A DNA stretch of 64,000 bases from Gammaproteobacteria bacterium (GTDB lineage Bacteria; Pseudomonadota; Gammaproteobacteria; Burkholderiales; Sulfuricellaceae). Shown in pieces: positions 1 through 64,000 of this stretch. Under the pieces are notes generated by a model. The model did no database searches. It had not been told where the DNA came from and was given only the letters and a program-made list of their open reading frames with translations. Each line of letters starts with the position of its first letter. Positions within the stretch are counted from its first letter, which is position 1. The DNA lies in NCBI GenBank assembly GCA_018824405.1, contig JAHJGO010000009.1:62001-126000 (forward strand), written 5' to 3'. Made by a program: the position numbers and the translations under genes.

Positions 1-450
1 ATCCACTCCGGCAGCGCGATCGTGGGCAATATGGGCTCCAACGACCGCTTCGACTACTCCGCTATCGGCGATACGGTCAATCTGGCCTCACGCCTGGAAG
101 GCATCAACAAGCTCTACGACACCGAGATTTTGTTGAGTGAAAACACTGCAGCTCAAATCCAAAAGAATTTCACTTTGCGACAAGTGGATAAGGTCAAGGT
201 CAAAGGCAAGCTCGAAGCAGTGGAGATATTTACCCTGGAAACGAATGAAATAATCAATTCCCTGAACCAAGAAGCAATCGATGCCTACCGTAGTTCTCAA
301 TGGGATCAAAGCGAATCCCTGTGGAAGAGGGTGCTGGAAATTTCTCCGCAAGACAGGATCGCCGCGATTTACCTTCAGCGTATTGCCGCTTTCAGAAAAA
401 CGCCACCCCAGGAAAAATGGGGCGGCGCCGTGTTGCTGGAAAAGATGTAG
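1..450 (+). CDS. Adenylate/guanylate cyclase (class III), C-terminal part
   Basis: The window opens inside this gene; the frame is open from base 1 and its start lies outside. The visible part is the end of a class III nucleotidyl cyclase catalytic domain: IHSGSAIVGNMGS, then FDYSAIGDTVNLASRLE, where the N-x-x-S-R segment of family members contacts ribose and triphosphate. After the domain there is a tail of about 60 residues (AIDAYRSSQWDQSESLW and following) that looks like a TPR-type helical repeat, common behind the cyclase domain in CHASE2-type membrane cyclases. The expected product is cAMP made from ATP. Whether a CHASE2 sensor and membrane segments precede it cannot be seen. The domain call is firm; substrate and full architecture are inferred. 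Confidence 0.85.
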   Translation: MHSGSAIVGNMGSNDRFDYSAIGDTVNLASRLEGINKLYDTEILLSENTAAQIQKNFTLRQVDKVKVKGKLEAVEIFTLETNEIINSLNQEAIDAYRSSQWDQSESLWKRVLEISPQDRIAAIYLQRIAAFRKTPPQEKWGGAVLLEKM

Positions 451-803
451 GAAGCCGATAAAACTGCTCCAGACATAAATTACTGGATGGTATGCACCAA
501 CTTGTATTTGTTGTTGAATAGCATGTCCGCTTCGTTCAGGCCATAACCTACATAGATCTGCGCACCCACCTGGCTCTGCACGTTTTCGTTGTTGAACACC
601 TGCATCTGGCGTGAGGAAAGCATACAAAATCAGAAGGATGACAAAAACAATTGTATTGCATGCTCAAACTAGCCTTTGTTGTTGGGAAGCGGATTTGAAT
701 CACTCAGCCCATAATCAACAAAACACTGCACAGCTTCCGGATTTTAATATGCCACCATCCCTCTTTCGGTGATACGTAATTCTTGGCTCGTTACACGTTT
801 TAG
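451..803. other. Gene-poor stretch before the IS element
   Basis: This 350-bp stretch lies between the cyclase stop and the left end of the IS. It is AT-richer than its neighbours. The only coding trace I can support is a short minus-strand remnant at 480-623, listed separately. Bases 624-799 contain short frames closed by several stops on both strands and no convincing promoter, RNA or terminator. The last four bases, TTAG at 800-803, are the left copy of the IS target duplication. Confidence 0.5.
480..623 (-). pseudogene. Remnant of a larger protein gene (47 codons)
   Basis: On the minus strand a frame reads MLSSRQMQVFNNENVQSQ, then VGAQIYVGYGLNEADML, and ends in VHTIQ before a TAA at 480-482. 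It has a natural-looking composition and reads like the C-terminal end of a secreted or surface protein. A TGA lies three codons upstream of the ATG, so any longer N-terminus is no longer in frame. The frame is convergent with the cyclase gene and stops 30 bases from its stop codon. I do not recognise the family with confidence. It may be a decayed gene end left after rearrangement near the IS element, or a chance frame. Confidence 0.35.
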
Positions 804-1977
804 GGAACCCCTGAACAAGTCCGCCGCCCTGTAAAATAGCGATCATTATGTCAGACCGACAAGCCCAGCCATGAAACAACTGAGTTTTGCTGCCAAAGAA
901 TACGTGAAGAAGCCCAAGGAGACTCGGAAAGAGAAGTTTCTGCGGGAGATGGAAGCCGTGGTGCCCTGGGGTCGTTTGCTGTCAGTGATCGAGCCACACT
1001 ACCCCAAGGCAGGGAATGGTCGCCGGCCCTATGCGCTGTCGATCATGCTACGGATTCACTTCATGCAACAATGGTTCGGCTACAGTGATGCCGCCATGGA
1101 AGAAGCACTGCATGACGTGCCGCTGTTGCGGCACTTCGCCGGACTGGATGCCGGCACGGACTCGATGCCTGACGAGACCACCATCCTCAACTTCCGGCAC
1201 CTGCTGGAGTGTCATGGACTATCGAAGCAACTATTTGCCGAGGTGAATGGCCTGCTCACGGAGCAGGGATTGCTGCTGCGCGAAGGCACCACGGTCGATG
1301 CCACGCTGATCGCCGCCCCGCCCTCTACCAAGAACCGGGAGGGCAAGCGCGACCCGGCGATGACGCAGACCAGGAAAGGCAACCAGTGGTACTTTGGCAT
1401 GAAGGCGCATATTGGCGTGGACGATCAGAGTGGACTGGTACACACACTGGTGGGCACCACGGCCAAGGATTCTGACATGTCGCAATTCGCCGGACTACTG
1501 CATGGCGAGGAGGAGCGGGTCAGTGCGGATCGGGGTTACGACTACCCGCAGGTGCATGGGCACCTGCAACAGCACTTGGTAGAAGACTGGGTTGCCCGGA
1601 AGAGCAAACCCAACCAGGAGCTCGATGCCTGGACACGCGGGCTCAACCATGCGATTGCCAGGATACGTGCTATTGGCGAGCATCCGTTCCGGATATTGAA
1701 GCGCCAGTTTGGTTATACCAAGGTGCGTTATCGTGGCCTGTACAAGAACACGGCACAGCTGTACATGCTGTTTGCGCTGGGCAACCTGTTCCAGGTCAGG
1801 CGAGCGTTACTGGCGTCAGGGGCTTAATCCGCCCAGAACAAAGGGCTTTCGCCGGGAAATTGGCGAAACCCCGATAAAACGAGCAGTTTCAGGCTGTTCC
1901 GCGATGCATAAACAGACGAAAACGCAATTGTGAGAAATTCGAGGTGCCGAATTGCTACTTGTTCAGGGGTTCCTTAG
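800..1977 (+). mobile_element. Complete IS5-family insertion sequence with 4-bp target duplication
   Basis: The element spans 804-1973 (1170 bp). Its ends are perfect 17-bp inverted repeats, GGAACCCCTGAACAAGT at 804-820 and its reverse complement at 1957-1973. Both are flanked by a direct TTAG (800-803 and 1974-1977), matching the YTAR 4-bp target duplication known for IS5-type elements. It carries one transposase gene. Intact ends, intact duplication and an uninterrupted transposase frame point to a fairly recent, possibly still active insertion. No target gene frame is restored by joining the flanks, so the insertion looks intergenic. Confidence 0.95.
871..1827 (+). CDS. IS5-family DDE transposase
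   Basis: This 318-residue protein catalyses cut-and-paste movement of the surrounding element. An N-terminal DUF772-type region (RRPYALSIMLRIHFMQQWF) is followed by the DDE nuclease domain. The first Asp is in TVDATLIAAP, the second in SADRGYDYP, and the Glu is in the IGEHPFRILKRQFGY block with the spaced Y-R-E-K-like pattern of IS5 enzymes. Length is normal for the IS5 group (about 310-330 residues), and the frame has no stops or shifts. The ATG at 871 lies 67 bases inside the left inverted repeat. Between its stop and the right repeat are about 130 non-coding bases of the element. Confidence 0.95.
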   Translation: MKQLSFAAKEYVKKPKETRKEKFLREMEAVVPWGRLLSVIEPHYPKAGNGRRPYALSIMLRIHFMQQWFGYSDAAMEEALHDVPLLRHFAGLDAGTDSMPDETTILNFRHLLECHGLSKQLFAEVNGLLTEQGLLLREGTTVDATLIAAPPSTKNREGKRDPAMTQTRKGNQWYFGMKAHIGVDDQSGLVHTLVGTTAKDSDMSQFAGLLHGEEERVSADRGYDYPQVHGHLQQHLVEDWVARKSKPNQELDAWTRGLNHAIARIRAIGEHPFRILKRQFGYTKVRYRGLYKNTAQLYMLFALGNLFQVRRALLASGA

Positions 1978-2014
1978 ATGAAATATGTTGTCCTGTCCCA
2001 AACTAAGAACGCAA

Positions 2015-2037
2015 GGGCAAGATTGTAAAATCTGCCC
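2015..2037. terminator. Hairpin downstream of the bcp-slyD pair, possible terminator
   Basis: GGGC and AGATT pair with AATCT and GCCC around a GTAA loop, with one bulged A. It lies about 60 bases past the slyD stop on that gene's strand. There is no clear T-run after it on either strand, so a role in termination is only inferred. Confidence 0.3.
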
Positions 2038-2099
2038 GTCACGCCCTTAAAGTTTCGCGACAAACATAGGCATCTCAACATGAGGGAAAAACACTAGTT

Positions 2100-2582
2100 T
2101 CAGTGTTGATGTCCATGCTCGCCGTGTGCATGTTCATGTGCAATTTCATCCTCGGTCGCGGGACGCACTTCCGTCACCTCGCACTTGAACAGCAGCCGCT
2201 GGCCAGCCAGGGGGTGGTTGCCATCCACCACCACCTTGTCATCGGTGACATCGGTCACGGTATAGAGAATCCACTCGTCCTCACCATCTGAAGCGCCTTC
2301 AAACTGCATGCCCACTTCCAGCTTGTCATCCGGAAACTGGTTGCGCGGCTCGATCCGTACCAGATCGGCATCGTATTCGCCGAAAGCATGATCCGGCTCC
2401 AGCGTAATTTCGCAGACTTCACCCACTGCCTTGCCCTGCAGCGCTTCTTCCACTGTCGGGAAAATCCCGTCATACCCACCATGCAGGTAACTGACGGCAT
2501 CTTCGCTATTTTCCAGCACTTCGCCATCGCTGTTGCGCAGTTCGTAGCGAATCGACACAACGGTATTTTTTGCAATATTCAT
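2100..2582 (-). CDS. slyD: FKBP-type peptidyl-prolyl isomerase SlyD
   Basis: This is a 160-residue cytoplasmic prolyl isomerase and chaperone; family members also bind nickel and help mature metalloenzymes. The N-terminal FKBP half (VVSIRYELRNSDGEVLENS, then YLHGGYDGIFPTVEEAL) surrounds an insert-in-flap chaperone domain at roughly residues 70-125 (VEIEP-like PRNQFPDDKLEVG, then VVVDGNHPLAGQRLLF). The C-terminus is rich in His (HEHAHGEHGHQH), the metal-binding tail, shorter than in E. coli SlyD. Its ATG overlaps the bcp stop codon (ATGA), so the two are probably translated as a coupled pair. Confidence 0.95.
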   Translation of the reverse strand: MNIAKNTVVSIRYELRNSDGEVLENSEDAVSYLHGGYDGIFPTVEEALQGKAVGEVCEITLEPDHAFGEYDADLVRIEPRNQFPDDKLEVGMQFEGASDGEDEWILYTVTDVTDDKVVVDGNHPLAGQRLLFKCEVTEVRPATEDEIAHEHAHGEHGHQH

Positions 2583-3049
2583 GCTTGCTCCATGGTTTTC
2601 ACGAGACGCATCGCTTCAGCAGCATGACCGCGGGGACTCACGCCGTAAAGCGCGTGACGCAATACACCTCGTTTATCAATAATAAAAGTGGAACGCACGA
2701 TCCCCATTTTCTTCACGCCGTCCTTTTCTTTTTCCTGCCACACCCCGTATTTTTCGCACATTTCACCTTCCGTATCGGCCAGCAGGCGAACCGACAGGCC
2801 ATGCTTGTCACGAAATGCGGCATGGGAAATGCAGTCATCCCGGCTGATCCCGAGCACCATGGTATCCAGATGGACAAAGTCTTCTTCAAGTTCACTGAAC
2901 TCAGTTGCCTGAATCGTGCAGCCTGGCGTATCGTCCTTGGGATAGAAATACAGGATCAGGTTTTTGCCCTTGAAATCTTTCAGGCCCAGCATTTCCATAT
3001 CGGAGTCAGGCAGGCAAAAAGCGGGGGCGGGGTGACCAGTTTCTAGCAT
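2579..3049 (-). CDS. bcp: Peroxiredoxin of the Bcp/PrxQ type
   Basis: This 156-residue thiol peroxidase reduces hydrogen peroxide and organic hydroperoxides with thioredoxin-type electrons. The start chosen is the ATG at 3049 (MLETGHPAPAFCLPD); an in-frame start 12 codons upstream adds a stretch not typical of the family. The peroxidatic Cys is residue 44 in DDTPGCTIQA. The resolving Cys that many Bcp proteins have five residues later is missing (the position is Thr). Other Cys are at 73 and 98, so it is either a 1-Cys enzyme or uses a different resolving Cys. It overlaps slyD by four bases. Confidence 0.92.
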   Translation of the reverse strand: MLETGHPAPAFCLPDSDMEMLGLKDFKGKNLILYFYPKDDTPGCTIQATEFSELEEDFVHLDTMVLGISRDDCISHAAFRDKHGLSVRLLADTEGEMCEKYGVWQEKEKDGVKKMGIVRSTFIIDKRGVLRHALYGVSPRGHAAEAMRLVKTMEQA

Positions 3050-3194
3050 CGGAATCTCAATCAGCGTTAAGGAAAAAGCGCGCACATTCTAACCGATTTT
3101 CCCAAACAGCTAAACTTTCGGCCTCCCACAGCAAAGTGGAAAACCTGCCGCACCAGTGGTACTGTGCCAGTTATAGCGTACTGGAGTAAGACCC

Positions 3195-3698
3195 ATGTCC
3201 GAACCGACCATCTCTGCCACACCCGAATATCGCCGCCTGGAGGGACCGCTGGAGTATGAACAGGCGATCAACACCATCATCCAGCAGGCCAGCCATCAGC
3301 TACGCATTTTTGATTACGACCTGCGCAATGAAGGCTACAACAGCCTGCAACGCTTCGAGCTGCTGCAAAATTTTCTCCTTGCAAGTCGCTCTAACCTTTT
3401 GATCATCGTTCTTCACGACACCCGCTATCTGACCAGTGAATGCCCGCGCATGATGAACCTGATCAGGCAGTTCAGCCACGCCATCAGCGTTTATCAAACC
3501 ACTGCGGAAGCGCGGATCGCAAGCGATCCTTTCATCATCGCGGATGATGCCCATTTTCTGCATCGTTTCCATTATGATCATCCACGTGCGGCATTGAGTT
3601 TGAACGACAAGGATGCTGCGCTTGATCTGATTCGGCGCTTCAACGAAATTCTGGAACTGTCCGAACCCGCGGCATCACCAACCACGCTGGGTTTGTGA
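3195..3698 (+). CDS. Conserved hypothetical protein (DUF7931-like)
   Basis: This is a 167-residue soluble protein without signal peptide or membrane segment. It reads as alternating helices and strands (YEQAINTIIQQASHQLRIFD, then NLLIIVLHDTRYLTSECPRM, ending in FNEILELSEPA). The layout, with 'LRIFDYDL' and 'FLHRFHYDHPRAALSLND', recalls small phospholipase-D-like domains found beside GNAT proteins in betaproteobacteria, but the HxK catalytic motif is absent. The function is unknown. It is divergent from bcp, with about 145 bases between them, and stands alone. The start ATG follows TGGAGTAAGACCC, a usable Shine-Dalgarno. Confidence 0.7.
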   Translation: MSEPTISATPEYRRLEGPLEYEQAINTIIQQASHQLRIFDYDLRNEGYNSLQRFELLQNFLLASRSNLLIIVLHDTRYLTSECPRMMNLIRQFSHAISVYQTTAEARIASDPFIIADDAHFLHRFHYDHPRAALSLNDKDAALDLIRRFNEILELSEPAASPTTLGL

Positions 3699-3892
3699 TC
3701 AAGCCACCATGGATAGAACAAAATCCATTTACGGATGCCAATATATTATTTATCTATAATATTTTTCCCGCCTGGCCCTAGCATTTTCTTGAGAAGGTGT
3801 ATAGAATTCTCCGCGTCGGTTGGCGCCCCATCTATTGGAATAACCGGCAACAATATCGTAATTACATGTAATTTTTCAAAGGAAAGAAACTA

Positions 3893-4129
3893 ATGAAACA
3901 TTCCGTTCTGCTCGCCGCTCTGCTGGCCCTGTCTCTGTCTGCTTGCGGTAAAAAAGAAGAAGCCGCTCCTGCACCTGCTGTTGAAGCACCAGCCGTTGTT
4001 GAAGCACCAGCCGTTGTTGAAGCACCAGCCGCTGTTGAAGCACCTGCTGCTGACGCTGCTGCACCTGCTGCTGACGCTGCTGCACCTGCTGCTGAACCTG
4101 CTGCACCTGCTGCTGAACCTGCCAAGTAA
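3893..4129 (+). CDS. Small Ala/Pro/Val/Glu-repeat lipoprotein
   Basis: This is a 78-residue predicted lipoprotein. The signal peptide MKHSVLLAALLALSLSAC ends in a lipobox (LSAC) with the lipidated Cys at residue 18, followed by GKKEE. The rest is pure low-complexity sequence: about four VEAPA-type units, then ADAAAPA and AEPAAPA units, encoded by near-identical 18- and 21-base tandem repeats. Such tails are thought to be extended spacers across the periplasm, but no domain is present and no partner is evident. It has a good Shine-Dalgarno (AAAGGA) and its own strong terminator just downstream. Repeat slippage could easily change its length. Confidence 0.75.
   Translation: MKHSVLLAALLALSLSACGKKEEAAPAPAVEAPAVVEAPAVVEAPAAVEAPAADAAAPAADAAAPAAEPAAPAAEPAK
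3959..4126 (+). repeat. In-frame tandem repeats in the lipoprotein gene
   Basis: Two related units are repeated without breaking the frame. One is an 18-base unit built on GTTGTTGAAGCACCAGCC, about three to four copies. The other is a 21-base unit built on GCTGCTGACGCTGCTGCACC, two exact copies followed by two variants in which GAC GCT becomes GAA CCT. Because units are multiples of three, copy-number change keeps the protein in frame. Confidence 0.85.
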
Positions 4130-4148
4130 TTCAGGACTCAGCACAAAT

Positions 4149-4178
4149 AAAAAGCCAGCCTTCGGGCTGGCTTTTTTT
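4149..4178. terminator. Bidirectional rho-independent terminator
   Basis: A 12-bp perfect stem (AAAAAGCCAGCC with GGCTGGCTTTTT) closes on a TTCG tetraloop. It has a T-run on both strands. It separates the lipoprotein gene (stop 4129, plus) from the convergent MBL-fold gene (stop 4190, minus) and should serve both. Confidence 0.95.
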
Positions 4179-4189
4179 ACGTCAAGAAA

Positions 4190-4957
4190 TCAAATAATCT
4201 GTCGCCATTCAAACCCCGCTTCCTGCTCCGCAATCCCGATCCAATTCGCTTCGCAATTAAGCACCCGGCTTAACGCCCTTTGGGCAAGATAAGGCTGGTT
4301 GTTCTTGTCACTCAGATGGGCAGCAATCACATGCTGCAGCAGACTGACATCCAGTTTCCCCAGCAACCCCGCAGATGCTTCGTTATCCAGATGGCCGAAG
4401 CGTCCCGCGACTCGCTGTTTCAGGCCCGGAGGATAGGGTCCGTTGCGCAGCATATCCGCATCGTGATTGCATTCCAGGACCAGCGCGTGACAACAGTTCA
4501 GGGTAGCTTCGATATGAGGGGTTGAGCTACCGGCGTCGGTCAGCACGCCAAGGCGCCGCGCACCGTCACCAAAGACGAACTGGGACGGCTCACGTGCATC
4601 ATGAGGAACGGGGTAAGGCTCGATTTCAACATCGCCAATCATGAAGCGATGATGGCAATCGAACAGATGAACGCCCTGAGCATCCTTGAATTGTGAGGAG
4701 GAACTGCTGAATGTACCGTGAGTGAGCCAGACGGGCAAATTGTACTTACGTGCAAAAGCCGCGACGCCCCCGATGTGGTCTGAGTGTTCGTGCGTCACCA
4801 CAATTGCGCTGATATCCTCAGCCGCCAACTCCAGTCGTGCAAGACGCCGCACGGTTTCGCGTATCGCGAAACCGCAATCCAGCATCACTCTGGTCCGACC
4901 CGCCTCGACAACCAGAGCATTGCCGCGGCTGCCGCTTCCAAGGGAAGCGAACCTCAT
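4190..4957 (-). CDS. MBL-fold metallo-hydrolase (YycJ/WalJ-like)
   Basis: This is a 255-residue cytoplasmic metallo-beta-lactamase-fold hydrolase. The metal-binding signature THEHSDHIGG is near residue 56. Further ligands are expected in PVPHDAREP and the TDAGSS segment, and a late HLSDKNNQP follows. The opening FASLGSGSRGNALVVE is typical of the YycJ group, whose members are DNA-repair-associated exonucleases in some bacteria; the substrate here is not known. Its ATG overlaps the bamC stop (TAATG), so it belongs to the dapA-bamC transcription unit, a linkage often seen in betaproteobacteria. Confidence 0.88.
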   Translation of the reverse strand: MRFASLGSGSRGNALVVEAGRTRVMLDCGFAIRETVRRLARLELAAEDISAIVVTHEHSDHIGGVAAFARKYNLPVWLTHGTFSSSSSQFKDAQGVHLFDCHHRFMIGDVEIEPYPVPHDAREPSQFVFGDGARRLGVLTDAGSSTPHIEATLNCCHALVLECNHDADMLRNGPYPPGLKQRVAGRFGHLDNEASAGLLGKLDVSLLQHVIAAHLSDKNNQPYLAQRALSRVLNCEANWIGIAEQEAGFEWRQII

Positions 4958-6093
4958 TACTTCAGTTGCGCATGCAACAGCTTGAGAATTTTAGATGCAG
5001 TATCAGAGTTTTCTGCCTTTCCATCCTTGTTCAGCACTTGTACCAGAGAATTTTCCGCCTTCTCGGTCACCTGAATGCGGTACTGTTCCTTGCCCATGGC
5101 CTTGCTGTCATCGCTGTTCCAGAAAGCCATTTTGGACAGCCAGCCTTTCTCTTCCTTCTTGCTGTCAATCTCCGGATCAACGTAGCGCACGAAGTACAGC
5201 CCCTTGGAACGATCGCGATCCACCACGGTGAAACCGACACGGTCCAGAGCGAGGCCCACGCGACGCCAGGCACGGTCAAATGGGTCGAGCACCACTAGCA
5301 TCTGCGAACCGTCCTGAGCCAGGTTGATCTTGGCGCGCTCTTCCACTGCCGCGCTTGCAAGCTGTGTTTTAGCTCGCGACTCTTCAACTCCAAAACGCAC
5401 CATCAGGCGGCGCAGCATCTCGGCTTCCAGATCCGGGTCTGCCGGACGTGGCTGCCAGATCGTCCTGTTGCTGCTGCCGCCATCTCCCCCTTCGAGTACT
5501 TCATACATGCCGCGGTGGCTGATATAAACTTCGGTTGTAGTGGCTTCATTTCCGCGCTCCAGACGGGTACGGAACTTGTCGCGCTCAGCAGTGGAATAAA
5601 GGCCGTCGAGCACTTTCCCCAATGTGCTGCGGATCATATCCTGAGGAATTTTGGCGCGATCTTCCGCCCAATCCGTTTCCATCACACCGGATTCTGGGGA
5701 TTCGGTTTTGATGATGAACCCCAATTCCTGCCAGAACTCTTTCACCACCGGCCAGACTTGTTCCGGCGTGGCGCGCACCACCAGCCAGCGCTCATTTCCT
5801 GCTCGCTCAACGCTTACCTTGGGTTGTTCCGGCAGTAAAACCGTGCCGCCGGCCTGGGGCTGCGCTGCACGCTCGCGGTTGTAGGTAGAAAATGTGGCAC
5901 TCCCCTGCGGGTTCACATCCGGCACAATAAATTTATTGTCAGAGGCGGGCGCAGTCAGGTCTGGAGGAACCTCCAGCGTCGGCACCTTGCCAGCAGATTT
6001 GTAATCGATTTTTTTACCTTCCAGGAAGGAAGAACTGCAACCTGCCAGCAAAGCCAGGAGGGTGATCGGCAAAACCAGTTTGCATAACGTCAT
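4957..6093 (-). CDS. bamC: Outer-membrane assembly lipoprotein BamC (NlpB)
   Basis: This 378-residue lipoprotein is an accessory subunit of the BAM complex that inserts beta-barrel proteins into the outer membrane. The signal peptide ends in LLAGCSSS with the lipidated Cys at residue 19. The unstructured N-terminal segment with the conserved KIDYKSAGKVPTLEVPPDL, which binds BamD in homologues, is present. Two helix-grip domains follow (about residues 100-215, beginning RWLVVRATPEQVWPVVKEF, and 250-370). It lies 11 bases behind dapA, as in E. coli, where the gene was once called dapX. It is slightly longer than the E. coli protein. Confidence 0.93.
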   Translation of the reverse strand: MTLCKLVLPITLLALLAGCSSSFLEGKKIDYKSAGKVPTLEVPPDLTAPASDNKFIVPDVNPQGSATFSTYNRERAAQPQAGGTVLLPEQPKVSVERAGNERWLVVRATPEQVWPVVKEFWQELGFIIKTESPESGVMETDWAEDRAKIPQDMIRSTLGKVLDGLYSTAERDKFRTRLERGNEATTTEVYISHRGMYEVLEGGDGGSSNRTIWQPRPADPDLEAEMLRRLMVRFGVEESRAKTQLASAAVEERAKINLAQDGSQMLVVLDPFDRAWRRVGLALDRVGFTVVDRDRSKGLYFVRYVDPEIDSKKEEKGWLSKMAFWNSDDSKAMGKEQYRIQVTEKAENSLVQVLNKDGKAENSDTASKILKLLHAQLK

Positions 6094-6104
6094 ATTTATA
6101 ACCT

Positions 6105-6980
6105 TCAGATCAGTTCTGCTTGTTTCATGGCGGCTTTAAGCGTGTCATGGAAAGCCGTCGAGAGCGGGGTAAGGGGAAGCCTGATGCCATTACCGATCAG
6201 ACCCAGGTGCGCAACCACCCACTTCACGGGAATGGGATTGGCTTCCACGAACAACTTCTGATGCAGCCCAAACAGTTTTGCGTTAATGGCCAGCGCAGTG
6301 GGCAGATCAGCGCTAAATGCAGCTGCGCACATTTCATGCATCTTGCGCGGCGCCACATTGGCGGTCACCGAAATCACGCCATGACCACCGAGCAGCATGA
6401 ATGCCAGCGCACTGGCATCGTCACCGGAATACAGCGCAAAATCGGCAGGCGCACGCAGGATCAGGTCCGTGCCTCGCTCCAGATTGCCGGTTGCATCCTT
6501 GATGCCGATGATATTGGGGATCAGCGCCAGGCGAAGAACTGTGTCATTGCTGAGATCACAAGCCGTGCGGCCAGGAACATTGTAGAGAATTTGCGGAATA
6601 TCCACCGCCTCGGCAACCGCCTTGAAGTGGCGGTAAAGGCCTTCCTGGGTGGGTTTGTTGTAGTAAGGCGTGACCAGCAGACACGCGTTTGCGCCAGCCT
6701 CCTTGGCACAGCGGGTCAATTCGATGGCCTCGCTGGTCGAATTGGCACCGGTGCCGGCAATTACCGGAATCCGTCCCGCAACCTGCTCCACCGCCGTACG
6801 AATCAGCTGACAATGCTCTTCATAATTCACCGTCGGTGATTCGCCGGTGGTGCCGACGATCACGATGCCATCCGTGCCCTCCGCCAAGTGAAAATCAACC
6901 AGTGCACGCAGACGATCCAGATCCAGACCGCCATCCTCGTGCATTGGCGTCACAATCGCTACCAGACTGCCTTTAAGCAT
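6105..6980 (-). CDS. dapA: 4-hydroxy-tetrahydrodipicolinate synthase
   Basis: This 291-residue TIM-barrel enzyme condenses pyruvate with aspartate semialdehyde, the first committed step to diaminopimelate and lysine. Visible family motifs are GTTGESPT (pyruvate carboxylate site), the catalytic Tyr in LYNVPGRT, and the Schiff-base Lys in IGIKDATGN. The GRT Arg that binds the second substrate is also present. Length is standard. It is the first gene of the dapA-bamC-MBL group on the minus strand; about 60 bases separate it from the nrdJ stop upstream, so it could be read through from nrdJ or have its own promoter. Confidence 0.96.
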
Positions 6981-7044
6981 GAAGCCGCTTCCCGCAAAAA
7001 TATGGAGTTTAACTGATTATCAGGGCTTATGAAACAGCACCGAT

Positions 7045-8871
7045 TTAGTCCGCTTCACGCTCAGGAGAGCAGCAGCCATGTTCCGGCGGGGATGGTGTGA
7101 ATGCGGCAAGAACCTGTCCGGTGACGGTGTTCGGCCGGAACACCGTGCAACCCTTGAGGCCAAGATGGTAGGCATGTTGATACAGATCACTGAAAGCCGA
7201 AAAATCCAGTCCTTGCGAAACGTTGACGGTTTTGGAAATGGCATTATCCACGTGGTTTTGCAAAACCGCCTGCATCGCCAGATGATCGGCGGGAAGCAGT
7301 TCGGCCGCAGTCAAGAAAGCGGGCGGCAAGGGTACATCCTCGCCATACAGGGCACGAAACAGTTTGTAGGCATAATCCTGTGTTTTGAATGTTACAAGGC
7401 TTCCATCCACAGTCCTTACCGTACGTTGAAATTGCCAGTCATAAACCGGCTCCAGCCCGCTGGACACATTACCAGCGAGCAAACTGATCGTCCCTGCCGG
7501 CGCTATCGCAGTAAGGTGACTGTTACGCATGCCATGCTTGCGGATTTCGTTTTGAATGTCGGTCGGTAACTTTTTGACAAAAGCTCCCTGCAGATAGCTT
7601 TCCAGCTCCAGCTTTGGGAACGCACCCTTCTCCTGCGCCAGTCTGGCAGAAGTTCGATAGGCAGCATGACAGATACGCCCCATGATTTCGTCCGCGCAGC
7701 GCAGAGATTCCGGGCTGCCATAACGCAGGCCGAGCATGACCAACGCATCGGCGAGACCCGTAATGCCCAGCCCAAGCCGTCGTGTAGCACGCGCTACAAA
7801 AGCTTGCTGCGGCAGCGGGAAATGCGAGGCTTCATAAACATTGTCGAGCATGCGCGTGGCAAGAGCGGCAGCTTCACTGATGCCATCCAGGTCCAGTGAA
7901 GCTCCGGTGGAGAACGGCTGATTGACGAAACGGGTCAGGTTGAGCGAGCCCAGGTCGCATGCGCCATAAGCAGGCAAGGGAATTTCACCGCAGGGATTGG
8001 TCGCGCTGATGTGTTCGCTATACCAGAGATTGTTTTGCTGATTGACGCGATCAATGAAAATCACACCAGGCTCGGCGCAGTCATAGGCGGCACGCACCAG
8101 TTTTTCCCACAGTTCACGCGCCCTCACTCGTCTGAATACATGGCACATTTGCGCCACTGCACTACCCGGCCAGTGGCGTTCAAGCACTTCGCCGGAAGCT
8201 TTCTCATCCTGCGCCAAAGGGAACAACAGAGGCCATTCTTCATCCTGCTCAACGGCAGCCATGAAGGCATCACTCACCAGCACCGAAAGATTGAAGTGGC
8301 GCAGGGATTGCGGGTTGCGCTTGGCATCGATGAATGCCTCGATATCGGGATGATCGCAGCTCAGGGTCGCCATCATGGCGCCACGCCGCGCCCCGGTGGA
8401 GAAAATAGTGCTGCACATGCTGTCCCAGATGTGCATGAAGGAGAGGGGGCCGCTGGCCTCTGCGCCCACCTGCTGCGCCACCATGCCGTGCGGACGCAAG
8501 GTGGAAAAATCCAGGCCGATTCCGCCACCCTGCTGCATGGTCAGCGCGCTTTCCTTTAGCGCCTCGAAAATACCGGCAATGGAATCTTCAACGCCGCCCA
8601 TCACAAAACAGTTGAACAGGGTAACGCGATGGCGGGTATCGGCCCCGGCCAGAATTCTTCCGCCGGGGAGAAATTTGAAGTTCCGCAGCAAATCGTAAAA
8701 ACGTGCCGCCCACTTATCTACACACTCAGGCTGCTCGACTGCAGCCAATGCCCGTGCAACTCGACGCCAGGTATCCTCGATATTGGCATCGCGCATCTCA
8801 CCAGGCTCGTGGTAACGATATTTTTCTTCCCAGACTTTTCTCGAAATCGGCTCGATCAGATCATTATCCAT
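7045..8871 (-). CDS. nrdJ: Adenosylcobalamin-dependent (class II) ribonucleotide reductase
   Basis: This 608-residue enzyme makes deoxyribonucleotides from ribonucleotides using adenosylcobalamin as radical source, so it needs no oxygen. Key elements are the N-terminal redox Cys in LFNCFVMGG, the QQGGGIGLDFS loop, the active-site N-P-C-G-E (ATNPCGEIPL), the second redox Cys in the CTVFRP region or the C-terminal CC pair (HGCCSPE), and the APAGTIS loop. There is no ATP-cone. It sits 32 bases downstream of fliR on the same strand, apparently at the tail of the flagellar operon, and has no room for a B12 riboswitch in that gap. Confidence 0.95.
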   Translation of the reverse strand: MDNDLIEPISRKVWEEKYRYHEPGEMRDANIEDTWRRVARALAAVEQPECVDKWAARFYDLLRNFKFLPGGRILAGADTRHRVTLFNCFVMGGVEDSIAGIFEALKESALTMQQGGGIGLDFSTLRPHGMVAQQVGAEASGPLSFMHIWDSMCSTIFSTGARRGAMMATLSCDHPDIEAFIDAKRNPQSLRHFNLSVLVSDAFMAAVEQDEEWPLLFPLAQDEKASGEVLERHWPGSAVAQMCHVFRRVRARELWEKLVRAAYDCAEPGVIFIDRVNQQNNLWYSEHISATNPCGEIPLPAYGACDLGSLNLTRFVNQPFSTGASLDLDGISEAAALATRMLDNVYEASHFPLPQQAFVARATRRLGLGITGLADALVMLGLRYGSPESLRCADEIMGRICHAAYRTSARLAQEKGAFPKLELESYLQGAFVKKLPTDIQNEIRKHGMRNSHLTAIAPAGTISLLAGNVSSGLEPVYDWQFQRTVRTVDGSLVTFKTQDYAYKLFRALYGEDVPLPPAFLTAAELLPADHLAMQAVLQNHVDNAISKTVNVSQGLDFSAFSDLYQHAYHLGLKGCTVFRPNTVTGQVLAAFTPSPPEHGCCSPEREAD

Positions 8872-8903
8872 GGCTACACTCTGAATGAGGCAAGCGGTCT
8901 TAA

Positions 8904-9698
8904 TTACGGCCCGGCAGGATGAGCCGATCGTGCAATCAGCAACATCATCTGCAGGCCATCGAGCATCATTCGCTCGAAAACTGGCACCATGTAGGGCAAT
9001 GTCACAAACAGCATCAGAAATCCGGCCGCCAACGTAATTGGAAAACCGACGGCAAAAATGTTCAGTTGTGGTGCAGCACGAGTCATGATGCCGATCGACA
9101 GGTTGGCTATGAGCAGAGCGGCAATCATTGGCAAGGCGAGTAGCAGGCCGGCACGAAAAATCTCGCCGCCCCAGTCAACCAGGGTTTTGAACCCCAGTGC
9201 GGACATAGGCTGAGCTGCTATTGGAAAAGCCTGAAAGCTCTCAACCAACGCCTCGATCATTAATAAATGGCCATTGAGGGCCAGAAACACCAGCGAAAAC
9301 ATAATCCCAAGAAACTGAGCAACCACAGGCACCTGAGCAGAATTAATCGGATCGAAGAAAGTTGCAAATCCGAGACCCATTTGCAGTCCGAGCATGCTGC
9401 CGGCCATTTCGACCGCAACAAAAACCACCCGCATCGCCAAACCCATGGCAAGCCCGATCACGACCTGCTGGGCCAGAATCAGCAGGCCTGCAGCAGAGCC
9501 GGGATCAACAACAGGCATGGGGCCCAGCACTGGAGACACGATCAGCGTAATAGCCATGATCAGGCCCATTTTGGCGCTGCGGGGAAAGCTGGGATTACCG
9601 AGAACAGGAGCGCTGGCAATCAGCGCAGCAATACGGGACAAAGGCCAGATAAAGGCCGTCAGCCAGGCAAGTAGTTGTTCAGAAGTAAGAGTCAGCAT
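8904..9698 (-). CDS. fliR: Flagellar export apparatus protein FliR
   Basis: This 264-residue inner-membrane protein forms the core export gate with FliP and FliQ in the flagellar type III secretion system. About six hydrophobic segments are visible (for example FIWPLSRIAALIASAPVLG and the C-terminal AVGFPITLAAGFLMLFVTL). Length and the family pattern are normal. It is the last flagellar gene of the block, 23 bases after fliQ. The flhB gene that often follows is not here; nrdJ follows instead. Confidence 0.95.
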   Translation of the reverse strand: MLTLTSEQLLAWLTAFIWPLSRIAALIASAPVLGNPSFPRSAKMGLIMAITLIVSPVLGPMPVVDPGSAAGLLILAQQVVIGLAMGLAMRVVFVAVEMAGSMLGLQMGLGFATFFDPINSAQVPVVAQFLGIMFSLVFLALNGHLLMIEALVESFQAFPIAAQPMSALGFKTLVDWGGEIFRAGLLLALPMIAALLIANLSIGIMTRAAPQLNIFAVGFPITLAAGFLMLFVTLPYMVPVFERMMLDGLQMMLLIARSAHPAGP

Positions 9699-9721
9699 GA
9701 AATGGCATGATCGGCAATAAG

Positions 9722-9991
9722 CTAGCCGATCATGCCCGGGATACCGGAAAACAGCTGCCGCATGTAATCGACCATCAGCGTGATCATTGACGGCCCAGCG
9801 ATAAACATCACCAGAAACATGACCAGCAATTTGGGAATGAAAGACAAAGTCATTTCATTAATTTGCGTTGCCGCCTGAAAAATACTGACCAGGAGCCCGG
9901 TCACCAGTGCTGCCAGCAGCATGGGTGCCGCCAGCAACATGGTCACCTCGAGTGCATGGCGGCCCACCGTCATCACGGTTTCCGGGGTCAT
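9722..9991 (-). CDS. fliQ: Flagellar export apparatus protein FliQ
   Basis: This 89-residue protein has two transmembrane helices ([20 protein letters not shown] and the [18 protein letters not shown] region) joined by the conserved [15 protein letters not shown] loop, the FliQ hallmark. Four copies normally pack around FliP and FliR in the export gate. Its start overlaps the fliP stop by four bases, indicating translational coupling. Confidence 0.96.
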
Positions 9992-10752
9992 GTATAGAAG
10001 CTCTGCACCAATGATCCCATGAGAAGGGCCCAGCCATCCACCAGCACGAACAGCATCAGCTTGAAAGGCAGAGAAATCATGACCGGCGACAACATCATCA
10101 TACCCATCGACATCAGCACGCTTGCAACGACCATATCGATGATGAGGAAAGGGATGAAAATCAGAAACCCGATCTGGAATGCAGTCTTGAGCTCGCTGGT
10201 CACATAGGCCGGAACAAGAATTCTTAGCGGCACTGCTTCCGGCCCGATCAGCGGCTCGCTATTGGCAAGTTTGACGAACAATGCCAGATCCTCGTGCCGC
10301 GTTTGCCGCAACATGAAAGCCTTGAGCGGTTCAGCACCTTTCTCCAGCGCAGCCGAAATATCGATCTTTTTTTCAACATAAGGCTGATAAGCCTCATTGT
10401 AGATTTTTTCAAACACCGGAGCCATCACGAAAAAAGTCAGGAACAATGACATTCCAACAATCACCTGATTTGTTGGAGACTGCATGGTACCCAGAGCCTG
10501 GCGCAACAAGGAAAGAACAATGATGATGCGGGTAAAGGCGGTCATCATGAGCAGCGCTGCAGGCAGAAACGACAGTGCCGTAAGAAACAGCAGGGTCTGA
10601 ATGCTGAGGGTGTAAGTCTGGCCGCCACCGGGCGAAGGCGTACTGGTCAGGGCAGGAAAGCCGGCATCGGCTGCCGATGCCATCTGCGGCAACGCAAGCA
10701 AGAACATCCAGCCTGCAACGACAAACAGATGGCGTATCAATCGCGGGTCCAT
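9988..10752 (-). CDS. fliP: Flagellar export apparatus protein FliP
   Basis: This 254-residue membrane protein forms the pentameric core of the export gate. A cleavable signal peptide (ending near PQMASAAD), as in other FliP proteins, precedes the mature region. The signatures [16 protein letters not shown] and [18 protein letters not shown] are present, as is the late [21 protein letters not shown]-like segment. The gene starts four bases after fliO and overlaps fliQ, a standard arrangement. Confidence 0.97.
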
Positions 10753-10755
10753 AGG

Positions 10756-11220
10756 TTATTTGTTGTCACGGGCCGCGTTGCGCCGGCTCATGACGTCCTT
10801 GAGCCAGATTGAAAAACGCTGCTCACCCCCGACCAGTGAATTGGCCTCGGGCTGATTGGCAATTCTGGGCATATTGTGCAGCGCTGTTACCTGACCCGGC
10901 GCCACACCGACTACCAGCCAGGTTTCACCCACTTCCACCACCACAACCCGCTCTTTTGGCCCAACGGCAATTCCGCCAATCAGCCTGATAGTGCCCCCGG
11001 CGGAGACCTGTCCCGGGGCAAAGCGTTTCAGCAGCCAGGCTGCTGCTGCCACCGTACCCAGGACAATCACCAGACCAAGCAGCACTTGCAGCACACCACC
11101 TGGAGAGACAGGTGAAGCGGGAAGCGGGGGGGACTGAGTTGGCGCAGCAAAAACGGAAGTTGAGGCAATAAAGAATAGCGCACTCAATGAGGCGAAAATG
11201 AAAAGCCGCAGGAAAATCAT
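10756..11220 (-). CDS. fliO: Flagellar biosynthetic protein FliO
   Basis: This 154-residue protein helps FliP assemble in the inner membrane. A signal-like N-terminus (FASLSALFFIASTSVFA) is followed by one transmembrane helix (VLQVLLGLVIVLGTVAAAAW) and a cytoplasmic domain with the conserved pattern GPKERVVVVEVGETWLVVGV. The sequence is poorly conserved, as usual for FliO, but the motif and the position between fliN and fliP settle the call. It overlaps fliN by four bases. Confidence 0.93.
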   Translation of the reverse strand: MIFLRLFIFASLSALFFIASTSVFAAPTQSPPLPASPVSPGGVLQVLLGLVIVLGTVAAAAWLLKRFAPGQVSAGGTIRLIGGIAVGPKERVVVVEVGETWLVVGVAPGQVTALHNMPRIANQPEANSLVGGEQRFSIWLKDVMSRRNAARDNK

Positions 11221-11687
11221 CGGTTGAGTTTGCGAATCCGTTCAGCAGGGGAAATGATATCGGTCAGGCGGATACCAAACTTATCGTTTACCACCACCAC
11301 CTCTCCCTGGGCAATCAGGCAGCCATTGACCAGCACATTCATGGGTTCGCCAGCCAGACCGTCCAGCTCAACTACCGAACCCTGAGCAAGCTGAAGCAGG
11401 CTGCGAATGGCAATTTTGGTGCGTCCCAACTCGACTGTCAGATTGACCGGGATATCCAGAATCATATCCAGGTTATTGACCATGCCGGCTTGGCCGGTAG
11501 ATGCAGCAAACTGTTCAAAAACGGGGGTGGCCGCCTGCGGCTGGGCTGGAGGAGTCGCCTCGGCTTCGCCCTGTTCTGCCATGGCGGCGGCCCAGTCGTC
11601 TTCGGCAGCGGCACTGTCGGCCTCGCCCTGCTCGGACATGGCTGCGGCCCAATCATCAGCGCCTACTTGGCCTTCTTCTTCAGCCAT
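11217..11687 (-). CDS. fliN: Flagellar motor switch protein FliN
   Basis: This 156-residue component of the C-ring switches rotation and docks the export ATPase complex through FliH. The C-terminal SpoA domain (residues about 75-150: DIPVNLTVELGRTKIAIRSL, then VNDKFGIRLTDIISPAERI) is typical. The N-terminal region contains the motif DDWAAAM-x-EQGEA twice, at about residues 11-23 and 30-42, where most FliN proteins have it once. It overlaps fliM by eight bases and fliO by four. Confidence 0.96.
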   Translation of the reverse strand: MAEEEGQVGADDWAAAMSEQGEADSAAAEDDWAAAMAEQGEAEATPPAQPQAATPVFEQFAASTGQAGMVNNLDMILDIPVNLTVELGRTKIAIRSLLQLAQGSVVELDGLAGEPMNVLVNGCLIAQGEVVVVNDKFGIRLTDIISPAERIRKLNR

Positions 11688-12681
11688 TGCGTCTCTCCGG
11701 TGGTGACTCGGGTTCCGGCATGGTCAGAATCTTGTTTACTTTCAGGGCATATTGTCCGTTGAGAACGCCGTATTTGCATTCCAGCACTGGTACGCCGTCC
11801 ACTTCCGCCACTATAGCTTCAGGAATATCAAGAGAAATCACATCACCTACCTGCATATTGAGGATCTGTCCCAAATTTACGGGCGCTTCACCCAGGTTGG
11901 CGACCAGATTGACTTCAGCCACCTGGATCTGCTTGGTCAACAGGCGGGTCCAGCGCTCGTCTACATCCATGCGCTCACCCTGCATGCTACTGTACAGGAC
12001 ATCCCGAATCGGCTCGATCATAGCATAGGGGATACAGACGTGAAAGTCGCCACCACCCGACCCAAGCTCGATGTTGAAGGTCGTCACGACAACCACTTCG
12101 CTGGGTGTTGCTATGTTGGCAAACTGAGTATTCATTTCTGAACGGACATACTCGAATTCCACCGGATGAACCGGTTCCCAGCATTTCTTCATTTCTTCAA
12201 ACACGACATTGAGCATGTTCTGAATAATGCGCTGTTCGGTGGGCGTAAAATCCCGGCCTTCGACACGCATGTGAAAACGACCGTCACCGCCGAACAGATT
12301 ATCCACCACCAAGAATACCAGATTGGGGTCAAAAATGAACAGTGCAGTGCCTCGCAGGGGTTTCATATGAACCAGGTTGAGGTTGGTCGGCACCACCAGG
12401 TTGCGAATGAATTCACTGTACTTCATGACCCGAACCGGCCCGACGGAGATTTCAGCGGTGCGCCGGATAAAGTTGAACAAGCCGATTCGCAACAAACGCG
12501 CAAAACGTTCGTTGATCATCTCCAACCCGGGCATGCGGCCGCGTACGATGCGCTCCTGCTTGCCGATGTTGTAGGGTTTGACGCCAGATGTCTCTTCAGC
12601 TCCGGACTCTTCCTCAACGTCGCCCGTCACCCCCTTGAGAAGGGCATCGACTTCATCTTGTGAAAGTATATCGTCAGCCAT
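11680..12681 (-). CDS. fliM: Flagellar motor switch protein FliM
   Basis: This 333-residue C-ring protein binds phosphorylated CheY and changes the direction of rotation. The N-terminal CheY-binding peptide is present (DILSQDEVDALLKGV, residues 4-18). The middle CheC-like domain carries the GGDGRFH segment near residue 130 in the expected place, and a C-terminal SpoA domain resembles FliN. Length is standard. It lies 33 bases after fliL and overlaps fliN. Confidence 0.97.
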   Translation of the reverse strand: MADDILSQDEVDALLKGVTGDVEEESGAEETSGVKPYNIGKQERIVRGRMPGLEMINERFARLLRIGLFNFIRRTAEISVGPVRVMKYSEFIRNLVVPTNLNLVHMKPLRGTALFIFDPNLVFLVVDNLFGGDGRFHMRVEGRDFTPTEQRIIQNMLNVVFEEMKKCWEPVHPVEFEYVRSEMNTQFANIATPSEVVVVTTFNIELGSGGGDFHVCIPYAMIEPIRDVLYSSMQGERMDVDERWTRLLTKQIQVAEVNLVANLGEAPVNLGQILNMQVGDVISLDIPEAIVAEVDGVPVLECKYGVLNGQYALKVNKILTMPEPESPPERRNG

Positions 12682-12714
12682 TTTTCCGATGTCCCGGCAT
12701 TACTGTCTGGCCTT

Positions 12715-13227
12715 TTACTGAATCACAAAAGACGTCAAAAATACACCAGTCACACCTTCACCCTCTTTAACTTTTAATAGCTTATTGATTTGGGCCTTGA
12801 CCTCTCCACTCAGTTTCTGTTTTCCTTCAGAAGTTGCTAAGGCACTGGCCGTCTTGCTCGACAACAGCAAAAGAAGGGCATTGCGGATTTCCGGCATGTG
12901 CGACTTGATTGTATCTATCACCTTGACATCAGCCACTTTGAGCTCGATATCCGTTTGCAGCATACGTTCCTCACCTTCTGCAGTAAGGTTGACTGTGAAG
13001 GTCTCAAGCTTGACGAATACCGGCGGCTTCGCGGGCTCCGCCTCGTGTTTTTCTGCTCCTTGGCCCTCATTGGCAGATTTTTTGGCATGCATGAAGTACC
13101 AGGCCGCCCCTCCGCCTCCTGCAAGCAACACCACTGCTGCGACGATAATAATCAGCAGTTTGCCCTTGCCTTTCTTAGGCGTTCCTTCTGCCGCATCAGC
13201 AACTGGTTTTTCCTTGTCTTTTGCCAT
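12715..13227 (-). CDS. fliL: Flagellar basal body-associated protein FliL
   Basis: This 170-residue single-span inner-membrane protein surrounds the stator units and supports motor torque. A Lys-rich cytoplasmic start (KPVADAAEGTPKKGKGK) precedes one transmembrane helix (LLIIIVAAVVLLAGGGGAAW). The periplasmic domain contains FVKLETFTVNLTAEGEERML and TVIDTIKSHMPEIRNALLLL-like stretches typical of FliL. It begins a second run of flagellar genes (fliLMNOPQR) after a 400-base gap, so it may have its own promoter. Confidence 0.94.
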   Translation of the reverse strand: MAKDKEKPVADAAEGTPKKGKGKLLIIIVAAVVLLAGGGGAAWYFMHAKKSANEGQGAEKHEAEPAKPPVFVKLETFTVNLTAEGEERMLQTDIELKVADVKVIDTIKSHMPEIRNALLLLLSSKTASALATSEGKQKLSGEVKAQINKLLKVKEGEGVTGVFLTSFVIQ

Positions 13228-13628
13228 ATCACCCTCGCTTTCGCTTCACACCACACGCAACCCGAGACGACTTTTCTCTCTTTGGTGGAACTTATAAACT
13301 TAAATGATATAAAAAACAAGTAGTTTTGATTGATAATTTATGTGCTTTAACAACTACCGCAATGCCCATTCACTAGCATCGGCCTGATTGCCGGCATCAG
13401 ATTTTAAGCAACAGGAATATCAGATTCCGCAAACCAAGCAGATTAAAGCTTAATAATCATTAAGATAAGAATACATTAGCAGCGATGGAGTTGGATCACG
13501 AAGAAAAATCGTGTGAAAGAAGAGACAGAAACTGGATATTTCAACACACAGGCGTTGCGGCAAAACAACAGCTGTGAATTAAGGATTAAGACAAGATCAA
13601 ACCGGGAAAGTCGGCAGATTCCAACATC
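13228..13628. other. Gap between fliK and fliL
   Basis: This 401-base, AT-rich stretch has no supported gene. It should carry the promoter of fliLMNOPQR on the minus strand; the best candidate is listed at 13291-13319. I looked for a sigma-54 (GG-N10-GC) and a sigma-28 match reading towards fliL and found none that convince. A short palindrome around 13500-13520 (CACGA/TCGTG) and a GC-rich dyad near 13380-13400 are weak. Confidence 0.5.
13291..13319 (-). promoter_or_regulatory. Candidate sigma-70 promoter of fliL
   Basis: On the minus strand TTGTTT and TATAAG are 17 bases apart, about 65 bases upstream of the fliL start. The -10 matches 5 of 6 and the -35 is weak. It is one of several AT-rich possibilities in this gap. 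Confidence 0.3.
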
Positions 13629-14705
13629 TCAGGCAAACAGATCAACCATTCCGCTACCATCTTGACGCAGCGAAATCATCCCTCCCGTATTGGGTGATGC
13701 TTGCATGTTATCGTTACTAGAAAAACCTGCCTGCCGCGAAGAGCCAGACTGCCCTTCGCGACCCGATGCCTGCTGCTGAGGTAAGGAATCGGAACTGACC
13801 GTAGCATTCCCCAGGCTCATTCCACCTTCCGCCAACATTTCGCGCAGGCGAGGCATGGCGGCCTCAATTGCCTCTCGTACTGCGGGCTGATGTGAAACGA
13901 ATATGGCAGAAATCTGGTCGTTACTGACCGAAATTCGCACCTCCATCGGACCCAGATTTGGGGGATTGAGGCGCAATTCGGCCACTTGGGTTTGCTGGCC
14001 AGCCATCCATACCACCTTCTGACCCAAAGCTTCCCCCCAACCAGCACTTCCAACGGGTGCCTGAATGGTTGCAGGTGAAAGCGGCATAGCCTTGGTTTCA
14101 ACAACTGATGAATGACTCGTCGCCATCATGACAGGCAAGGTGTTGGCCGGAATTTCAGGGGTAGAATGCGCTTCTGCGGACGACACTGGCAGACTCAACC
14201 CTTCCCCTGTCTTTCCCATCCGGATTTGCGGCAATTCTTCGCCATCAACGGCAAAATCTGCCACCCGACCAGAAACCGTCGGAATTTCTTTGGCTACGGG
14301 AAATTCCCTGCCCAACTGGCCCAGAACATCAGGATCGCCCTTGATACTTGCAAGTTCTTTACCAGAAGGCCCGGCACTCAGCACCAAAGACATCGAAGAC
14401 CCCGACGGTTTCCCGGCAACAGCCGGAATCGGCATGAAAATGCCCGCAAGCGGAATCAGGTCACCATTGAGCGTGGCGCCTTCCGCCTGCAATTCCGGCT
14501 GCACACCCACTTCAACCGTATCCATCTCCACAGTGACTGCCTCGAGTTTAGCCCTGAGCTCAGCGTCAATACCCTTCCCACCCTTGATCTGGGCCTTGAG
14601 CAAGGCTGAAAAATCCACGCCTTCAATAGAAGCGCTGTCACTTTCCACCCCCGCAGGTTGGGTGGAATTGGCGGAAATTTTTGGCATGATGGGCATTGCT
14701 TGCAT
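13629..14705 (-). CDS. fliK: Flagellar hook-length control protein FliK
   Basis: This 358-residue secreted ruler sets hook length and switches export specificity. The N-terminal two thirds are low-complexity and poorly conserved. The C-terminal domain (about residues 225-320) has the family pattern: VAELRLNPPNLGPMEVRI, then AIFVSHQPAVREAIEAAMPR, then LREMLAEGGMSLGNATVSS. A Gln/Ser/Gly-rich tail follows. It lies between fliJ and fliL. A sigma-54-type promoter sits just upstream, so it need not depend only on the fliE promoter. Confidence 0.93.
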   Translation of the reverse strand: MQAMPIMPKISANSTQPAGVESDSASIEGVDFSALLKAQIKGGKGIDAELRAKLEAVTVEMDTVEVGVQPELQAEGATLNGDLIPLAGIFMPIPAVAGKPSGSSMSLVLSAGPSGKELASIKGDPDVLGQLGREFPVAKEIPTVSGRVADFAVDGEELPQIRMGKTGEGLSLPVSSAEAHSTPEIPANTLPVMMATSHSSVVETKAMPLSPATIQAPVGSAGWGEALGQKVVWMAGQQTQVAELRLNPPNLGPMEVRISVSNDQISAIFVSHQPAVREAIEAAMPRLREMLAEGGMSLGNATVSSDSLPQQQASGREGQSGSSRQAGFSSNDNMQASPNTGGMISLRQDGSGMVDLFA

Positions 14706-14744
14706 GTCTCGATCTCATTCAGCACATTGTCTGTATGATCTTCA

Positions 14745-14760
14745 AGCAACTTACATGCCT
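14745..14760 (-). promoter_or_regulatory. Sigma-54-type promoter of fliK
   Basis: The minus strand reads AGGCATGTAAGTTGCT, very close to the -24/-12 consensus TGGCACG-N4-TTGCW, with the invariant GG and GC exactly 10 bases apart. It lies in the 58-base gap between fliJ and fliK. A start of transcription about 12 bases after the GC would give a leader of about 30 bases. Confidence 0.7.
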
Positions 14761-14763
14761 AAG

Positions 14764-15210
14764 TCACTCATCGCTGCTTCGGTCACGTTTATTACTGGAA
14801 AGCTCGTCCTGCTCTTTCTGCTCAATCTGGTTTTCGCGCTTGGTCTCAGCACGACGATGTCGCTGTGACAAAGTATCAAACGCCTTGAGTTTGCCGCGTT
14901 GCCGCAGCCATTCCTGCCGTCCGGCTTCCCACCGCGACTGGCAACGTGTCACTTCGTCCTGCTGCAACTTGATAGCCGTATCCAGCTTGATCAGGAAAAG
15001 TTGAAAATCCCGCAGGGCCATGGCTGATGTGCCACCGCTACCTGACTCGCGCAGGCGCTCCCGGTAGCTATCCCGGTATGCCAGCAATTGCTTGAGTTTT
15101 TCTTCGGCGTCATTCCAGCGCGCCTTTAGGGCCTGCAGATTTTTTGCGGCAGAATCCATATGATTCTGCGATAAATCCAGCAGGGGCTGCAGCTGGAACT
15201 TACGCGCCAT
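14764..15210 (-). CDS. fliJ: Flagellar export chaperone FliJ
   Basis: This 148-residue, highly charged, all-helical protein (coiled coil from start to end: QPLLDLSQNHMDSAAKNLQ and onward) resembles the stalk-like FliJ that links the FliI ATPase ring to the export gate. Length and position immediately downstream of fliI (14-base gap) fit. The C-terminal 30 residues are Arg/Glu/Lys-rich. Sequence similarity in this family is low, so the call rests mostly on context and fold. Confidence 0.88.
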   Translation of the reverse strand: MARKFQLQPLLDLSQNHMDSAAKNLQALKARWNDAEEKLKQLLAYRDSYRERLRESGSGGTSAMALRDFQLFLIKLDTAIKLQQDEVTRCQSRWEAGRQEWLRQRGKLKAFDTLSQRHRRAETKRENQIEQKEQDELSSNKRDRSSDE

Positions 15211-15224
15211 AATGTTTCAGCCTC

Positions 15225-16646
15225 CTAATGGCTGAACAACGCGGCCAGTTGGGCCACACTTTCATGCTCATTGACCTGCTGACGCATGCTTTGCTGCAGA
15301 AAAGCCTCGAGGCGTGGATACATTATGATCGCCTCGTCCAGAAGAGGGTCGCCGCCTTTGACGTAGGCGCCAACACTGATCAAATCGCGGCTACGGTGGA
15401 ATCGCGAATACAATAACTTGAAGCGCCGCACCCACTCCAGGTGCTGGGGAGTGATCAACTCGGTCATGGCGCGACTGATCGAAGCTTCGATATCGATCGC
15501 CGGGTAATGCCCCTGATCTGCAAGTGAGCGAGACAACACGACATGACCATCAAGTATGGCGCGCGCGCTATCGGCAATAGGATCCTGCTGGTCATCGCCT
15601 TCGGTCAGAACAGTATAGAAGGCGGTGATCGAGCCACCGCCATCATGACCATTGCCCGCACGCTCTACCAGTTGCGGAAGCTTGGCAAAAACCGAGGGGG
15701 GGTATCCCTTGGTTGCTGGAGGCTCACCAATTGCCAGTGCAATTTCGCGCTGCGCCATGGCATAGCGGGTCAGGGAATCCATGATCAGCAAGACATGCTT
15801 GCCCTGATCCCTAAAATATTCTGCAATTGCTGTCGCATATGAAGCGCCGTGCAGGCGCAGCAACGGCGGGGTATCGGCCGGCGCAGCCACGACCACAGAG
15901 CGGGCAAGACCTTCGGCACCAAGAATATTCTCTATGAATTCCTTGACCTCACGACCGCGCTCGCCGATCAGGCCAACCACAATCACATCGGCACTGGTAT
16001 AGCGGGCCATCATCCCCAGCAATACGCTCTTGCCAATACCGCTACCTGCAAACAAGCCCATGCGCTGCCCCCGCCCTACGGAGAGCAAGGCATTGATCGC
16101 ACGAACACCGACATCCAAAACATCACGAATCGGCGCCCTGGCCAGCGGATTGAATGGCCTGCTTTGCAGGGGAACGGTAGAATCGGTCAGAAGGGATCCC
16201 AAGGCATCGAGGGGGCGGCCTGCGCCATCTATGACACGCCCCAGCAGCCGGTCACCCACCGCCACATGCTTGGCGCGATCCTCCGCACGACGATGCTGGC
16301 CAGGCTTGCCGGAACGGCCTGTTGGTGAAGACTGGGGCGCCAAACAGCTAATTGCGGGCGTGACTTTTGCGCCTGGAGTCAGGCCGTATACATCAGTGGA
16401 AGGCATCAGCAACAAACGCTCTCCGGAAAAGCCGACCACCTCCGCTTCCACATCATGACCATCGGGAGTAGAAATAACGCAACTGCTGCCTACTGCAAGC
16501 TTGAGACCTACCGCCTCCATCACCAACCCGGTCACCCGCGTCAGTCGGCCAGTGACGACCCAGGGTGGATTACCCGTCACGGCCTCCCGGCAATTCTGAA
16601 GATGATTTTGCCAGTTCTCTCGCAGCTTCATTTCGGCCCCAGCCAC
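15225..16646 (-). CDS. fliI: Flagellar export ATPase FliI
   Basis: This 473-residue ATPase energises export of flagellar proteins and is related to F1 beta. The Walker A motif is in [16 protein letters not shown], the Walker B in [18 protein letters not shown], and the SDPEAD-like FliI loop is in [11 protein letters not shown]. The N-terminal barrel and C-terminal helical domain are complete. It overlaps the end of fliH by 19 bases and is followed by fliJ. Confidence 0.97.
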
Positions 16647-17284
16647 TCCCCGTTTTGCCCAAGCGACTCGAGCACGCTTTGCCAGCGCCGCTCCAGCGTG
16701 GCATCAAGTTCGCCACTGGCAGTTTCGAGGCGGCAACCACCAGCCTCAATCTGGTTATCCTCGACCACTCGCCAGTGACCATGTGCCAATTCAGCTTCAA
16801 GACTGGAGCGTACCAGTGCTGCGTCCTGTGGATGCAGAATCAACTGCGGATGCTGATTGACATGAGGAAAACTGTTGATGGCGTCCTTCACTACAGTCAG
16901 GACCAGTTCCGGTCGCACCACCAGAGCCTGGCGCAACATCTGGCGAGCAATATCGAGCGCCAGATCGAGCAGCTGCTGTGATACCTCCTGGTCCATCTGC
17001 AGCAGGACATCATTTACCTGGCTCAACAAATCATTCAGACGCTGCGCTTCCTGCCGGGCTTGCTCCAGCCCCTCGCTATAGCCTTTTTCTTTACCCTGCT
17101 CCAGACCTTCGCGATATCCTTCCTGATGCGCTTGCTGGTGCATAAGCTCGATTGCCTCCGCCGTGGGCAGCGAGACCTGATTGCTTCCGGCATCTTCTAC
17201 TGCTGCAGGCCGCTCATCTTCAAAAGCATCCAACTCCCAACGTTGGTATGCGCTCAACTCCTCTTTGGGGATAATTTTGGACAT
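16628..17284 (-). CDS. fliH: Flagellar assembly protein FliH
   Basis: This 218-residue protein dimerises, binds FliI and tethers it to FliN at the C-ring. The N-terminal part includes the Trp-bearing [16 protein letters not shown] Gly-repeat stretch follows ([20 protein letters not shown], the GxxxG-type helix typical of FliH, about residues 55-80), then the C-terminal domain with [19 protein letters not shown]. It overlaps fliI. Confidence 0.95.
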
Positions 17285-17306
17285 GCGTTATCGGGTAGCA
17301 AACGCA

Positions 17307-18317
17307 TCAGAGCATCTGCTCATCGCCCTTGCCTCCCAGCACGATCTGGCCTTCATCCGCCAGGCGGCGCACCACCTTGAGAATTTCCTTCTGCTCAGCC
17401 TCAACTTCAGAAAGACGCACCGGACCTTTGGCCTCGAGATCGTCGCGCAGCATCTCTGCGGCTCGGGAGGACATATTCTTGAAAATCTTTTCGCGCAGCT
17501 CTGGTGTCGCACCTTTCAGGGCAAGGATCAGGGATTCGGATTGAACTTCGCGCAACAACAACTGGATCGAACGATCGTCAATATCATTCAGATTATCGAA
17601 CACGAACATCTCGTCCTGAATCCCCTGCGCCAGTTCCGGATCGTAGTCACGGACGCTGTTGATCACCGAGGTTTCGTTGGCCGTGCCCATGAAGTTGAGA
17701 ATCTCCGCCGCCGCGCGTACACCACCCATGGCACTTTTCTTGATATTGGTATTGCCGGCAAGCAGCTTTGTCAGCACATCATTCAGCTCCCTCAGGGCGG
17801 AGGGCTGGATGCCATCCAGCGTCGCGATGCGCAGAAGGACATCATTGCGCAGACGCTCAACAAAGGAACCCAGCACTTCACTGGCCTGATCCCGATCCAG
17901 ATGCACGAGGATGGTAGCAATAATCTGGGGATGTTCGTTCTTGATCAATTCCGCCACGGCTGCAGCATCCATCCATTTCAGGCTTTCAATACCCGCCGTG
18001 TCGCCGCCCTGCAGGATGCGATCAATCAGGTTTCCGGCTCGCTCGCTACCCAGCGCCTTGGTCAGAACGGAACGGATATATTCGTCATTGGCCATGCCCA
18101 CGTGGGTTTTTTCCTCGGCCTCCTTGCGAAATTCATGCAACACCGCCTCGATCTGATCGCGCTTCACGTTTTTCAGGCTTGCCATTGCCGAGCCCAGCTT
18201 CTGCACCTCTTTCGGTCCGAGATGCTTAAACACCTCCGACGCCTCCTCCTCCCCCAGAGACATCAACAAAATCGCACTCTTCAGAACACCTTCGTCGCTC
18301 ACTCTGTACCCACCCAA
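17307..18317 (-). CDS. fliG: Flagellar motor switch protein FliG
   Basis: This 336-residue rotor protein interacts with the MotA stator and couples the C-ring to FliF. Three FliG domains are recognisable. The C-terminal torque helix carries the charged pattern DDRSIQLLLREVQSESLILALKG, and SSRAAEMLRDDLEAKGPVRLSEVE follows. The EHPQ motif of the middle domain is in KNEHPQIIATIL. Length is standard. The start overlaps the fliF stop by 19 bases. Confidence 0.97.
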   Translation of the reverse strand: MGGYRVSDEGVLKSAILLMSLGEEEASEVFKHLGPKEVQKLGSAMASLKNVKRDQIEAVLHEFRKEAEEKTHVGMANDEYIRSVLTKALGSERAGNLIDRILQGGDTAGIESLKWMDAAAVAELIKNEHPQIIATILVHLDRDQASEVLGSFVERLRNDVLLRIATLDGIQPSALRELNDVLTKLLAGNTNIKKSAMGGVRAAAEILNFMGTANETSVINSVRDYDPELAQGIQDEMFVFDNLNDIDDRSIQLLLREVQSESLILALKGATPELREKIFKNMSSRAAEMLRDDLEAKGPVRLSEVEAEQKEILKVVRRLADEGQIVLGGKGDEQML

Positions 18318-19948
18318 TCTTTCACGACACTCGCCACCACACGCGGGTCCTGTTTTGCCAATTCCTTGGCCGCCTTGAGATTCTCTTCATAACCTGCCGC
18401 CTGGGCCGCCTTTGCCGCTGCTTCCGGCGAAATCTCGGCAGTTTCTTCGCCATCTTCTCCCGACAGGCCCGCATGTTCGCCCGCATGCTCATGCGGACGT
18501 GCCAGATCACGCAGGATGGGGCGGATCACACCGAATACCAGATAAAAGAGCAAGGCGGCAATCAGCAGATTTTTCCCGACTTCCTTTACCAAAGCCATAT
18601 TACCCGGCTCTTTCCACAACGGAACAGCAGGAATTTCTTCTGCCTCACTCTCGGTAAAGGCTGCGTTGACTACATTCAAAGTATCGCCACGAGCCTGGTT
18701 GAAACCCATCGCTTCTTTGACCAGATTCTGAACCTGGCTCAACTCGGCCGAGGAGAGAGGTTTGTTGGCTCCCTTTGCGTCCTTACGGTGATTCACCACC
18801 ACCGCCACCGAGAGGCGCTTGACGCCGCCAACCGGCTGACGAACATGCTGGATGGTTTTATCCACCTCAAAATTGACGGTAGACTCCTTGTGGACATTCC
18901 CCGCACCGGTGGCCGTTCCCGCGCCCCCTCCTGCACCCGGCGCGGCCGCTGCTGTGATTGGCGCACTCGCCGCTCCAGGTGGCTGGTTAGACAAAGCGCC
19001 TGGCACACCGCTGGCCTGTTTACCAGCATCGCCGTTGGTTTCACTCATCTGCTGACTGCGGATTGCGGCTTCATTTGGCACCGGATTGGGCTTGTAGGTT
19101 TCTGCCGTCTGCTCGACCATGGAAAAATCCAGGTCAGCCGCCACCTGCGCCTTGACGTTACCCACCCCCAGAATCGGCATCAGAATGGATTCGATGCGCT
19201 TGACGTAGCTCAGCTCGACCTGATGCAGGTAATCCAGCTGCGTCGGGTCCAGGCCCGCTTGCTTACCAGCGCCATCCCCCGCGCCCGTGAGCAGATTGCC
19301 GCCCTGATCCACCACCGTCACGTTTTTTACGGGCAGATCGGGAACGCTGCTTGAAATCAGGTGAGCAATGCCGCTGACCTGAGCCGCATCGAGATTCCGG
19401 CCCGGATAGAGACTCAACAAAACGGATGCGCTTGGTTTCTGCTGCTCACGAATAAACACCGAGGGGCGCGGAATGGCAAGATGTACGCGCGCACCCTGCA
19501 CCGCGGAAAGCGACTGGATGGAACGGGTTATTTCACCCTCCAGGGCACGCTGGTAATTGACTCGCTCCAGAAACTCGCTCATCCCGAGCTTCTGGCCATC
19601 CATCAGCTCGAATCCAACTACACTCCCCTTGGGTAAACCTTGTGAAGCAAGGCGCAGGCGCACTTCGTAGACTTCATTCGAGGGCACCAGAATCGCCCCC
19701 CCGCCTTCGGCCATCTTGTAAGGGATGTTCATCTGCTGCAAAGAGGAGATGATCGTTCCGCCGTCGCGGTCGGAAAGATTACTATAGAGCACCCGGTAAT
19801 CGGGCGTCTGGGACCACATCCAGCTGCCTGACAGAAGCGCGATAATCGCGGCCACGGCAAACATCAAGCCCAGCTTCTGCTGATTGCTCAAATGGCCGAG
19901 TCCTCCGCGCAATCTGCCTAAAGCCGTGTCCTGGACCGCTACTGCCAT
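18299..19948 (-). CDS. fliF: Flagellar MS-ring protein FliF
   Basis: This 549-residue protein polymerises into the MS ring, the first flagellar structure in the inner membrane. Two transmembrane helices flank a large periplasmic region: about residues 28-47 (LGLMFAVAAIIALLSGSWMW) and about 455-475 (NLLIAALLFYLVFGVIRPIL). The ring-building motifs include DYRVLYSNLSDRDGG and RVHLAIPRPSVFIREQQKPSASV. A Gly/Ala/Pro-rich loop lies at about 315-345. The C-terminal tail (AKELAKQDPRVVASVVKDWV) is the FliG-binding segment. It lies 75 bases after fliE. Confidence 0.97.
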   Translation of the reverse strand: MAVAVQDTALGRLRGGLGHLSNQQKLGLMFAVAAIIALLSGSWMWSQTPDYRVLYSNLSDRDGGTIISSLQQMNIPYKMAEGGGAILVPSNEVYEVRLRLASQGLPKGSVVGFELMDGQKLGMSEFLERVNYQRALEGEITRSIQSLSAVQGARVHLAIPRPSVFIREQQKPSASVLLSLYPGRNLDAAQVSGIAHLISSSVPDLPVKNVTVVDQGGNLLTGAGDGAGKQAGLDPTQLDYLHQVELSYVKRIESILMPILGVGNVKAQVAADLDFSMVEQTAETYKPNPVPNEAAIRSQQMSETNGDAGKQASGVPGALSNQPPGAASAPITAAAAPGAGGGAGTATGAGNVHKESTVNFEVDKTIQHVRQPVGGVKRLSVAVVVNHRKDAKGANKPLSSAELSQVQNLVKEAMGFNQARGDTLNVVNAAFTESEAEEIPAVPLWKEPGNMALVKEVGKNLLIAALLFYLVFGVIRPILRDLARPHEHAGEHAGLSGEDGEETAEISPEAAAKAAQAAGYEENLKAAKELAKQDPRVVASVVKDWVGTE

Positions 19949-20023
19949 TGATAAACTCTGTGTAAGTTAACCCCTGCTAAACGCACCGGGAAGAAAAAGG
20001 TATCTACAAGGAGCCCTGAGACG

Positions 20024-20341
20024 TCATACCGGCATACTCATAATATCCTGATACGCGGAAACCAGCTTGTTTCGTACCTGTACCATGGTCTGAAAGGAGA
20101 CGTTCGCCTTTTGCAGTGAAATCATCACCTCCTGCAGGCTGGCATCGGACGTACCCAACTCGAAATTCTTCGCCATGTTTGAAGATTCCTGCTGCGCGCT
20201 GTTGACCTGATCTATGGAAGTTTTGAGCATGGCGGCAAAATCTGCCCCACCCTGCGGGGTCTGTTGCGCCCCCCCCCCTGCAGCCACGGCGGCAGTCGCC
20301 TGCATCTGGCTGAGAAGCTGATCAATTCCCTGCATATTCAT
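20024..20341 (-). CDS. fliE: Flagellar hook-basal body protein FliE
   Basis: This 105-residue small rod protein joins the MS ring and the rod. The pattern ADFAAMLKTSIDQVNSAQQ, then FELGTSDASLQEVMISLQKA and FQTMVQVRNKLVSAYQDIM, is the FliE signature. It is the first structural gene of the long operon and has a good sigma-54-type promoter immediately upstream. Confidence 0.96.
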   Translation of the reverse strand: MNMQGIDQLLSQMQATAAVAAGGGAQQTPQGGADFAAMLKTSIDQVNSAQQESSNMAKNFELGTSDASLQEVMISLQKANVSFQTMVQVRNKLVSAYQDIMSMPV

Positions 20342-20381
20342 GATTAAAAACTCTCCGGCATCAATTTATATGCTGCAAACA

Positions 20382-20397
20382 AGCAAAAATCATACCT
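20382..20397 (-). promoter_or_regulatory. Sigma-54-type promoter of the fliE operon
   Basis: The minus strand reads AGGTATGATTTTTGCT, matching TGGCACG-N4-TTGCW at GG, A, G, TTGC and W, with GG and GC 10 bases apart. It lies in the 55-base gap between fleR and fliE. The adjacent fleR encodes a sigma-54 activator, which fits known FleR/FlrC control of fliE operons. Confidence 0.68.
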
Positions 20398-21743
20398 TAA
20401 CTATCTTGCGCCTGCCCAGAGACAGCGCCTTCTTCCCTGTACTGCTGCAACTTGTAACGCAAAGTTCGCTCGCTCATCCCTAGCCGCTGCGCGGCCAGCT
20501 TGCGGGACCCCTTTACCGCATCCAGCGTCTCCATGATATGCACTCGTTCCAAGGACTTCATGTCCAACGGCGGCTCCGAAGCCGACTCGATCTTGGGCGG
20601 CAAATCCGCCCTCGCAAGCTGAGGCAGATGCAAATGCTCGACCTCAATCAAAACACCAGGTGCGAGAATCAGCGCGCGCTGTATGACGTTTTCAAGCTCT
20701 CTGATGTTACCCGGCCAGCCATATTGCGTCAATTGCCTTACTGCCTCCTCAGACAGTGAAATACCTGCCCGCCCGAAGCTGGCAGCAAAGCGGGCGAGAA
20801 ACTGCTGTGCCAGCGGCACAATGTCGGCGGTCCGCTGGCGCAATGCGGGCATTTCCAGAGGAAACACGTTAAGTCGGTAATACAGGTCTTCTCGGAAACA
20901 GCCACGCTTCACCTCTGCCACAAGGTCGCGATTGGACGTAGCCAGCACTCGCACATCCAGTGAAATCGCCTTGCGCCCGCCAACCCGCTCCACTTCTCTT
21001 TCCTGCAGCACGCGCAACAATTTGGCCTGAAGGCCCAACGGCATTTCCGATATTTCATCCAGCAACAGGGTTCCGCCCTGGGCCTGTTCAAACTTGCCGG
21101 CCTGGGATTGCTGAGCGCCGGTAAAAGCCCCTTTCTCATGGCCAAACAGGGTCGCCTCCAGCAAATTCTCAGGGATGGCAGCACAATTGATGGCGACAAA
21201 AGGCCCGCCAGAACGCGGGGAAAATCGGTGGATAAAACGTGCAACAATTTCCTTGCCGGTGCCACTCTCTCCCGTAATCATGACCGTCGCCACCGTTGCC
21301 GCCACTCGTTTTGCCAAGTCAAACAGTTCGCGCGAACGCGCATCTTCGGCAATCACTTCAGTTGCGCCTTCAATGGGGGCGGGCAACATATAACGTACCA
21401 CTTCAGCCAGCAAGATATCCGGCTCGAAAGGTTTGGTCAGATAATGGCATGCCCCAGCCTGCATCGCCTCCACAGCCTTGTCGATCATGCCGTAAGCGGT
21501 CATCAGCAACACCGGCAAATGCGGATAAGCCTGCTTGATCTCGCGCAGCAGAGTATGACCATCCATAGGCTGCATCTGCACATCCGTCACTACCAGGCCA
21601 ACGGTGCGGCGGCGCAGCATTTCCAGCGCCATCACACCGTCCGCAGCACTGATCGCCTCATACCCGGACAACGCAAGGGTGTCGCACAAAGCCTCGCGCA
21701 AATCCCTGTCATCTTCAACAATTAAAATCGGCAGTGTTTTCAT
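20397..21743 (-). CDS. fleR: Sigma-54-dependent flagellar response regulator FleR/FlrC
   Basis: This 448-residue three-domain activator has a receiver at residues 1-120 with acidic pocket E10, D11 and D12 and phospho-acceptor D54. The AAA+ domain (about 130-370) has Walker A GESGTGKE, the sigma-54 contact loop GAFTGA, and the R-finger region. A C-terminal Fis-type helix-turn-helix (GSRKLAAQRLGMSERTLRYKL) completes it. In Pseudomonas and Vibrio, FleR/FlrC activates mid-class flagellar promoters once phosphorylated by its partner kinase. Here it is 14 bases behind that kinase gene and directly in front of a sigma-54-type promoter for fliE. Confidence 0.95.
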   Translation of the reverse strand: MKTLPILIVEDDRDLREALCDTLALSGYEAISAADGVMALEMLRRRTVGLVVTDVQMQPMDGHTLLREIKQAYPHLPVLLMTAYGMIDKAVEAMQAGACHYLTKPFEPDILLAEVVRYMLPAPIEGATEVIAEDARSRELFDLAKRVAATVATVMITGESGTGKEIVARFIHRFSPRSGGPFVAINCAAIPENLLEATLFGHEKGAFTGAQQSQAGKFEQAQGGTLLLDEISEMPLGLQAKLLRVLQEREVERVGGRKAISLDVRVLATSNRDLVAEVKRGCFREDLYYRLNVFPLEMPALRQRTADIVPLAQQFLARFAASFGRAGISLSEEAVRQLTQYGWPGNIRELENVIQRALILAPGVLIEVEHLHLPQLARADLPPKIESASEPPLDMKSLERVHIMETLDAVKGSRKLAAQRLGMSERTLRYKLQQYREEGAVSGQAQDS

Positions 21744-21757
21744 CGCTGTGTTTTCTT

Positions 21758-22927
21758 TTATATTTTTTCTACCGGCAAATTCAGTACAAATTCGCTCCCT
21801 TCCCCGGGGGTGGAACGCGCCTCCACCCCGCCTCCATGAGCCTCCACCACATTACGCACAATCGCCAGCCCAAGACCTGTACCCTCAATGCGGGTAGTAA
21901 AGAAAGGTTCGAACAGCCGTTCACTTACGGCCGCATCAAAACCACACCCGGCGTCACTCACGCTCAACTGCAATACGCCATCCTCCAGCCGCCTTGCCCG
22001 CAGCACGACCCGGCCGCCGGCATCACTTGCCTGCAAGGCATTTTCCAGCAGATTAAGCAGGGCACCGGTCAGCGCCTTGCGATCGGCGCGCAATACACAG
22101 GCCGGATAAAGATCCTCGACCATCAGGGTAACACCGCGCTCCAGTACTTGCGGCTCCATGATTTGCGTCAATTCCGCCAGCAATTCCGTCAAGGGCAGGA
22201 TCGCGCGCGCACCAGCCTGGCCTTTGACAAAAGACAGCATATCCTGAATCAGGCATTCCAGATGACGCAAGCGCGCCACCGCCTTGTCTGCAAAACGCAT
22301 TCGATCCGTCTCGGCCAGACCCGGCTTGCTCAAATTGGCGGTATATAGCAGTGCCGTGGCGAGCGGGGTGCGCAGCTGATGCGCCAATCCGGCGGCCATT
22401 TCACCCATTGCCGACAAACGCTGATGGCGTTGCAGTTCCTGCTCCATCAGGTAGGCTTCCGTAACATCATGCAGCAACACGATCCGTCCCCCCAATGTAT
22501 CCAGTGGATTGACCGAGAGATTGAACCGGTGCAATGAAGCATCCGCAGCCGTCATTTCCCATTCATGCGGCGTGGCAGTCCGGCGCAAATCATGCACAAG
22601 CACCTTGTCCCAATCCTGCCCCACCAGATCATCACCCAGCAGGCGCTGCGCGGCTGCATTCGTCTCACTAATCCGGCCAGCGCCATCCACCACCACCACA
22701 CCTGCAGGCAGCGCCGCCAGAAGCATGGCCAGACGCTGAGACAAGGCCTCCTTCTCCAGATACTGGCGGCGCAGTTCACCATTGGCTACGGCCAACTCGC
22801 CCGTCAGCCGTTCGACCTGACCCTGTAGCTCATGATAGGCGCCGGTAAGCTGGGCAGAAGCCTCATTAAAAAGGCTGAATGCCTGCTCCAGCTCCTGCGG
22901 GCTGACGTGTTTGACAGTATCAGACAA
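21758..22927 (-). CDS. fleS: Flagellar sensor histidine kinase FleS/FlrB
   Basis: This 389-residue soluble kinase is the expected partner of FleR. An N-terminal coiled coil (residues about 10-65) leads into a PAS domain (about 65-180: LPAGVVVVDGAGRISETNAA). The HisKA H-box is AAGLAHQLRTPLATALLYTA. The HATPase domain has the N-box LLNLLENALQASDAGG and the G-boxes DAGCGFD and GTGLGLAIVRN. No membrane segments are visible, in line with FlrB-type kinases that sense flagellar assembly inside the cell. Confidence 0.94.
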   Translation of the reverse strand: MSDTVKHVSPQELEQAFSLFNEASAQLTGAYHELQGQVERLTGELAVANGELRRQYLEKEALSQRLAMLLAALPAGVVVVDGAGRISETNAAAQRLLGDDLVGQDWDKVLVHDLRRTATPHEWEMTAADASLHRFNLSVNPLDTLGGRIVLLHDVTEAYLMEQELQRHQRLSAMGEMAAGLAHQLRTPLATALLYTANLSKPGLAETDRMRFADKAVARLRHLECLIQDMLSFVKGQAGARAILPLTELLAELTQIMEPQVLERGVTLMVEDLYPACVLRADRKALTGALLNLLENALQASDAGGRVVLRARRLEDGVLQLSVSDAGCGFDAAVSERLFEPFFTTRIEGTGLGLAIVRNVVEAHGGGVEARSTPGEGSEFVLNLPVEKI

Positions 22928-23238
22928 GAATAATCTCGCTCAAATGATCCGCACATTATACATACTGGACTCTGCGCCTTTTTATCACAAATACCCCAAG
23001 GCCAGGCACTGTTGACGCTCATGAGAAACACTCTACAATGCAGATGGATACTTAATCTGTGCGACATTACAGTAGTGAATCGTTTTATGATTCATTTACA
23101 AAATTTGCGCAAAACACTCAGGTCAACATTAAAGTTCGAAGCCATTTAGCCGCAAACCTTTAGATAGACTTAATTCACTACAATGATTGACCATAAGCAT
23201 ACATAACAGGTCAAGCAAGAATTTATGGGGGAGAAAAT
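22928..23238. other. Divergent intergenic region, fleS / chemoreceptor
   Basis: This 311-base AT-rich region sits between the divergent fleS and the PAS-MCP gene. On the plus strand it contains a sigma-28-type promoter at 23130-23156. On the minus strand a perfect TATAAT lies at 22955-22960, about 30 bases upstream of the fleS start, but without a good -35, so it is only a candidate fleS promoter. A short dyad ATGATTCA / TGAATCGT occurs near 23075-23095. No small gene or RNA is evident. Confidence 0.55.
23130..23156 (+). promoter_or_regulatory. Sigma-28 (FliA)-type promoter of the chemotaxis block
   Basis: TAAAGTTC and GCCGCAAA are separated by exactly 11 bases, against the consensus TAAAGTTT-N11-GCCGATAA (7 of 8 and 6 of 8). 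It lies about 80 bases upstream of the chemoreceptor ATG. FliA control is the norm for late flagellar and chemotaxis genes. Confidence 0.72.
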
Positions 23239-24819
23239 ATGAAAAAAAACCTGCCGGTCACCAACACCGAAGCAAATTATCGCGACAGTGCAGTACTTAT
23301 CTCCAAAACAGATACACGTGGCGTCATCACTTATGCCAATGCCGATTTCATGGAAGTCAGCGGATATGGTGCTGACGAACTGATAGGCAAATCACACAAC
23401 CTCGTGCGCCACCCTGACATGCCGCCGGAGGCGTTTGCCGACCTTTGGAAGCAGATTCAGGCTGGGAAACTTTGGCATGGATTTGTCAAGAACCGTTGCA
23501 AGAATGGCGATTATTACTGGGTGGAGGCCAACGTCACCCCCATCACCGAACACGGAAAAATCACCGGTTATCTCTCGGTGCGTACCAAACCCAGTCGCTC
23601 CCAGGTCAATGATGCAGACGCCCTGTATGCGCGGATGCGTGATGGCAAGGCGCATGGAGCAAAACTTTCAGGCAAGCTCAACGCACTAAGCATCAAAGCC
23701 CGACTGATCGGACTGGTCGTGCTGTTTGCCATGATCTCGAGCGTCAGTGCCGCCTTTGGCTTGAGCGGCATTACACTGGGCATGCTCAACCTGGGATTGG
23801 CGGCGATTCTTGGCCTGTTCATTGTCCGTGCCATCGCCATCCCGCTGGATGACCTGCGCTCTACCCTCATTATGATCCAGGGCAATGAGGACATGTCGCA
23901 ACGCGCCAAGGTCTTCAGGGACGATGAAATCGGCCAGACGGCACAGGCACTCAATGCTCTGGTGCTAGGCTTCCGCGGCATCAGTGGCGAAGTGATAATG
24001 AACGCAGAAAGGATGTCGGGCGCATCTGCTCAACTGGCCAGCTTTTCCAGCCAGGCCAGCCAGAATGCTTCCACACAGGACGAAGTCAGTGCCGTCTCGG
24101 CCGCACTGGAAGAGATGACTGCAAGCCTGGCATCGGTGGCGGAAACCACCCAGAGCGTGTTGCAAATTGCACGGGAAAGCCTGAACAGCTCACACCATGG
24201 CAATGAGAGTCTTTCCGCTTTGCTGGGCGAAATCGACATTGTGGAACAGACGGTGCAGGAAATTGCCGGCAAGGTGGCGCAATTCGTCAACAGCACCCAG
24301 AGCATCCGCCAGATGACCAAGCAAGTGCGTGACATTGCTGACCAGACCAACCTCCTTGCACTTAACGCAGCCATCGAAGCCGCCCGCGCAGGAGAACAGG
24401 GGCGCGGGTTTGCCGTGGTCGCAGACGAGGTCAGGAAACTGGCGGAGAAATCCGCTGCAGCCGCCAAGGAAATCGACGATCTGACGCATGAAATTGCGCA
24501 GCACTCCAGCGGTGTGGATGAGTCCATCAGCAAAGGTCTTGAGCATCTGACCAGCAGCCAGGATTCCATGGAAAATCTGGCCATGGTGCTTGCAGAATCT
24601 TCCCAGACCGTGAAAAGTGTTAGCGAAGGGGTGGAGACCATTGCCACCGCCACGGATGAAGAAGTCCAGGCCAGCACGGACATCAGCCGCAACGTGGATA
24701 AAATTTCCGCTATTACTGAAAACAACAGTATGGCGATCAACCAGACTCTGAGCGCCTCCGTGGAACTGGAAGATATGGCGCGCCACTTGAGAAATACCGT
24801 CAACCGCTTCAAGATATAA
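23239..24819 (+). CDS. PAS-domain methyl-accepting chemotaxis protein (Aer-like)
   Basis: This 526-residue chemoreceptor has a cytoplasmic PAS domain (residues about 10-120; [15 protein letters not shown], then [23 protein letters not shown]) resembling the FAD-binding PAS of Aer aerotaxis receptors. Two closely spaced hydrophobic segments follow (about 155-195), then HAMP and a signalling domain with the hairpin tip [21 protein letters not shown]. It probably senses redox state or energy through PAS; FAD binding is inferred. The start has a strong GGGGAG Shine-Dalgarno. It leads the chemotaxis block behind a sigma-28 promoter. Confidence 0.92.
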
Positions 24820-24883
24820 TGCAGCCTTGAATAAAATTGGTTATCCTCCATGCGTGGCGGAACCCCCCGGAGTCTAAATTAAG

Positions 24884-25828
24884 ATGTCAGAACTATTAAA
24901 ACGGATAGATGCTCGCACCAAGCTCGCCGGCACCAACAAGCTGGAAATCCTGCTGTTTACCTTAGGCACGGATCAGAACACCGGGCGCAAGGAAACCTTT
25001 GGCATCAACGTTTTCAAGGTTCGCGAGGTCATGCGCGTACCGGAGATCACCCGAGCACCGGACATGCCCCCTTCTGTGGAAGGCATGGTCAGCCTGCGCG
25101 GCGCGCTGGTGCCGGTAGTGGACCTGATCAAATACACCGGGATCGTGACTGGGGCGCCCCCTGAAATCATGATCGTCACCGAGTATAACTCCCGCACCCA
25201 GGGCTTTCTGGTGGAAAGCGTGGACACCATCCTGCGGCTTGACTGGTCGGAAATCAAGGTTCCGCCGGAAATGCTCATGGCACAGATGGGAGGCCTGGTC
25301 ACGGCCGTCACCCAGCTTCAGGATGGCCGCCTGGTCATGCTCATGGATGTGGAAAAAATTCTTGCCGAAACGACTCACTACGACCAGCATGAAATCATTT
25401 TCGCCAGCCTGATTCCACTGGAAGAAGAACGCACCATTTTCTTCACCGACGACTCCCCGGTCGCGCGCAAGCAGATTGAGCGCACGCTGAATGCGCTGAA
25501 CATTCGCTTTCGCAGTGCCTCCAACGGCAAGCAGGCATGGGAAGAACTGCTGCAGATCGCCGCACGTGCCGATGTCGCCAAACAGCCTGTAAAGAATTTC
25601 ATTCAACTGGTGCTGACAGACGTTGAAATGCCGGAAATGGACGGTTACATTCTGACCAAAAACATCAAGAGCGACCCCCGCTTTGCCGGCATTCCGGTCA
25701 TCATGCATTCCTCTCTGAGCGGCGCATCGAATCAGGAACTTGGGCGCTCGGTGGGCGTGGATGAGTACGTTTCGAAATTCGAGCCTGCCAAACTGTCTGA
25801 AATCCTTACCCGCCGCTTAATGAGTTGA
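24884..25828 (+). CDS. cheV: Chemotaxis adaptor CheV (CheW-receiver fusion), first copy
   Basis: This 314-residue coupling protein has a CheW-like domain (about residues 15-165; INVFKVREVMRVPEITRAPDMP) and a C-terminal receiver (about 180-310). The receiver has the acidic pair in FFTDDSPVARKQ, the phospho-acceptor in LTDVEMPEMDGY, and the conserved Lys in VSKFEP. It links receptors to CheA and can be phosphorylated for adaptation. A six-residue insertion (DQNTGRKE region) precedes FGINVF relative to the second copy. Spacing to the receptor gene is 64 bases and to the next cheV 19 bases. Confidence 0.94.
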   Translation: MSELLKRIDARTKLAGTNKLEILLFTLGTDQNTGRKETFGINVFKVREVMRVPEITRAPDMPPSVEGMVSLRGALVPVVDLIKYTGIVTGAPPEIMIVTEYNSRTQGFLVESVDTILRLDWSEIKVPPEMLMAQMGGLVTAVTQLQDGRLVMLMDVEKILAETTHYDQHEIIFASLIPLEEERTIFFTDDSPVARKQIERTLNALNIRFRSASNGKQAWEELLQIAARADVAKQPVKNFIQLVLTDVEMPEMDGYILTKNIKSDPRFAGIPVIMHSSLSGASNQELGRSVGVDEYVSKFEPAKLSEILTRRLMS

Positions 25829-25847
25829 CTTTTCCAGGACCGACATC

Positions 25848-26786
25848 ATGACGACCCAAGCCAATGCCGCGCTGATCGAATCGGTTGATGCCCGCACCAA
25901 GCTGGCCGGCTCCAACAAGATGGAGATTCTCCTGTTCACGCTGGGAACGGGAGAATATTTCGGCATCAACGTTTTCAAGGTGCGCGAAGTATCGCAAACG
26001 CCCTTCATTACCAAAACCCCCAACATGCCGGAAGGTGTGCTGGGGGTGATCTCGCTACGCGGCAACATCATCCCGGTTCTCTCGCTAGCGGATTTCATGC
26101 AGCTCGACAACGTACCGGAAGACACCGGTCAAACCATGATCGTTACCGAATACAGCAAGCACACGCAGGGATTTCTGGTGCATGAAGTGGACCGCATCGT
26201 GCGTGTCGACTGGGAAAAAATCAAGCCGCCACAATCCATGCTGGCTGGCGCTGAAGGCCTGATCACGGCCATTACCGAACTGCCTGATGGACGCCTGGTG
26301 TCGATCATCGACGTGGAACAGATCCTGGTCAACGCGCTCGGCATGGAGGCGATCCCTGAGTTGGTCCCTGTCGAAATGTCGTCGGAACAATACCTATTCT
26401 TTGTGGATGACTCTGCTATTGCACGCAAAGAAATCATGATGACCCTGGACAAACTGGCGGTTCCTTATCAACAAGCGAGCAACGGTAACGAAGCATGGGA
26501 AAAACTGCAGAATCTCGCAGCGCGCGCGCAACATGACGGCATGCCGGTCAGCAATCTGATCAGCGTAATCCTGACCGATGCAGAAATGCCGGAAATGGAC
26601 GGCTATGTCCTCACCAAGAAGATCAAGAGCGACCGGCGTTTTGAAGGAATTCCTGTCGTCATGCACTCATCCCTGTCTTCGGACGCAAACCGCAGCATGG
26701 GAAAAACGGTGGGTGTGGATGCCTATGTGGCAAAATTTGACCCAACGGTCCTAGCGGAAACGTTACGGCCTTTGTTGATGAGATAA
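25848..26786 (+). CDS. cheV: Chemotaxis adaptor CheV (CheW-receiver fusion), second copy
   Basis: This 312-residue CheV is clearly similar to its upstream neighbour along its whole length (shared FGINVFKVREV, LPDGRLVSIIDVEQIL versus LQDGRLVMLMDVEKIL, and LTDAEMPEMDGYVLTKKIKSD). The receiver has the acidic pair in FFVDDSAIARKE and the acceptor Asp in LTDAEMP. The two genes look like an old tandem duplication. No cheW lies in the window, so these two proteins may provide receptor-kinase coupling for this cluster, though a cheW elsewhere cannot be excluded. Confidence 0.94.
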   Translation: MTTQANAALIESVDARTKLAGSNKMEILLFTLGTGEYFGINVFKVREVSQTPFITKTPNMPEGVLGVISLRGNIIPVLSLADFMQLDNVPEDTGQTMIVTEYSKHTQGFLVHEVDRIVRVDWEKIKPPQSMLAGAEGLITAITELPDGRLVSIIDVEQILVNALGMEAIPELVPVEMSSEQYLFFVDDSAIARKEIMMTLDKLAVPYQQASNGNEAWEKLQNLAARAQHDGMPVSNLISVILTDAEMPEMDGYVLTKKIKSDRRFEGIPVVMHSSLSSDANRSMGKTVGVDAYVAKFDPTVLAETLRPLLMR

Positions 26787-26825
26787 TGGCTAAGTAGATA
26801 CTGAAAAGCGGCAACTGGAGCAACT

Positions 26826-27218
26826 ATGGTAGATAAGAATCTGAAATTCCTGGTCGTGGATGACTTTTCCACGATGCGCAGAATTGTGCGCAACCTATTG
26901 AAGGAGCTGGGTTTTACCAATGTCGAGGAAGCGGAAGATGGCGTGGTTGCACTCAGCAAACTCAAGGGCGCCAATTTCGAGTTTGTCGTGAGTGACTGGA
27001 ACATGCCCAACATGACCGGCATCGAGCTGCTCCGTGCAATACGCGCGGATGCCACACTCAAGCATCTGCCGGTGATGATGGTAACCGCTGAGGCCAAGAA
27101 GGAAAATATTATCGAAGCGGCTCAGGCGGGCGCCAGCGGTTATATCGTGAAGCCTTTTACAGCAGCCACTTTAGAAGAAAAACTGAACAAGGTGTTCGAG
27201 AAAATGGTGGCTAAATAA
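26826..27218 (+). CDS. cheY: Chemotaxis response regulator CheY
   Basis: This 130-residue single-domain receiver, when phosphorylated by CheA, binds FliM and changes motor direction. D12, D13 and the acceptor D57 ([12 protein letters not shown]), T87-type Thr (MMVTAEA) and the Lys in YIVKPFT are all present. Sequence and length are close to E. coli CheY. It lies 39 bases after the second cheV and about 107 bases before cheZ. Confidence 0.97.
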
Positions 27219-27325
27219 GTCATCCTTGAGGCCATACTCAGGGTAAGACATTTCTGGAAGCAGCACTTCTGCGCTGCACAAATCGAACAAAATCTTTGAA
27301 AAATATTAGCAAGGGGAGGTGACGA

Positions 27326-28099
27326 GTGAGCAACACGCCACAGAACAATGGTGATTCAGATGATCTGGAAGCGCTGTTTGACAGTATCGTAATGGCAAGT
27401 AGTCAGAGCACTGAACCTGCTGCGGATGAAAAGCCACAGGATTCCCCGGCAACTGTCACTCAGACGACAGAAGTCAGCGATGAAGGCCATGGCAGCGATA
27501 AAGTGTTTTCATCGCTTGGACACATGACGCGCAAGCTGCATGATACGCTGCGCGAGCTGGGCTATGACAAATCACTCGAGAAGGCTGTTGAAGGCCTGAT
27601 TCCAGACACGCGCGACCGCCTCAACTATATCGCCGCAATGACTGAACAAGCAGCAGAACGAGCGCTCTCCGCAACAGAAGTTGCCCAGCCCCTGCAGGAA
27701 AAACTGGAATCCGGTGCATCCGTACTGTCAGGGAAATGGGACAAAATGTTCAGCAACCAGTTGAGCGTAGATGAATTCAAGCAACTCGTGACTGACACCC
27801 GACTCTACCTGCACCAGGTACCCACCCACACGCAGGCCACTAATGCCCAGCTGATGGAAATCATGATGGCGCAGGATTTTCAGGACCTGACAGGTCAGGT
27901 GATCAAGAAAGTCATCGAGCTGGCACAGCAGGTGGAAACACAATTGCTTCAGCTTCTGATCGACAGCACCCCGGCAGAAAAACGCAGCGAAGTGAATGCC
28001 GGCCTGCTGAACGGGCCAGTGATCAATGCCGAGGGGCGTTCCGATGTCGTCGCCAACCAGCAGCAGGTTGACGATCTGCTGGAAAGCCTGGGATTCTGA
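27326..28099 (+). CDS. cheZ: CheY-P phosphatase CheZ
   Basis: This 257-residue protein dephosphorylates CheY-P. The long helical hairpin contains the catalytic block AQDFQDLTGQVIKKVIELA, where family members use an Asp and a Gln. The C-terminus NQQQVDDLLESLGF is the CheY-binding peptide. The N-terminal 60 residues are acidic and variable, longer than in E. coli CheZ (214 residues). The start is a GTG at 27326, preceded by GGGGAGGTGA, a strong Shine-Dalgarno. Confidence 0.95.
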   Translation: MSNTPQNNGDSDDLEALFDSIVMASSQSTEPAADEKPQDSPATVTQTTEVSDEGHGSDKVFSSLGHMTRKLHDTLRELGYDKSLEKAVEGLIPDTRDRLNYIAAMTEQAAERALSATEVAQPLQEKLESGASVLSGKWDKMFSNQLSVDEFKQLVTDTRLYLHQVPTHTQATNAQLMEIMMAQDFQDLTGQVIKKVIELAQQVETQLLQLLIDSTPAEKRSEVNAGLLNGPVINAEGRSDVVANQQQVDDLLESLGF

Positions 28100-28146
28100 A
28101 CCATGCGTCCGAATCAAAGCATAAATAAAAAACCACGGGAGAAATC

Positions 28147-30000
28147 ATGAGTCATTTCACCGGAATGGAAGAACTGCTTCAGGATTTCCTCATGGAAGCT
28201 GGCGAGCTCTTGTCTGATGTTGACAACAAGCTGGTTGAACTGGAGAAGCGACCGGGAGACAAATCCCTGCTCAACGACATTTTTCGCGGCTTCCATACCA
28301 TCAAGGGCGGGGCAGGTTTTCTCAATGTCAACGAACTGGTGGAGCTGTGCCACCGCACCGAAAATCTGTTCGACAAACTGCGTACTGCCGAACTCACCCT
28401 GACCCCGGACATCATGGATGTCATCATGGCTGCCACAGGCGTTGTGCGCGACATGTTTGGCAATCTTGCACAGACCCAGGTACCGCCACCCGCTGAAAAA
28501 TATCTGCTGGATGCGCTGGATGCCGTCATCGCCGGCGGCCACGTATCATTGCATGCCGCGCAACCTCAGCCCGACGCGGCACCCGTTGTTGCTGCGCCCA
28601 CAGGCGCCAGCGACAGCCCCGACTGGGAGGGCGTCTATCACGCCCTGCTTGGGGAGGTATCCCCAGCCAGCCATCATGTACCCGCAGTTACCGCACTTAC
28701 TGAAGCGCACCCGGCACCACATCCCGAACTCCTTCCCGCCACCCCTCCCTCAAGGCCGGTGGCAGCACCTCCACCCAGCGCGGCAGCAGTGAAAGAAGCC
28801 ACCATCCGCGTCGACACCACGCGCCTTGATCAGGTGCTGACTTATACCGGTGAAATTGGTCTGACCAAAAACCGCCTCACCAGCCTGCGTGCAGACATAC
28901 TCGCCGGAAAACAGGACGCCAACACGCTGAAGGCACTGGACGAAGCGGTCAGCCAACTGGATCTGCTGGTGGGCGACCTGCAGAGCGCGGTGATGAAAAC
29001 CCGCATGCAGCCCATTGGCCGCCTGTTCCAGAAATATCCCCGACTGGCGCGAGATCTGGCGCGGCAACTGGGCAAGGATGTGGAATTGCTGCTGTCCGGC
29101 GAAGATACCGAGATCGACAAGACCATGATCGAGGATCTCAACGATCCGCTGGTGCATCTGGTTCGCAATGCGGTGGATCATGGCGTGGATAGCCCTGAAG
29201 AACGCGCTGCCGCCGGGAAATCGCTGAAAAGCGTGGTACGCCTTTCTGCAGCACAGGTAGGCGATCACATCATCATCGAGATTGCGGATGACGGGCGCGG
29301 CATGCGCCCCGACACCATCCGCCACAAGGCGGTGGAAAAAGGTCTGATCGACCTGGATATGGCCAACAGCCTGGACGACAGGCAGAGCCTGCAACTCATT
29401 TTCCTGCCGGGGTTTTCCACCAAGGATCTGATTTCGGACGTGTCCGGACGTGGTGTTGGCATGGACGTGGTAAAAACCAATATCGGCAAACTCAATGGCC
29501 GCATCGAGATTGCCTCGACCGTTGGCGTAGGCACAACCATCACCATCTCGCTGCCGCTGACCCTGGCGATTCTGCCTGTATTGCTGGTGCGTGTTGGCGA
29601 TCAGCCCTTTGCAGTGCCTCTCTCCATGGTCAGGGAAATCACCCCGATTGACCCGAAGGACGTCAAACAGGTCTCAGGCCGCGCCACCATGGTGGTGCGC
29701 GAGGAAGTGATGCCGGTCCGTTCCCTGGCAAGCATGATAGGCTGGCCGGAAAATAACATACCAGCTTTTGGCGTGTTGATGCAAAGCGCCGACACCACCT
29801 TCGTGCTGGCGATCGACGGCTTTATCGGACGCGACGATGTGGTGATCAAGCCACTGCTCGACATCAAGCCCAAAGGCATTGCCGGCGCAACGCTCTCAGG
29901 TGATGGTTCAGTCGTACTGGTACTGGATATGGAAGAACTGCTGCGAATGAATCCGGACACCACGCGCGCAGCCCTCTTTACCCGAACCGCCATTCATTAA
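28147..30000 (+). CDS. cheA: Chemotaxis histidine kinase CheA
   Basis: This 617-residue kinase has an Hpt domain (P1) with the phosphorylated His at residue 50 (FHTIKGGAGFL). A Pro/Ala-rich linker of about 90 residues (about 135-220) replaces the usual P2 CheY-binding domain. Then come the dimerisation helices, the ATP-binding domain with HLVRNAVDHG and ADDGRGM, and a CheW-like P5 domain at the C-terminus (LPLTLAILPVLLVRVGDQPFAVPL). Phosphate passes to CheY and CheV. The lack of a recognisable P2 is seen in several short CheA proteins. It starts 47 bases after cheZ. Confidence 0.95.
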   Translation: MSHFTGMEELLQDFLMEAGELLSDVDNKLVELEKRPGDKSLLNDIFRGFHTIKGGAGFLNVNELVELCHRTENLFDKLRTAELTLTPDIMDVIMAATGVVRDMFGNLAQTQVPPPAEKYLLDALDAVIAGGHVSLHAAQPQPDAAPVVAAPTGASDSPDWEGVYHALLGEVSPASHHVPAVTALTEAHPAPHPELLPATPPSRPVAAPPPSAAAVKEATIRVDTTRLDQVLTYTGEIGLTKNRLTSLRADILAGKQDANTLKALDEAVSQLDLLVGDLQSAVMKTRMQPIGRLFQKYPRLARDLARQLGKDVELLLSGEDTEIDKTMIEDLNDPLVHLVRNAVDHGVDSPEERAAAGKSLKSVVRLSAAQVGDHIIIEIADDGRGMRPDTIRHKAVEKGLIDLDMANSLDDRQSLQLIFLPGFSTKDLISDVSGRGVGMDVVKTNIGKLNGRIEIASTVGVGTTITISLPLTLAILPVLLVRVGDQPFAVPLSMVREITPIDPKDVKQVSGRATMVVREEVMPVRSLASMIGWPENNIPAFGVLMQSADTTFVLAIDGFIGRDDVVIKPLLDIKPKGIAGATLSGDGSVVLVLDMEELLRMNPDTTRAALFTRTAIH

Positions 30001-30027
30001 CCCAGCACAGACAACCCGAGCCCAGCC

Positions 30028-31245
30028 ATGCAGAATCAAGCCTTTATTGGCCGTCAGCCGATCGTTGATCTTCAGCAAAAGATCATCGGCTACGAACTAT
30101 TGTTCCGCCATAGCGCAGAAGCATCCGTGGCGCAGATTAGCAGCGACCTGGAGGCAGGCAGCAATGTGCTGATCAACACTTTCAGCAACATGGACGCCAA
30201 CTGGCTGCTGGGCGACAAACTGGCCTTCATCAATATTGCCGCGCCCATGCTTGAGAGCGACTTCCTCGAGCTTCTTCCCGCCAAACGGGTTGTACTGGAA
30301 CTGATTGAAACGGTGGAAGCCACGCCCGAGGTGATTGCACGTATCCAGCGCCTGCGCGACCTGGGCTACCGCTTTGCCCTGGACGACTTCGACCATCGAC
30401 CAATCAATACTGACCTTCTGCCACTCGCAGACTTCATCAAGGTGGATATTCGCGAACTTGGCCTGGACGGCACTGCAACACTGGTACGCAGCCTGAAAAG
30501 CAGTTCCGCCAAACTGATTGCAGAAAAAGTTGAAACCCGCACCGAATTCAAATTCTGCAAAGAACTCGGCTTTGATTATTTCCAGGGTTACTACTTTGCC
30601 CATCCGGAAACCCTTACTGCCAAGATCATCAACCCTGCCCACGCCACCGTTCTATCGCTGCTCAACAAGGTGCGCAACAATGATGATGTGAAAGATATCG
30701 AGAATGGCTTCAAGGCGGACGTAGCGCTTTCGTTCAAACTCCTGCGTTACATCAATTCGGTTGGCTTCGGACTCTCGTGCGAGATCCAGTCGATCCGCCA
30801 CGCGCTCGCCATTCTCGGCTATCAGCAGCTTTACCGCTGGCTCACCCTTCTGCTGGCCACTGCTGGCAGTGATTCGACTCCGCCTGCGCTGATGAAAACC
30901 GCCATCACTCGTGGCCGCCTCACGGAATTGCTGGGCCAGGATTATCTGGAAAAGAGCGACCGCGACAATCTGTTTATCGTGGGCATTTTTTCTATGCTGG
31001 ATGCCATGCTTGAAATGCCCATGGATGACATTCTGGAGAAGCTCTACCTGCCCGAAACAATCTGTGATGCTCTGCTGACACGCCAGGGCATCTATGGCCC
31101 CTTCCTTGCCCTCACCATCGCCTGCGAAGACGCCGATCCGGGCAAGATCGAAACAGTAGCCTCCTCCATGGCGATGGACCCGGAACAGGTCAACAAGGCC
31201 CACCTGGAAGCCCTTGCCTGGGTGGAACAGCTCGGCATCGGCTAG
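30028..31245 (+). CDS. EAL-HDOD signalling protein (YuxH/CdgJ-like)
   Basis: This 405-residue protein has an N-terminal EAL-type domain (about residues 1-205) and a C-terminal HDOD domain (about 210-400; DVALSFKLLRYINSVGF). The EAL start is FIGRQPIVDLQQKIIGYELLFRH, keeping E-x-L-x-R, but the catalytic loop DDFGTGYSS is replaced by DDFDHRPIN. It is therefore probably not an active c-di-GMP phosphodiesterase and may work as a protein-interaction or binding module. It lies 27 bases after cheA and is likely cotranscribed; family members affect motility in Vibrio. Confidence 0.9.
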   Translation: MQNQAFIGRQPIVDLQQKIIGYELLFRHSAEASVAQISSDLEAGSNVLINTFSNMDANWLLGDKLAFINIAAPMLESDFLELLPAKRVVLELIETVEATPEVIARIQRLRDLGYRFALDDFDHRPINTDLLPLADFIKVDIRELGLDGTATLVRSLKSSSAKLIAEKVETRTEFKFCKELGFDYFQGYYFAHPETLTAKIINPAHATVLSLLNKVRNNDDVKDIENGFKADVALSFKLLRYINSVGFGLSCEIQSIRHALAILGYQQLYRWLTLLLATAGSDSTPPALMKTAITRGRLTELLGQDYLEKSDRDNLFIVGIFSMLDAMLEMPMDDILEKLYLPETICDALLTRQGIYGPFLALTIACEDADPGKIETVASSMAMDPEQVNKAHLEALAWVEQLGIG

Positions 31246-31253
31246 CTGCGGTA

Positions 31254-31338
31254 ATGGGTAATGAGTAATGAGTAATTATCTCGCCGTTTCCAGTTTCTCC
31301 CATTCCCCATCACTCATTACTCATTACTCATTACCCAT
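31254..31338. repeat. Palindromic TAATGAGTAATG-type repeat R1
   Basis: Two perfect 22-base inverted arms (31254-31275 and 31317-31338) surround a 41-base loop. The arms are made of the heptamer-like unit GTAATGA repeated. The right arm runs into the ATG of the downstream hydrolase gene. Related sequences occur near 37.33, 38.97 and 40.22 kb. It can form a long stable hairpin in RNA. Confidence 0.85.
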
Positions 31339-32209
31339 GACCACCCCACTCACGCCCGACTGCGAAGGCTATCTCAACCAACCGCAGCAGGCCATTTACT
31401 ACCGCCTCTATCGCGGCAGCGCGTTTGAATCCCGTCGCCTGCTCCTGCTACATGGCGGCGGGGTAGATGGCCAGATAACCTGGGAACCCATTGTCAGCCG
31501 CCTGCTGCACTGGACCGAGGTACTGGTACCTGATTTGCGCGGTACCGGAAGAACCCACTTCCCGGACCATCAGGAGCAAGCCTTCAATACCAGCGACGTG
31601 GTAGCCGACATGGCTGCATTGCTCGACTCACTGGGCTGGAGCAACTTCGATCTCGGCGGCTACTCCTATGGCGGTCTGATCGCCATGCAACTGAAGGCCG
31701 CGCGCCCGGCTGCCATCGGCAAAACATTTTTATTCGAACCCGGCCTGCTTAGCGGCGGCAACGAAACGGAACAGCTCAGCCGGCGAGAAATTCTGATGCA
31801 GGCAGCGCAGAAACTGCGCATCGACGATGAACTGGAATATGGCTTGCAGGTTTTTCTGGATGCCGTCTCGCCGCAGCGTAACCGCAACTCCCGCAGCGAG
31901 GAAATTGTGCGCGGTCGCCTGGCGCACCGCCCCAAAGGTCTGGCCGCCATTCTCGAAGCCGTCGTCCAGGCAGCAAAACAGCTTGACCGCACGCAACTGA
32001 TCGCCGCCCAGGAACATGTCAGCAGCTTCGTCGGAGAACGCTCATCCGCAGAAATCTTCAGCTTCTGCCAGGAAATCGCCCAACAGCACAGGGACTGGGT
32101 GTGCCACCTGATCCCCGGTACCGACCACGCCCTGCCGTTCCAGAAACCGGATGCCATCGCAAACATCATGAATGCCGACCAGCAGACGTTTCTGGCTCAA
32201 ACCGGCTGA
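31337..32209 (+). CDS. Alpha/beta-hydrolase fold protein
   Basis: This 290-residue protein has the hydrolase order: oxyanion strand LLLLHGGGVDGQITWE, then DLRGTGRTHFPD, the nucleophile elbow LGGYSYGGLIAM (Ser in GYSYGG), and a late His in GTDHALPFQ. The acid is uncertain. Substrate cannot be told; esterase or haloperoxidase-like enzymes are possible. The start chosen is ATG 31337. A start at 31268 would translate the palindromic repeat and is rejected. As a result the natural ribosome site lies inside a hairpin arm, which may reduce expression. Its 3' end overlaps zapE, convergent, by 13 bases. Confidence 0.85.
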   Translation: MTTPLTPDCEGYLNQPQQAIYYRLYRGSAFESRRLLLLHGGGVDGQITWEPIVSRLLHWTEVLVPDLRGTGRTHFPDHQEQAFNTSDVVADMAALLDSLGWSNFDLGGYSYGGLIAMQLKAARPAAIGKTFLFEPGLLSGGNETEQLSRREILMQAAQKLRIDDELEYGLQVFLDAVSPQRNRNSRSEEIVRGRLAHRPKGLAAILEAVVQAAKQLDRTQLIAAQEHVSSFVGERSSAEIFSFCQEIAQQHRDWVCHLIPGTDHALPFQKPDAIANIMNADQQTFLAQTG

Positions 32210-33309
32210 TACGGCTGCGCCAGATAAGCGTGAGACTGCATCTCAGCCAGCCGGCTCGTTACTCTCTCGAACTCACCATCCAGCAGTTCTTTTTTCCCCA
32301 GCTGCGACAGGGATACAGCCGCTGACAAAACCAGCTTGACGCGCCTGTCGTATAGTTCATCCACCAGCCATAAAAAACGTCGTGCCTGTGCAAGGAGCTG
32401 AGCGTCGAATTGCGGCACCCCGGAGATCAGCAGCGTTTCATAACGCCGAGCCAGCTCGATGTAATCCGCTTTGCTGCGCGGTGTGCCGCACAGTTCATCA
32501 AAGTCGAACCAGGCCACCCCAGCCCCCTCGCACCTCGCCTGCACTTCCCGGCCGGATATTTGCAGCTTGCGGACGCGCTCGTCAACGCCACTCGCAAGTT
32601 TGTGAAAAATATCATGCAGAGCCCGCTCTGCCTCCTCGTCGTTGGGTATGTGGTACAAACCGGCCTGTTCCAGAGCGCGCAGGCGGTAATCTTCTCCGCC
32701 ATCGAGATGCATCACCTCCAGGCGATCCTTGATCAAGGCTATGGTAGGCAGGAATCGAATGCGCTGCAAGCCATTGCGATACAGTTCGTCAGGGGAGCTG
32801 TTGGAAGTCATGATCAGCGCCACGCCCTGGTCACAAAGGCCCTGCAGCAATCCGCGCATCAGCATGGCATCGGTGATATCACTGATATGGAACTCATCCA
32901 GACATAGCAGGCGTACATGCCGTGCAAGCTCACGCGCCACGCTGACCAAGGGATCAGGCTGCCCCTTCAAGGCCACCAGCCGAGCATGAATTTCCTGCAT
33001 GAAACGATGAAAATGCAGTCGCCGTTTATGTTCCAGCGGGATACAGTTGAAAAAGGCATCCATTACGAAACTCTTGCCGCGTCCAACGCCACCCCAAAGA
33101 TACAGACCGCGCTGGGAGCTTGGTCTTGCCAGGTGGCGCAGCAATGGAATTCCGGCAAACGCCGGGGCTTGCAGCAGGCCATCATAAACCCGCTGCAGAT
33201 GCACTGCTGCGGCGTGCTGCGCAGAATCCAGATCCAGCCCGCGATCATTCGCCTGGCGCTCCAGGCAGACTATGACCTCAGTGCCAGACATGCCCGCTAC
33301 CGGATTCAA
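32197..33309 (-). CDS. zapE: Cell division protein ZapE (AFG1-like ATPase)
   Basis: This 370-residue P-loop ATPase has Walker A in [16 protein letters not shown] and Walker B in [16 protein letters not shown], followed by sensor SNSSPDELY. Homologues bind FtsZ and help division under low oxygen or stress. Mitochondrial AFG1/LACE1 relatives handle respiratory-complex proteins, which fits its position at the end of a TCA-cycle operon. Its ATG overlaps the sucB stop by four bases. Confidence 0.94.
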
Positions 33310-34463
33310 ACTTTCAGCAGCAGCCGCGCTGGGTCTTCCAGCGCTTCCCTGATCGCCACCAGGAACAGAACCGCCTCGCGCCCGTCGACAATACGGTGAT
33401 CGTATGACAGCGCCAGATACATCATGGGGCGAATCACTACCTGGCCATTTTCCGCGATGGGTCTCTCGTAGGTCTTGTGCATGCCCAAGATAGCGCTCTG
33501 TGGCGGATTGAGAATGGGCGTGGACATCATCGAGCCGAAAACGCCGCCGTTGGAAATAGAGAAGGTACCGCCGGTAAGCTCTTCGATAGTGAGTTTGCCA
33601 TCACGGGCACGGTTGCCGAATTCGGCGATCTGCTTCTCGATCTCTGCGAAAGACAGCTGATCAGCATTGCGCACGACGGGCACCACCAGGCCGCGCGGCG
33701 AACCCACCGCGATGCCGATATCGAAATAGCCGTGGTAAACAATATCGCCGCCATCGATGGAGGCATTCACTACCGGAAATTTCTGCAGTGCCGCCACTGC
33801 AGCCTTGACGAAGAAGGACATGAACCCCAATTTGACTCCGTGTTCCTTCTCGAACTTCTCCTTGTAACGATTGCGCAGTTCCATCACCGGTTGCATATTG
33901 ACTTCGTTGAAGGTGGTGAGAATGGCAGCGGTCTGCTGCGCCTGCACCAGCCTTTCCGCCACCCGTGCGCGCAAGCGTGTCATGGGCACACGCTGTTCCA
34001 GGCGTTCTCCATTCATTGCTGGCGCTGCGACTTGCACCGGTATCATTACGGATGCTGACTGAACGGGCTTCTCCAGTTGCGCCAGCACATCGTCCTTGGT
34101 GATGCGCCCACCACGACCGCTGCCCGCAATTTGTGCCGGATCCAGTTCGTGCTCCGCCACCAGCTTGCGCAGCGAAGGACTGAGTGCCGGCTCTACAGCG
34201 GCCGCTTTTGCCGGAGCGGCCACCTTGGCTTCAGTATCGATCAGTGCCAGAACTTCGCCGGGAAGCACCACCTCGCCATTCTGCTTCAATACCTTGCTCA
34301 GCACCCCCGCCTGCGGCGCGGGCAGTTCCAGCACCACCTTGTCGGTTTCGAGGTCGATCAGGTTTTCACCCTGAGCTACCGCCTCTCCTTCCTGTTTGAG
34401 CCAGCTTAGAAGTGTCCCTTCGGAGACGGATTCGGATAGCGCAGGCACTTTGAGTTCGATCAT
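33306..34463 (-). CDS. sucB: 2-oxoglutarate dehydrogenase E2, dihydrolipoyl succinyltransferase
   Basis: This 385-residue E2 subunit moves succinyl groups from the E1-bound intermediate to CoA. One lipoyl domain (residues 1-75, lipoylated Lys in [11 protein letters not shown]) and a Pro/Ala linker lead to the E3-binding domain ([32 protein letters not shown]). The catalytic core has [13 protein letters not shown] with active His and Asp. The start chosen is ATG 34463 ([13 protein letters not shown]), matching the family; the frame is open 23 codons further but overlaps sucA. No lpd (E3) gene follows; zapE does. Confidence 0.96.
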
Positions 34464-34467
34464 CATT

Positions 34468-37323
34468 TCAATCTCCATTTTTCCAGGACAGGTCCAGCGC
34501 CGCATCCACCAGCGCTTTCTGCTGCACCACATGTTCTTCGTAATGGCCGACTGCGGGGGACGCAGAAGACTTGCGGCTCGAATAAGTCAGGACCTGACCA
34601 GGCTTCATATGTTTGCGCAAATAGTGTTCGATGGAATACCAGGCACCCTGATTTTTAGGTTCCTCCTGCACCCACATGACTTCCAGGGCCGCATCATAGC
34701 GCTGCATTTCCTGGGAAAATTCGTCATGAGGGAATGGATAGAGCTGTGCAATCCGGATAATGGCGATATCAGTGATGCCGCGCCCGCGCCGCGCAGCCAG
34801 CAGGTCGTAGTAAACCTTGCCGCAACAGGCCAGTACGCGCTTCACGCCGGAGGGCGGAATGTCGTCCTGCTCCGGCACCAGCGGCTGAAAGAAAAGACTG
34901 GCCAGATCGTCCAGGCTCGAGAAGGCATCCTTGTTGCGCAGCATGCTCTTGGGGCTCATGATGATGAGCGGTTTACGGTAGGGGCGCAGCATCTGGCGGC
35001 GCAGCAGGTGGAACATCTGCGCCGGCGTGGACGGCACGCACACCTGAATATTGTATTCCGCGCAGAGTTGCAGATAACGCTCCAGGCGCGCCGAGGAATG
35101 CTCCGGCCCCTGCCCCTCGTAACCGTGCGGCAGCATCATCACCAGACTGCACATGCGCCCCCATTTGGTTTCACCTGCGCAGATGAACTGGTCGATCACT
35201 ACCTGGGCGCCATTGGCAAAATCACCGAACTGCGCCTCCCAGACCACCAGTTCGTTGGGTTCCGCAGTGGAATAGCCATATTCGAAGCCGAGCACGGCCT
35301 CTTCCGAAAGCACCGAATCGATCACCACGAAATGCGGCTGATTCTCCGCAATGTGCTGCAGCGGAAGATATTCGCCGATGTTCCATTGCTCGCGATTCTG
35401 GTCATGCAGCACGGCATGGCGGTGGAAAAATGTCCCGCGCCCGCTATCCTGCCCTGAAATCCGCACACCGTAGCCATTTTCCAGCAGGCTGGCGTAGGCC
35501 AGATTCTCCGCCATGCCCCAGTCTATCGGCTGCTTGCCCTCGCCCATCAAACGGCGGTCGGCAAGAATCTTCTCCACCCGGGGATGGAGCGCGAAATAAT
35601 CCGGTATGGTAGTGAGCTTTTCCGCCAGTCGCTGCAGGTTCTCCAGCGGAACCGAAGTATCGGCAGGGTGACTCCAGTTGGCGTTGGTGAAAACCTTCCA
35701 GTCGGTGGCAAAAGCACGCTTGAAATTGCTCAGCACCGGCTTGCAGCGCAGCTGATTGCCTGCGTCGATGGTGGCGCGATGATCCGTGATCATCTTCGTG
35801 GCCTCATCCTCCGCCACTACCCCTTCCGTTGCCAGGCGCGCGGCATAGAGCTGGCGGGTGCCCGGATGTTTGGCGATTTTTTTGTACATCAGCGGCTGGG
35901 TGACAGCGGGCTCATCCTGCTCGTTGTGCCCCAGACGGCGCAGGCACACCATGTCGATAACCACATCCTTCTTGAAGGTCATGCGGAAATCGAAGGCGAT
36001 CTGCACGGCCAGCAGCACCGCTTCCGGGTCATCGCCATTGACGTGGAACACCGGTGCCTCGACCATTTTGACCACATCGGTGCAATGCAGGCTGGAGCGG
36101 GTATCACGCGAGTCCGAAGTGGTGAAGCCGATCTGGTTGTTGACCACCACATGCACCGTGCCGCCGGTACAGAAACCGCGCGTCTGCGACATGTTGAGAG
36201 TTTCCATCACCACGCCCTGACCGGCGAAGGCAGAGTCACCGTGGATCAACACCGGAATGACCTGCTCGCCGAGACGGTCGTTACGCCGGTGCTGGCGTGC
36301 GCGCACCGAACCTTCCACCACCGGGTTGATGATTTCCAGATGCGATGGGTTGAAAGCCAGAGTGACATGCACCGGCCCACTCGAGGTCGAGACATCGGAT
36401 GAAAAACCCTGATGATATTTCACATCGCCGGTAGTGATGTGGTCATCATGGGCGTGCACTCCCTCGAATTCCTTGAACAGCTCACGGGGTTCCTTGCCGA
36501 TGATGTTGACCAGCACGTTGAGGCGGCCACGATGCGCCATGCCGAGCACCACTTCCTGCACCCCGCTGGCACCGGACAATTCGACCAGATGATCCAGTAA
36601 GGGGATCAGGCTTTCCCCCCCTTCCAGGGAAAAGCGCTTCTGCCCGACAAAGCGGGTATGGAGATATTTTTCCAGCGTTTCCGCTGCCGTGATGCGTCCC
36701 AGGATATGCCGCTTTTGTGCCGCACTGAAATCCGGCCGTGCGCGACACCCCTCGATCTGCCCCTGCAGCCAGCGTTTCTGGACAGGATCGGTGATATTCA
36801 TGTATTCGGCAGAAAAAGTGCCGCAATAAGTTTCCTGCAGCATGGCCAGAATCTCTGCCAACGGAACCCGATCCAGGCCCACCAGCGAACCGGCATCGAA
36901 TTCGGTCGCCAGGTCAGCTTCGCAGAGGCCGTAGTGTTCCAGTTCCAGTTCCGGCACATGGGGACGTTCGAAACGCCACAGAGGATCGACATTGGCATGG
37001 CGCATGCCGAGGAAACGATAGGCGTTAATAAGCTGCAACACCTTGACCTGCTTGCGCGCCTGCTCGACAAAAGAGCTGCAAATCAATGCAGGATTAGCTG
37101 CAGCCGGTTGCTGAACGCGTTGCAGCATGGCCTCCCGAACCGGAGCATGAGGAATATCCCGCTCACCGGCACGTTCACTTAGCTGCAAACGATCGAAATA
37201 ACGGCGCCATTCGGCACTGACATTATCCGGGTTGGCCAGCCAGGATTCATAAAGACCCTCGATGAACTCGGCATTACCCCCGTAGAGGTAGGAATTATCG
37301 AGAAATGCCTGCATTTCACTCAT
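34468..37323 (-). CDS. sucA: 2-oxoglutarate dehydrogenase E1
   Basis: This 951-residue thiamine-diphosphate enzyme decarboxylates 2-oxoglutarate and succinylates the E2 lipoyl group. The N-terminus [20 protein letters not shown] is the E2-binding signature. Further along are [17 protein letters not shown], the ThDP/Mg segment [12 protein letters not shown] and [10 protein letters not shown], and the C-terminal pyrimidine domain. Length is close to E. coli SucA (933). It lies four bases upstream of sucB and about 80 bases after gltA, the gap holding a palindromic repeat. Confidence 0.97.
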
Positions 37324-37332
37324 GGCTCACCC

Positions 37333-37400
37333 TCTGTTGGTGATGGGTAATGGGTAAGATGTAATAAGTGAAAACCGCCCCCATCACTCATCACCCATGA
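37333..37400. repeat. Palindromic repeat R2 between gltA and sucA
   Basis: GGTGATGGGTAATGGGTAAG on the left is answered on the right by CATCACTCATCACCCATGAC, an imperfect dyad of the same family as R1. It fills almost all of the 81-base gap between the gltA stop and the sucA start. Confidence 0.75.
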
Positions 37401-37404
37401 CTCG

Positions 37405-38697
37405 TCACCGCTTACCAATCGGAACGAACTCCCGCTGCTCGGCGCCACAGTAGAGCTGGCGCGGACGGCCGATTCGCTGCTCCGGGTCGGAAATCATTTC
37501 GGACCACTGGGAAATCCAGCCGATGGTGCGGGAAATCGCAAAAATCGCGGTAAACATGTTTACCGGGATGCCAATCGCCCGCAGCACGATACCGGAATAG
37601 AAGTCCACGTTGGGATAGAGCTTCTTCTCGATGAAATAGGGGTCTTCCAGCGCGATGCGTTCCAGCTCCAGCGCCGTCTTGAACAGGCGGTCATCCTGCA
37701 TGCCGAGTTCGTTCAGGACCTCGTGGCAGGTCTTGCGCATCAGGTTGGCGCGTGGATCGAAGTTCTTGTAAACGCGGTGGCCAAAGCCCATGAGACGGAA
37801 CGGATTGCTCTTGTCCTTGGCGCGCTCGATCACGCTCGGAATATTGGAAACGTCGCCGATTTCCTCCAGCATTTTCAGCACCGCCTCGTTCGCGCCGCCA
37901 TGCGCCGGCCCCCACAGCGAGGCGATGCCGGCTGCGATGCAGGCAAAAGGATTGGCACCGCTCGACCCGGCCAGACGCACGGTGGAAGTCGAGGCATTCT
38001 GCTCGTGGTCGGCATGCAGGATAAAAATCCGCTCCAGGGCACGCACCAGAACGGGGTTCGGCACATATTCCTCGCACGGGGTGGAAAACATCATATGCAT
38101 GAAGTTTTCCACATAGCCGAGGCGATTCTGCGGATAGACGAAGGGCTGGCCGATATTGTACTTGTACGACATCGCCGCAATCGTCGGCACTTTGGCCAGC
38201 ATCCTGAAAGCCGATATCTCGCGATGACGCGGATCGGAAAGATCAAGCGAGTCGTGGTAAAAAGCCGACAATGCACCTACCACACCCACCATCGAAGCCA
38301 TCGGATGGGCATCACGGCGAAAACCACGGAAAAAGTTGTTGATCTGATCATGCACCATGCTGACCTTGCGCACGGTATGGTCAAAAATCTCGCGCTGACT
38401 CGCGTTCGGCAATTCACCGTTCAGCAGCAGATAGCAAACTTCCATGAAGTCCGCATGCTCGGCGAGCTGCTCGATCGGGTAGCCGCGATACAGCAATACG
38501 CCTTCATCGCCGTCGATGTAGGTAATGCTGGAATTGCAGCTCGCTGTCGACATGAAACCGGGGTCGTATGTAAATACGCCATACTTGCCCAGTGAGCGGA
38601 TGTCCACCACGTCCGGCCCAATGGAACCGGAATAGATGGGCAACTCGATGGGCGGCTGCCCATTTCCCAGATCCAGATATGCCTTGCGTTCAGCCAT
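37405..38697 (-). CDS. gltA: Citrate synthase (type II)
   Basis: This 430-residue enzyme condenses acetyl-CoA and oxaloacetate. Catalytic elements are [20 protein letters not shown] (His), the [19 protein letters not shown] block (His) and the [13 protein letters not shown] segment with the C-terminal Asp/Arg region PNVDFYSG. Length and the YPIEQLAE N-terminal part are typical of the hexameric, NADH-sensitive type of Gram-negative bacteria. It lies 48 bases after sdhE. Confidence 0.97.
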
Positions 38698-38745
38698 GCT
38701 GCTTCTCCCTTTTTCAGCCGGGAATCCCGTCCCGGCTCATTATTT

Positions 38746-39036
38746 TCATGCCTGACAGGCGCGCAGCCATTGCACGACTGCGGAGGCATCCGTTCCATCG
38801 CTTCGAATCAGAGCCCACAGCTCCTGATCAGGCAAATCGAGCAGCGCATCGAACTCGGCCTGCTGATGCGCCGTCAGTTTGACGTAATTTTCGCCCAGAA
38901 AGCGTTCCAGCACCAGATCAAGTTCCAGCATCCCGCGCCGGCAGCGCCAGCGCAGGCGGCCTGGAGAGTGAGAAGTGAGAAATGCGGGGTGAGGGGTAAG
39001 CCATTCCCCGGTCTGACTTTTCTCCTCTCTCCTCAC
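38746..39036 (-). CDS. sdhE: Succinate dehydrogenase assembly factor SdhE, repeat-derived N-terminus
   Basis: This is the small factor that helps attach FAD to SdhA. The core starts at RLRWRCRRGMLELDLVLERF, containing the RGxxE motif needed for flavinylation, and runs to LRACQA. The first 26 residues of the frame (MRREEKSQTGEWLTPHPAF and following) are encoded by a palindromic repeat and are not family-like. Between them and the core there is no ATG, GTG or TTG other than the GTG at 39036, so that GTG (overlapping the TGA of a tiny upstream frame) is the only plausible standard start. The family is normally about 85 residues; this one is 96. Confidence 0.85.
   Translation of the reverse strand: MRREEKSQTGEWLTPHPAFLTSHSPGRLRWRCRRGMLELDLVLERFLGENYVKLTAHQQAEFDALLDLPDQELWALIRSDGTDASAVVQWLRACQA
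38964..39036. repeat. Palindromic repeat R4 overlapping the 5' end of sdhE
   Basis: GAGAGTGAGAAGTGAGAAA (38964-38982) pairs imperfectly with CTTTTCTCCTCTCTCCTCAC (39017-39036). Inside is a smaller GGGGT..CCCC dyad. It belongs to the same style of GTGAG-rich palindromes as R1-R3 but diverges in sequence. It forms the beginning of the sdhE coding frame. Confidence 0.6.
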
Positions 39037-39089
39037 GACACACCGCCTTTTTCCGGCGGCTTCGGTTTTTTGCTACCCCATCCGCTCAT
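39033..39089 (-). CDS. Possible 18-residue peptide upstream of sdhE
   Basis: Starting at an ATG 11 bases after the yjdM stop, with GAGGGA nine bases before it, a frame encodes MSGWGSKKPKPPEKGGVS and stops in a TGA that overlaps the GTG start of sdhE. It could be a leader that couples sdhE translation, the displaced original start of sdhE, or chance. No family is recognised. Confidence 0.35.
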   Translation of the reverse strand: MSGWGSKKPKPPEKGGVS

Positions 39090-39100
39090 CGCTTTTTCCC

Positions 39101-39442
39101 TCAGGCCTTCTTCACGAACTCGGACTTCAGCGACATCGCACCGATGCCGTCTATCTTGCAATCGATGTCGTGGTCGCCCTCGACCAGGCGGATATTCTTC
39201 ACCTTGGTCCCGCCCTTCACCACCAATGAAGAACCTTTTAATTTCAGGTCCTTGATCACCGTCACGCTATCGCCGTCGTTCAGCACCGTGCCGAAGGCAT
39301 CCTTCACCACACGTTTTTCCTCTGCACTTTCTGTAGCTGCGTCCGCACTCCATTCGTGTGCACATTCCGGGCAGATATATACACCACCGTCTTCGTAAGT
39401 GTATTCGGAATTGCATTGGGGACATTTGGGTAAATTGCTCAT
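39101..39442 (-). CDS. yjdM: Zinc-ribbon protein YjdM (PhnA family)
   Basis: This 113-residue protein is nearly colinear with E. coli YjdM, once called PhnA although not needed for phosphonate use. An N-terminal zinc ribbon ([19 protein letters not shown], then ICPECAHEW) is followed by an SH3-like domain ([20 protein letters not shown], then [17 protein letters not shown], ending LKSEFVKKA). The function is unknown. The start chosen is ATG 39442; 20 further in-frame codons upstream are not family-like. It is inserted between sdhB and sdhE, an unusual place. Confidence 0.93.
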
Positions 39443-39508
39443 GGACACTCTCATCGTTGTAAATCGGGAATGCGCGGCCAGCCCTATCAGACAGTCGCGC
39501 ACTGAAAA

Positions 39509-40204
39509 TCATACCGTCCGCTTCACCAGCAGTTCCTTGATCTTGCCGATCGCCCGCGTGGGGTTCAAGCCCTTGGGGCAGACCTCGACGCAGTTCATGA
39601 TGCTGTGGCAGCGGAACAGGCGGTAGGGGTCTTCCAGATCGTCCAGACGCTCATTGGTAGCCTGATCGCGGCTGTCGGCAATGAAGCGGTAGGCCTGCAA
39701 CAGACCGGCCGGGCCGACAAACTTGTCCGGGTTCCACCAGAACGAGGGACAGGAAGTGGAGCAGCAGGCGCACAGGATGCACTCATACAACCCATCCAGT
39801 TGCTCCCGGTCCTCGGGCGATTGCAGACGCTCGATTTCCGGTTCCGGATCGACGTTGATAAGGTAAGGCTTGACCGAGCGGTAATGCTTGAGGAACTGGC
39901 TCATGTCCACGATCAGATCGCGAATCACTGGCAGGCCGGGCAAGGGACGCAGTTCGATCGGCTGCTTCAGGTCTTTCAATGGCGTGACGCAGGCCAGGCC
40001 ATTCTTGCCGTTGATGTTCATGCCATCGGAGCCGCACACCCCCTCGCGGCAGGAGCGGCGCACACTCAAGGACTCATCCTGCTCCTTGAGCAGCAGGATG
40101 GCGTCGAGCAGCATTTTCCCTTCCGCCTCGATATCCAGCTCGTAGTCCTGCATGGTGGGCTTGGCATCGGTTTCCGGGTTGTAACGGTAGATAGAGAAAC
40201 GCAT
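39509..40204 (-). CDS. sdhB: Succinate dehydrogenase iron-sulfur subunit
   Basis: This 231-residue subunit carries electrons from FAD to quinone through three clusters. The 2Fe-2S ligands are in RSCREGVCGSDGMNINGKNG followed by LAC. The 4Fe-4S and 3Fe-4S ligands are in CILCACCSTSCPSFWW and CHSIMNCVEVCPKGLNP. Length is standard. It follows sdhA after an 87-base gap taken up by palindromic repeat R3. Confidence 0.97.
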   Translation of the reverse strand: MRFSIYRYNPETDAKPTMQDYELDIEAEGKMLLDAILLLKEQDESLSVRRSCREGVCGSDGMNINGKNGLACVTPLKDLKQPIELRPLPGLPVIRDLIVDMSQFLKHYRSVKPYLINVDPEPEIERLQSPEDREQLDGLYECILCACCSTSCPSFWWNPDKFVGPAGLLQAYRFIADSRDQATNERLDDLEDPYRLFRCHSIMNCVEVCPKGLNPTRAIGKIKELLVKRTV

Positions 40205-40215
40205 TTAATTCTCCT

Positions 40216-40289
40216 GGTGATGGGTGACGGGTAATGAGTGATGAGAACCCGCAACTTCCAATCCCATTCCCCATTACTTATTACCCATA
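40216..40289. repeat. Palindromic repeat R3 between sdhA and sdhB
   Basis: GGTGATGGGTGACGGGTAAT and the next ten bases on the left match, as an imperfect inverted repeat, CATTCCCCATTACTTATTAC plus CCATA on the right. It shares the core CCCATTCCCCAT with R1 and the GGTGATGGGT start with R2. Confidence 0.75.
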
Positions 40290-40291
40290 AC

Positions 40292-42052
40292 TCAATAAAC
40301 CCTCGCCTTGGGCTGGAACGCCTCCACCGTCAAGGGCTTCAGCCGCACCGGCTTGTAATCGAGGCGATGCGCATCGGAAAAGTACAGGCTGTGCTTCAGC
40401 CAGGCGTTGTCGTCGCGCGCCGGGTAGTCGTCGCGCGCATGGGCGCCGCGGCTTTCCTGGCGTGCGGCAGCGGAATGCATGGTGGCCAGCGCCACGGCCA
40501 TGAGGTTTTCCAGCTCCAGCGCCTCGATACGGCCGGTATTGTAGATTTTGCTCTGGTCGCGCAGCACTACATCCGGAAGTTTGGCCGCGATTTCCAGCAT
40601 TTTCTTCACGCCATCCTGCAGCACGGCTTCCGTACGGAACACGCCGCAATGAAGCTGCATGGTCTTGCGCATTTCCTCGCGCAGCTCCGGCACCGTGATG
40701 CCTTCGCCCGTCCGATCCCAGCGCGCCAGACGCGCAGCGATGCGCTCCAGCGCTTGGACTGGAACAGGGCGCAGAAAGGGATTTTCGCGACAGTATTCGA
40801 TCACGTCATTGCCGGCAGCGCGGCCGAACACGATCAGGTCGAGCAGCGAATTGCTGCCCAGCCGGTTGGCACCATGCACCGAGACGCAGGCGCATTCGCC
40901 TATGGCGTACAGGCCGGGCACGGCTTCTTCCGGGCCGGTCGCAGTCGGCATCACCACCTGCCCGTGCAGATTGGTGGGGATGCCGCCCATCATGTAATGC
41001 ACCGTGGGCACGACAGGAATGGGATCGGTGGCCGGGTCGACGTGGGCGAATTTCAGCGCCAGTTCGCGAATGCCGGGCAGGCGCTGCTGGATCACTTCCG
41101 GCCCGAGGTGGTCAAGCTTGAGCAGCACGTGGTCGCTGTCCTTGCCACAGCCGCGCCCCTCGAAAATCTCCACCGCCATGGCGCGCGACACCACGTCGCG
41201 ACTGGCCAGATCCTTGGCATTAGGCGCATAGCGCTCCATGAAGCGCTCGCCATTCCTGTTCACCAGGTAGCCGCCCTCGCCGCGCACGCCCTCGGTGATC
41301 AGCACCCCGGCGCCATGCACGCCGGTCGGGTGGAACTGCCAGAATTCCATGTCCTCCAGCGGAATGCCGGCGCGGAGCGCCATGCCCAGACCATCGCCGG
41401 TATTGATCAGGGCATTGGTGGTGGCCGAAAAAATGCGCCCAGCCCCGCCGGTGGCGAGGATGGTGGCGCGCGCCTCGATGAAAATTGGCTCGCCGGATTC
41501 GATCCCCAGCGCAACCACGCCCTGGGAATAGCCCTCTTCGTCCATGACCAGATCGAGCGCGAAATATTCCTCGAAGAAATGGGTACGCGCCGCGATATTG
41601 CGCTGGTACAGGGTATGCAGCATGGCGTGGCCAGTACGGTCGGCCACCGCGCAGGTACGCACCGCAGGCGCGCCGCCATAATCCTGGGTCATGCCGCCGA
41701 AAGGGCGCTGGTATATCTTGCCGTTCTCCAGCCGGTCGAAGGGCATGCCGAAATGCTCCAGCTCGATCACCGCCTCGTTGGCACCACGGCACATGAACTC
41801 GATGGCGTCCTGATCGCCGAGATAATCCGAACCCTTGACCGTGTCGTACATGTGCCAGTGCCAGTTATCCTCGCTCACGTTGCCCAGGCTGGCGGCAATG
41901 CCGCCCTGCGCCGAGACGGTATGGGAGCGGGTGGGAAACACCTTGGACACCACCGCCACCTTGAGGTCGGCATGGGCAAGCTGCAGGGCGGCCCTGAGTC
42001 CGGCTCCACCGCCGCCGATAATCACTGCGTCAAACGTTCGTTTCGCAATCAC
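40292..42052 (-). CDS. sdhA: Succinate dehydrogenase flavoprotein subunit
   Basis: This 586-residue subunit oxidises succinate to fumarate at covalently bound FAD. The FAD-binding [17 protein letters not shown] starts it, and the flavinylated His is in [37 protein letters not shown] and RHAYxR-type catalytic residues follow. The start chosen is GTG 42052 (reads [10 protein letters not shown]), with AGAGGA six bases before it; an in-frame GTG at 42112 gives an atypical extension. A second, vestigial 5' end of sdhA lies 144 bases upstream in the same frame. Confidence 0.95.
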
Positions 42053-42114
42053 GTCATGTCCTCTTCGATATGCTGCCGTATCGGCGGCCAGCACCGATTC
42101 GCCGACGGTCACAT

Positions 42115-42128
42115 CCCCGCAAGCGGGG
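42115..42128. repeat. GC hairpin in the sdhD-sdhA insertion
   Basis: CCCCGC and GCGGGG pair around an AA loop inside the extra DNA between sdhD and sdhA. Next to it is a GAGCAGGGAGCAGGGG direct repeat (minus strand), similar in style to the other simple repeats of this operon. Confidence 0.6.
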
Positions 42129-42142
42129 CCCCTGCTCCCTGC

Positions 42143-42196
42143 TCACGGCGCTCCACCAATAATCACAGCATCAAAAGCCCTCTTGGCAATACTCAT
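42143..42196 (-). pseudogene. Vestigial 5' end of sdhA (17 codons)
   Basis: The frame [17 protein letters not shown], then TGA, repeats the first 15 or so residues of SdhA ([16 protein letters not shown]). Its ATG overlaps the sdhD stop (ATGA), exactly where sdhA normally starts in such operons. The DNA is clearly diverged from the functional copy at synonymous positions. The two starts are 144 bases apart and in the same frame, separated by this TGA. It looks like the scar of recombination between two different sdhA alleles, or an old partial duplication; it may now work as a leader peptide. Confidence 0.75.
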
Positions 42197-42540
42197 TGCA
42201 CGCTCCACAAAATCTGCACCGCCCAGGCCGCATAGGCAATCAGGGCAAGGATCACCACCACGTGCAGAGTGAGGCGGATCACCGTGGGATGGATGTAGTC
42301 CATGAAAATGTCGCGCATCCCAACCCAGGCATGGATCAATACGCTGAACAGAAACAGCAGGCTGGCCAGGCGCACCGGCAGACTTTCGAACAGGCCATGC
42401 CAGGAAGCAAACGAAAGCGGCTGGGTAAAAAAGAAACCGATCAGAAACAGGCTGTAAACCGCCATCACCACGGCAGTGACGCGCTGGATCAGCCAGTCCC
42501 TGAGGCCGTAATGGGCACCGCTGACAATGCGTTTTACCAT
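42193..42540 (-). CDS. sdhD: Succinate dehydrogenase membrane anchor SdhD
   Basis: This 115-residue anchor has three transmembrane helices (RVTAVVMAVYSLFLIGFFFT, LASLLFLFSVLIHAWVGM, LTLHVVVILALIAYAAWAV). It holds SdhAB to the membrane and shares heme b and the quinone site with SdhC. The His in VLIHAWVGMRDIFMDY is the expected heme ligand. It overlaps sdhC by seven bases. Confidence 0.93.
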   Translation of the reverse strand: MVKRIVSGAHYGLRDWLIQRVTAVVMAVYSLFLIGFFFTQPLSFASWHGLFESLPVRLASLLFLFSVLIHAWVGMRDIFMDYIHPTVIRLTLHVVVILALIAYAAWAVQILWSVQ

Positions 42541-42908
42541 AGCCAGAATCCGATCAGGATGGTCGCAGCAATGCTCACGGCAAGCACCAGCCAGGAACTG
42601 AAACGCGCCTGCGGCAGGTCCACGCCGATATCAAAATCCAGCGCGAGGTAGCGCAGCCCCATGCAGAAATGGTGCAGATAGCCCCAGATCACGCCGATCA
42701 GCAGCAGCTTCACCAATGGCAGCCCGAACCAGCTCTGCACCTCGACGAACCCCTGCTCCGAAGACAGACTCAGTTGCAGCACATACAGCAGCAGCGGCAG
42801 CAGCAGAAACAGCAGCGCCCCGCTCGCGCGGTGCATGATCGACACCACCCCCGGCAGCGGCAGCCTGATTTTGAACAGATTCAGGTAAACCGGCCGGGAG
42901 CGGGCCAT
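42534..42908 (-). CDS. sdhC: Succinate dehydrogenase cytochrome b556 subunit SdhC
   Basis: This 124-residue anchor starts with RPVYLNLFKIRLPLPGVVSIMHRASGAL, containing the quinone-site Ser/Arg region and HRASG. Three transmembrane helices follow, with the heme-ligand His in LHHFCMGLRYLALD. It lies three bases after the malic enzyme gene, so the two are cotranscribed. Confidence 0.94.
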   Translation of the reverse strand: MARSRPVYLNLFKIRLPLPGVVSIMHRASGALLFLLLPLLLYVLQLSLSSEQGFVEVQSWFGLPLVKLLLIGVIWGYLHHFCMGLRYLALDFDIGVDLPQARFSSWLVLAVSIAATILIGFWLW

Positions 42909-42911
42909 GCT

Positions 42912-44117
42912 CTACTCCCCTTCCCCTGCAGCCGCAGCGACAGCAGGCGGAATGCGCTCGATGAGGCGCGGGTCGAAGGGCTTCGGGATAATGTAGTCCT
43001 TGCCGAAAGCCATGGACGTGGCGTTATAGGCACGCAGCACTTCCTCCGGCACCGGCTCCTTTGCCAGTGCTGCCAGCGCCTTCACGGCGGCGATCATCAT
43101 GGACTGGGTGATCTTCTTGGCATGTGCATCGAGCGCGCCGCGGAAGATGTAGGGGAAGCCCAGCACGTTGTTGACCTGGTTGGGGAAATCCGAGCGCCCG
43201 GTGGCCATGATCAGGTCGTCGCGCGCAGCGTGCGCATCTTTCGGCAGGATTTCCGGGTCGGGGTTGGCCATGGCGAACACGATGGGCTTCGGCGCCATGG
43301 TTTTCAGCATCTCGCCCGTTACCAGATTGGGGCCGGACACGCCGATGAATACATCGGCACCCTGCATCGCGTCCTCCAGCGTGCGCATGGAGGTTTCCTG
43401 GGCGAATTCCTGTTTGTGCGCATTCAGGTCGCTGCGGCCGCTGTGGATGACGCCCTTGGAATCCACCAGGGTCATGTTGCCCTTGTTCGCCCCCATGGCG
43501 ATCAAGAGGCGCATGCCCGCCAGCCCGGCAGCACCGGCGCCGAGGCACACCAGCCTGGCATCGGCCAGCGTTTTGCCCTGCAACTCCAGCGCATTGAGTA
43601 GGCCGGCACAGATGATGATGGCGGTGCCGTGCTGATCATCGTGAAAGACCGGGATATCGAGGCGCTCCTTGAGAATGCGTTCGATCTCGAAGCAATGCGG
43701 CGCAGCGATGTCTTCCAGGTTGATGCCGCCAAAGGTGGGCGCAATGTTGACCACGGTTTCGATGAAGGATTCGACGCTGGGTGCATTGACCTCGATGTCG
43801 AACACATCGACATTGGCAAAGCGCTTGAACAGCACCGCCTTGCCTTCCATCACCGGTTTGGAGGCCAGGGGCCCCAGGTTGCCTAGGCCGAGAATCGCCG
43901 TGCCATCGGTGATCACCGCCACCAGGTTACCCTTGTTGGTGTAGCGGTAGGCGTTTTCGGCATCCCTGTGAATTTCGCGCACCGGCTCGGCCACGCCCGG
44001 CGTATAGGCCAGCGACAGCTCTGCCGCAGTGCCGCAAGGCTTGGAAGACTCCACCGAGAGCTTCCCGGGCTTGGGAAATTCGTGATAATCCAGTGCGCGT
44101 TGTTTTAAATTATCCAT
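42912..44117 (-). CDS. Malic enzyme, short form without phosphotransacetylase domain
   Basis: This 401-residue enzyme decarboxylates malate to pyruvate with NAD(P). Visible are the Tyr in [10 protein letters not shown], the Lys in [15 protein letters not shown]-like context, the metal-binding [12 protein letters not shown] and NAD-binding [11 protein letters not shown]. It matches the N-terminal half of MaeB but ends before the PTA-like domain, as in the short bacterial forms. It heads the sdh operon on the minus strand, so the operon ties malate use to succinate oxidation. A GntR-type palindrome lies about 180 bases upstream. Confidence 0.93.
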
Positions 44118-44297
44118 GCTGATCCTAATTCAATTTCATCAAAACAATAATGCTCCCAGGCAGCGATCGCGCATGGGCGGCAGTGATCCAAATATGGTAA
44201 CGTGTCTCATGCAGTGAATACAGTGTTACATTGAACAGCGGCAACCGGCAGGCATGCGGATGCCGAAGTTTATCTCACTATCCCGATCAAAGTCCAC

Positions 44298-44315
44298 ATG
44301 TCTTATATAAGACAT
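44298..44315. promoter_or_regulatory. GntR-type operator palindrome, copy 1
   Basis: ATGTCTTATATAAGACAT is a perfect 18-base palindrome in the divergent region between the malic enzyme/sdh operon and the heme protein gene. The identical sequence recurs in front of the gntR gene at 46969-46986. Two exact copies of an 18-mer at these two places are strong evidence for a binding site. Confidence 0.8.
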
Positions 44316-44396
44316 AAGATTGTTCCGGGACAAAATGGCGATTCTGCCGGCAAGAAGCGCAGACTCGCGTCACAAGTTTCGTTAAAGGGAGGAAAC

Positions 44397-45011
44397 ATGT
44401 CGCCCCTCAAGCTGCTTGTATATTTTTTGACACCTATAGGCGTTGCCGTCACAGCCTTGATTTACTCTCAAAACTGCATGGCGGACATAAGAGCAACAGT
44501 GGTGAAATTCAACACCGTGTGTGCCCACTGTCATGAAGGCCAGTGTAGCGGCCGCTTAAGCTTTTCTTCCGGCGTTGCGGCTGCCCAGGGTCATGTGCGG
44601 CGCTACATCCCCTCTTCTTCACCTCTGGAAGTGGAAGAGCTTTTCGCCATACTCAAATATACCAAGGAAGAGTGCGCTCATTACCCATTGCCCGATACCG
44701 CTCCCGCTGATGGCACGTGGAACGCGGAGGTCTTGCACCAGTGGAGAGGCCCTGATGGAAAGAGCTACTTCATCCCCTTGGGCAGAATACGTCCAGGGAC
44801 GTATCACCTGAACTTGCGCTTTGACGGTCAGTCAGAAGCAAGTATGAGCATCTGTGGCGAGAAACTTGACGTGCTGCTTGAAGAGCAGCAACGCACGGAC
44901 CAGGTTTTTGAGCATACTCTGCCAATCGCCGCTGAAGGACTATATTACCTTCATCTCAAATCCACCTCGACGTTGCTGGATCTGACTTTTACCCCGGCAC
45001 GGCAACAATGA
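44397..45011 (+). CDS. Putative c-type heme protein
   Basis: This 204-residue protein has an N-terminal membrane segment or signal peptide (SPLKLLVYFLTPIGVAVTAL) and one heme-c motif C-A-H-C-H (NTVCAHCHEGQCSGRLSFSS). A periplasmic domain of about 140 residues follows; its second half has a beta-sandwich feel (PGTYHLNLRFDGQSEASM, then EGLYYLHLKSTSTLLDLTF). I know no named family. The start chosen is ATG 44397 with GGGAGG seven bases before it; an earlier ATG coincides with the operator palindrome. It is divergent from the sdh operon and may share its regulation. Confidence 0.75.
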   Translation: MSPLKLLVYFLTPIGVAVTALIYSQNCMADIRATVVKFNTVCAHCHEGQCSGRLSFSSGVAAAQGHVRRYIPSSSPLEVEELFAILKYTKEECAHYPLPDTAPADGTWNAEVLHQWRGPDGKSYFIPLGRIRPGTYHLNLRFDGQSEASMSICGEKLDVLLEEQQRTDQVFEHTLPIAAEGLYYLHLKSTSTLLDLTFTPARQQ

Positions 45012-45121
45012 CGAAAAATAATAAATTGGCCATTTATAAGTGTTCTGACAGGATGGATGCGGTAATCGTCATCCACAAGAATGCTCGGTTCGGGCAGCTC
45101 ATCTTCGGACACTGACAAACC

Positions 45122-46072
45122 ATGGAAATCGCCTTCGGCCCCGTCCCCTCTCGCCGTCTCGGTCGCAGCCTGGGGATCAACAACATCCCGCCCAAGCATT
45201 GCAGCTACTCGTGCGTCTACTGCCAGGTGGGCCCCACGGACGTCCAGGAAATGACTCCGCGCGCCTTCTACCCCCCAGAAACGATTCTTCTGGAGGTCAG
45301 CCAGCGTCTGGAGGCGGTGCGCGCCCAGGGCGAAACGGTGGATTACCTGACCTTCGTCCCTGACGGCGAACCGACCCTCGACAGTCAGCTATCCGCCGCC
45401 ATCGACGCTCTGCGCTCTCTCGGCCGGCCGATTGCAGTGATCAGCAATGCCTCCCTGATATGGCGGCCGGAGGTGCGCGATACACTCGGTCGGGCCGACT
45501 GGGTCAGCGTCAAGGTGGATAGCGTCGACGAGGCCACCTGGAGGCGCATCAACCGGCCGCATCCGGATTTGGAACTGCCCGACATCCTGGACGGCATTCG
45601 TACCTTCGCCCGGATTTTTGCCGGCACTCTGGTGAGCGAAACCATGCTGCTGGCCGACATCAACGACAGTCCGGCGAGCCTGACAGTCCTGGGGGATTTT
45701 CTCCGGAATGCCGGCATCTCCCGCACCTACCTGGCCATTCCCCACCGTCCGCCCGCCGTCTCGGGCGTGCATGGGCCGAGCGAGGAGAGGGTGAACCGTG
45801 CCTATCAGATCTTCTGCGAACTCGGTCTCGAAGTGGAACTCCTGACCGCTTACGAGGGTGATACCTTTGCCTTCAGTGGCGATCTGCGTCGCGACATCCT
45901 GGCCATCACCGCCGTTCACCCTCTGCGTGAGTCCGCCCTGCGCGCCTTGGTGGACAAATCGGGGGGAGACATGACGCTGGTTGAAGCATTGGTTGAGGCC
46001 GGCGACCTGAAGCCTGTGGCTTATGCCAGCGATACCTTCTATGTCCGTCGCCTGACCGGACCCGACACATGA
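45122..46072 (+). CDS. Radical SAM protein (COG0731-like)
   Basis: This 316-residue protein has the radical SAM cluster motif CSYSCVYC near residue 27, the opening FGPVPSRRLGRSLGINNIP, and the GEPTL motif (FVPDGEPTLDS) of SAM binding. The family is typified by wyosine-like TYW1-related and other uncharacterised SAM proteins often annotated as Fe-S oxidoreductases. The C-terminal 80 residues look like a winged-helix (LRALVDKSGGDMTLVEALVE). The substrate is unknown. It lies 110 bases after the heme protein gene. Confidence 0.88.
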   Translation: MEIAFGPVPSRRLGRSLGINNIPPKHCSYSCVYCQVGPTDVQEMTPRAFYPPETILLEVSQRLEAVRAQGETVDYLTFVPDGEPTLDSQLSAAIDALRSLGRPIAVISNASLIWRPEVRDTLGRADWVSVKVDSVDEATWRRINRPHPDLELPDILDGIRTFARIFAGTLVSETMLLADINDSPASLTVLGDFLRNAGISRTYLAIPHRPPAVSGVHGPSEERVNRAYQIFCELGLEVELLTAYEGDTFAFSGDLRRDILAITAVHPLRESALRALVDKSGGDMTLVEALVEAGDLKPVAYASDTFYVRRLTGPDT

Positions 46073-46183
46073 GATGTAATATCCGGGCTACCTCACTCAA
46101 GTCCCTGCGGGCCACTCTCTCCCTGCTGGATGCCATGCTGTTGGCGCGCCCACCAAGCCAAGGCGCAGGGTTTGCTGCCACCA

Positions 46184-46930
46184 TCAATTCAATTCGTCGA
46201 AATAGTAGTAATTTTCGGTGTTGATATAGCTCTTGCGCCATTCCACCGGCTGCTTGTTGTAGCTGAAAGCCACCCGCTCGATGCACAGCAGGGGCGTGCC
46301 AATCGCAACGTTCAGCAACGGTGCGCTGACTTCATCTGCCACCGTCGCCCGGATGCGTTCCTGGGCGGAAATGATGCGAATCTGGTAGCGGGTTTCATAC
46401 AGAGAATACAGCGTCCCCTTGTGGGCATTGACGTGGTCTTCGATCATCGCGCTGGTGATGCCCTTGAGCTGGGCGGCTGGCAGACGGATATCGTCATACA
46501 CCACGGGCTTGCCGGAGAAATCCAGCACTCGACGCAGGATCACCAGTGCGCTGCCGGGACGGATATCGAGGCGCTTCGCCACCTGGGCATCCGCCTTGCC
46601 GCGCTCGAATCCGATGAATTCGCTGCTGGGATATTCCTTCTCGCCATCCAGCGTCAGCAGATTGAGGAAACGGTAGTTGGTGCCTTCATCGGTCAGGGTG
46701 GCGACAAAAGTCCCCTTGCCCTGGCGCCGTACCAGCATGTTGTCCATCACCAGTTCATCGATTGCCTTGCGCACCGTGCCCTGGCTTACCTGGTAGCGCC
46801 GCGCCAGTTCCATCTCGCTGGGAATCGCCTCGCCCGGACGCCATTCTCCTTCAGACAGGCCGCGCGTGATCAGGAGCTTGATCTGCTCGTAAAGCGGGAG
46901 AAAACTAGGGGTGGCCGGTTCTTTCTTCAT
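46184..46930 (-). CDS. GntR-family regulator with UTRA domain (HutC subfamily)
   Basis: This 248-residue transcription factor has an N-terminal winged helix (residues about 10-75; EAIPSEMELARRYQVSQGTVRKAIDEL, with LVRRQGKGTFVA wing) and a C-terminal UTRA ligand-binding domain (about 95-240). HutC-type regulators bind palindromes and usually respond to a small metabolite. An 18-base palindrome 40 bases upstream of this gene, identical to one before the malic enzyme/sdh operon, indicates autoregulation and control of that operon. The ligand is unknown; a TCA intermediate is plausible. Confidence 0.93.
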   Translation of the reverse strand: MKKEPATPSFLPLYEQIKLLITRGLSEGEWRPGEAIPSEMELARRYQVSQGTVRKAIDELVMDNMLVRRQGKGTFVATLTDEGTNYRFLNLLTLDGEKEYPSSEFIGFERGKADAQVAKRLDIRPGSALVILRRVLDFSGKPVVYDDIRLPAAQLKGITSAMIEDHVNAHKGTLYSLYETRYQIRIISAQERIRATVADEVSAPLLNVAIGTPLLCIERVAFSYNKQPVEWRKSYINTENYYYFDELN

Positions 46931-46965
46931 AGGCTCTGATTTATATCAGAAAGACGAACCGGCGT

Positions 46966-46989
46966 CCATATGTCTTATATAAGACATAT
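46966..46989. promoter_or_regulatory. GntR-type operator palindrome, copy 2 (upstream of gntR)
   Basis: The 18-base palindrome ATGTCTTATATAAGACAT at 46969-46986 extends here to a perfect 24-base palindrome with flanking CAT/ATG. It lies about 40 bases upstream of the gntR start, between it and the ppc stop region. A related dyad TCTGAT-TTAT-ATCAGA is at 46934-46949 and may be a second weaker site. Confidence 0.8.
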
Positions 46990-47019
46990 GATCAAAAAAA
47001 GTAGATCAAATGCTCGCAA

Positions 47020-49836
47020 TCACCCCGTATTGCGCATACCGCCAGCAATCGCATTGATCGAGCGCAGCAGCGGATTGATCCACTGATCACGCTGTTCCTG
47101 CGGCAACGACTCGTCTCTGGTACGTTTCAGCAGCATCACCTGGATGTGATTGAGCGGGTCCAGATAGGGGCTGCGACGCGCCAGGGACAGGGCCAGCGTC
47201 GGATTCTCCTCAATCAGCATCCGGGCTCCGGCAATGTTCAGCACCTGGATGACCGTGCGGTTGTACTCGTCGCGGATGGTCTGGTAAATGGCGAGCGCCT
47301 CTTCCTTGCGTTCTGCCAGTTCGGCATAGCGCGCGGCGATGTTCATATCCGCCTTGAACAAGGCCATCTGGGTGTTGCTGAGCAGGGCGCGAAAGAAAGG
47401 CCACTCCGCATACATGCGCTGCAACTTGGCAAGCCGCTCCGGATCGTTGCCGCGCCAGTTTTCCAGCGCAGTGCCGATGCCGAACCAGGCTGGCATGGTG
47501 TGGCGCGACTGCCCCCAGCCGAATACCCAGGCAATGGCGCGCACTGAACTCTTGGAACGATCGCCTTTCTTGCGATGAGAAGGCCGAGAACCGATGTTCA
47601 TCAGGCCGATCTCCGTGAGCGGGGTGGCTTCGTAGAAATAATCGATGAAACCGGGCGTATGGTCGGTCAACCCGCGAAAGGTCGCTTCGCCATCTTCGGC
47701 CAGCTTGTCCATGATGCCGAGGAAATCCTGGCGCGCCTTGGACGGTTCCTGCACCAGGCTGGTACTGGCCTTGAGCAGGCCGGTCATGCCCATGGACAGC
47801 TCATAGGAGGCGGTTTCGGTGTTGCTGTATTTGAATGACAGCACCTCGCCCTGTTCGGTGAGCTTGATCTGGCCGCGCACCGTGCCTTCCGGTTGCGACA
47901 GGATCGCCTCATGGGTCGGGCCGCCGCCGCGCCCGACCGTGCCACCGCGCCCATGGAACAGGCGGCAATCGATGCCGCGCAACTGCGCCAGCGCGGTGAT
48001 CCGGGTCTGCGCATCGTACAGGGACCACACCGAAGCCAGAATGCCGCCATCCTTGGCCGAGTCTGAATAACCCAGCATGACTTCCTGCATGTTTCCTGAG
48101 CACCTGACCAGTGCGGCATAGACAGGGTTATCCAGCAGCGCGGTCATCACCGGCTCGATATGCTCCAGATCGATGATGGTTTCGAACAGCGGCGAGATGC
48201 TGATGTTGCAGAACCATTCCTTGCCATCGCGGCCAGCCAGGCCTGCAAGGCTGGCGAGAAACATGACTTCCATGACATGGCTGGCGGCATGGGTCATCGA
48301 AATGACATAGGCGCCAAATGCCCTGGGACTGATTTCATGGCGCATGCGGGCCATCACCTCAAGCACTTCGAAAGTCTCGCGAGTGGGTTCGCTGAGCTTG
48401 CTCTTGTCGATCCCGAATTCCTGCGCACGGCTGATCGCCGCCCCGAGCGCTTCAAGACGCCCGGCTTCGCTTAGCGCGTTGTAGTCCGGCAGGCCCGGGA
48501 ACTGCGCAAACAACTCGGCGACCGCTTCGGTATGACGCGTGGATTCCTGGCGGATATCGAGATGCACCAGGTAAAAACCGAAAGTTTCAGCCTGACGAAT
48601 CAGGTCCTGCAGCTCGCCGTGGGCCGTACCGGTATCGCCATGGCCAATCAGCGAATCGCGAATCAGGTAGAGGTCGGACAGAAATTCCTGCTCCGACTGG
48701 TAAGCGTCGGCAAACGGGCTGCCGCTCTGGCCTTCCAGTTCGGCTTCAATGAAGCTCAGGCTATGGCGCAAGCGGTGCAGCATGACGTAAAGCTTGCGGC
48801 GATAGGGCTCCTGCCCGAAGCGCTGGGGAAAATCACCGAATACCGCAGGGAAGCGCTGCTCGTCCTGAAGCAGGCTCTCGCTCATCGACTCGCTGATGGC
48901 GCAGAGGCGTTTAGAGTGAGTCAGGACATGGCTGAGATTGCTCACCTCGTTCAGGTAAAGGCGCAATATTTCACGCTTGTGCAAGCGCAAGGCGAGGATG
49001 GTCGTTTCTGGCGTGACGAACGGATTGCCGTCGCGGTCGCCGCCGATCCAGGAACCGAAACGCAGGATATTCGGCACCCGGATCTGCTCGCCTTCGGCCA
49101 GTTCCGGCCCATACACACGCTCGACAGCTTTTTCCAGGTAGCGGTAGGTTTCAGGTACGGCCTTGAACAGGCTTTCGCGGAAATAAAACAGGCCATTCTT
49201 GATTTCGTCGCGAACCTGGGGCTTGTTGGTGCGCACCTCGTCGGTTTTCCACAAGGTCTGGATCTGCCGCTCCAGCAGGCGAATCAACTCCTGGCGCTGT
49301 CCCTTGCCGGTGCGCGGATCATCCAGCTGCTCGCCGGTCAGAAAAATGTGGCGCAAATGCTCCATGATGGTTCGGCGCTTGGATTCCGTCGGGTGCGCGG
49401 TAAGCACCGGAATATAAGCTGCCTTGTCGAGCAGGGTCTGCAATTGCGCGGACGTAATCCCCTGTGCGTGGAACTCGCGCAGCGTGGCATCGAACGAACC
49501 TTTCCACAGTGCCCCCCCGCTGTGCACCTGAGCTCGGCGGATGTGGTGCTGGTAGGACTCCTCGGCCAGATTGACGAGGCTGAAATAAGTGCTGAACGCG
49601 CGCACCACATGCGTCAGCGTGTCAACATCCAGCGCCCCGACAAGTTTCTCGAGTTGCAAACGAAGGCTCGGATCATCGCGCTTGCGCAAACGGATAAAGC
49701 CCTTGCGCAAAGCCTCTACCGCGGCCAGCACGTGTCCGTCTTCCTGGGTTTTTATCACATTGCCGAGAAGATTTCCGAAGAGCTTTACTCGAGCGCGTAA
49801 CTGGGCATCCGTGGGTAATTTCGACACTTTTATCAC
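47020..49836 (-). CDS. ppc: Phosphoenolpyruvate carboxylase
   Basis: This enzyme of about 938 residues adds bicarbonate to PEP to refill oxaloacetate. The catalytic blocks are VLTAHPTESKRRTI (His), SWIGGDRDGNPFVT, GYSDSAKDGG and FHGRGGTVGRGGGPTHEAI, and it ends in the invariant MRNTG. The start is uncertain. GTG 49836 (reads MIKVSKLPTDAQLRARVKLF) fits the family; an ATG at 49920 would add 28 residues and cannot be excluded. The open frame continues far upstream but overlaps the divergent ATPase gene and is not coding there. Confidence 0.94.
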   Translation of the reverse strand: MIKVSKLPTDAQLRARVKLFGNLLGNVIKTQEDGHVLAAVEALRKGFIRLRKRDDPSLRLQLEKLVGALDVDTLTHVVRAFSTYFSLVNLAEESYQHHIRRAQVHSGGALWKGSFDATLREFHAQGITSAQLQTLLDKAAYIPVLTAHPTESKRRTIMEHLRHIFLTGEQLDDPRTGKGQRQELIRLLERQIQTLWKTDEVRTNKPQVRDEIKNGLFYFRESLFKAVPETYRYLEKAVERVYGPELAEGEQIRVPNILRFGSWIGGDRDGNPFVTPETTILALRLHKREILRLYLNEVSNLSHVLTHSKRLCAISESMSESLLQDEQRFPAVFGDFPQRFGQEPYRRKLYVMLHRLRHSLSFIEAELEGQSGSPFADAYQSEQEFLSDLYLIRDSLIGHGDTGTAHGELQDLIRQAETFGFYLVHLDIRQESTRHTEAVAELFAQFPGLPDYNALSEAGRLEALGAAISRAQEFGIDKSKLSEPTRETFEVLEVMARMRHEISPRAFGAYVISMTHAASHVMEVMFLASLAGLAGRDGKEWFCNISISPLFETIIDLEHIEPVMTALLDNPVYAALVRCSGNMQEVMLGYSDSAKDGGILASVWSLYDAQTRITALAQLRGIDCRLFHGRGGTVGRGGGPTHEAILSQPEGTVRGQIKLTEQGEVLSFKYSNTETASYELSMGMTGLLKASTSLVQEPSKARQDFLGIMDKLAEDGEATFRGLTDHTPGFIDYFYEATPLTEIGLMNIGSRPSHRKKGDRSKSSVRAIAWVFGWGQSRHTMPAWFGIGTALENWRGNDPERLAKLQRMYAEWPFFRALLSNTQMALFKADMNIAARYAELAERKEEALAIYQTIRDEYNRTVIQVLNIAGARMLIEENPTLALSLARRSPYLDPLNHIQVMLLKRTRDESLPQEQRDQWINPLLRSINAIAGGMRNTG

Positions 49837-50076
49837 TTTTTCCGTGCCGCAAAGCGCGGCAAAACGGGGCAAAAACGGCAAGCCGCCCCATGTTGAAGAT
49901 TCATCTGCAAAGCCTGTCATTGTAGCTTTGCAGCATCGCAGGTCGGGTATTTTACAACACAGCAGCTTACGATAGTAAAAACAGGGATTAGTGCCTATTT
50001 CGTGAACACTTGCGCCACTTGGAGGACAAAGTGTTATATGTTTCATATCCGGAACCATTTCGCAATAAGGAACCAG
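49837..50076. other. Divergent intergenic region ppc / P-type ATPase
   Basis: These 240 bases should contain the promoters of both genes. A 7-bp inverted repeat AACACTT / AAGTGTT at 50005-50011 and 50029-50035 lies about 45 bases before the ATPase start. No gene or RNA is supported. Confidence 0.45.
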
Positions 50077-52770
50077 ATGGAACCCATCCCGAACAAACCC
50101 TGGCACCATCTCCCAACTATCGAAGTCGCCTCCTTGCTGGAAAGCGACCCTGAACGGGGGCTGGAGCCGGAAGAGGTGCTGCGCCGCCAGGCGCGTTTCG
50201 GCCTCAACTGCCTGACTCAAAAGAAAGGGCGCGGGCCGCTGTTGCGGCTGCTGCTGCAGTTTCACCAGCCGCTGATCTATCTGCTGCTGGTCTCGTCCGC
50301 TATCACCGCTGCGCTGCAGGAATGGGTGGATGCAAGCGTGATTCTGGGCGTGGTGCTGGTCAATGCCGGCATCGGTTTCATTCAGGAAAGCAAGGCCGAG
50401 AGCGCCATTGCCGCGCTGGCAAAAATCGTGGCCACCAGTGCACGCGTCCTGCGCGGCGGCAAGAAAACCAGCATGGCTTCGGAACAACTGGTGCCGGGCG
50501 ATGTGGTCCTGCTGGCGGAAGGGGACAAGGTGCCTGCCGACCTGCGCCTGTTGCACTGCCGCGAACTGGGCATCAACGAATCCTCCCTCACCGGCGAATC
50601 ACTCCCGGTCGCCAAACACGCTTCGCCATTGACGCTGGATACGCTCCTGGCCGACCGCGCCAACATGGCCTATGCCGGCGCACTCGTCACCAGCGGCCAC
50701 GGGGTGGGCATGGTGGTGGCGATCAGCGACGCCACCGAAACCGGGCGCATTTCGCGCCTGATGGAAGAAGCGGATGTTTTTTCCACCCCACTCACGCGCA
50801 AGATCGAGTGGTTCAGCAAAATCCTCCTTTACGCCATCCTGGGACTGGCGGCATTCACTTTCGTGATCGGCCTGGTGCGCGGCGAAAGCGCGTTTGACAT
50901 GTTCATGGCTGCGGTCGCCCTGTCGGTGGGCGCGATTCCGGAAGGTCTGCCTGCCGCTGTAACCATCACGCTGGCCATCGGCGTATCGCGCATGGCCAGG
51001 CGCCGCGCCATTATCCGCAAGCTCCCGGCGGTGGAAACGCTGGGCAGTACCACGGTCATCTGTTCCGACAAAACCGGCACCCTGACCCAGAACCAGATGA
51101 CGGTGCAGCAGATTTTCGCAGGCAACCAGGATTTCACCGTAAGTGGCGTTGGATATGCCCCGCATGGCGAGGTCACTCCCCCTCTCACGTCTGCGGCCCG
51201 GGAATGCCTGCTGGCTGGCCTGCTATGCAACGAGGCCAGTCTGGAACACAAGGAAGGCGCCTGGCACGTCAGCGGCGACCCGACCGAAGGCGCGCTGATC
51301 GTCGCAGCGATGAAGGCCGGGCTTGAACCTGAAAGCAATCATGAGCTTTATCCCCGCCTCGACACCGTACCTTTCGAGTCGCGTCATCAGTACATGGCTA
51401 CCCTGCACGGGGAGATCATCTACCTCAAGGGCGCGGTGGAAAAGGTGCTGGATCGCTGCTCCAGCATGTCCGGGCCGGATGGTCAGCCCATTTCGCTGGA
51501 TCATGAAGGAATATCGCAGGCGGCCATCCACATGGCCGAACAAGGCCTGCGGGTGCTGGCGCTGGCCAGCAAACCCGCAGCCAGTGGACAGACAGCGCTA
51601 CACCACGACGACCTGGCGGCGGACATGATATTCCTTGGCCTGCAGGGCATGATGGATCCGCCGCGCCCTGAGGCGGTGCGTGCAGTCAAGGCCTGCCACC
51701 GCGCCGGCATCGCGGTAAAAATGATTACCGGGGATCATGCCGTCACCGCTGCCGCCGTGGCCCGCCAGATCGGTTTGCTGCACACCGGACTGTTGCAGGA
51801 AGGTCAGACAGGCATCCTGAACGGGCGCGAACTTGCGCAACTGGACGATGCCGATCTGGCGCAGGCAGTGCGTTACACGCACGTCTTTGCACGTGTCGAA
51901 CCGGAGCAGAAATTGCGTCTGGTCAGGGCATTGCAGGCCAATGGCGAGGTCGTCGCCATGACCGGCGATGGCGTCAACGATGCTCCGGCACTGAAACAGG
52001 CGGATATCGGTGTAGCCATGGGCATCACCGGCACCGAGGTCGCCAGGGAAGCTGCCGACATGGTGCTCACCGACGACAATTTCGCCTCCATCGAGGCGGC
52101 TGTGGAGGAAGGTCGCGGGGTGTTCGACAACCTCACCAAATTCATCGTCTGGACCCTGCCCACCAATTTTGGCGAAGGCCTGGTGATCACCGCCGCCATC
52201 ATCGCAGGAGTGGCCCTGCCCATCCTGCCGGTGCAGATCCTGTGGATCAACATGACGACAGCCGTGCTTCTCGGTCTGATGCTGTCTTTCGAACCAATCG
52301 AGAAGGGCATCATGCACCGTACCCCGCGCACACCCTCGACTCCCCTGCTCACTCCGGCCCTGATGGGGCGCATCGCCATCGTCAGCACCCTGCTGCTGGC
52401 CGGCGCCTTCGGGCTGTTCATATGGGAACTCGAACACGGCGCGTCGCTTGAATATGCGCGCACGGTCGCTGCCAATGTCTTCGTCTGCGGCGAACTGTTT
52501 TATCTTTTCAACTGCCGCTCCATGACCGAATCCATGTTCAAGCTCGGGGTTTTTTCCAATCACTGGCTGGTGAGCGGCGTCGCGCTGATGGCTTTTCTGC
52601 AACTGCTATTCACCTACCTGCCGGTGATGAACGAATGGTTCCGTACGGCACCTATCGACATCTGGTCGTGGGGGCGCATTCTTGCGGTAAGTATGATAAT
52701 TTATAGTGCCATCGGCATGGAAAAATGGCTGCGCAGGGCAAAGAAACCCCCTCACACTCATCAGCCGTAA
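50077..52770 (+). CDS. P-type cation-transporting ATPase (P2-like)
   Basis: This 897-residue pump has the P2 layout: actuator TGES (NESSLTGESLPV), TM4 with VGAIPEGLPAAVTITLAIG, phosphorylation site SDKTGTLTQNQM, nucleotide domain, and MTGDGVNDAPALKQADIG hinge. TM5 and TM6 read TLPTNFGEG and LWINMTTAVLLGLML. In SERCA-type pumps TM6 has N-x-x-T-D; here Ala replaces the Asp, so the Ca2+ assignment is doubtful and Na+, K+ or another ion is possible. The start chosen is ATG 50077 (EPIPNKPWHHL); the frame opens 25 codons earlier. It is divergent from ppc. Confidence 0.93.
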   Translation: MEPIPNKPWHHLPTIEVASLLESDPERGLEPEEVLRRQARFGLNCLTQKKGRGPLLRLLLQFHQPLIYLLLVSSAITAALQEWVDASVILGVVLVNAGIGFIQESKAESAIAALAKIVATSARVLRGGKKTSMASEQLVPGDVVLLAEGDKVPADLRLLHCRELGINESSLTGESLPVAKHASPLTLDTLLADRANMAYAGALVTSGHGVGMVVAISDATETGRISRLMEEADVFSTPLTRKIEWFSKILLYAILGLAAFTFVIGLVRGESAFDMFMAAVALSVGAIPEGLPAAVTITLAIGVSRMARRRAIIRKLPAVETLGSTTVICSDKTGTLTQNQMTVQQIFAGNQDFTVSGVGYAPHGEVTPPLTSAARECLLAGLLCNEASLEHKEGAWHVSGDPTEGALIVAAMKAGLEPESNHELYPRLDTVPFESRHQYMATLHGEIIYLKGAVEKVLDRCSSMSGPDGQPISLDHEGISQAAIHMAEQGLRVLALASKPAASGQTALHHDDLAADMIFLGLQGMMDPPRPEAVRAVKACHRAGIAVKMITGDHAVTAAAVARQIGLLHTGLLQEGQTGILNGRELAQLDDADLAQAVRYTHVFARVEPEQKLRLVRALQANGEVVAMTGDGVNDAPALKQADIGVAMGITGTEVAREAADMVLTDDNFASIEAAVEEGRGVFDNLTKFIVWTLPTNFGEGLVITAAIIAGVALPILPVQILWINMTTAVLLGLMLSFEPIEKGIMHRTPRTPSTPLLTPALMGRIAIVSTLLLAGAFGLFIWELEHGASLEYARTVAANVFVCGELFYLFNCRSMTESMFKLGVFSNHWLVSGVALMAFLQLLFTYLPVMNEWFRTAPIDIWSWGRILAVSMIIYSAIGMEKWLRRAKKPPHTHQP

Positions 52771-52847
52771 GGAATACAGAGAAAATTAATAAACGGCCCT
52801 GCCAGTCCGTGATATAAATAAATCCAGAAATCACTCACCAGAACAAC

Positions 52848-54128
52848 ATGGGCGACAGCCAGCCTCTTTTCATCGACATTTCCCAGCTGCGTATCGGGAT
52901 GCACATCCACCTCGACCTTGGCTGGATGGACCACCCCTTCCCCATGAACAGCTTCACGCTTCGCTCGCAGGAGCAGATTGATACTGTTCGATCTCTGGGT
53001 CTTGAGCGGGTGCGTTTTTCTCCTGACAAAAGCGACCCGGAAGCGCTGCAGCAACACGACACGGCAAGCACGCCTGAACAGCAGCCGGAAGCCGAGGAAG
53101 AATCTCCTGAAATGGCTGCCAGGCGCCTGCGCCGCGACCTTCTTTCGAGCCAGTGGGCCAGCCTGCAAGCTTGCGAACGCCAGTTCTCAGAAGCCAGTCG
53201 CAGCTACAGGCAGGCAATCGAAATAGTGCATTCCCGACCCGCCGTATCGCGTGAGCAGTCGGAAAGCCTGATCAGGGGTTTTCTGGGCGAAATCATGGGA
53301 GAGCATGAAGCCTGTATCCGCCTTCTGTCAGAAAATGCGGGGGAAAAAACCTCTCTCCACTCGATCAACGTGACTGTCATTTCACTCCTGCTTGGCAAAG
53401 CCAGCGGGCTTGGCGAGCAGGATTTGCTGGACGTGGGCATGGGCGCGCTACTGCACGATCTGGGAAAGATAGAACTGCCCGGCCGGCTGCGCTGGAGCGA
53501 TGAGCAATTTACTGCCCTGGAACGTGAAATCTATCAGGAACACGTCGCCCACGGCGTCACACTGGGGGAGAAAATGGGCCTCTCCAAAGGTGCGTTGCTG
53601 GTGATCGGCCAGCATCATGAACTCGCGGATGGCAAGGGCTACCCGCAACGCATCACCGATGCACACATGTTGCCGCCCAGCCGCATCGTGACTCTCGTCA
53701 ATATGTATGACAATCTTTGCAATCCGGGCAACCCGGCGCTGGCGATCACGCCCCATGAAGCGCTGGCACTGATCTTTGCCCAGCGAAAATCCCAGTTCCA
53801 CGCCGCCACCCTGTCGCTGTTCGTACGCATGATGGGGGTTTATCCGCCAGGGTCGGTAGTGCAACTCTCCGACGAGCGCTTTGCCCTGGTGGTTTCTGTC
53901 AACTCCTGCCGCCCTCTCAGGCCCCGCATCGTCATTCATGACGCGAATATCCCCAGAGAAGAAGCCCTGGTCATTGACCTGGAAGACGAACCAAACCTCG
54001 GCATACGCCGCAGCCTCAAACCGCTGCAATTGCCAAAAAATGCTTTTGACTATCTATCTCCCCGCAAACGCATGTGCTACTTCTTCGAACGGGCACGAGA
54101 AATCACCCCGCCCGCTGAAAAGTCATGA
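52848..54128 (+). CDS. HD-GYP c-di-GMP phosphodiesterase
   Basis: This 426-residue protein has an N-terminal DUF3391 domain (about residues 1-110; IDISQLRIGMHIHLDLGWMDHPF) and an HD-GYP domain (about 150-330). Metal and catalytic residues are visible: HSINVTVISLLLG, LLHDLGKIELP (HD), a following EHVAHG, and QHHELADGKGYP, a good match to HHExxDGxGYP. It should degrade c-di-GMP to pGpG and GMP. It lies 77 bases after the ATPase gene and overlaps the next gene by four bases, so the two act as a pair. Confidence 0.92.
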   Translation: MGDSQPLFIDISQLRIGMHIHLDLGWMDHPFPMNSFTLRSQEQIDTVRSLGLERVRFSPDKSDPEALQQHDTASTPEQQPEAEEESPEMAARRLRRDLLSSQWASLQACERQFSEASRSYRQAIEIVHSRPAVSREQSESLIRGFLGEIMGEHEACIRLLSENAGEKTSLHSINVTVISLLLGKASGLGEQDLLDVGMGALLHDLGKIELPGRLRWSDEQFTALEREIYQEHVAHGVTLGEKMGLSKGALLVIGQHHELADGKGYPQRITDAHMLPPSRIVTLVNMYDNLCNPGNPALAITPHEALALIFAQRKSQFHAATLSLFVRMMGVYPPGSVVQLSDERFALVVSVNSCRPLRPRIVIHDANIPREEALVIDLEDEPNLGIRRSLKPLQLPKNAFDYLSPRKRMCYFFERAREITPPAEKS

Positions 54129-56551
54129 AAAACAGTAACTGGCAGCCCCTCATCGAGGGCATGCTCGAAGCAGTGTGGGTTGTGGATCCGATCGAGTTGC
54201 GCATCGTGGCGGTGAACCGCGCCGCAGAAGCCCTGCTCGGCGCAGAGCCAGGAACATTCATCGGCCAGCCGGTGATCGACCTGTCCGCCACTCCAGAAGA
54301 CATGTTTTTCTGGGAGGACGTGGCAGCCGGTCTAACCGACCAGATTTTTTCCGAAACGTTGCTGCGTCGCCGTGATGGCACAACGGTTCAGGTTGAACGT
54401 CGTGTCTCCCTCATCAAGGTCAGCCAGGATGCCTCGGTCTTTGTCTTGGCGGCACGCGACCAGAGCGCGCAGCGAAAGGTGGAAAACGAGCTGGAGAAGC
54501 TCATCGCCGAGCTGCGAGCCACGCTTGAATCCACTGCGGACGGGATTCTGGTAGCCGACCTGGAAGGCAATATCCGGGGCTATAACCAGCATTTCGCCGA
54601 AATGTGGAATTTGCCGCAGGAATTGCTCACCCATCGAAACGATGCCGCCGTCTATACCTGGATGCACCAGTGCGTGCTGGATACCGAGCGCTATGCAGAA
54701 CGCCTTGGCGCCATCACACGTTCCCCGTTGCTGGAGGCAAGCGACGTGCTGATGCTGCGTACCGGACAAGTACTGGAACGCGTTACCCTGCCGCAATTTG
54801 CACGTGGCAGGCCCATCGGACGGGTTTTTTCTTATCGCGACATCACCCGGCGGCTGGCAGATGAAGCCCGTCTGCAGCTTGCGTCAACAGTGTTTGATTC
54901 CAGCCTGGATGCCATTTTTGTCACGGATGCAGCGCACCGGGTCATTGCTGTCAATCCCAGCTGCGAACGCCTGACCGGCTATACCCAGGCAGAACTGCTG
55001 GATCAGCCTTCACGCGCATTTTTTTCCGACCTCAGCGAAGTCGCCTTCGTCGACCAGTTCATGGAACAACTCGTGCGCGCAGGGCACTGGGAAGGCGAGG
55101 TGTGGAATCTGCGCAAGAATGGCAAACCCTATTTGTGCCTGGCTTCGATGGTGCCCGTACTGGACGAGCAGGGCGCGCCCTTGCATTACATCGGTTTTTT
55201 CAAGGATCTGAGCGAAACCCATGCGGCACGCAAAAAAATCGAGGAGCTAGCCTACAACGACGCGCTCACCGGGCTGCCAAACCGTTTGCTGCTGGCCGAA
55301 CGAATCGATCATGCACTCACCCTTTCCGAGCGCAATGGCTACTCCTGTGCAGTGCTGTTCCTCGACCTTGACCATTTCAAGCATATCAACGATTCTCTTG
55401 GCCACCTGTTCGGCGATCGCGTGCTGATCGAAGTTTCGGAACGGATCAAGGGTTGCCTGCGCCATGTCGATACAGCCGCGCGCCTGGGTGGAGACGAATT
55501 TGTCCTGCTGCTCAATCAGGTAGATGTGCGCGGGACTGAAATCACCGCCCGGCGCATTCTTGACGCCCTGGCCCGGCCTTTCACCCTGGACGACATGTCT
55601 TTCACCGTGACCTGCAGCATCGGCATCGCGCTTTACCCGGATGACGGTGTCACCATGGACGATTTGATCAAGAATGCTGACAGCGCCATGCACCACGTCA
55701 AGGAGCGTGGACGCTCGGGCTTCCGCTTTTACCAGCGGCAAATGAACATCGGCCTGCTGTCGCGCATGAAACTGGATCATGCCATGCGCCTGGCCCTGGA
55801 AAACAACGAATTCCGCCTGCACTTCCAGCCCCAGGTGGATCTCGCCAGCGGGAATATCTTCGGCGTGGAGGCACTGATCCGCTGGCATGACCAGGAACTG
55901 GGCAACATCCCTCCTGCACGCTTCATTCCGGTGGCTGAAGAAACCGGCGTTATCGTGTCCATTGGCAACTGGGTTCTCACGGAAGCCGTTCGTCAGTGCG
56001 CTCAATGGCAGGCGCAAGACTGGGCTTTGACGATGGCAGTGAATGTGTCGGCATTGCAGTTCCAGCAGGCAAACTTCGTCGAGGGCGTGGCCGAAGTTCT
56101 GCGCGCCTTTTCCCTGCCACCTGCCATGCTGGAACTGGAACTGACCGAATCCATCCTGCTACGCGACGTGGATGAGGCCCTGGAGCGTCTCGACGCGCTT
56201 GCCGAACTGGGTGTGCAGCTATCGATCGACGACTTTGGCACAGGCTATTCCAGCCTCAGCTATCTCAAGCGTTTCCCAATACATAAACTGAAAATCGACC
56301 GCTCCTTCATCTCGGAACTGCCCGCCAATGATAGCGACACCGCCATTGTGAAAGCCGTGATCAACATGGCCCAGGCGCTCAAACTGCGCGTCATTGCCGA
56401 GGGAGTCGAAACCGAAATGCAACGCCATTTTCTGGTTTCCGCCGGATGTGACGAGTTTCAGGGGTTCCTGTGCAGCCCGGCGCTCTCACGCGAAGAGTTT
56501 AATGAATTCATGGAAAAGGACGAGAAACAACCGCAAACCAAATTGTTTTGA
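54125..56551 (+). CDS. PAS-GGDEF-EAL protein
   Basis: This 808-residue signalling protein has three PAS-type regions (about residues 5-125, 130-250, and 255-375 with FDSSLDAIFVTDAAHRVIAV). A GGDEF domain with intact site follows (RLGGDEFVLLLNQ, about 380-545), then an EAL domain with intact EALIRW, DDFGTGYSSL and KIDRSFI (about 555-800). Both cyclase and phosphodiesterase activities are possible. It has no membrane segment. Its ATG overlaps the HD-GYP gene stop (ATGA). Confidence 0.94.
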   Translation: MKNSNWQPLIEGMLEAVWVVDPIELRIVAVNRAAEALLGAEPGTFIGQPVIDLSATPEDMFFWEDVAAGLTDQIFSETLLRRRDGTTVQVERRVSLIKVSQDASVFVLAARDQSAQRKVENELEKLIAELRATLESTADGILVADLEGNIRGYNQHFAEMWNLPQELLTHRNDAAVYTWMHQCVLDTERYAERLGAITRSPLLEASDVLMLRTGQVLERVTLPQFARGRPIGRVFSYRDITRRLADEARLQLASTVFDSSLDAIFVTDAAHRVIAVNPSCERLTGYTQAELLDQPSRAFFSDLSEVAFVDQFMEQLVRAGHWEGEVWNLRKNGKPYLCLASMVPVLDEQGAPLHYIGFFKDLSETHAARKKIEELAYNDALTGLPNRLLLAERIDHALTLSERNGYSCAVLFLDLDHFKHINDSLGHLFGDRVLIEVSERIKGCLRHVDTAARLGGDEFVLLLNQVDVRGTEITARRILDALARPFTLDDMSFTVTCSIGIALYPDDGVTMDDLIKNADSAMHHVKERGRSGFRFYQRQMNIGLLSRMKLDHAMRLALENNEFRLHFQPQVDLASGNIFGVEALIRWHDQELGNIPPARFIPVAEETGVIVSIGNWVLTEAVRQCAQWQAQDWALTMAVNVSALQFQQANFVEGVAEVLRAFSLPPAMLELELTESILLRDVDEALERLDALAELGVQLSIDDFGTGYSSLSYLKRFPIHKLKIDRSFISELPANDSDTAIVKAVINMAQALKLRVIAEGVETEMQRHFLVSAGCDEFQGFLCSPALSREEFNEFMEKDEKQPQTKLF

Positions 56552-56744
56552 ACCTTGCCTGCACCATAAAGCCAAGACACCCCGGCAGCATACGCAACGA
56601 CCAACCACGCCAGATATAGAGATCACGGGTTGAACAAAACCTTCATTCCCTCGCTTTTTTCGAATATGCTGTTGCGTATTCACGGCCCATTGAGAACGAT
56701 AACCAGAGGCCGTAGCTTTCACCATATTGGACAGAGGGGATCAC

Positions 56745-58379
56745 ATGGTTTTTATGAAAAAAACAAAAATCAGCACCAAGCTGTATCTGCTTGTGGCGTT
56801 TACCTGCGTGGTATTGGCAGGAGTGGGCATCGGGGAATTGTCAGCGCTTTATCATTCGAAAAATGCCTTGCAGCAGGTCTACGAAGAACACCTGCTGGCA
56901 ATCAATCAGCTTAACGAAATCCGCAATCAACAGATGCAGATCCGCATGGAACTGGTCGGCGCCAGGCTGGAAAGCGATGCTTTTGAAGTCATGGCCCACA
57001 CCGACAAGGTGACCTCCCATATTTTCAAAACCGACAACCTGATCAATGGATATAGCGACAAGCAAATGCGGGCAGAAGAGAAACAGCTCTACGACGCCTT
57101 CATCGCTGCACGACTGAATTTCGGCAAAACCGGGGTGTTGCCGATGATAGACCTCCTCCAGGCCCAGCATTACGACCAGGCCGACAAACTGCGCCAGGAG
57201 GCGCTGATTCCCGCCTATGCCAAGGCGTCAGAGGCAATCGATGCCCTGATCGAATACCAGGCAGCACAAGCCAAGAAGACTTACGACAATGTCAGCCAGC
57301 TATCCAAAACCGTGCTGATCGCCACCATCGGCGCCATTGCCATCGGAGTGCTGCTGATAGGCTTCTTCGGCATGTTCATTGCTCGCTCCATCGGCAGAAA
57401 CGTCAACCAGTTGCAGCAAGCCACCAGCCGGCTGGCCGACGGCGAACTTGCGACCCGCGTCCACCTGGCCAATGAAGACGAACTGGGAATCGTTGCCCAG
57501 TCATTCAACAAGATGGCGGAAGAACTGTCCGCCCTGATCAGCCAGACACATAATTCTGCCGATCACGTCAACAAGGCGTGTATCGCCGTTACCGGCATGA
57601 CGGACCGGGTCAGCTCATCATCCCAGATCCAGACAGACCAGGCCGCCATAGCGGCACGATCCATCAGCCAGCTGAACGAAATCGTCAAGGACGTTGCCAC
57701 CAAGGCAGAAGAAGCCGTCGCGGCAGCCGTGGAAGCCAACCAGGTTTCGAATGAGGGCCAGCGCATCGTTGGCAATTCCGTGGCGGGGATTAATGCGGTG
57801 GCCAGAACCATTGCCGACTCTGCCAAAACCATCGAGGTGCTGGGACAACAATCGGAAGAAATCGGCACAATCCTTCAAGTGATTCGTGACATTGCCGAAC
57901 AAACCAACCTCCTGGCACTCAACGCTGCCATCGAGGCGGCGCGTGCCGGAGAACAAGGCCGCGGCTTCGCTGTGGTCGCGGACGAAGTCAGAAAGCTGGC
58001 GGAACGCACTTCGGGAGCCACCACAGAAATTTCAGCCATTATTGCGGCCATTCAGAATGGCACCAAACAGGCTGTGACCGCCATGAAATCGGGGGAAAAA
58101 CAAGTTGGCGAAAGCGTTTCGCTGGCCAACCAGTCAGGTGAATCCCTGGTTCACATCGACCGTAGCGTGAACACCGTCCTGATCATGATCCAGCATATTG
58201 CACAAGCCATGGAAGCCGAAAAATCCACCAGCGAGGAAATTTCACTGCGCATGGAGAAAATCGCACAAACTGCCATGGATAACAATTCCGCCATCTCGGA
58301 AGCTGCGGCGGAATTCCACCAGATGCAGAATCTGGCTGAGCAGTTGCAAAAATCCGTCGGACGCTTCCACCTGGGCTAA
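56745..58379 (+). CDS. Methyl-accepting chemotaxis protein with 4-helix-bundle sensor
   Basis: This 544-residue receptor has an N-terminal transmembrane helix ([20 protein letters not shown]) and a periplasmic four-helix bundle of about 150 residues (4HB_MCP type). A second transmembrane helix ([20 protein letters not shown]), HAMP ([20 protein letters not shown]) and the signalling hairpin with [21 protein letters not shown] complete it. The ligand is unknown. The start chosen is ATG 56745 after AGAGGGG; an in-frame TTG at 56727 is less likely. No sigma-28 promoter is convincing upstream. Confidence 0.93.
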
Positions 58380-58390
58380 GGCAAAAGCAG

Positions 58391-58424
58391 GGGCCGAGGC
58401 GGGCATGAAAGACCCGCACGGCCC
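58391..58424. terminator. Strong hairpin between convergent genes
   Basis: GGGCCG and GCGGG on the left pair with CCCGC and CGGCCC on the right, with an A/A mismatch and one bulged G, around a 9-base loop. It lies between the receptor gene stop (58379, plus) and the SpmAB-type gene stop (58448, minus). There is no T-run, so termination is inferred from position and strength only. Confidence 0.5.
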
Positions 58425-58447
58425 TTCACCGGACCAGCCCTGCCCAA

Positions 58448-59677
58448 TCAGGCAAAAAAGAAATACGCCACGCTCACCGCCGCCACAAATCCGCCCAGGT
58501 CCGCCAGCAGACCGCAGCTTACCGCATGGCGCACACGCTGGATGCCGACCGCACCGAAGTACACTGCCAGCACATAGAATGTGGTCTCGGTACTGCCCTG
58601 AATAATCGATGCCAGTCGGCCAGCAAAGGAGTCGGCGCCGTGAGTGTGCATGGTTTCTATCATCATGGCGCGCGAACCGCTGCCGGAGAGCGGCTTCATC
58701 AAGGCCGTGGGCAGGCTGTCGACGAAACGGGTATCTCCACCCAGCCCCCGGACCACCCAGCGCACGCCTTCCATGATTGCCTCCAGCCCGCCGCTGGCAC
58801 GGAATACGCCAATCGCCACCAGCATCGCCACCAGATAGGGAATGATGCCGACCGCAATGTGGAAACCCTCTTTCGCGCCTTCGATAAAGGCCTCGTAAGC
58901 GTTCACTTTCTTTACCACGGCCCCGGCCAGGAAAGCGACCAGCAGCGAAAACAGCAGAAAATTGCTGAGCAAAGCCGACTGCGCCTGCATCGTGGCCGCG
59001 TCAAGCTGCGCGAAGTAGCCCACCAACCCGGCAATGGCCACCGTGATCACGCCGAAATAGCCCAGCACCACGCGGTCGAAAAGATTGATTTTCTGGATCA
59101 GCGCGACCGAAACCAGCCCCACCAGGGTGGAACAATAAGTCGCCAGCAGGATGGGAATGAACACGTCGGTGGGGTCGGCCGCGCCGAGCTGGGCACGGTA
59201 GGTGAAAATGGTCACCGGCAGCAGGGTGACGGAAGAAGCATTGAGCACCAGGAACAGGATCTGCGCATTGCTGGCGGTATCGGGCGTGGGATTGAGGGTT
59301 TGCAGTTCGCGCATGGCTTTCAGGCCCATCGGCGTGGCTGCATTATCCAGCCCCAGCATATTGGCAGCCATGTTCATGGTGATGGACCCGAGTGCTGGGT
59401 GGTTGGGCGGCACGTCGGGCATGAGGCGGCGAAACAGAGGCGCCAGCAGACGCGTCAGCCATTCCAGGAAACCGGCTTTTTCGCCGATTTTCATCACCCC
59501 CAGCCACAGCGTCATCACCCCGGTCAGCCCCAGCGCGATCTCGAAACCCGTCTTTGCCGAGTCAAAAGTCGCTCTCATCATCAGCGGAAAAACATCGGCC
59601 TGGCCCAACACCAGCCACTTGCCCAGCCCGATCAGGAATGCTGCAAGGAAAAAACCGATCCAGATGGCGTTCAGCAT
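58448..59677 (-). CDS. SpmA-SpmB fusion (nucleoside recognition domain) membrane protein
   Basis: This 409-residue membrane protein has two Gate/nucleoside-recognition domains, corresponding to Bacillus SpmA (residues 1-190; LGSITMNMAANMLGLDNAATPMGLKAM) and SpmB (about 220-409; PLSGSGSRAMMIETMHTHG, then IIQGSTETTFYVLAVYFGAVG). Such fusions are widespread in non-sporulating Proteobacteria; their transport role is unknown. At least eight hydrophobic segments are visible. It overlaps the upstream YjdF-like gene by seven bases. Confidence 0.92.
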   Translation of the reverse strand: MLNAIWIGFFLAAFLIGLGKWLVLGQADVFPLMMRATFDSAKTGFEIALGLTGVMTLWLGVMKIGEKAGFLEWLTRLLAPLFRRLMPDVPPNHPALGSITMNMAANMLGLDNAATPMGLKAMRELQTLNPTPDTASNAQILFLVLNASSVTLLPVTIFTYRAQLGAADPTDVFIPILLATYCSTLVGLVSVALIQKINLFDRVVLGYFGVITVAIAGLVGYFAQLDAATMQAQSALLSNFLLFSLLVAFLAGAVVKKVNAYEAFIEGAKEGFHIAVGIIPYLVAMLVAIGVFRASGGLEAIMEGVRWVVRGLGGDTRFVDSLPTALMKPLSGSGSRAMMIETMHTHGADSFAGRLASIIQGSTETTFYVLAVYFGAVGIQRVRHAVSCGLLADLGGFVAAVSVAYFFFA

Positions 59678-60303
59678 TTTTGTTCCAATCCGGCCAGCTG
59701 CCGGTCATGCATGTGCGCAAACATCAACTGCGAGACGATGGCGCCACACAACGCAAGGAACATGTCCCACTGGGTATCCCACACATCGCCCTGGGTGGCG
59801 AGGAAGGCCACCGCTTCGTCGCCGGACGCCAGCGCCACCCACCACTCGAGAAACTCGTAGCAGGCACTGATTGCCAGGCACACAGATGAAACCATGAAAA
59901 ACAGCCATTTTCCAGGCTGCAGCGGCGAACGGCGCAGCAGGATTTCACGTACCACGATGGCAGGAATGAAGCCTTGGGCGACATGCCCAACGCGGTCGTA
60001 ATGATTGCGGGCAAGCTCGAAGGTATCGCGCAGCCAGCTGAACAGCGGCATCTCGGCGTAGGTGTAATGTCCACCCACCATCAGGACCACGGCATGCAGC
60101 GCCAGCAATGCATAAGCCAGTGAAGTCAGGGAAAAAGAACGAAAAGTCAGAATCAGCAGCGGCAGGCCGATCAGCACCGGCGCAACCTCAAGAAACCAGG
60201 TGAACTGGTCTTTCGGATGCCAGCCGGACCAGGCCAGAATAACCAGCACCAGGAAAATCAAGGCGTAGCGGTAATAGCTGGGAGCGATCTGGCCGGAAAA
60301 CAT
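59671..60303 (-). CDS. YjdF-like DUF2238 membrane protein
   Basis: This 210-residue inner-membrane protein has about six transmembrane helices. It carries the family patterns GGHYTYAEMPLFSWLRD, RNHYDRVGHVAQGFIPAIVVRE, and CYEFLEWWVALASGDEAVAFL followed by GDVWDTQWDMFLALCGA. The clusters of conserved His, Asp, Glu and Trp suggest a metal or membrane-enzymatic role, but none is established. It is paired with the SpmAB-type gene. Confidence 0.9.
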   Translation of the reverse strand: MFSGQIAPSYYRYALIFLVLVILAWSGWHPKDQFTWFLEVAPVLIGLPLLILTFRSFSLTSLAYALLALHAVVLMVGGHYTYAEMPLFSWLRDTFELARNHYDRVGHVAQGFIPAIVVREILLRRSPLQPGKWLFFMVSSVCLAISACYEFLEWWVALASGDEAVAFLATQGDVWDTQWDMFLALCGAIVSQLMFAHMHDRQLAGLEQKC

Positions 60304-60427
60304 GGCGGCATATTGGCACGAAAGTACCGCCCGGACAATCCCGCCGGAGATGGCCGCACTTGCGAGTCAATGAACAAAATAATCCTGATTGCCGGAAATT
60401 TCACTTTTACATGGGCAATTTTTTAAT

Positions 60428-60442
60428 CGATAATCATTCTCC
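60428..60442. promoter_or_regulatory. Fur-box-like sequence
   Basis: CGATAATCATTCTCC resembles the 7-1-7 Fur core TGATAATNATTATCA (11 of 14 defined positions). It lies about 30 bases upstream of the heme-sensor gene start. It is a single imperfect match in an AT-rich area, so it is tentative. Confidence 0.3.
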
Positions 60443-60474
60443 ATGAACATTCTCTGCCGAATGGTTGTGTTTCC

Positions 60475-62994
60475 ATGAAGCTCAAAACCAAAATCTGGTT
60501 GCTGCTTGGCGCGCTCATGAGCGTGGTCATGGCAGTCGATCTCACGCTCGGCTATAGAAGGCTGGGTGTCACGCTGCTGGCAGAAGCCGAATACGACGCC
60601 CGAACCGTGTATGGTTTCATGATGGCGACACGCCGTGTCTATCAGCAGCAATTCATCAACAGCGACCTTCCGGTGAACGACAAGACCATCGGCTTTCTGC
60701 CCGCACATTCCTTCTCCCGCATTTCCAGGGACTTTGCCAACTGGAATAAAAACGGGGTCATTTTCAACAATGTAAGCGATATACCGCGCAACCCAACCAA
60801 CCAGGCTGACCGCTTCGAGCTGGAGGACATGGACTGGTTTCGCGCCACCCCCAAGGCAACCGAGCGGATGCGCGAGATTGTCACTGATAAAGGGACCGCC
60901 TACCTGCAATACACCGCCCCGATCCGGATCGAGCCCTTCTGCCTGAAATGTCACGGCGAGCGCGCTGCGGCACCGCCCAGCATCCGTGAAAAATATGACG
61001 CCGCCTACAACTATAAAGTCGGCGACCTGCGCGGTGTGGCGAGCATCCGGATTCCGACGGCCACCATCGACGCCCGCCACATGAAGCTCTGGAGTGCGCG
61101 ATTGATGCAGAGCCTGTTAGGCTACACCATCCTCTTCCTGGCACTGGGCCTGATTCTGGACCGGCTGGTAACGCGCCGCTTGTCTCGTTTGCAGCAGGGC
61201 GCACAACAGATTGCGGCGGGTGAATACGAAGCGCGTGTTGTCGAGAATGGACAGGATGAAATTGCAGGCCTTGCGCGCACCTTCAACCTCATGGCGGAAG
61301 GGGTTCAGGCGCGCGACCGGGCGCTCGGGAAGCTGACCCAGGCCGTGGAACAAAGCCCGGAGAGCATCCTCATCACCGACCTCAATGCCAGCATCGAATA
61401 CGTCAATGAGGCCTTTACACGCAATACCGGCTATTCCCGCGAGGAGGCACTGGGTGCAAATCCGCGCATGCTGCAGTCGGGCAAAACGCCGCCTGAGACT
61501 TTTCAATCCCTGTGGTTCACTCTGGCACAGGGCCTGCCATGGCAGGGAGAGTTCATCAATCTGCGCAAGAATGGCAGCGAATACATCGAGTCTGCCGTCA
61601 TTTCCCCGGTGCGTGCCGCAGACGGGCAAATCACCCACTATCTGGCAGTCAAGAAGGACATTACCGAAATGAAGCAGGCCGAGGCAGAAATCCATCGCCT
61701 GGCCAATTTTGATGCGCTGACCGGACTGCCCAACCGCGCATTGCTGATGGACCGCCTGACGCAGATGATCACAACGGGCCGCCGCTTGCAGCGCCAGGAT
61801 GCACTGCTTCTGCTCAACATAGACCGCTTCAAGAATATCAACGAAGCCCGTGGTCATGCCCTGGGAGATGCCCTGCTCAAGTCACTGGGCGAGCGCCTGA
61901 GAGATTTATTGCGCGAAGGAGATACCCTGGCGAGACTGGCCTCCGACGAATTCGCACTACTGCTACCCAACCTGAACGTTCAACCCGAACATGCAAGCCG
62001 TCACGCCCTGTCGGTGGCTGACAAAATTTGCACAGCCTTGCTCCAGCCCTTCATCATCGGCGATGAAGAAATCACTGTGACTACCGGCATCGGCATTACC
62101 CTGTTTCCGGAGACGCCGGACGAGAAGCCAGAAAATGTCCTGCGCCACGCCGATACTGCGCTGCACCGCGCCAAGGGGAGAGGCGGCAACCAGATTGCCT
62201 TCTTCGAAACCGACATGGGGGAATCGGCGGAACAGCGTTTCCGTGTCGAGCGCGAGCTACGCCGCGCCATTCCCGCCGGCGAGTTGCGGCTATATTTTCA
62301 GCCGCAGGTCGATGCACAAGGGCATCTGGTCGGTGCAGAAGCGCTGCTGCGCTGGCAACATCCCGAGCGTGGCCTGATGCCGCCCGGCATTTTCATTCCG
62401 CTGGCCGAAGAAACAGACCTTATCGTCGATCTGGGCACCTGGGTACTGTCCGAATCCTGCCGCCTGATGGCGCGAGAAGACATGGCCGGCCACCCGATAC
62501 GCCTGTCGGTCAACCTGAGTCCGCGCCACTTCCGTCAGAAGGGGTTCGTGCCCTGGCTGCGAGATCTGCTGTCCGCCACTGGTGCCGACCCGACCCACCT
62601 CACTCTGGAGGTGACAGAAGGGTTGATGATCGACAACATCAACGACGTGGTGGCAAAAATGAACGAGCTCACCGCCCTGGGCATCCATTTCTCGCTGGAC
62701 GATTTCGGCACCGGCTACTCCTCCCTCGCCTACATCAAGCGTCTGCCCATCCACGAACTCAAGATTGACAAAAGTTTCGTTCAGGACGCGCCAAGCGACC
62801 CGAACGATGCCGCGCTGGTGGAAACCATCCTTGCAGTAGCCCAGCTCATGCACCTGAAGGTAGTGGCGGAAGGCGTGGAAACCGAAGAGCAGGCAGCCTT
62901 TCTGAACGCACGTGCAAACGTGATTCATCAGGGCTACCTCTATGGCAGACCTGAACCTGCCGAGATCTGGATGGCGCGCTGGCGGGGCGATTAA
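60475..62994 (+). CDS. Heme-c sensor with PAS, degenerate GGDEF and EAL domains
   Basis: This 839-residue membrane protein has a transmembrane helix near residues 8-25 and a periplasmic DUF3365-type sensor (about 28-205) with a heme-c motif C-L-K-C-H (EPFCLKCHGERAAAPPSI). A second transmembrane helix (SLLGYTILFLALGLILDRLV), HAMP and PAS (about 285-405; ILITDLNASIEYVNEAFTRN) follow. The GGDEF domain has the signature changed to LASDEF, so it is probably not a cyclase. The EAL domain has intact AEALLRW and DDFGTGYSSL. It is likely a redox- or gas-controlled c-di-GMP phosphodiesterase. Confidence 0.92.
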   Translation: MKLKTKIWLLLGALMSVVMAVDLTLGYRRLGVTLLAEAEYDARTVYGFMMATRRVYQQQFINSDLPVNDKTIGFLPAHSFSRISRDFANWNKNGVIFNNVSDIPRNPTNQADRFELEDMDWFRATPKATERMREIVTDKGTAYLQYTAPIRIEPFCLKCHGERAAAPPSIREKYDAAYNYKVGDLRGVASIRIPTATIDARHMKLWSARLMQSLLGYTILFLALGLILDRLVTRRLSRLQQGAQQIAAGEYEARVVENGQDEIAGLARTFNLMAEGVQARDRALGKLTQAVEQSPESILITDLNASIEYVNEAFTRNTGYSREEALGANPRMLQSGKTPPETFQSLWFTLAQGLPWQGEFINLRKNGSEYIESAVISPVRAADGQITHYLAVKKDITEMKQAEAEIHRLANFDALTGLPNRALLMDRLTQMITTGRRLQRQDALLLLNIDRFKNINEARGHALGDALLKSLGERLRDLLREGDTLARLASDEFALLLPNLNVQPEHASRHALSVADKICTALLQPFIIGDEEITVTTGIGITLFPETPDEKPENVLRHADTALHRAKGRGGNQIAFFETDMGESAEQRFRVERELRRAIPAGELRLYFQPQVDAQGHLVGAEALLRWQHPERGLMPPGIFIPLAEETDLIVDLGTWVLSESCRLMAREDMAGHPIRLSVNLSPRHFRQKGFVPWLRDLLSATGADPTHLTLEVTEGLMIDNINDVVAKMNELTALGIHFSLDDFGTGYSSLAYIKRLPIHELKIDKSFVQDAPSDPNDAALVETILAVAQLMHLKVVAEGVETEEQAAFLNARANVIHQGYLYGRPEPAEIWMARWRGD

Positions 62995-63065
62995 GCGCGC
63001 CCGGCATTCAGCCTACCGATACTCCGGGCGAAGCACAGGCGCTGCCCCGCCCGTTACTGAGCCGC

Positions 63066-64000
63066 TCACTTGCGCGCATTCAGCACGGGCAAGCTGGGCG
63101 CGACCAAGGGGCGGTTTTTGCGCCCAATAGGCATGCGGCTCAGTTCACGCTCGATGATTTCCATGGTCAGACGACCGATATATTCGCTGCTGGAGTCGAG
63201 CGTATCGACCGCTTCGAGATACGCGCGGCCAATCAGGCGACCCAGCGGCTCCGGATTGTAGAGTAGCTTCTTGATCACAAAGGGATTGAGCGAAAGCGGA
63301 TTGTAGTCCGGCTTCAGATAACCCTGTTTGATCAGCAGGCGCTCCACCGGCGTATTGGGCTGGATGCCGATGAAGAAGATAAACGGCAGCACGTTGTCGC
63401 GGCCGAACATCTCGTACAGTTCCTTGATTTTTTCGATGGTCATGCGCAGGGTGTGGACGGTTTCTCCCGGCGCGTTGAGCGGCATGTAGAGCTTGATTTT
63501 CTGATCGGTATAGGCGCTGGTCCTGAACATGCGGAACGCCTCCATCTGCTGTTCCAGCGAATAACCCAGGGTCAGCTTGTCGATAATTTCCTGCGAACCT
63601 GTAAAGGACAGATCGACGCTGCCGAGGCCGGTGGCGAGCATTTTCTGCGCCAGTTCCGGGGTCAGGTGGTTGAGGCGCAGATAGCCCGACCAGGTGATGT
63701 CCAGCTTCTTCGGTAGCAATTCGTCGAGGATATGTCCGACATGTTCGGTACTCTTCCTGGTCGAACAGAATTGCGCATCGGTAAACCAGATCTTCTTGAC
63801 GCCATAGTTCCGGTTCAGCGCCTCGATTTCCTTGGCGATTTCGACCGGCTCGCGGTAGCGCTGATGAGCGCCCTCGATCTTGTTGTAGAGGCAGAAATGG
63901 CACTGGAACGGACAGCCGCGCTTGGTGTGCACGCCGATGTCGTCATTCAGGTAGCTGTGAAAATCGGGGAAGATCGACTCGACATAAGGGAAGTCCACCG
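63066..64000 (-). CDS. Radical SAM protein, C-terminal part
   Basis: The gene runs off the window end. The visible 310 residues hold the radical SAM motif CPFQCHFC, followed by VKKIWFTDAQFCSTRKSTEH and the barrel strands (ITWSGYLRLNHL, then GSVDLSFTGSQ). The C-terminal region after about residue 210 (PFIFFIGIQPNTPVERLLI) resembles the tail of B12-binding-domain radical SAM proteins (COG1032). The missing N-terminus would show whether a cobalamin domain exists. The GTG at 63998 is unlikely to be the real start. The substrate is unknown. Confidence 0.85.
   Translation of the reverse strand, partial: VDFPYVESIFPDFHSYLNDDIGVHTKRGCPFQCHFCLYNKIEGAHQRYREPVEIAKEIEALNRNYGVKKIWFTDAQFCSTRKSTEHVGHILDELLPKKLDITWSGYLRLNHLTPELAQKMLATGLGSVDLSFTGSQEIIDKLTLGYSLEQQMEAFRMFRTSAYTDQKIKLYMPLNAPGETVHTLRMTIEKIKELYEMFGRDNVLPFIFFIGIQPNTPVERLLIKQGYLKPDYNPLSLNPFVIKKLLYNPEPLGRLIGRAYLEAVDTLDSSSEYIGRLTMEIIERELSRMPIGRKNRPLVAPSLPVLNARK

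Follow-up and report, generated by a model that had tools for sequence, protein, structure and literature searches.

A hairpin repeat between two starts of sdhA and its relatives at betaproteobacterial gene ends

In the 64,000 nucleotides of contig JAHJGO010000009.1 (assembly GCA_018824405.1) analysed here, hereafter the window, the gene sdhA begins twice, and the locus raises the question of how a second start came to lie downstream of the first with the gene still intact.

The sdhA junction in the window and in relatives

Open reading frames and profile matches place a malic enzyme gene, sdhC, sdhD, sdhA and sdhB in this order on the minus strand, as are all features below. The reading frame of sdhD (42193..42540; matched by TIGR02968 and Sdh_cyt) ends in a TGA that overlaps, within the letters AATGA, the ATG at 42196 of a 17-codon leader (42143..42196), a truncated sdhA start whose codon changes are nearly all synonymous and whose own stop is the TGA at 42145-42143. 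The working sdhA (40292..42052; TIGR01816, 932 bits) starts at GTG 42052, 144 nt downstream of the leader ATG; the sister genome has an ATG at the equivalent place. The initial annotation had described a 17-codon leader resembling the SdhA N-terminus and overlapping the sdhD stop, with a functional sdhA copy 144 nt beyond the leader start, and the sequence agrees with it in every coordinate. Between the two starts lies the only match in the window to covariance model R1, the hairpin core of a repeat (42084..42154; cmsearch, 73.8 bits, E 1.7e-18). Its outer stem is formed by a 5' arm S, AGCGCCG (42146..42152), and a 3' arm S', CGGTGCT (42090..42096), which pair at 7 of 7 positions including one G-U; the helix co-varies in 65 copies, and its register in the window was set by eye. 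A mini-ORF (42054..42146) runs from GTG 42146, overlapping the leader TGA, to TGA 42054, 1 nt before the sdhA GTG, and is thus a second small reading frame linking leader to sdhA. A Shine-Dalgarno-like GAGG (42060..42063) lies within the repeat unit, 7 nt before the sdhA GTG. The first 39 nt past the working start codon (42011..42049) were probably imported, the boundary being the 3' end of this segment. Translations of reading frames also suggest short tandem motifs of the CATCACCCATTACC type at about 40205-40290 in the gap between sdhA and sdhB and at 31268-31340 at the start of another gene.

The arrangement of leader, repeat and new start occurs at sdhA in three assemblies, those of the window genome (G000), its sister G003, and G012 from a second genus (with sister G021), where it sits inside contigs of 146, 346 and 64 kb, respectively. 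In G003 two 144-nt units stand in tandem. The G000 and G003 elements differ at 8 positions and a 3-nt gap of 96, so a single inherited insertion, followed by exchange, is possible for this pair on comparison of the elements. G001, G005 and G006, which belong to the genus, are element-free, with a simple sdhD/sdhA overlap. In two other genomes, G002 (L037 6146-8574) and G007 (L039 3968-6405), a BsuBI/PstI-type restriction endonuclease gene separates sdhD from sdhA, and the hairpin repeat is absent; a methylase-like reading frame is found upstream of it, with an Eco57I domain in the G002 copy. Because these genes sit there too, the sdhD/sdhA junction is a repeated insertion point. Y1-type transposase genes were noted about 2-3 kb downstream of sdhA in G003 (C33:257335-257658) and G005 (C1:1037762-1038082).

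Leader and working copy differ in 9 of 13 aligned codons, 8 of the changes being synonymous and one non-synonymous, where 11 random substitutions would be expected to give about 6.8 non-synonymous codons; one or fewer was reached in 0 of 20,000 simulations, with or without transition bias. The likeness of the leader to sdhA is therefore not due to chance, and the leader is not simply a decaying copy. That the two copies differ at many synonymous positions and are not a fresh duplication, as had been proposed from the window by itself, is thus upheld.

The repeat family, its stem and its mini-cistron

The stretch between the two sdhA starts, about 95 bp in the window, belongs to a family of interspersed hairpin repeats that share the core GCAGGGGCCCCG-loop-CGGGGATGCGACCG and are scattered across many betaproteobacteria. 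It matches two further places in the G000 assembly, metX/metW and a nuoA/nuoB junction (genes named by eye). The nuo copy lies on C22, a 24-kb contig that is 100% identical over 461 bp to G014:C43 from another genus, and G000 has a second nuoAB, element-free, on C12. C22 may be foreign to the G000 genome, by contamination or recent transfer, and its copy was therefore set aside, leaving sdhA, metX/metW and a tandem pair on C8 as secure copies. The metX/metW repeat (L003, about 1446-1502) has another dispersed repeat nested in it, one recurring dozens of times in genomes of the bacterial family. Among 22 such genomes, the exact core pattern was found in 9 and the covariance model in 13; at the level of the order, the model matched 44 of 200 sampled genomes at E 1e-4, and a longer exact pattern matched 26 of 399, with the reversed control pattern at 0 in every row. 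At least 113 core stretches were found in a named genome collection, and among the matches listed most titles were those of betaproteobacterial metagenome-assembled genomes; Thiobacillus thioparus (L122), which is in culture, is also among the carriers. The family cannot be put down to assembly, since it is present in two one-contig genomes, G165 with 22 matches and G167 with a tandem triple. Where units stand in tandem, their spacing is often 110-111 nt or about 140-146 nt.

Start-side copies make up 79 of 153 distinct core matches, and in them the bases immediately before RTG pair with an inner arm that lies some 45 nt downstream, forming the outer stem. In alignment A1, which holds 65 of 68 listed start-side copies (three tandem neighbours were omitted, and nine loci had earlier been skipped as duplicates), each of the 7 outer pairs is changed on both sides in some copies, and 91.4% of outer-pair cells pair. 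Over the whole structure there were 65 double-changed cells as against 11.8 in shuffles, with 0 of 500 shuffles as high; since repeat copies are related, these shuffle counts are not probabilities. Arms from the same copy pair better than arms swapped between copies (z 10.3 for 72 start-side copies and 13.3 for 64 others, each value being the best register among those scanned). The sequence of the inner arm varies with the host site. At a junction of hydrogenase type (named by eye) the bases that it matches are GAGATTA in G000 and G003 as against GAAAGCA in G015 (L053), in each case the final coding bases of the upstream gene, and at nuoA/nuoB the arms are GACAGTA/TGCTGTC in G003 as against AACGGCA/TGCCGTT in L242-L245. 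In the tandem pairs of G000 and G003 at the hydrogenase-type junction, the stem of the second unit is only partly matched, and the stability of the folded region resembles that of shuffles (z -0.76 and -0.24).

As a rule, a start-side copy contains a mini-ORF of some 37 codons. Of the 65 copies that have a Shine-Dalgarno-defined downstream start (13 of 78, having none, were set aside), 59 keep the mini-ORF frame open, as against 0 and 33 for the other two frames, and in 50 the mini-ORF TGA and the next start share the letters ATGA. At the other end, in 41 of 60 copies an upstream frame of 80 or more open codons ends in a TGA that the mini-ORF start overlaps, as against 1 and 23 for the other frames. 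The counts at both ends indicate that a start-side unit is usually a coupled mini-cistron lodged in an ATGA junction. Rfam 15 gave no match in the window at gathering thresholds and none in 41950-42260 at E 10, and two mini-ORF peptides had no match in NCBIfam. One start-side unit (L148) gave chance-level matches to plasmids (lowest E 0.04 among the best 20 of 157) and to phages (lowest E 2 among the 15 matches listed).

Duplicated gene ends and the origin of the new starts

It is probable that the repeat of about 95 bp was inserted within the 5' end of sdhA and brought a replacement for this end with it, and that the old start is what is now the leader. The replacement copy would measure about 40-48 nt, and the original start would have been severed after 16-17 codons to give a leader that remains attached to sdhD. 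The repeat would provide the mini-ORF, the GAGG and the new start, and hence an overlapping or abutting chain of sdhD, leader, mini-ORF and sdhA in which sdhA stays intact.

Evidence bearing on this explanation comes from the new starts themselves. Over its first 39 nt the working start of G000 has 1 difference from G003 and 7 from G002; past this point it differs from G003 at 10 of 30 positions (10 in the next 60 nt) and from G002 at 3 in the next 60, a contrast with Fisher p 0.0075 for windows picked after inspection. The mosaic boundary, some 39 nt into sdhA, falls where the duplicated segment ends. In the second genus, the G012 leader equals the native sdhA start of its sister G021 at 26 of 27 nt, whereas the G012 working start has 13 differences from G021 over 39 nt, followed by 2 over 30 nt and 1 over 30 nt. 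The same pattern was seen at murC of G001, where the leader matches the native starts of both G000 and G003 at 35 of 38 nt and retains, by eye, their type of overlap with the upstream gene, while the new start has an identity of 0.63-0.70 with them over the first 30 nt, followed in later windows by 0.87-0.90, 0.85-0.87, 0.75-0.78 (120-200 nt) and 0.88-0.91. In these two clearest cases the leader, as compared with its relatives, is the native start and the working start a different, previously diverged copy. Over 39 nt the G000 leader has 7, 8, 10 and 11 differences from G001, G002, G005 and G006, and the G000 working copy 11, 7, 7 and 6, so that the leader shows no clearly greater likeness to native relatives than the working copy. 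Taken by itself, the G000 leader points to no one relative. We read both G000 starts as having been protein-coding for most of their separate history and joined by import of a module of repeat plus gene start.

Gene ends duplicated around the repeat are found at other loci, as starts of murC (L048, L049), kdsA (L079, L162, L175) and ddl (L130), the latter two recognised by eye, and as 3' ends of folE2 and ilvD, named by eye from peptides. The comparison of flanks allowed up to 4 mismatches, which shifted the beginnings of matches and led to some start-side copies being mislabelled as type B; its totals for types A and B are therefore left aside. Three copies that look recent are flanked by near-identical direct repeats, at 115 of 118 positions in L174 (where the direct repeat comprises a gene start and its upstream bases), 55 of 55 in L074 and 61 of 61 in L173. 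The last of these is an IMG/VR contig and the sole match to a viral contig. Direct repeats vary from 43 to 118 bp, with 57-93 bp between them in the copies measured; a further case, L099 (91 of 92), may have arisen through damage to a tandem array instead of from a single insertion. At nuoA/nuoB, a 10-nt overlap (ATGGGAATAG) is present in 10 of 14 element-free loci among the matches listed, and where the repeat is present the overlap region is duplicated, with one copy for each gene. In G016 (L247), CGGCATGAGCATTGAAGG links the first bases of the repeat to nuoB; judged by these letters, the short remnant looks like the scar of a deleted repeat that left nuoB with a new start.

Such direct repeats of 55-118 bp at recent-looking copies, the nuoA/nuoB overlap of which each gene keeps its own copy, and the chance that the G000 and G003 elements are one inherited insertion would all be accommodated by an insertion in situ with a long target duplication and without import, after which the two sdhA starts, both from one duplication, diverged. 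This account is nonetheless unlikely, as the boundaries of the mosaics in the G000/G003 and G012/G021 comparisons are sharp, and as in G012 it is the leader that is native-like, the divergence being found in the working copy, which is under constraint; murC of G001 repeats this pattern.

A second alternative holds that leader and mini-ORF have been retained as a regulatory device for SdhA translation, with selection on it explaining the nearly synonymous divergence. The chain of overlaps is conserved across the repeat family, and the murC leader peptide is, by eye, nearly identical in G001 and G002. However, the first G003 leader is frameshifted by the loss of 2 nt and the G012 leader reads through into the mini-ORF (both by eye), and five members of the genus lack the repeat at the junction, making this an improbable explanation of the divergence. 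A function for the leader is plausible, and leader and mini-ORF may control sdhA.

The initial annotation had read the locus as recombination between two sdhA alleles; on such a reading the repeat would be a bystander. That two alleles meet here is supported by the mosaic working start of G000 and by that of G012, but the annotation overlooked the repeat element with its mini-ORF between the copies, which is present at many other gene ends. Because the same layout of leader, repeat and new start recurs at murC, kdsA and ddl, the repeat was probably part of the event, and plain exchange of alleles is very unlikely; what the comparisons support is an allele recombination whose unit would be the repeat plus the gene start. 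It had also been held that the same arrangement in relatives without allele exchange would speak against recombination; G003 and G012 have the arrangement, and both comparisons show signs of exchange. Finally, though most of the genomes are drafts, an assembly artefact or chimera is hardly credible, because three assemblies share the sdhA layout inside contigs, and tandem copies of the family also occur in the one-contig genomes G165 and G167.

For the insertion of repeat and replacement start, the likely history is that a gene end was duplicated when an element of this kind first inserted there, and that the resulting module would later have moved between species, recombining inside the short shared gene start. 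Transfer might have occurred, for example, by single crossover of a small circle or by ordinary homologous exchange, and the data fit both alike. Translation of sdhA would then proceed by re-initiation along the chain, ribosomes that end sdhD passing to the leader ATG, to GTG 42146 and to GTG 42052. Several points count against the module: the comparison of the G000 leader with its relatives, the possibly inherited G000/G003 insertion, murC of G002 (whose leader is nearest to G006, with 3 of 38 nt differing, as against 8 from G000 and 5 from G003), the drop at 120-200 nt in murC of G001, the partial stem of second units, and the unremarkable fold.

Known repeats and the meaning of the cassette

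The nearest named repeat is BRE, the Beta-proteobacterial repeat element, and the sdhA repeat may be of the same family, to judge by the description of BRE. In the account by Hot et al. 2011 (PMC3110155), as far as it is drawn on here, BRE is short, GC-rich and interspersed, often tandem and mostly intergenic, with some copies overlapping gene ends and full-length Bordetella copies of 75-91 bp. The sdhA repeat is likewise a short, GC-rich, interspersed betaproteobacterial repeat that occurs in tandem and at gene ends; unlike BRE as described there (PMC3110155), it has a mini-cistron, a co-varying stem and duplicated gene ends. Among the publications found, by title and the beginning of the abstract, neither the mini-cistron nor the sdhA case is described, BRE being the lead, and papers that matched the core letters and two peptide motifs were unrelated by the same measure.

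ERIC, Correia, Rickettsia palindromic elements and MITEs are small and non-autonomous, and some contain short reading frames or enter genes (PMC10969869, PMC2229807). The sdhA repeat is of MITE size, being small (57-93 bp), interspersed at many sites and too short for a transposase gene. It differs from all of these, as those sources portray them, in fitting ATGA overlaps and in having a stem that matches each site, and from MITEs and other small repeats in that gene-end copies of up to 118 bp can flank it. A MITE with a short, constant target duplication is ruled out by direct repeats that vary from 43 to 118 bp. A REP moved by a RAYT (Y1) transposase is not supported, as G013 (99% complete, 2 contigs) has 3 model matches and no Y1_Tnp; Y1_Tnp is present in 20 of the 22 genomes of the bacterial family, whether or not they carry the repeat. 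For the repeat itself no mobilising enzyme came to light, and inspection by eye of the reading frames between inverted core pairs at L063 and L099, the two loci examined for an autonomous parent, revealed no transposase gene.

Restriction-modification genes reportedly insert with long target duplication, according to work by Nobusato, Kobayashi and colleagues. Here, too, the insert lies between long direct repeats and the genes beside it are intact; unlike those insertions, the sdhA-type repeat unit is about 57-95 bp and has no restriction-modification gene. Some integrative elements restore the 5' end of the gene that they enter, such as SXT at prfC, which pushes the old start aside and provides another. 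The old start of sdhA has probably been exchanged for a new one in like manner, by a unit that, unlike SXT, has no integrase gene and is about 144 bp as a whole.

As a tentative generalisation, these repeats might form a class of minimal mobile cassettes, in which a hairpin repeat travels with a recoded gene end, recombines with the homologous gene of another species within about 40 nt of shared sequence and so replaces the start or 3' end of an essential gene. The inner arm S' would match the last bases before the insertion in the manner of a guide or a copied template, and the mini-cistron would plug into ATGA overlaps so that translation passes through.

In summary, the repeats at the ends of sdhA, murC, kdsA and ddl suggest a way in which very small elements can become part of essential genes that keep their function. 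Gene finders may pick the wrong start at such loci, as in the window, where the longest sdhA frame starts at GTG 42112, within the repeat. Target choice and translational coupling can be tested directly on the site-matched stem and the ATGA mini-cistron, and the cassette would be a route by which recoded gene starts spread between species.
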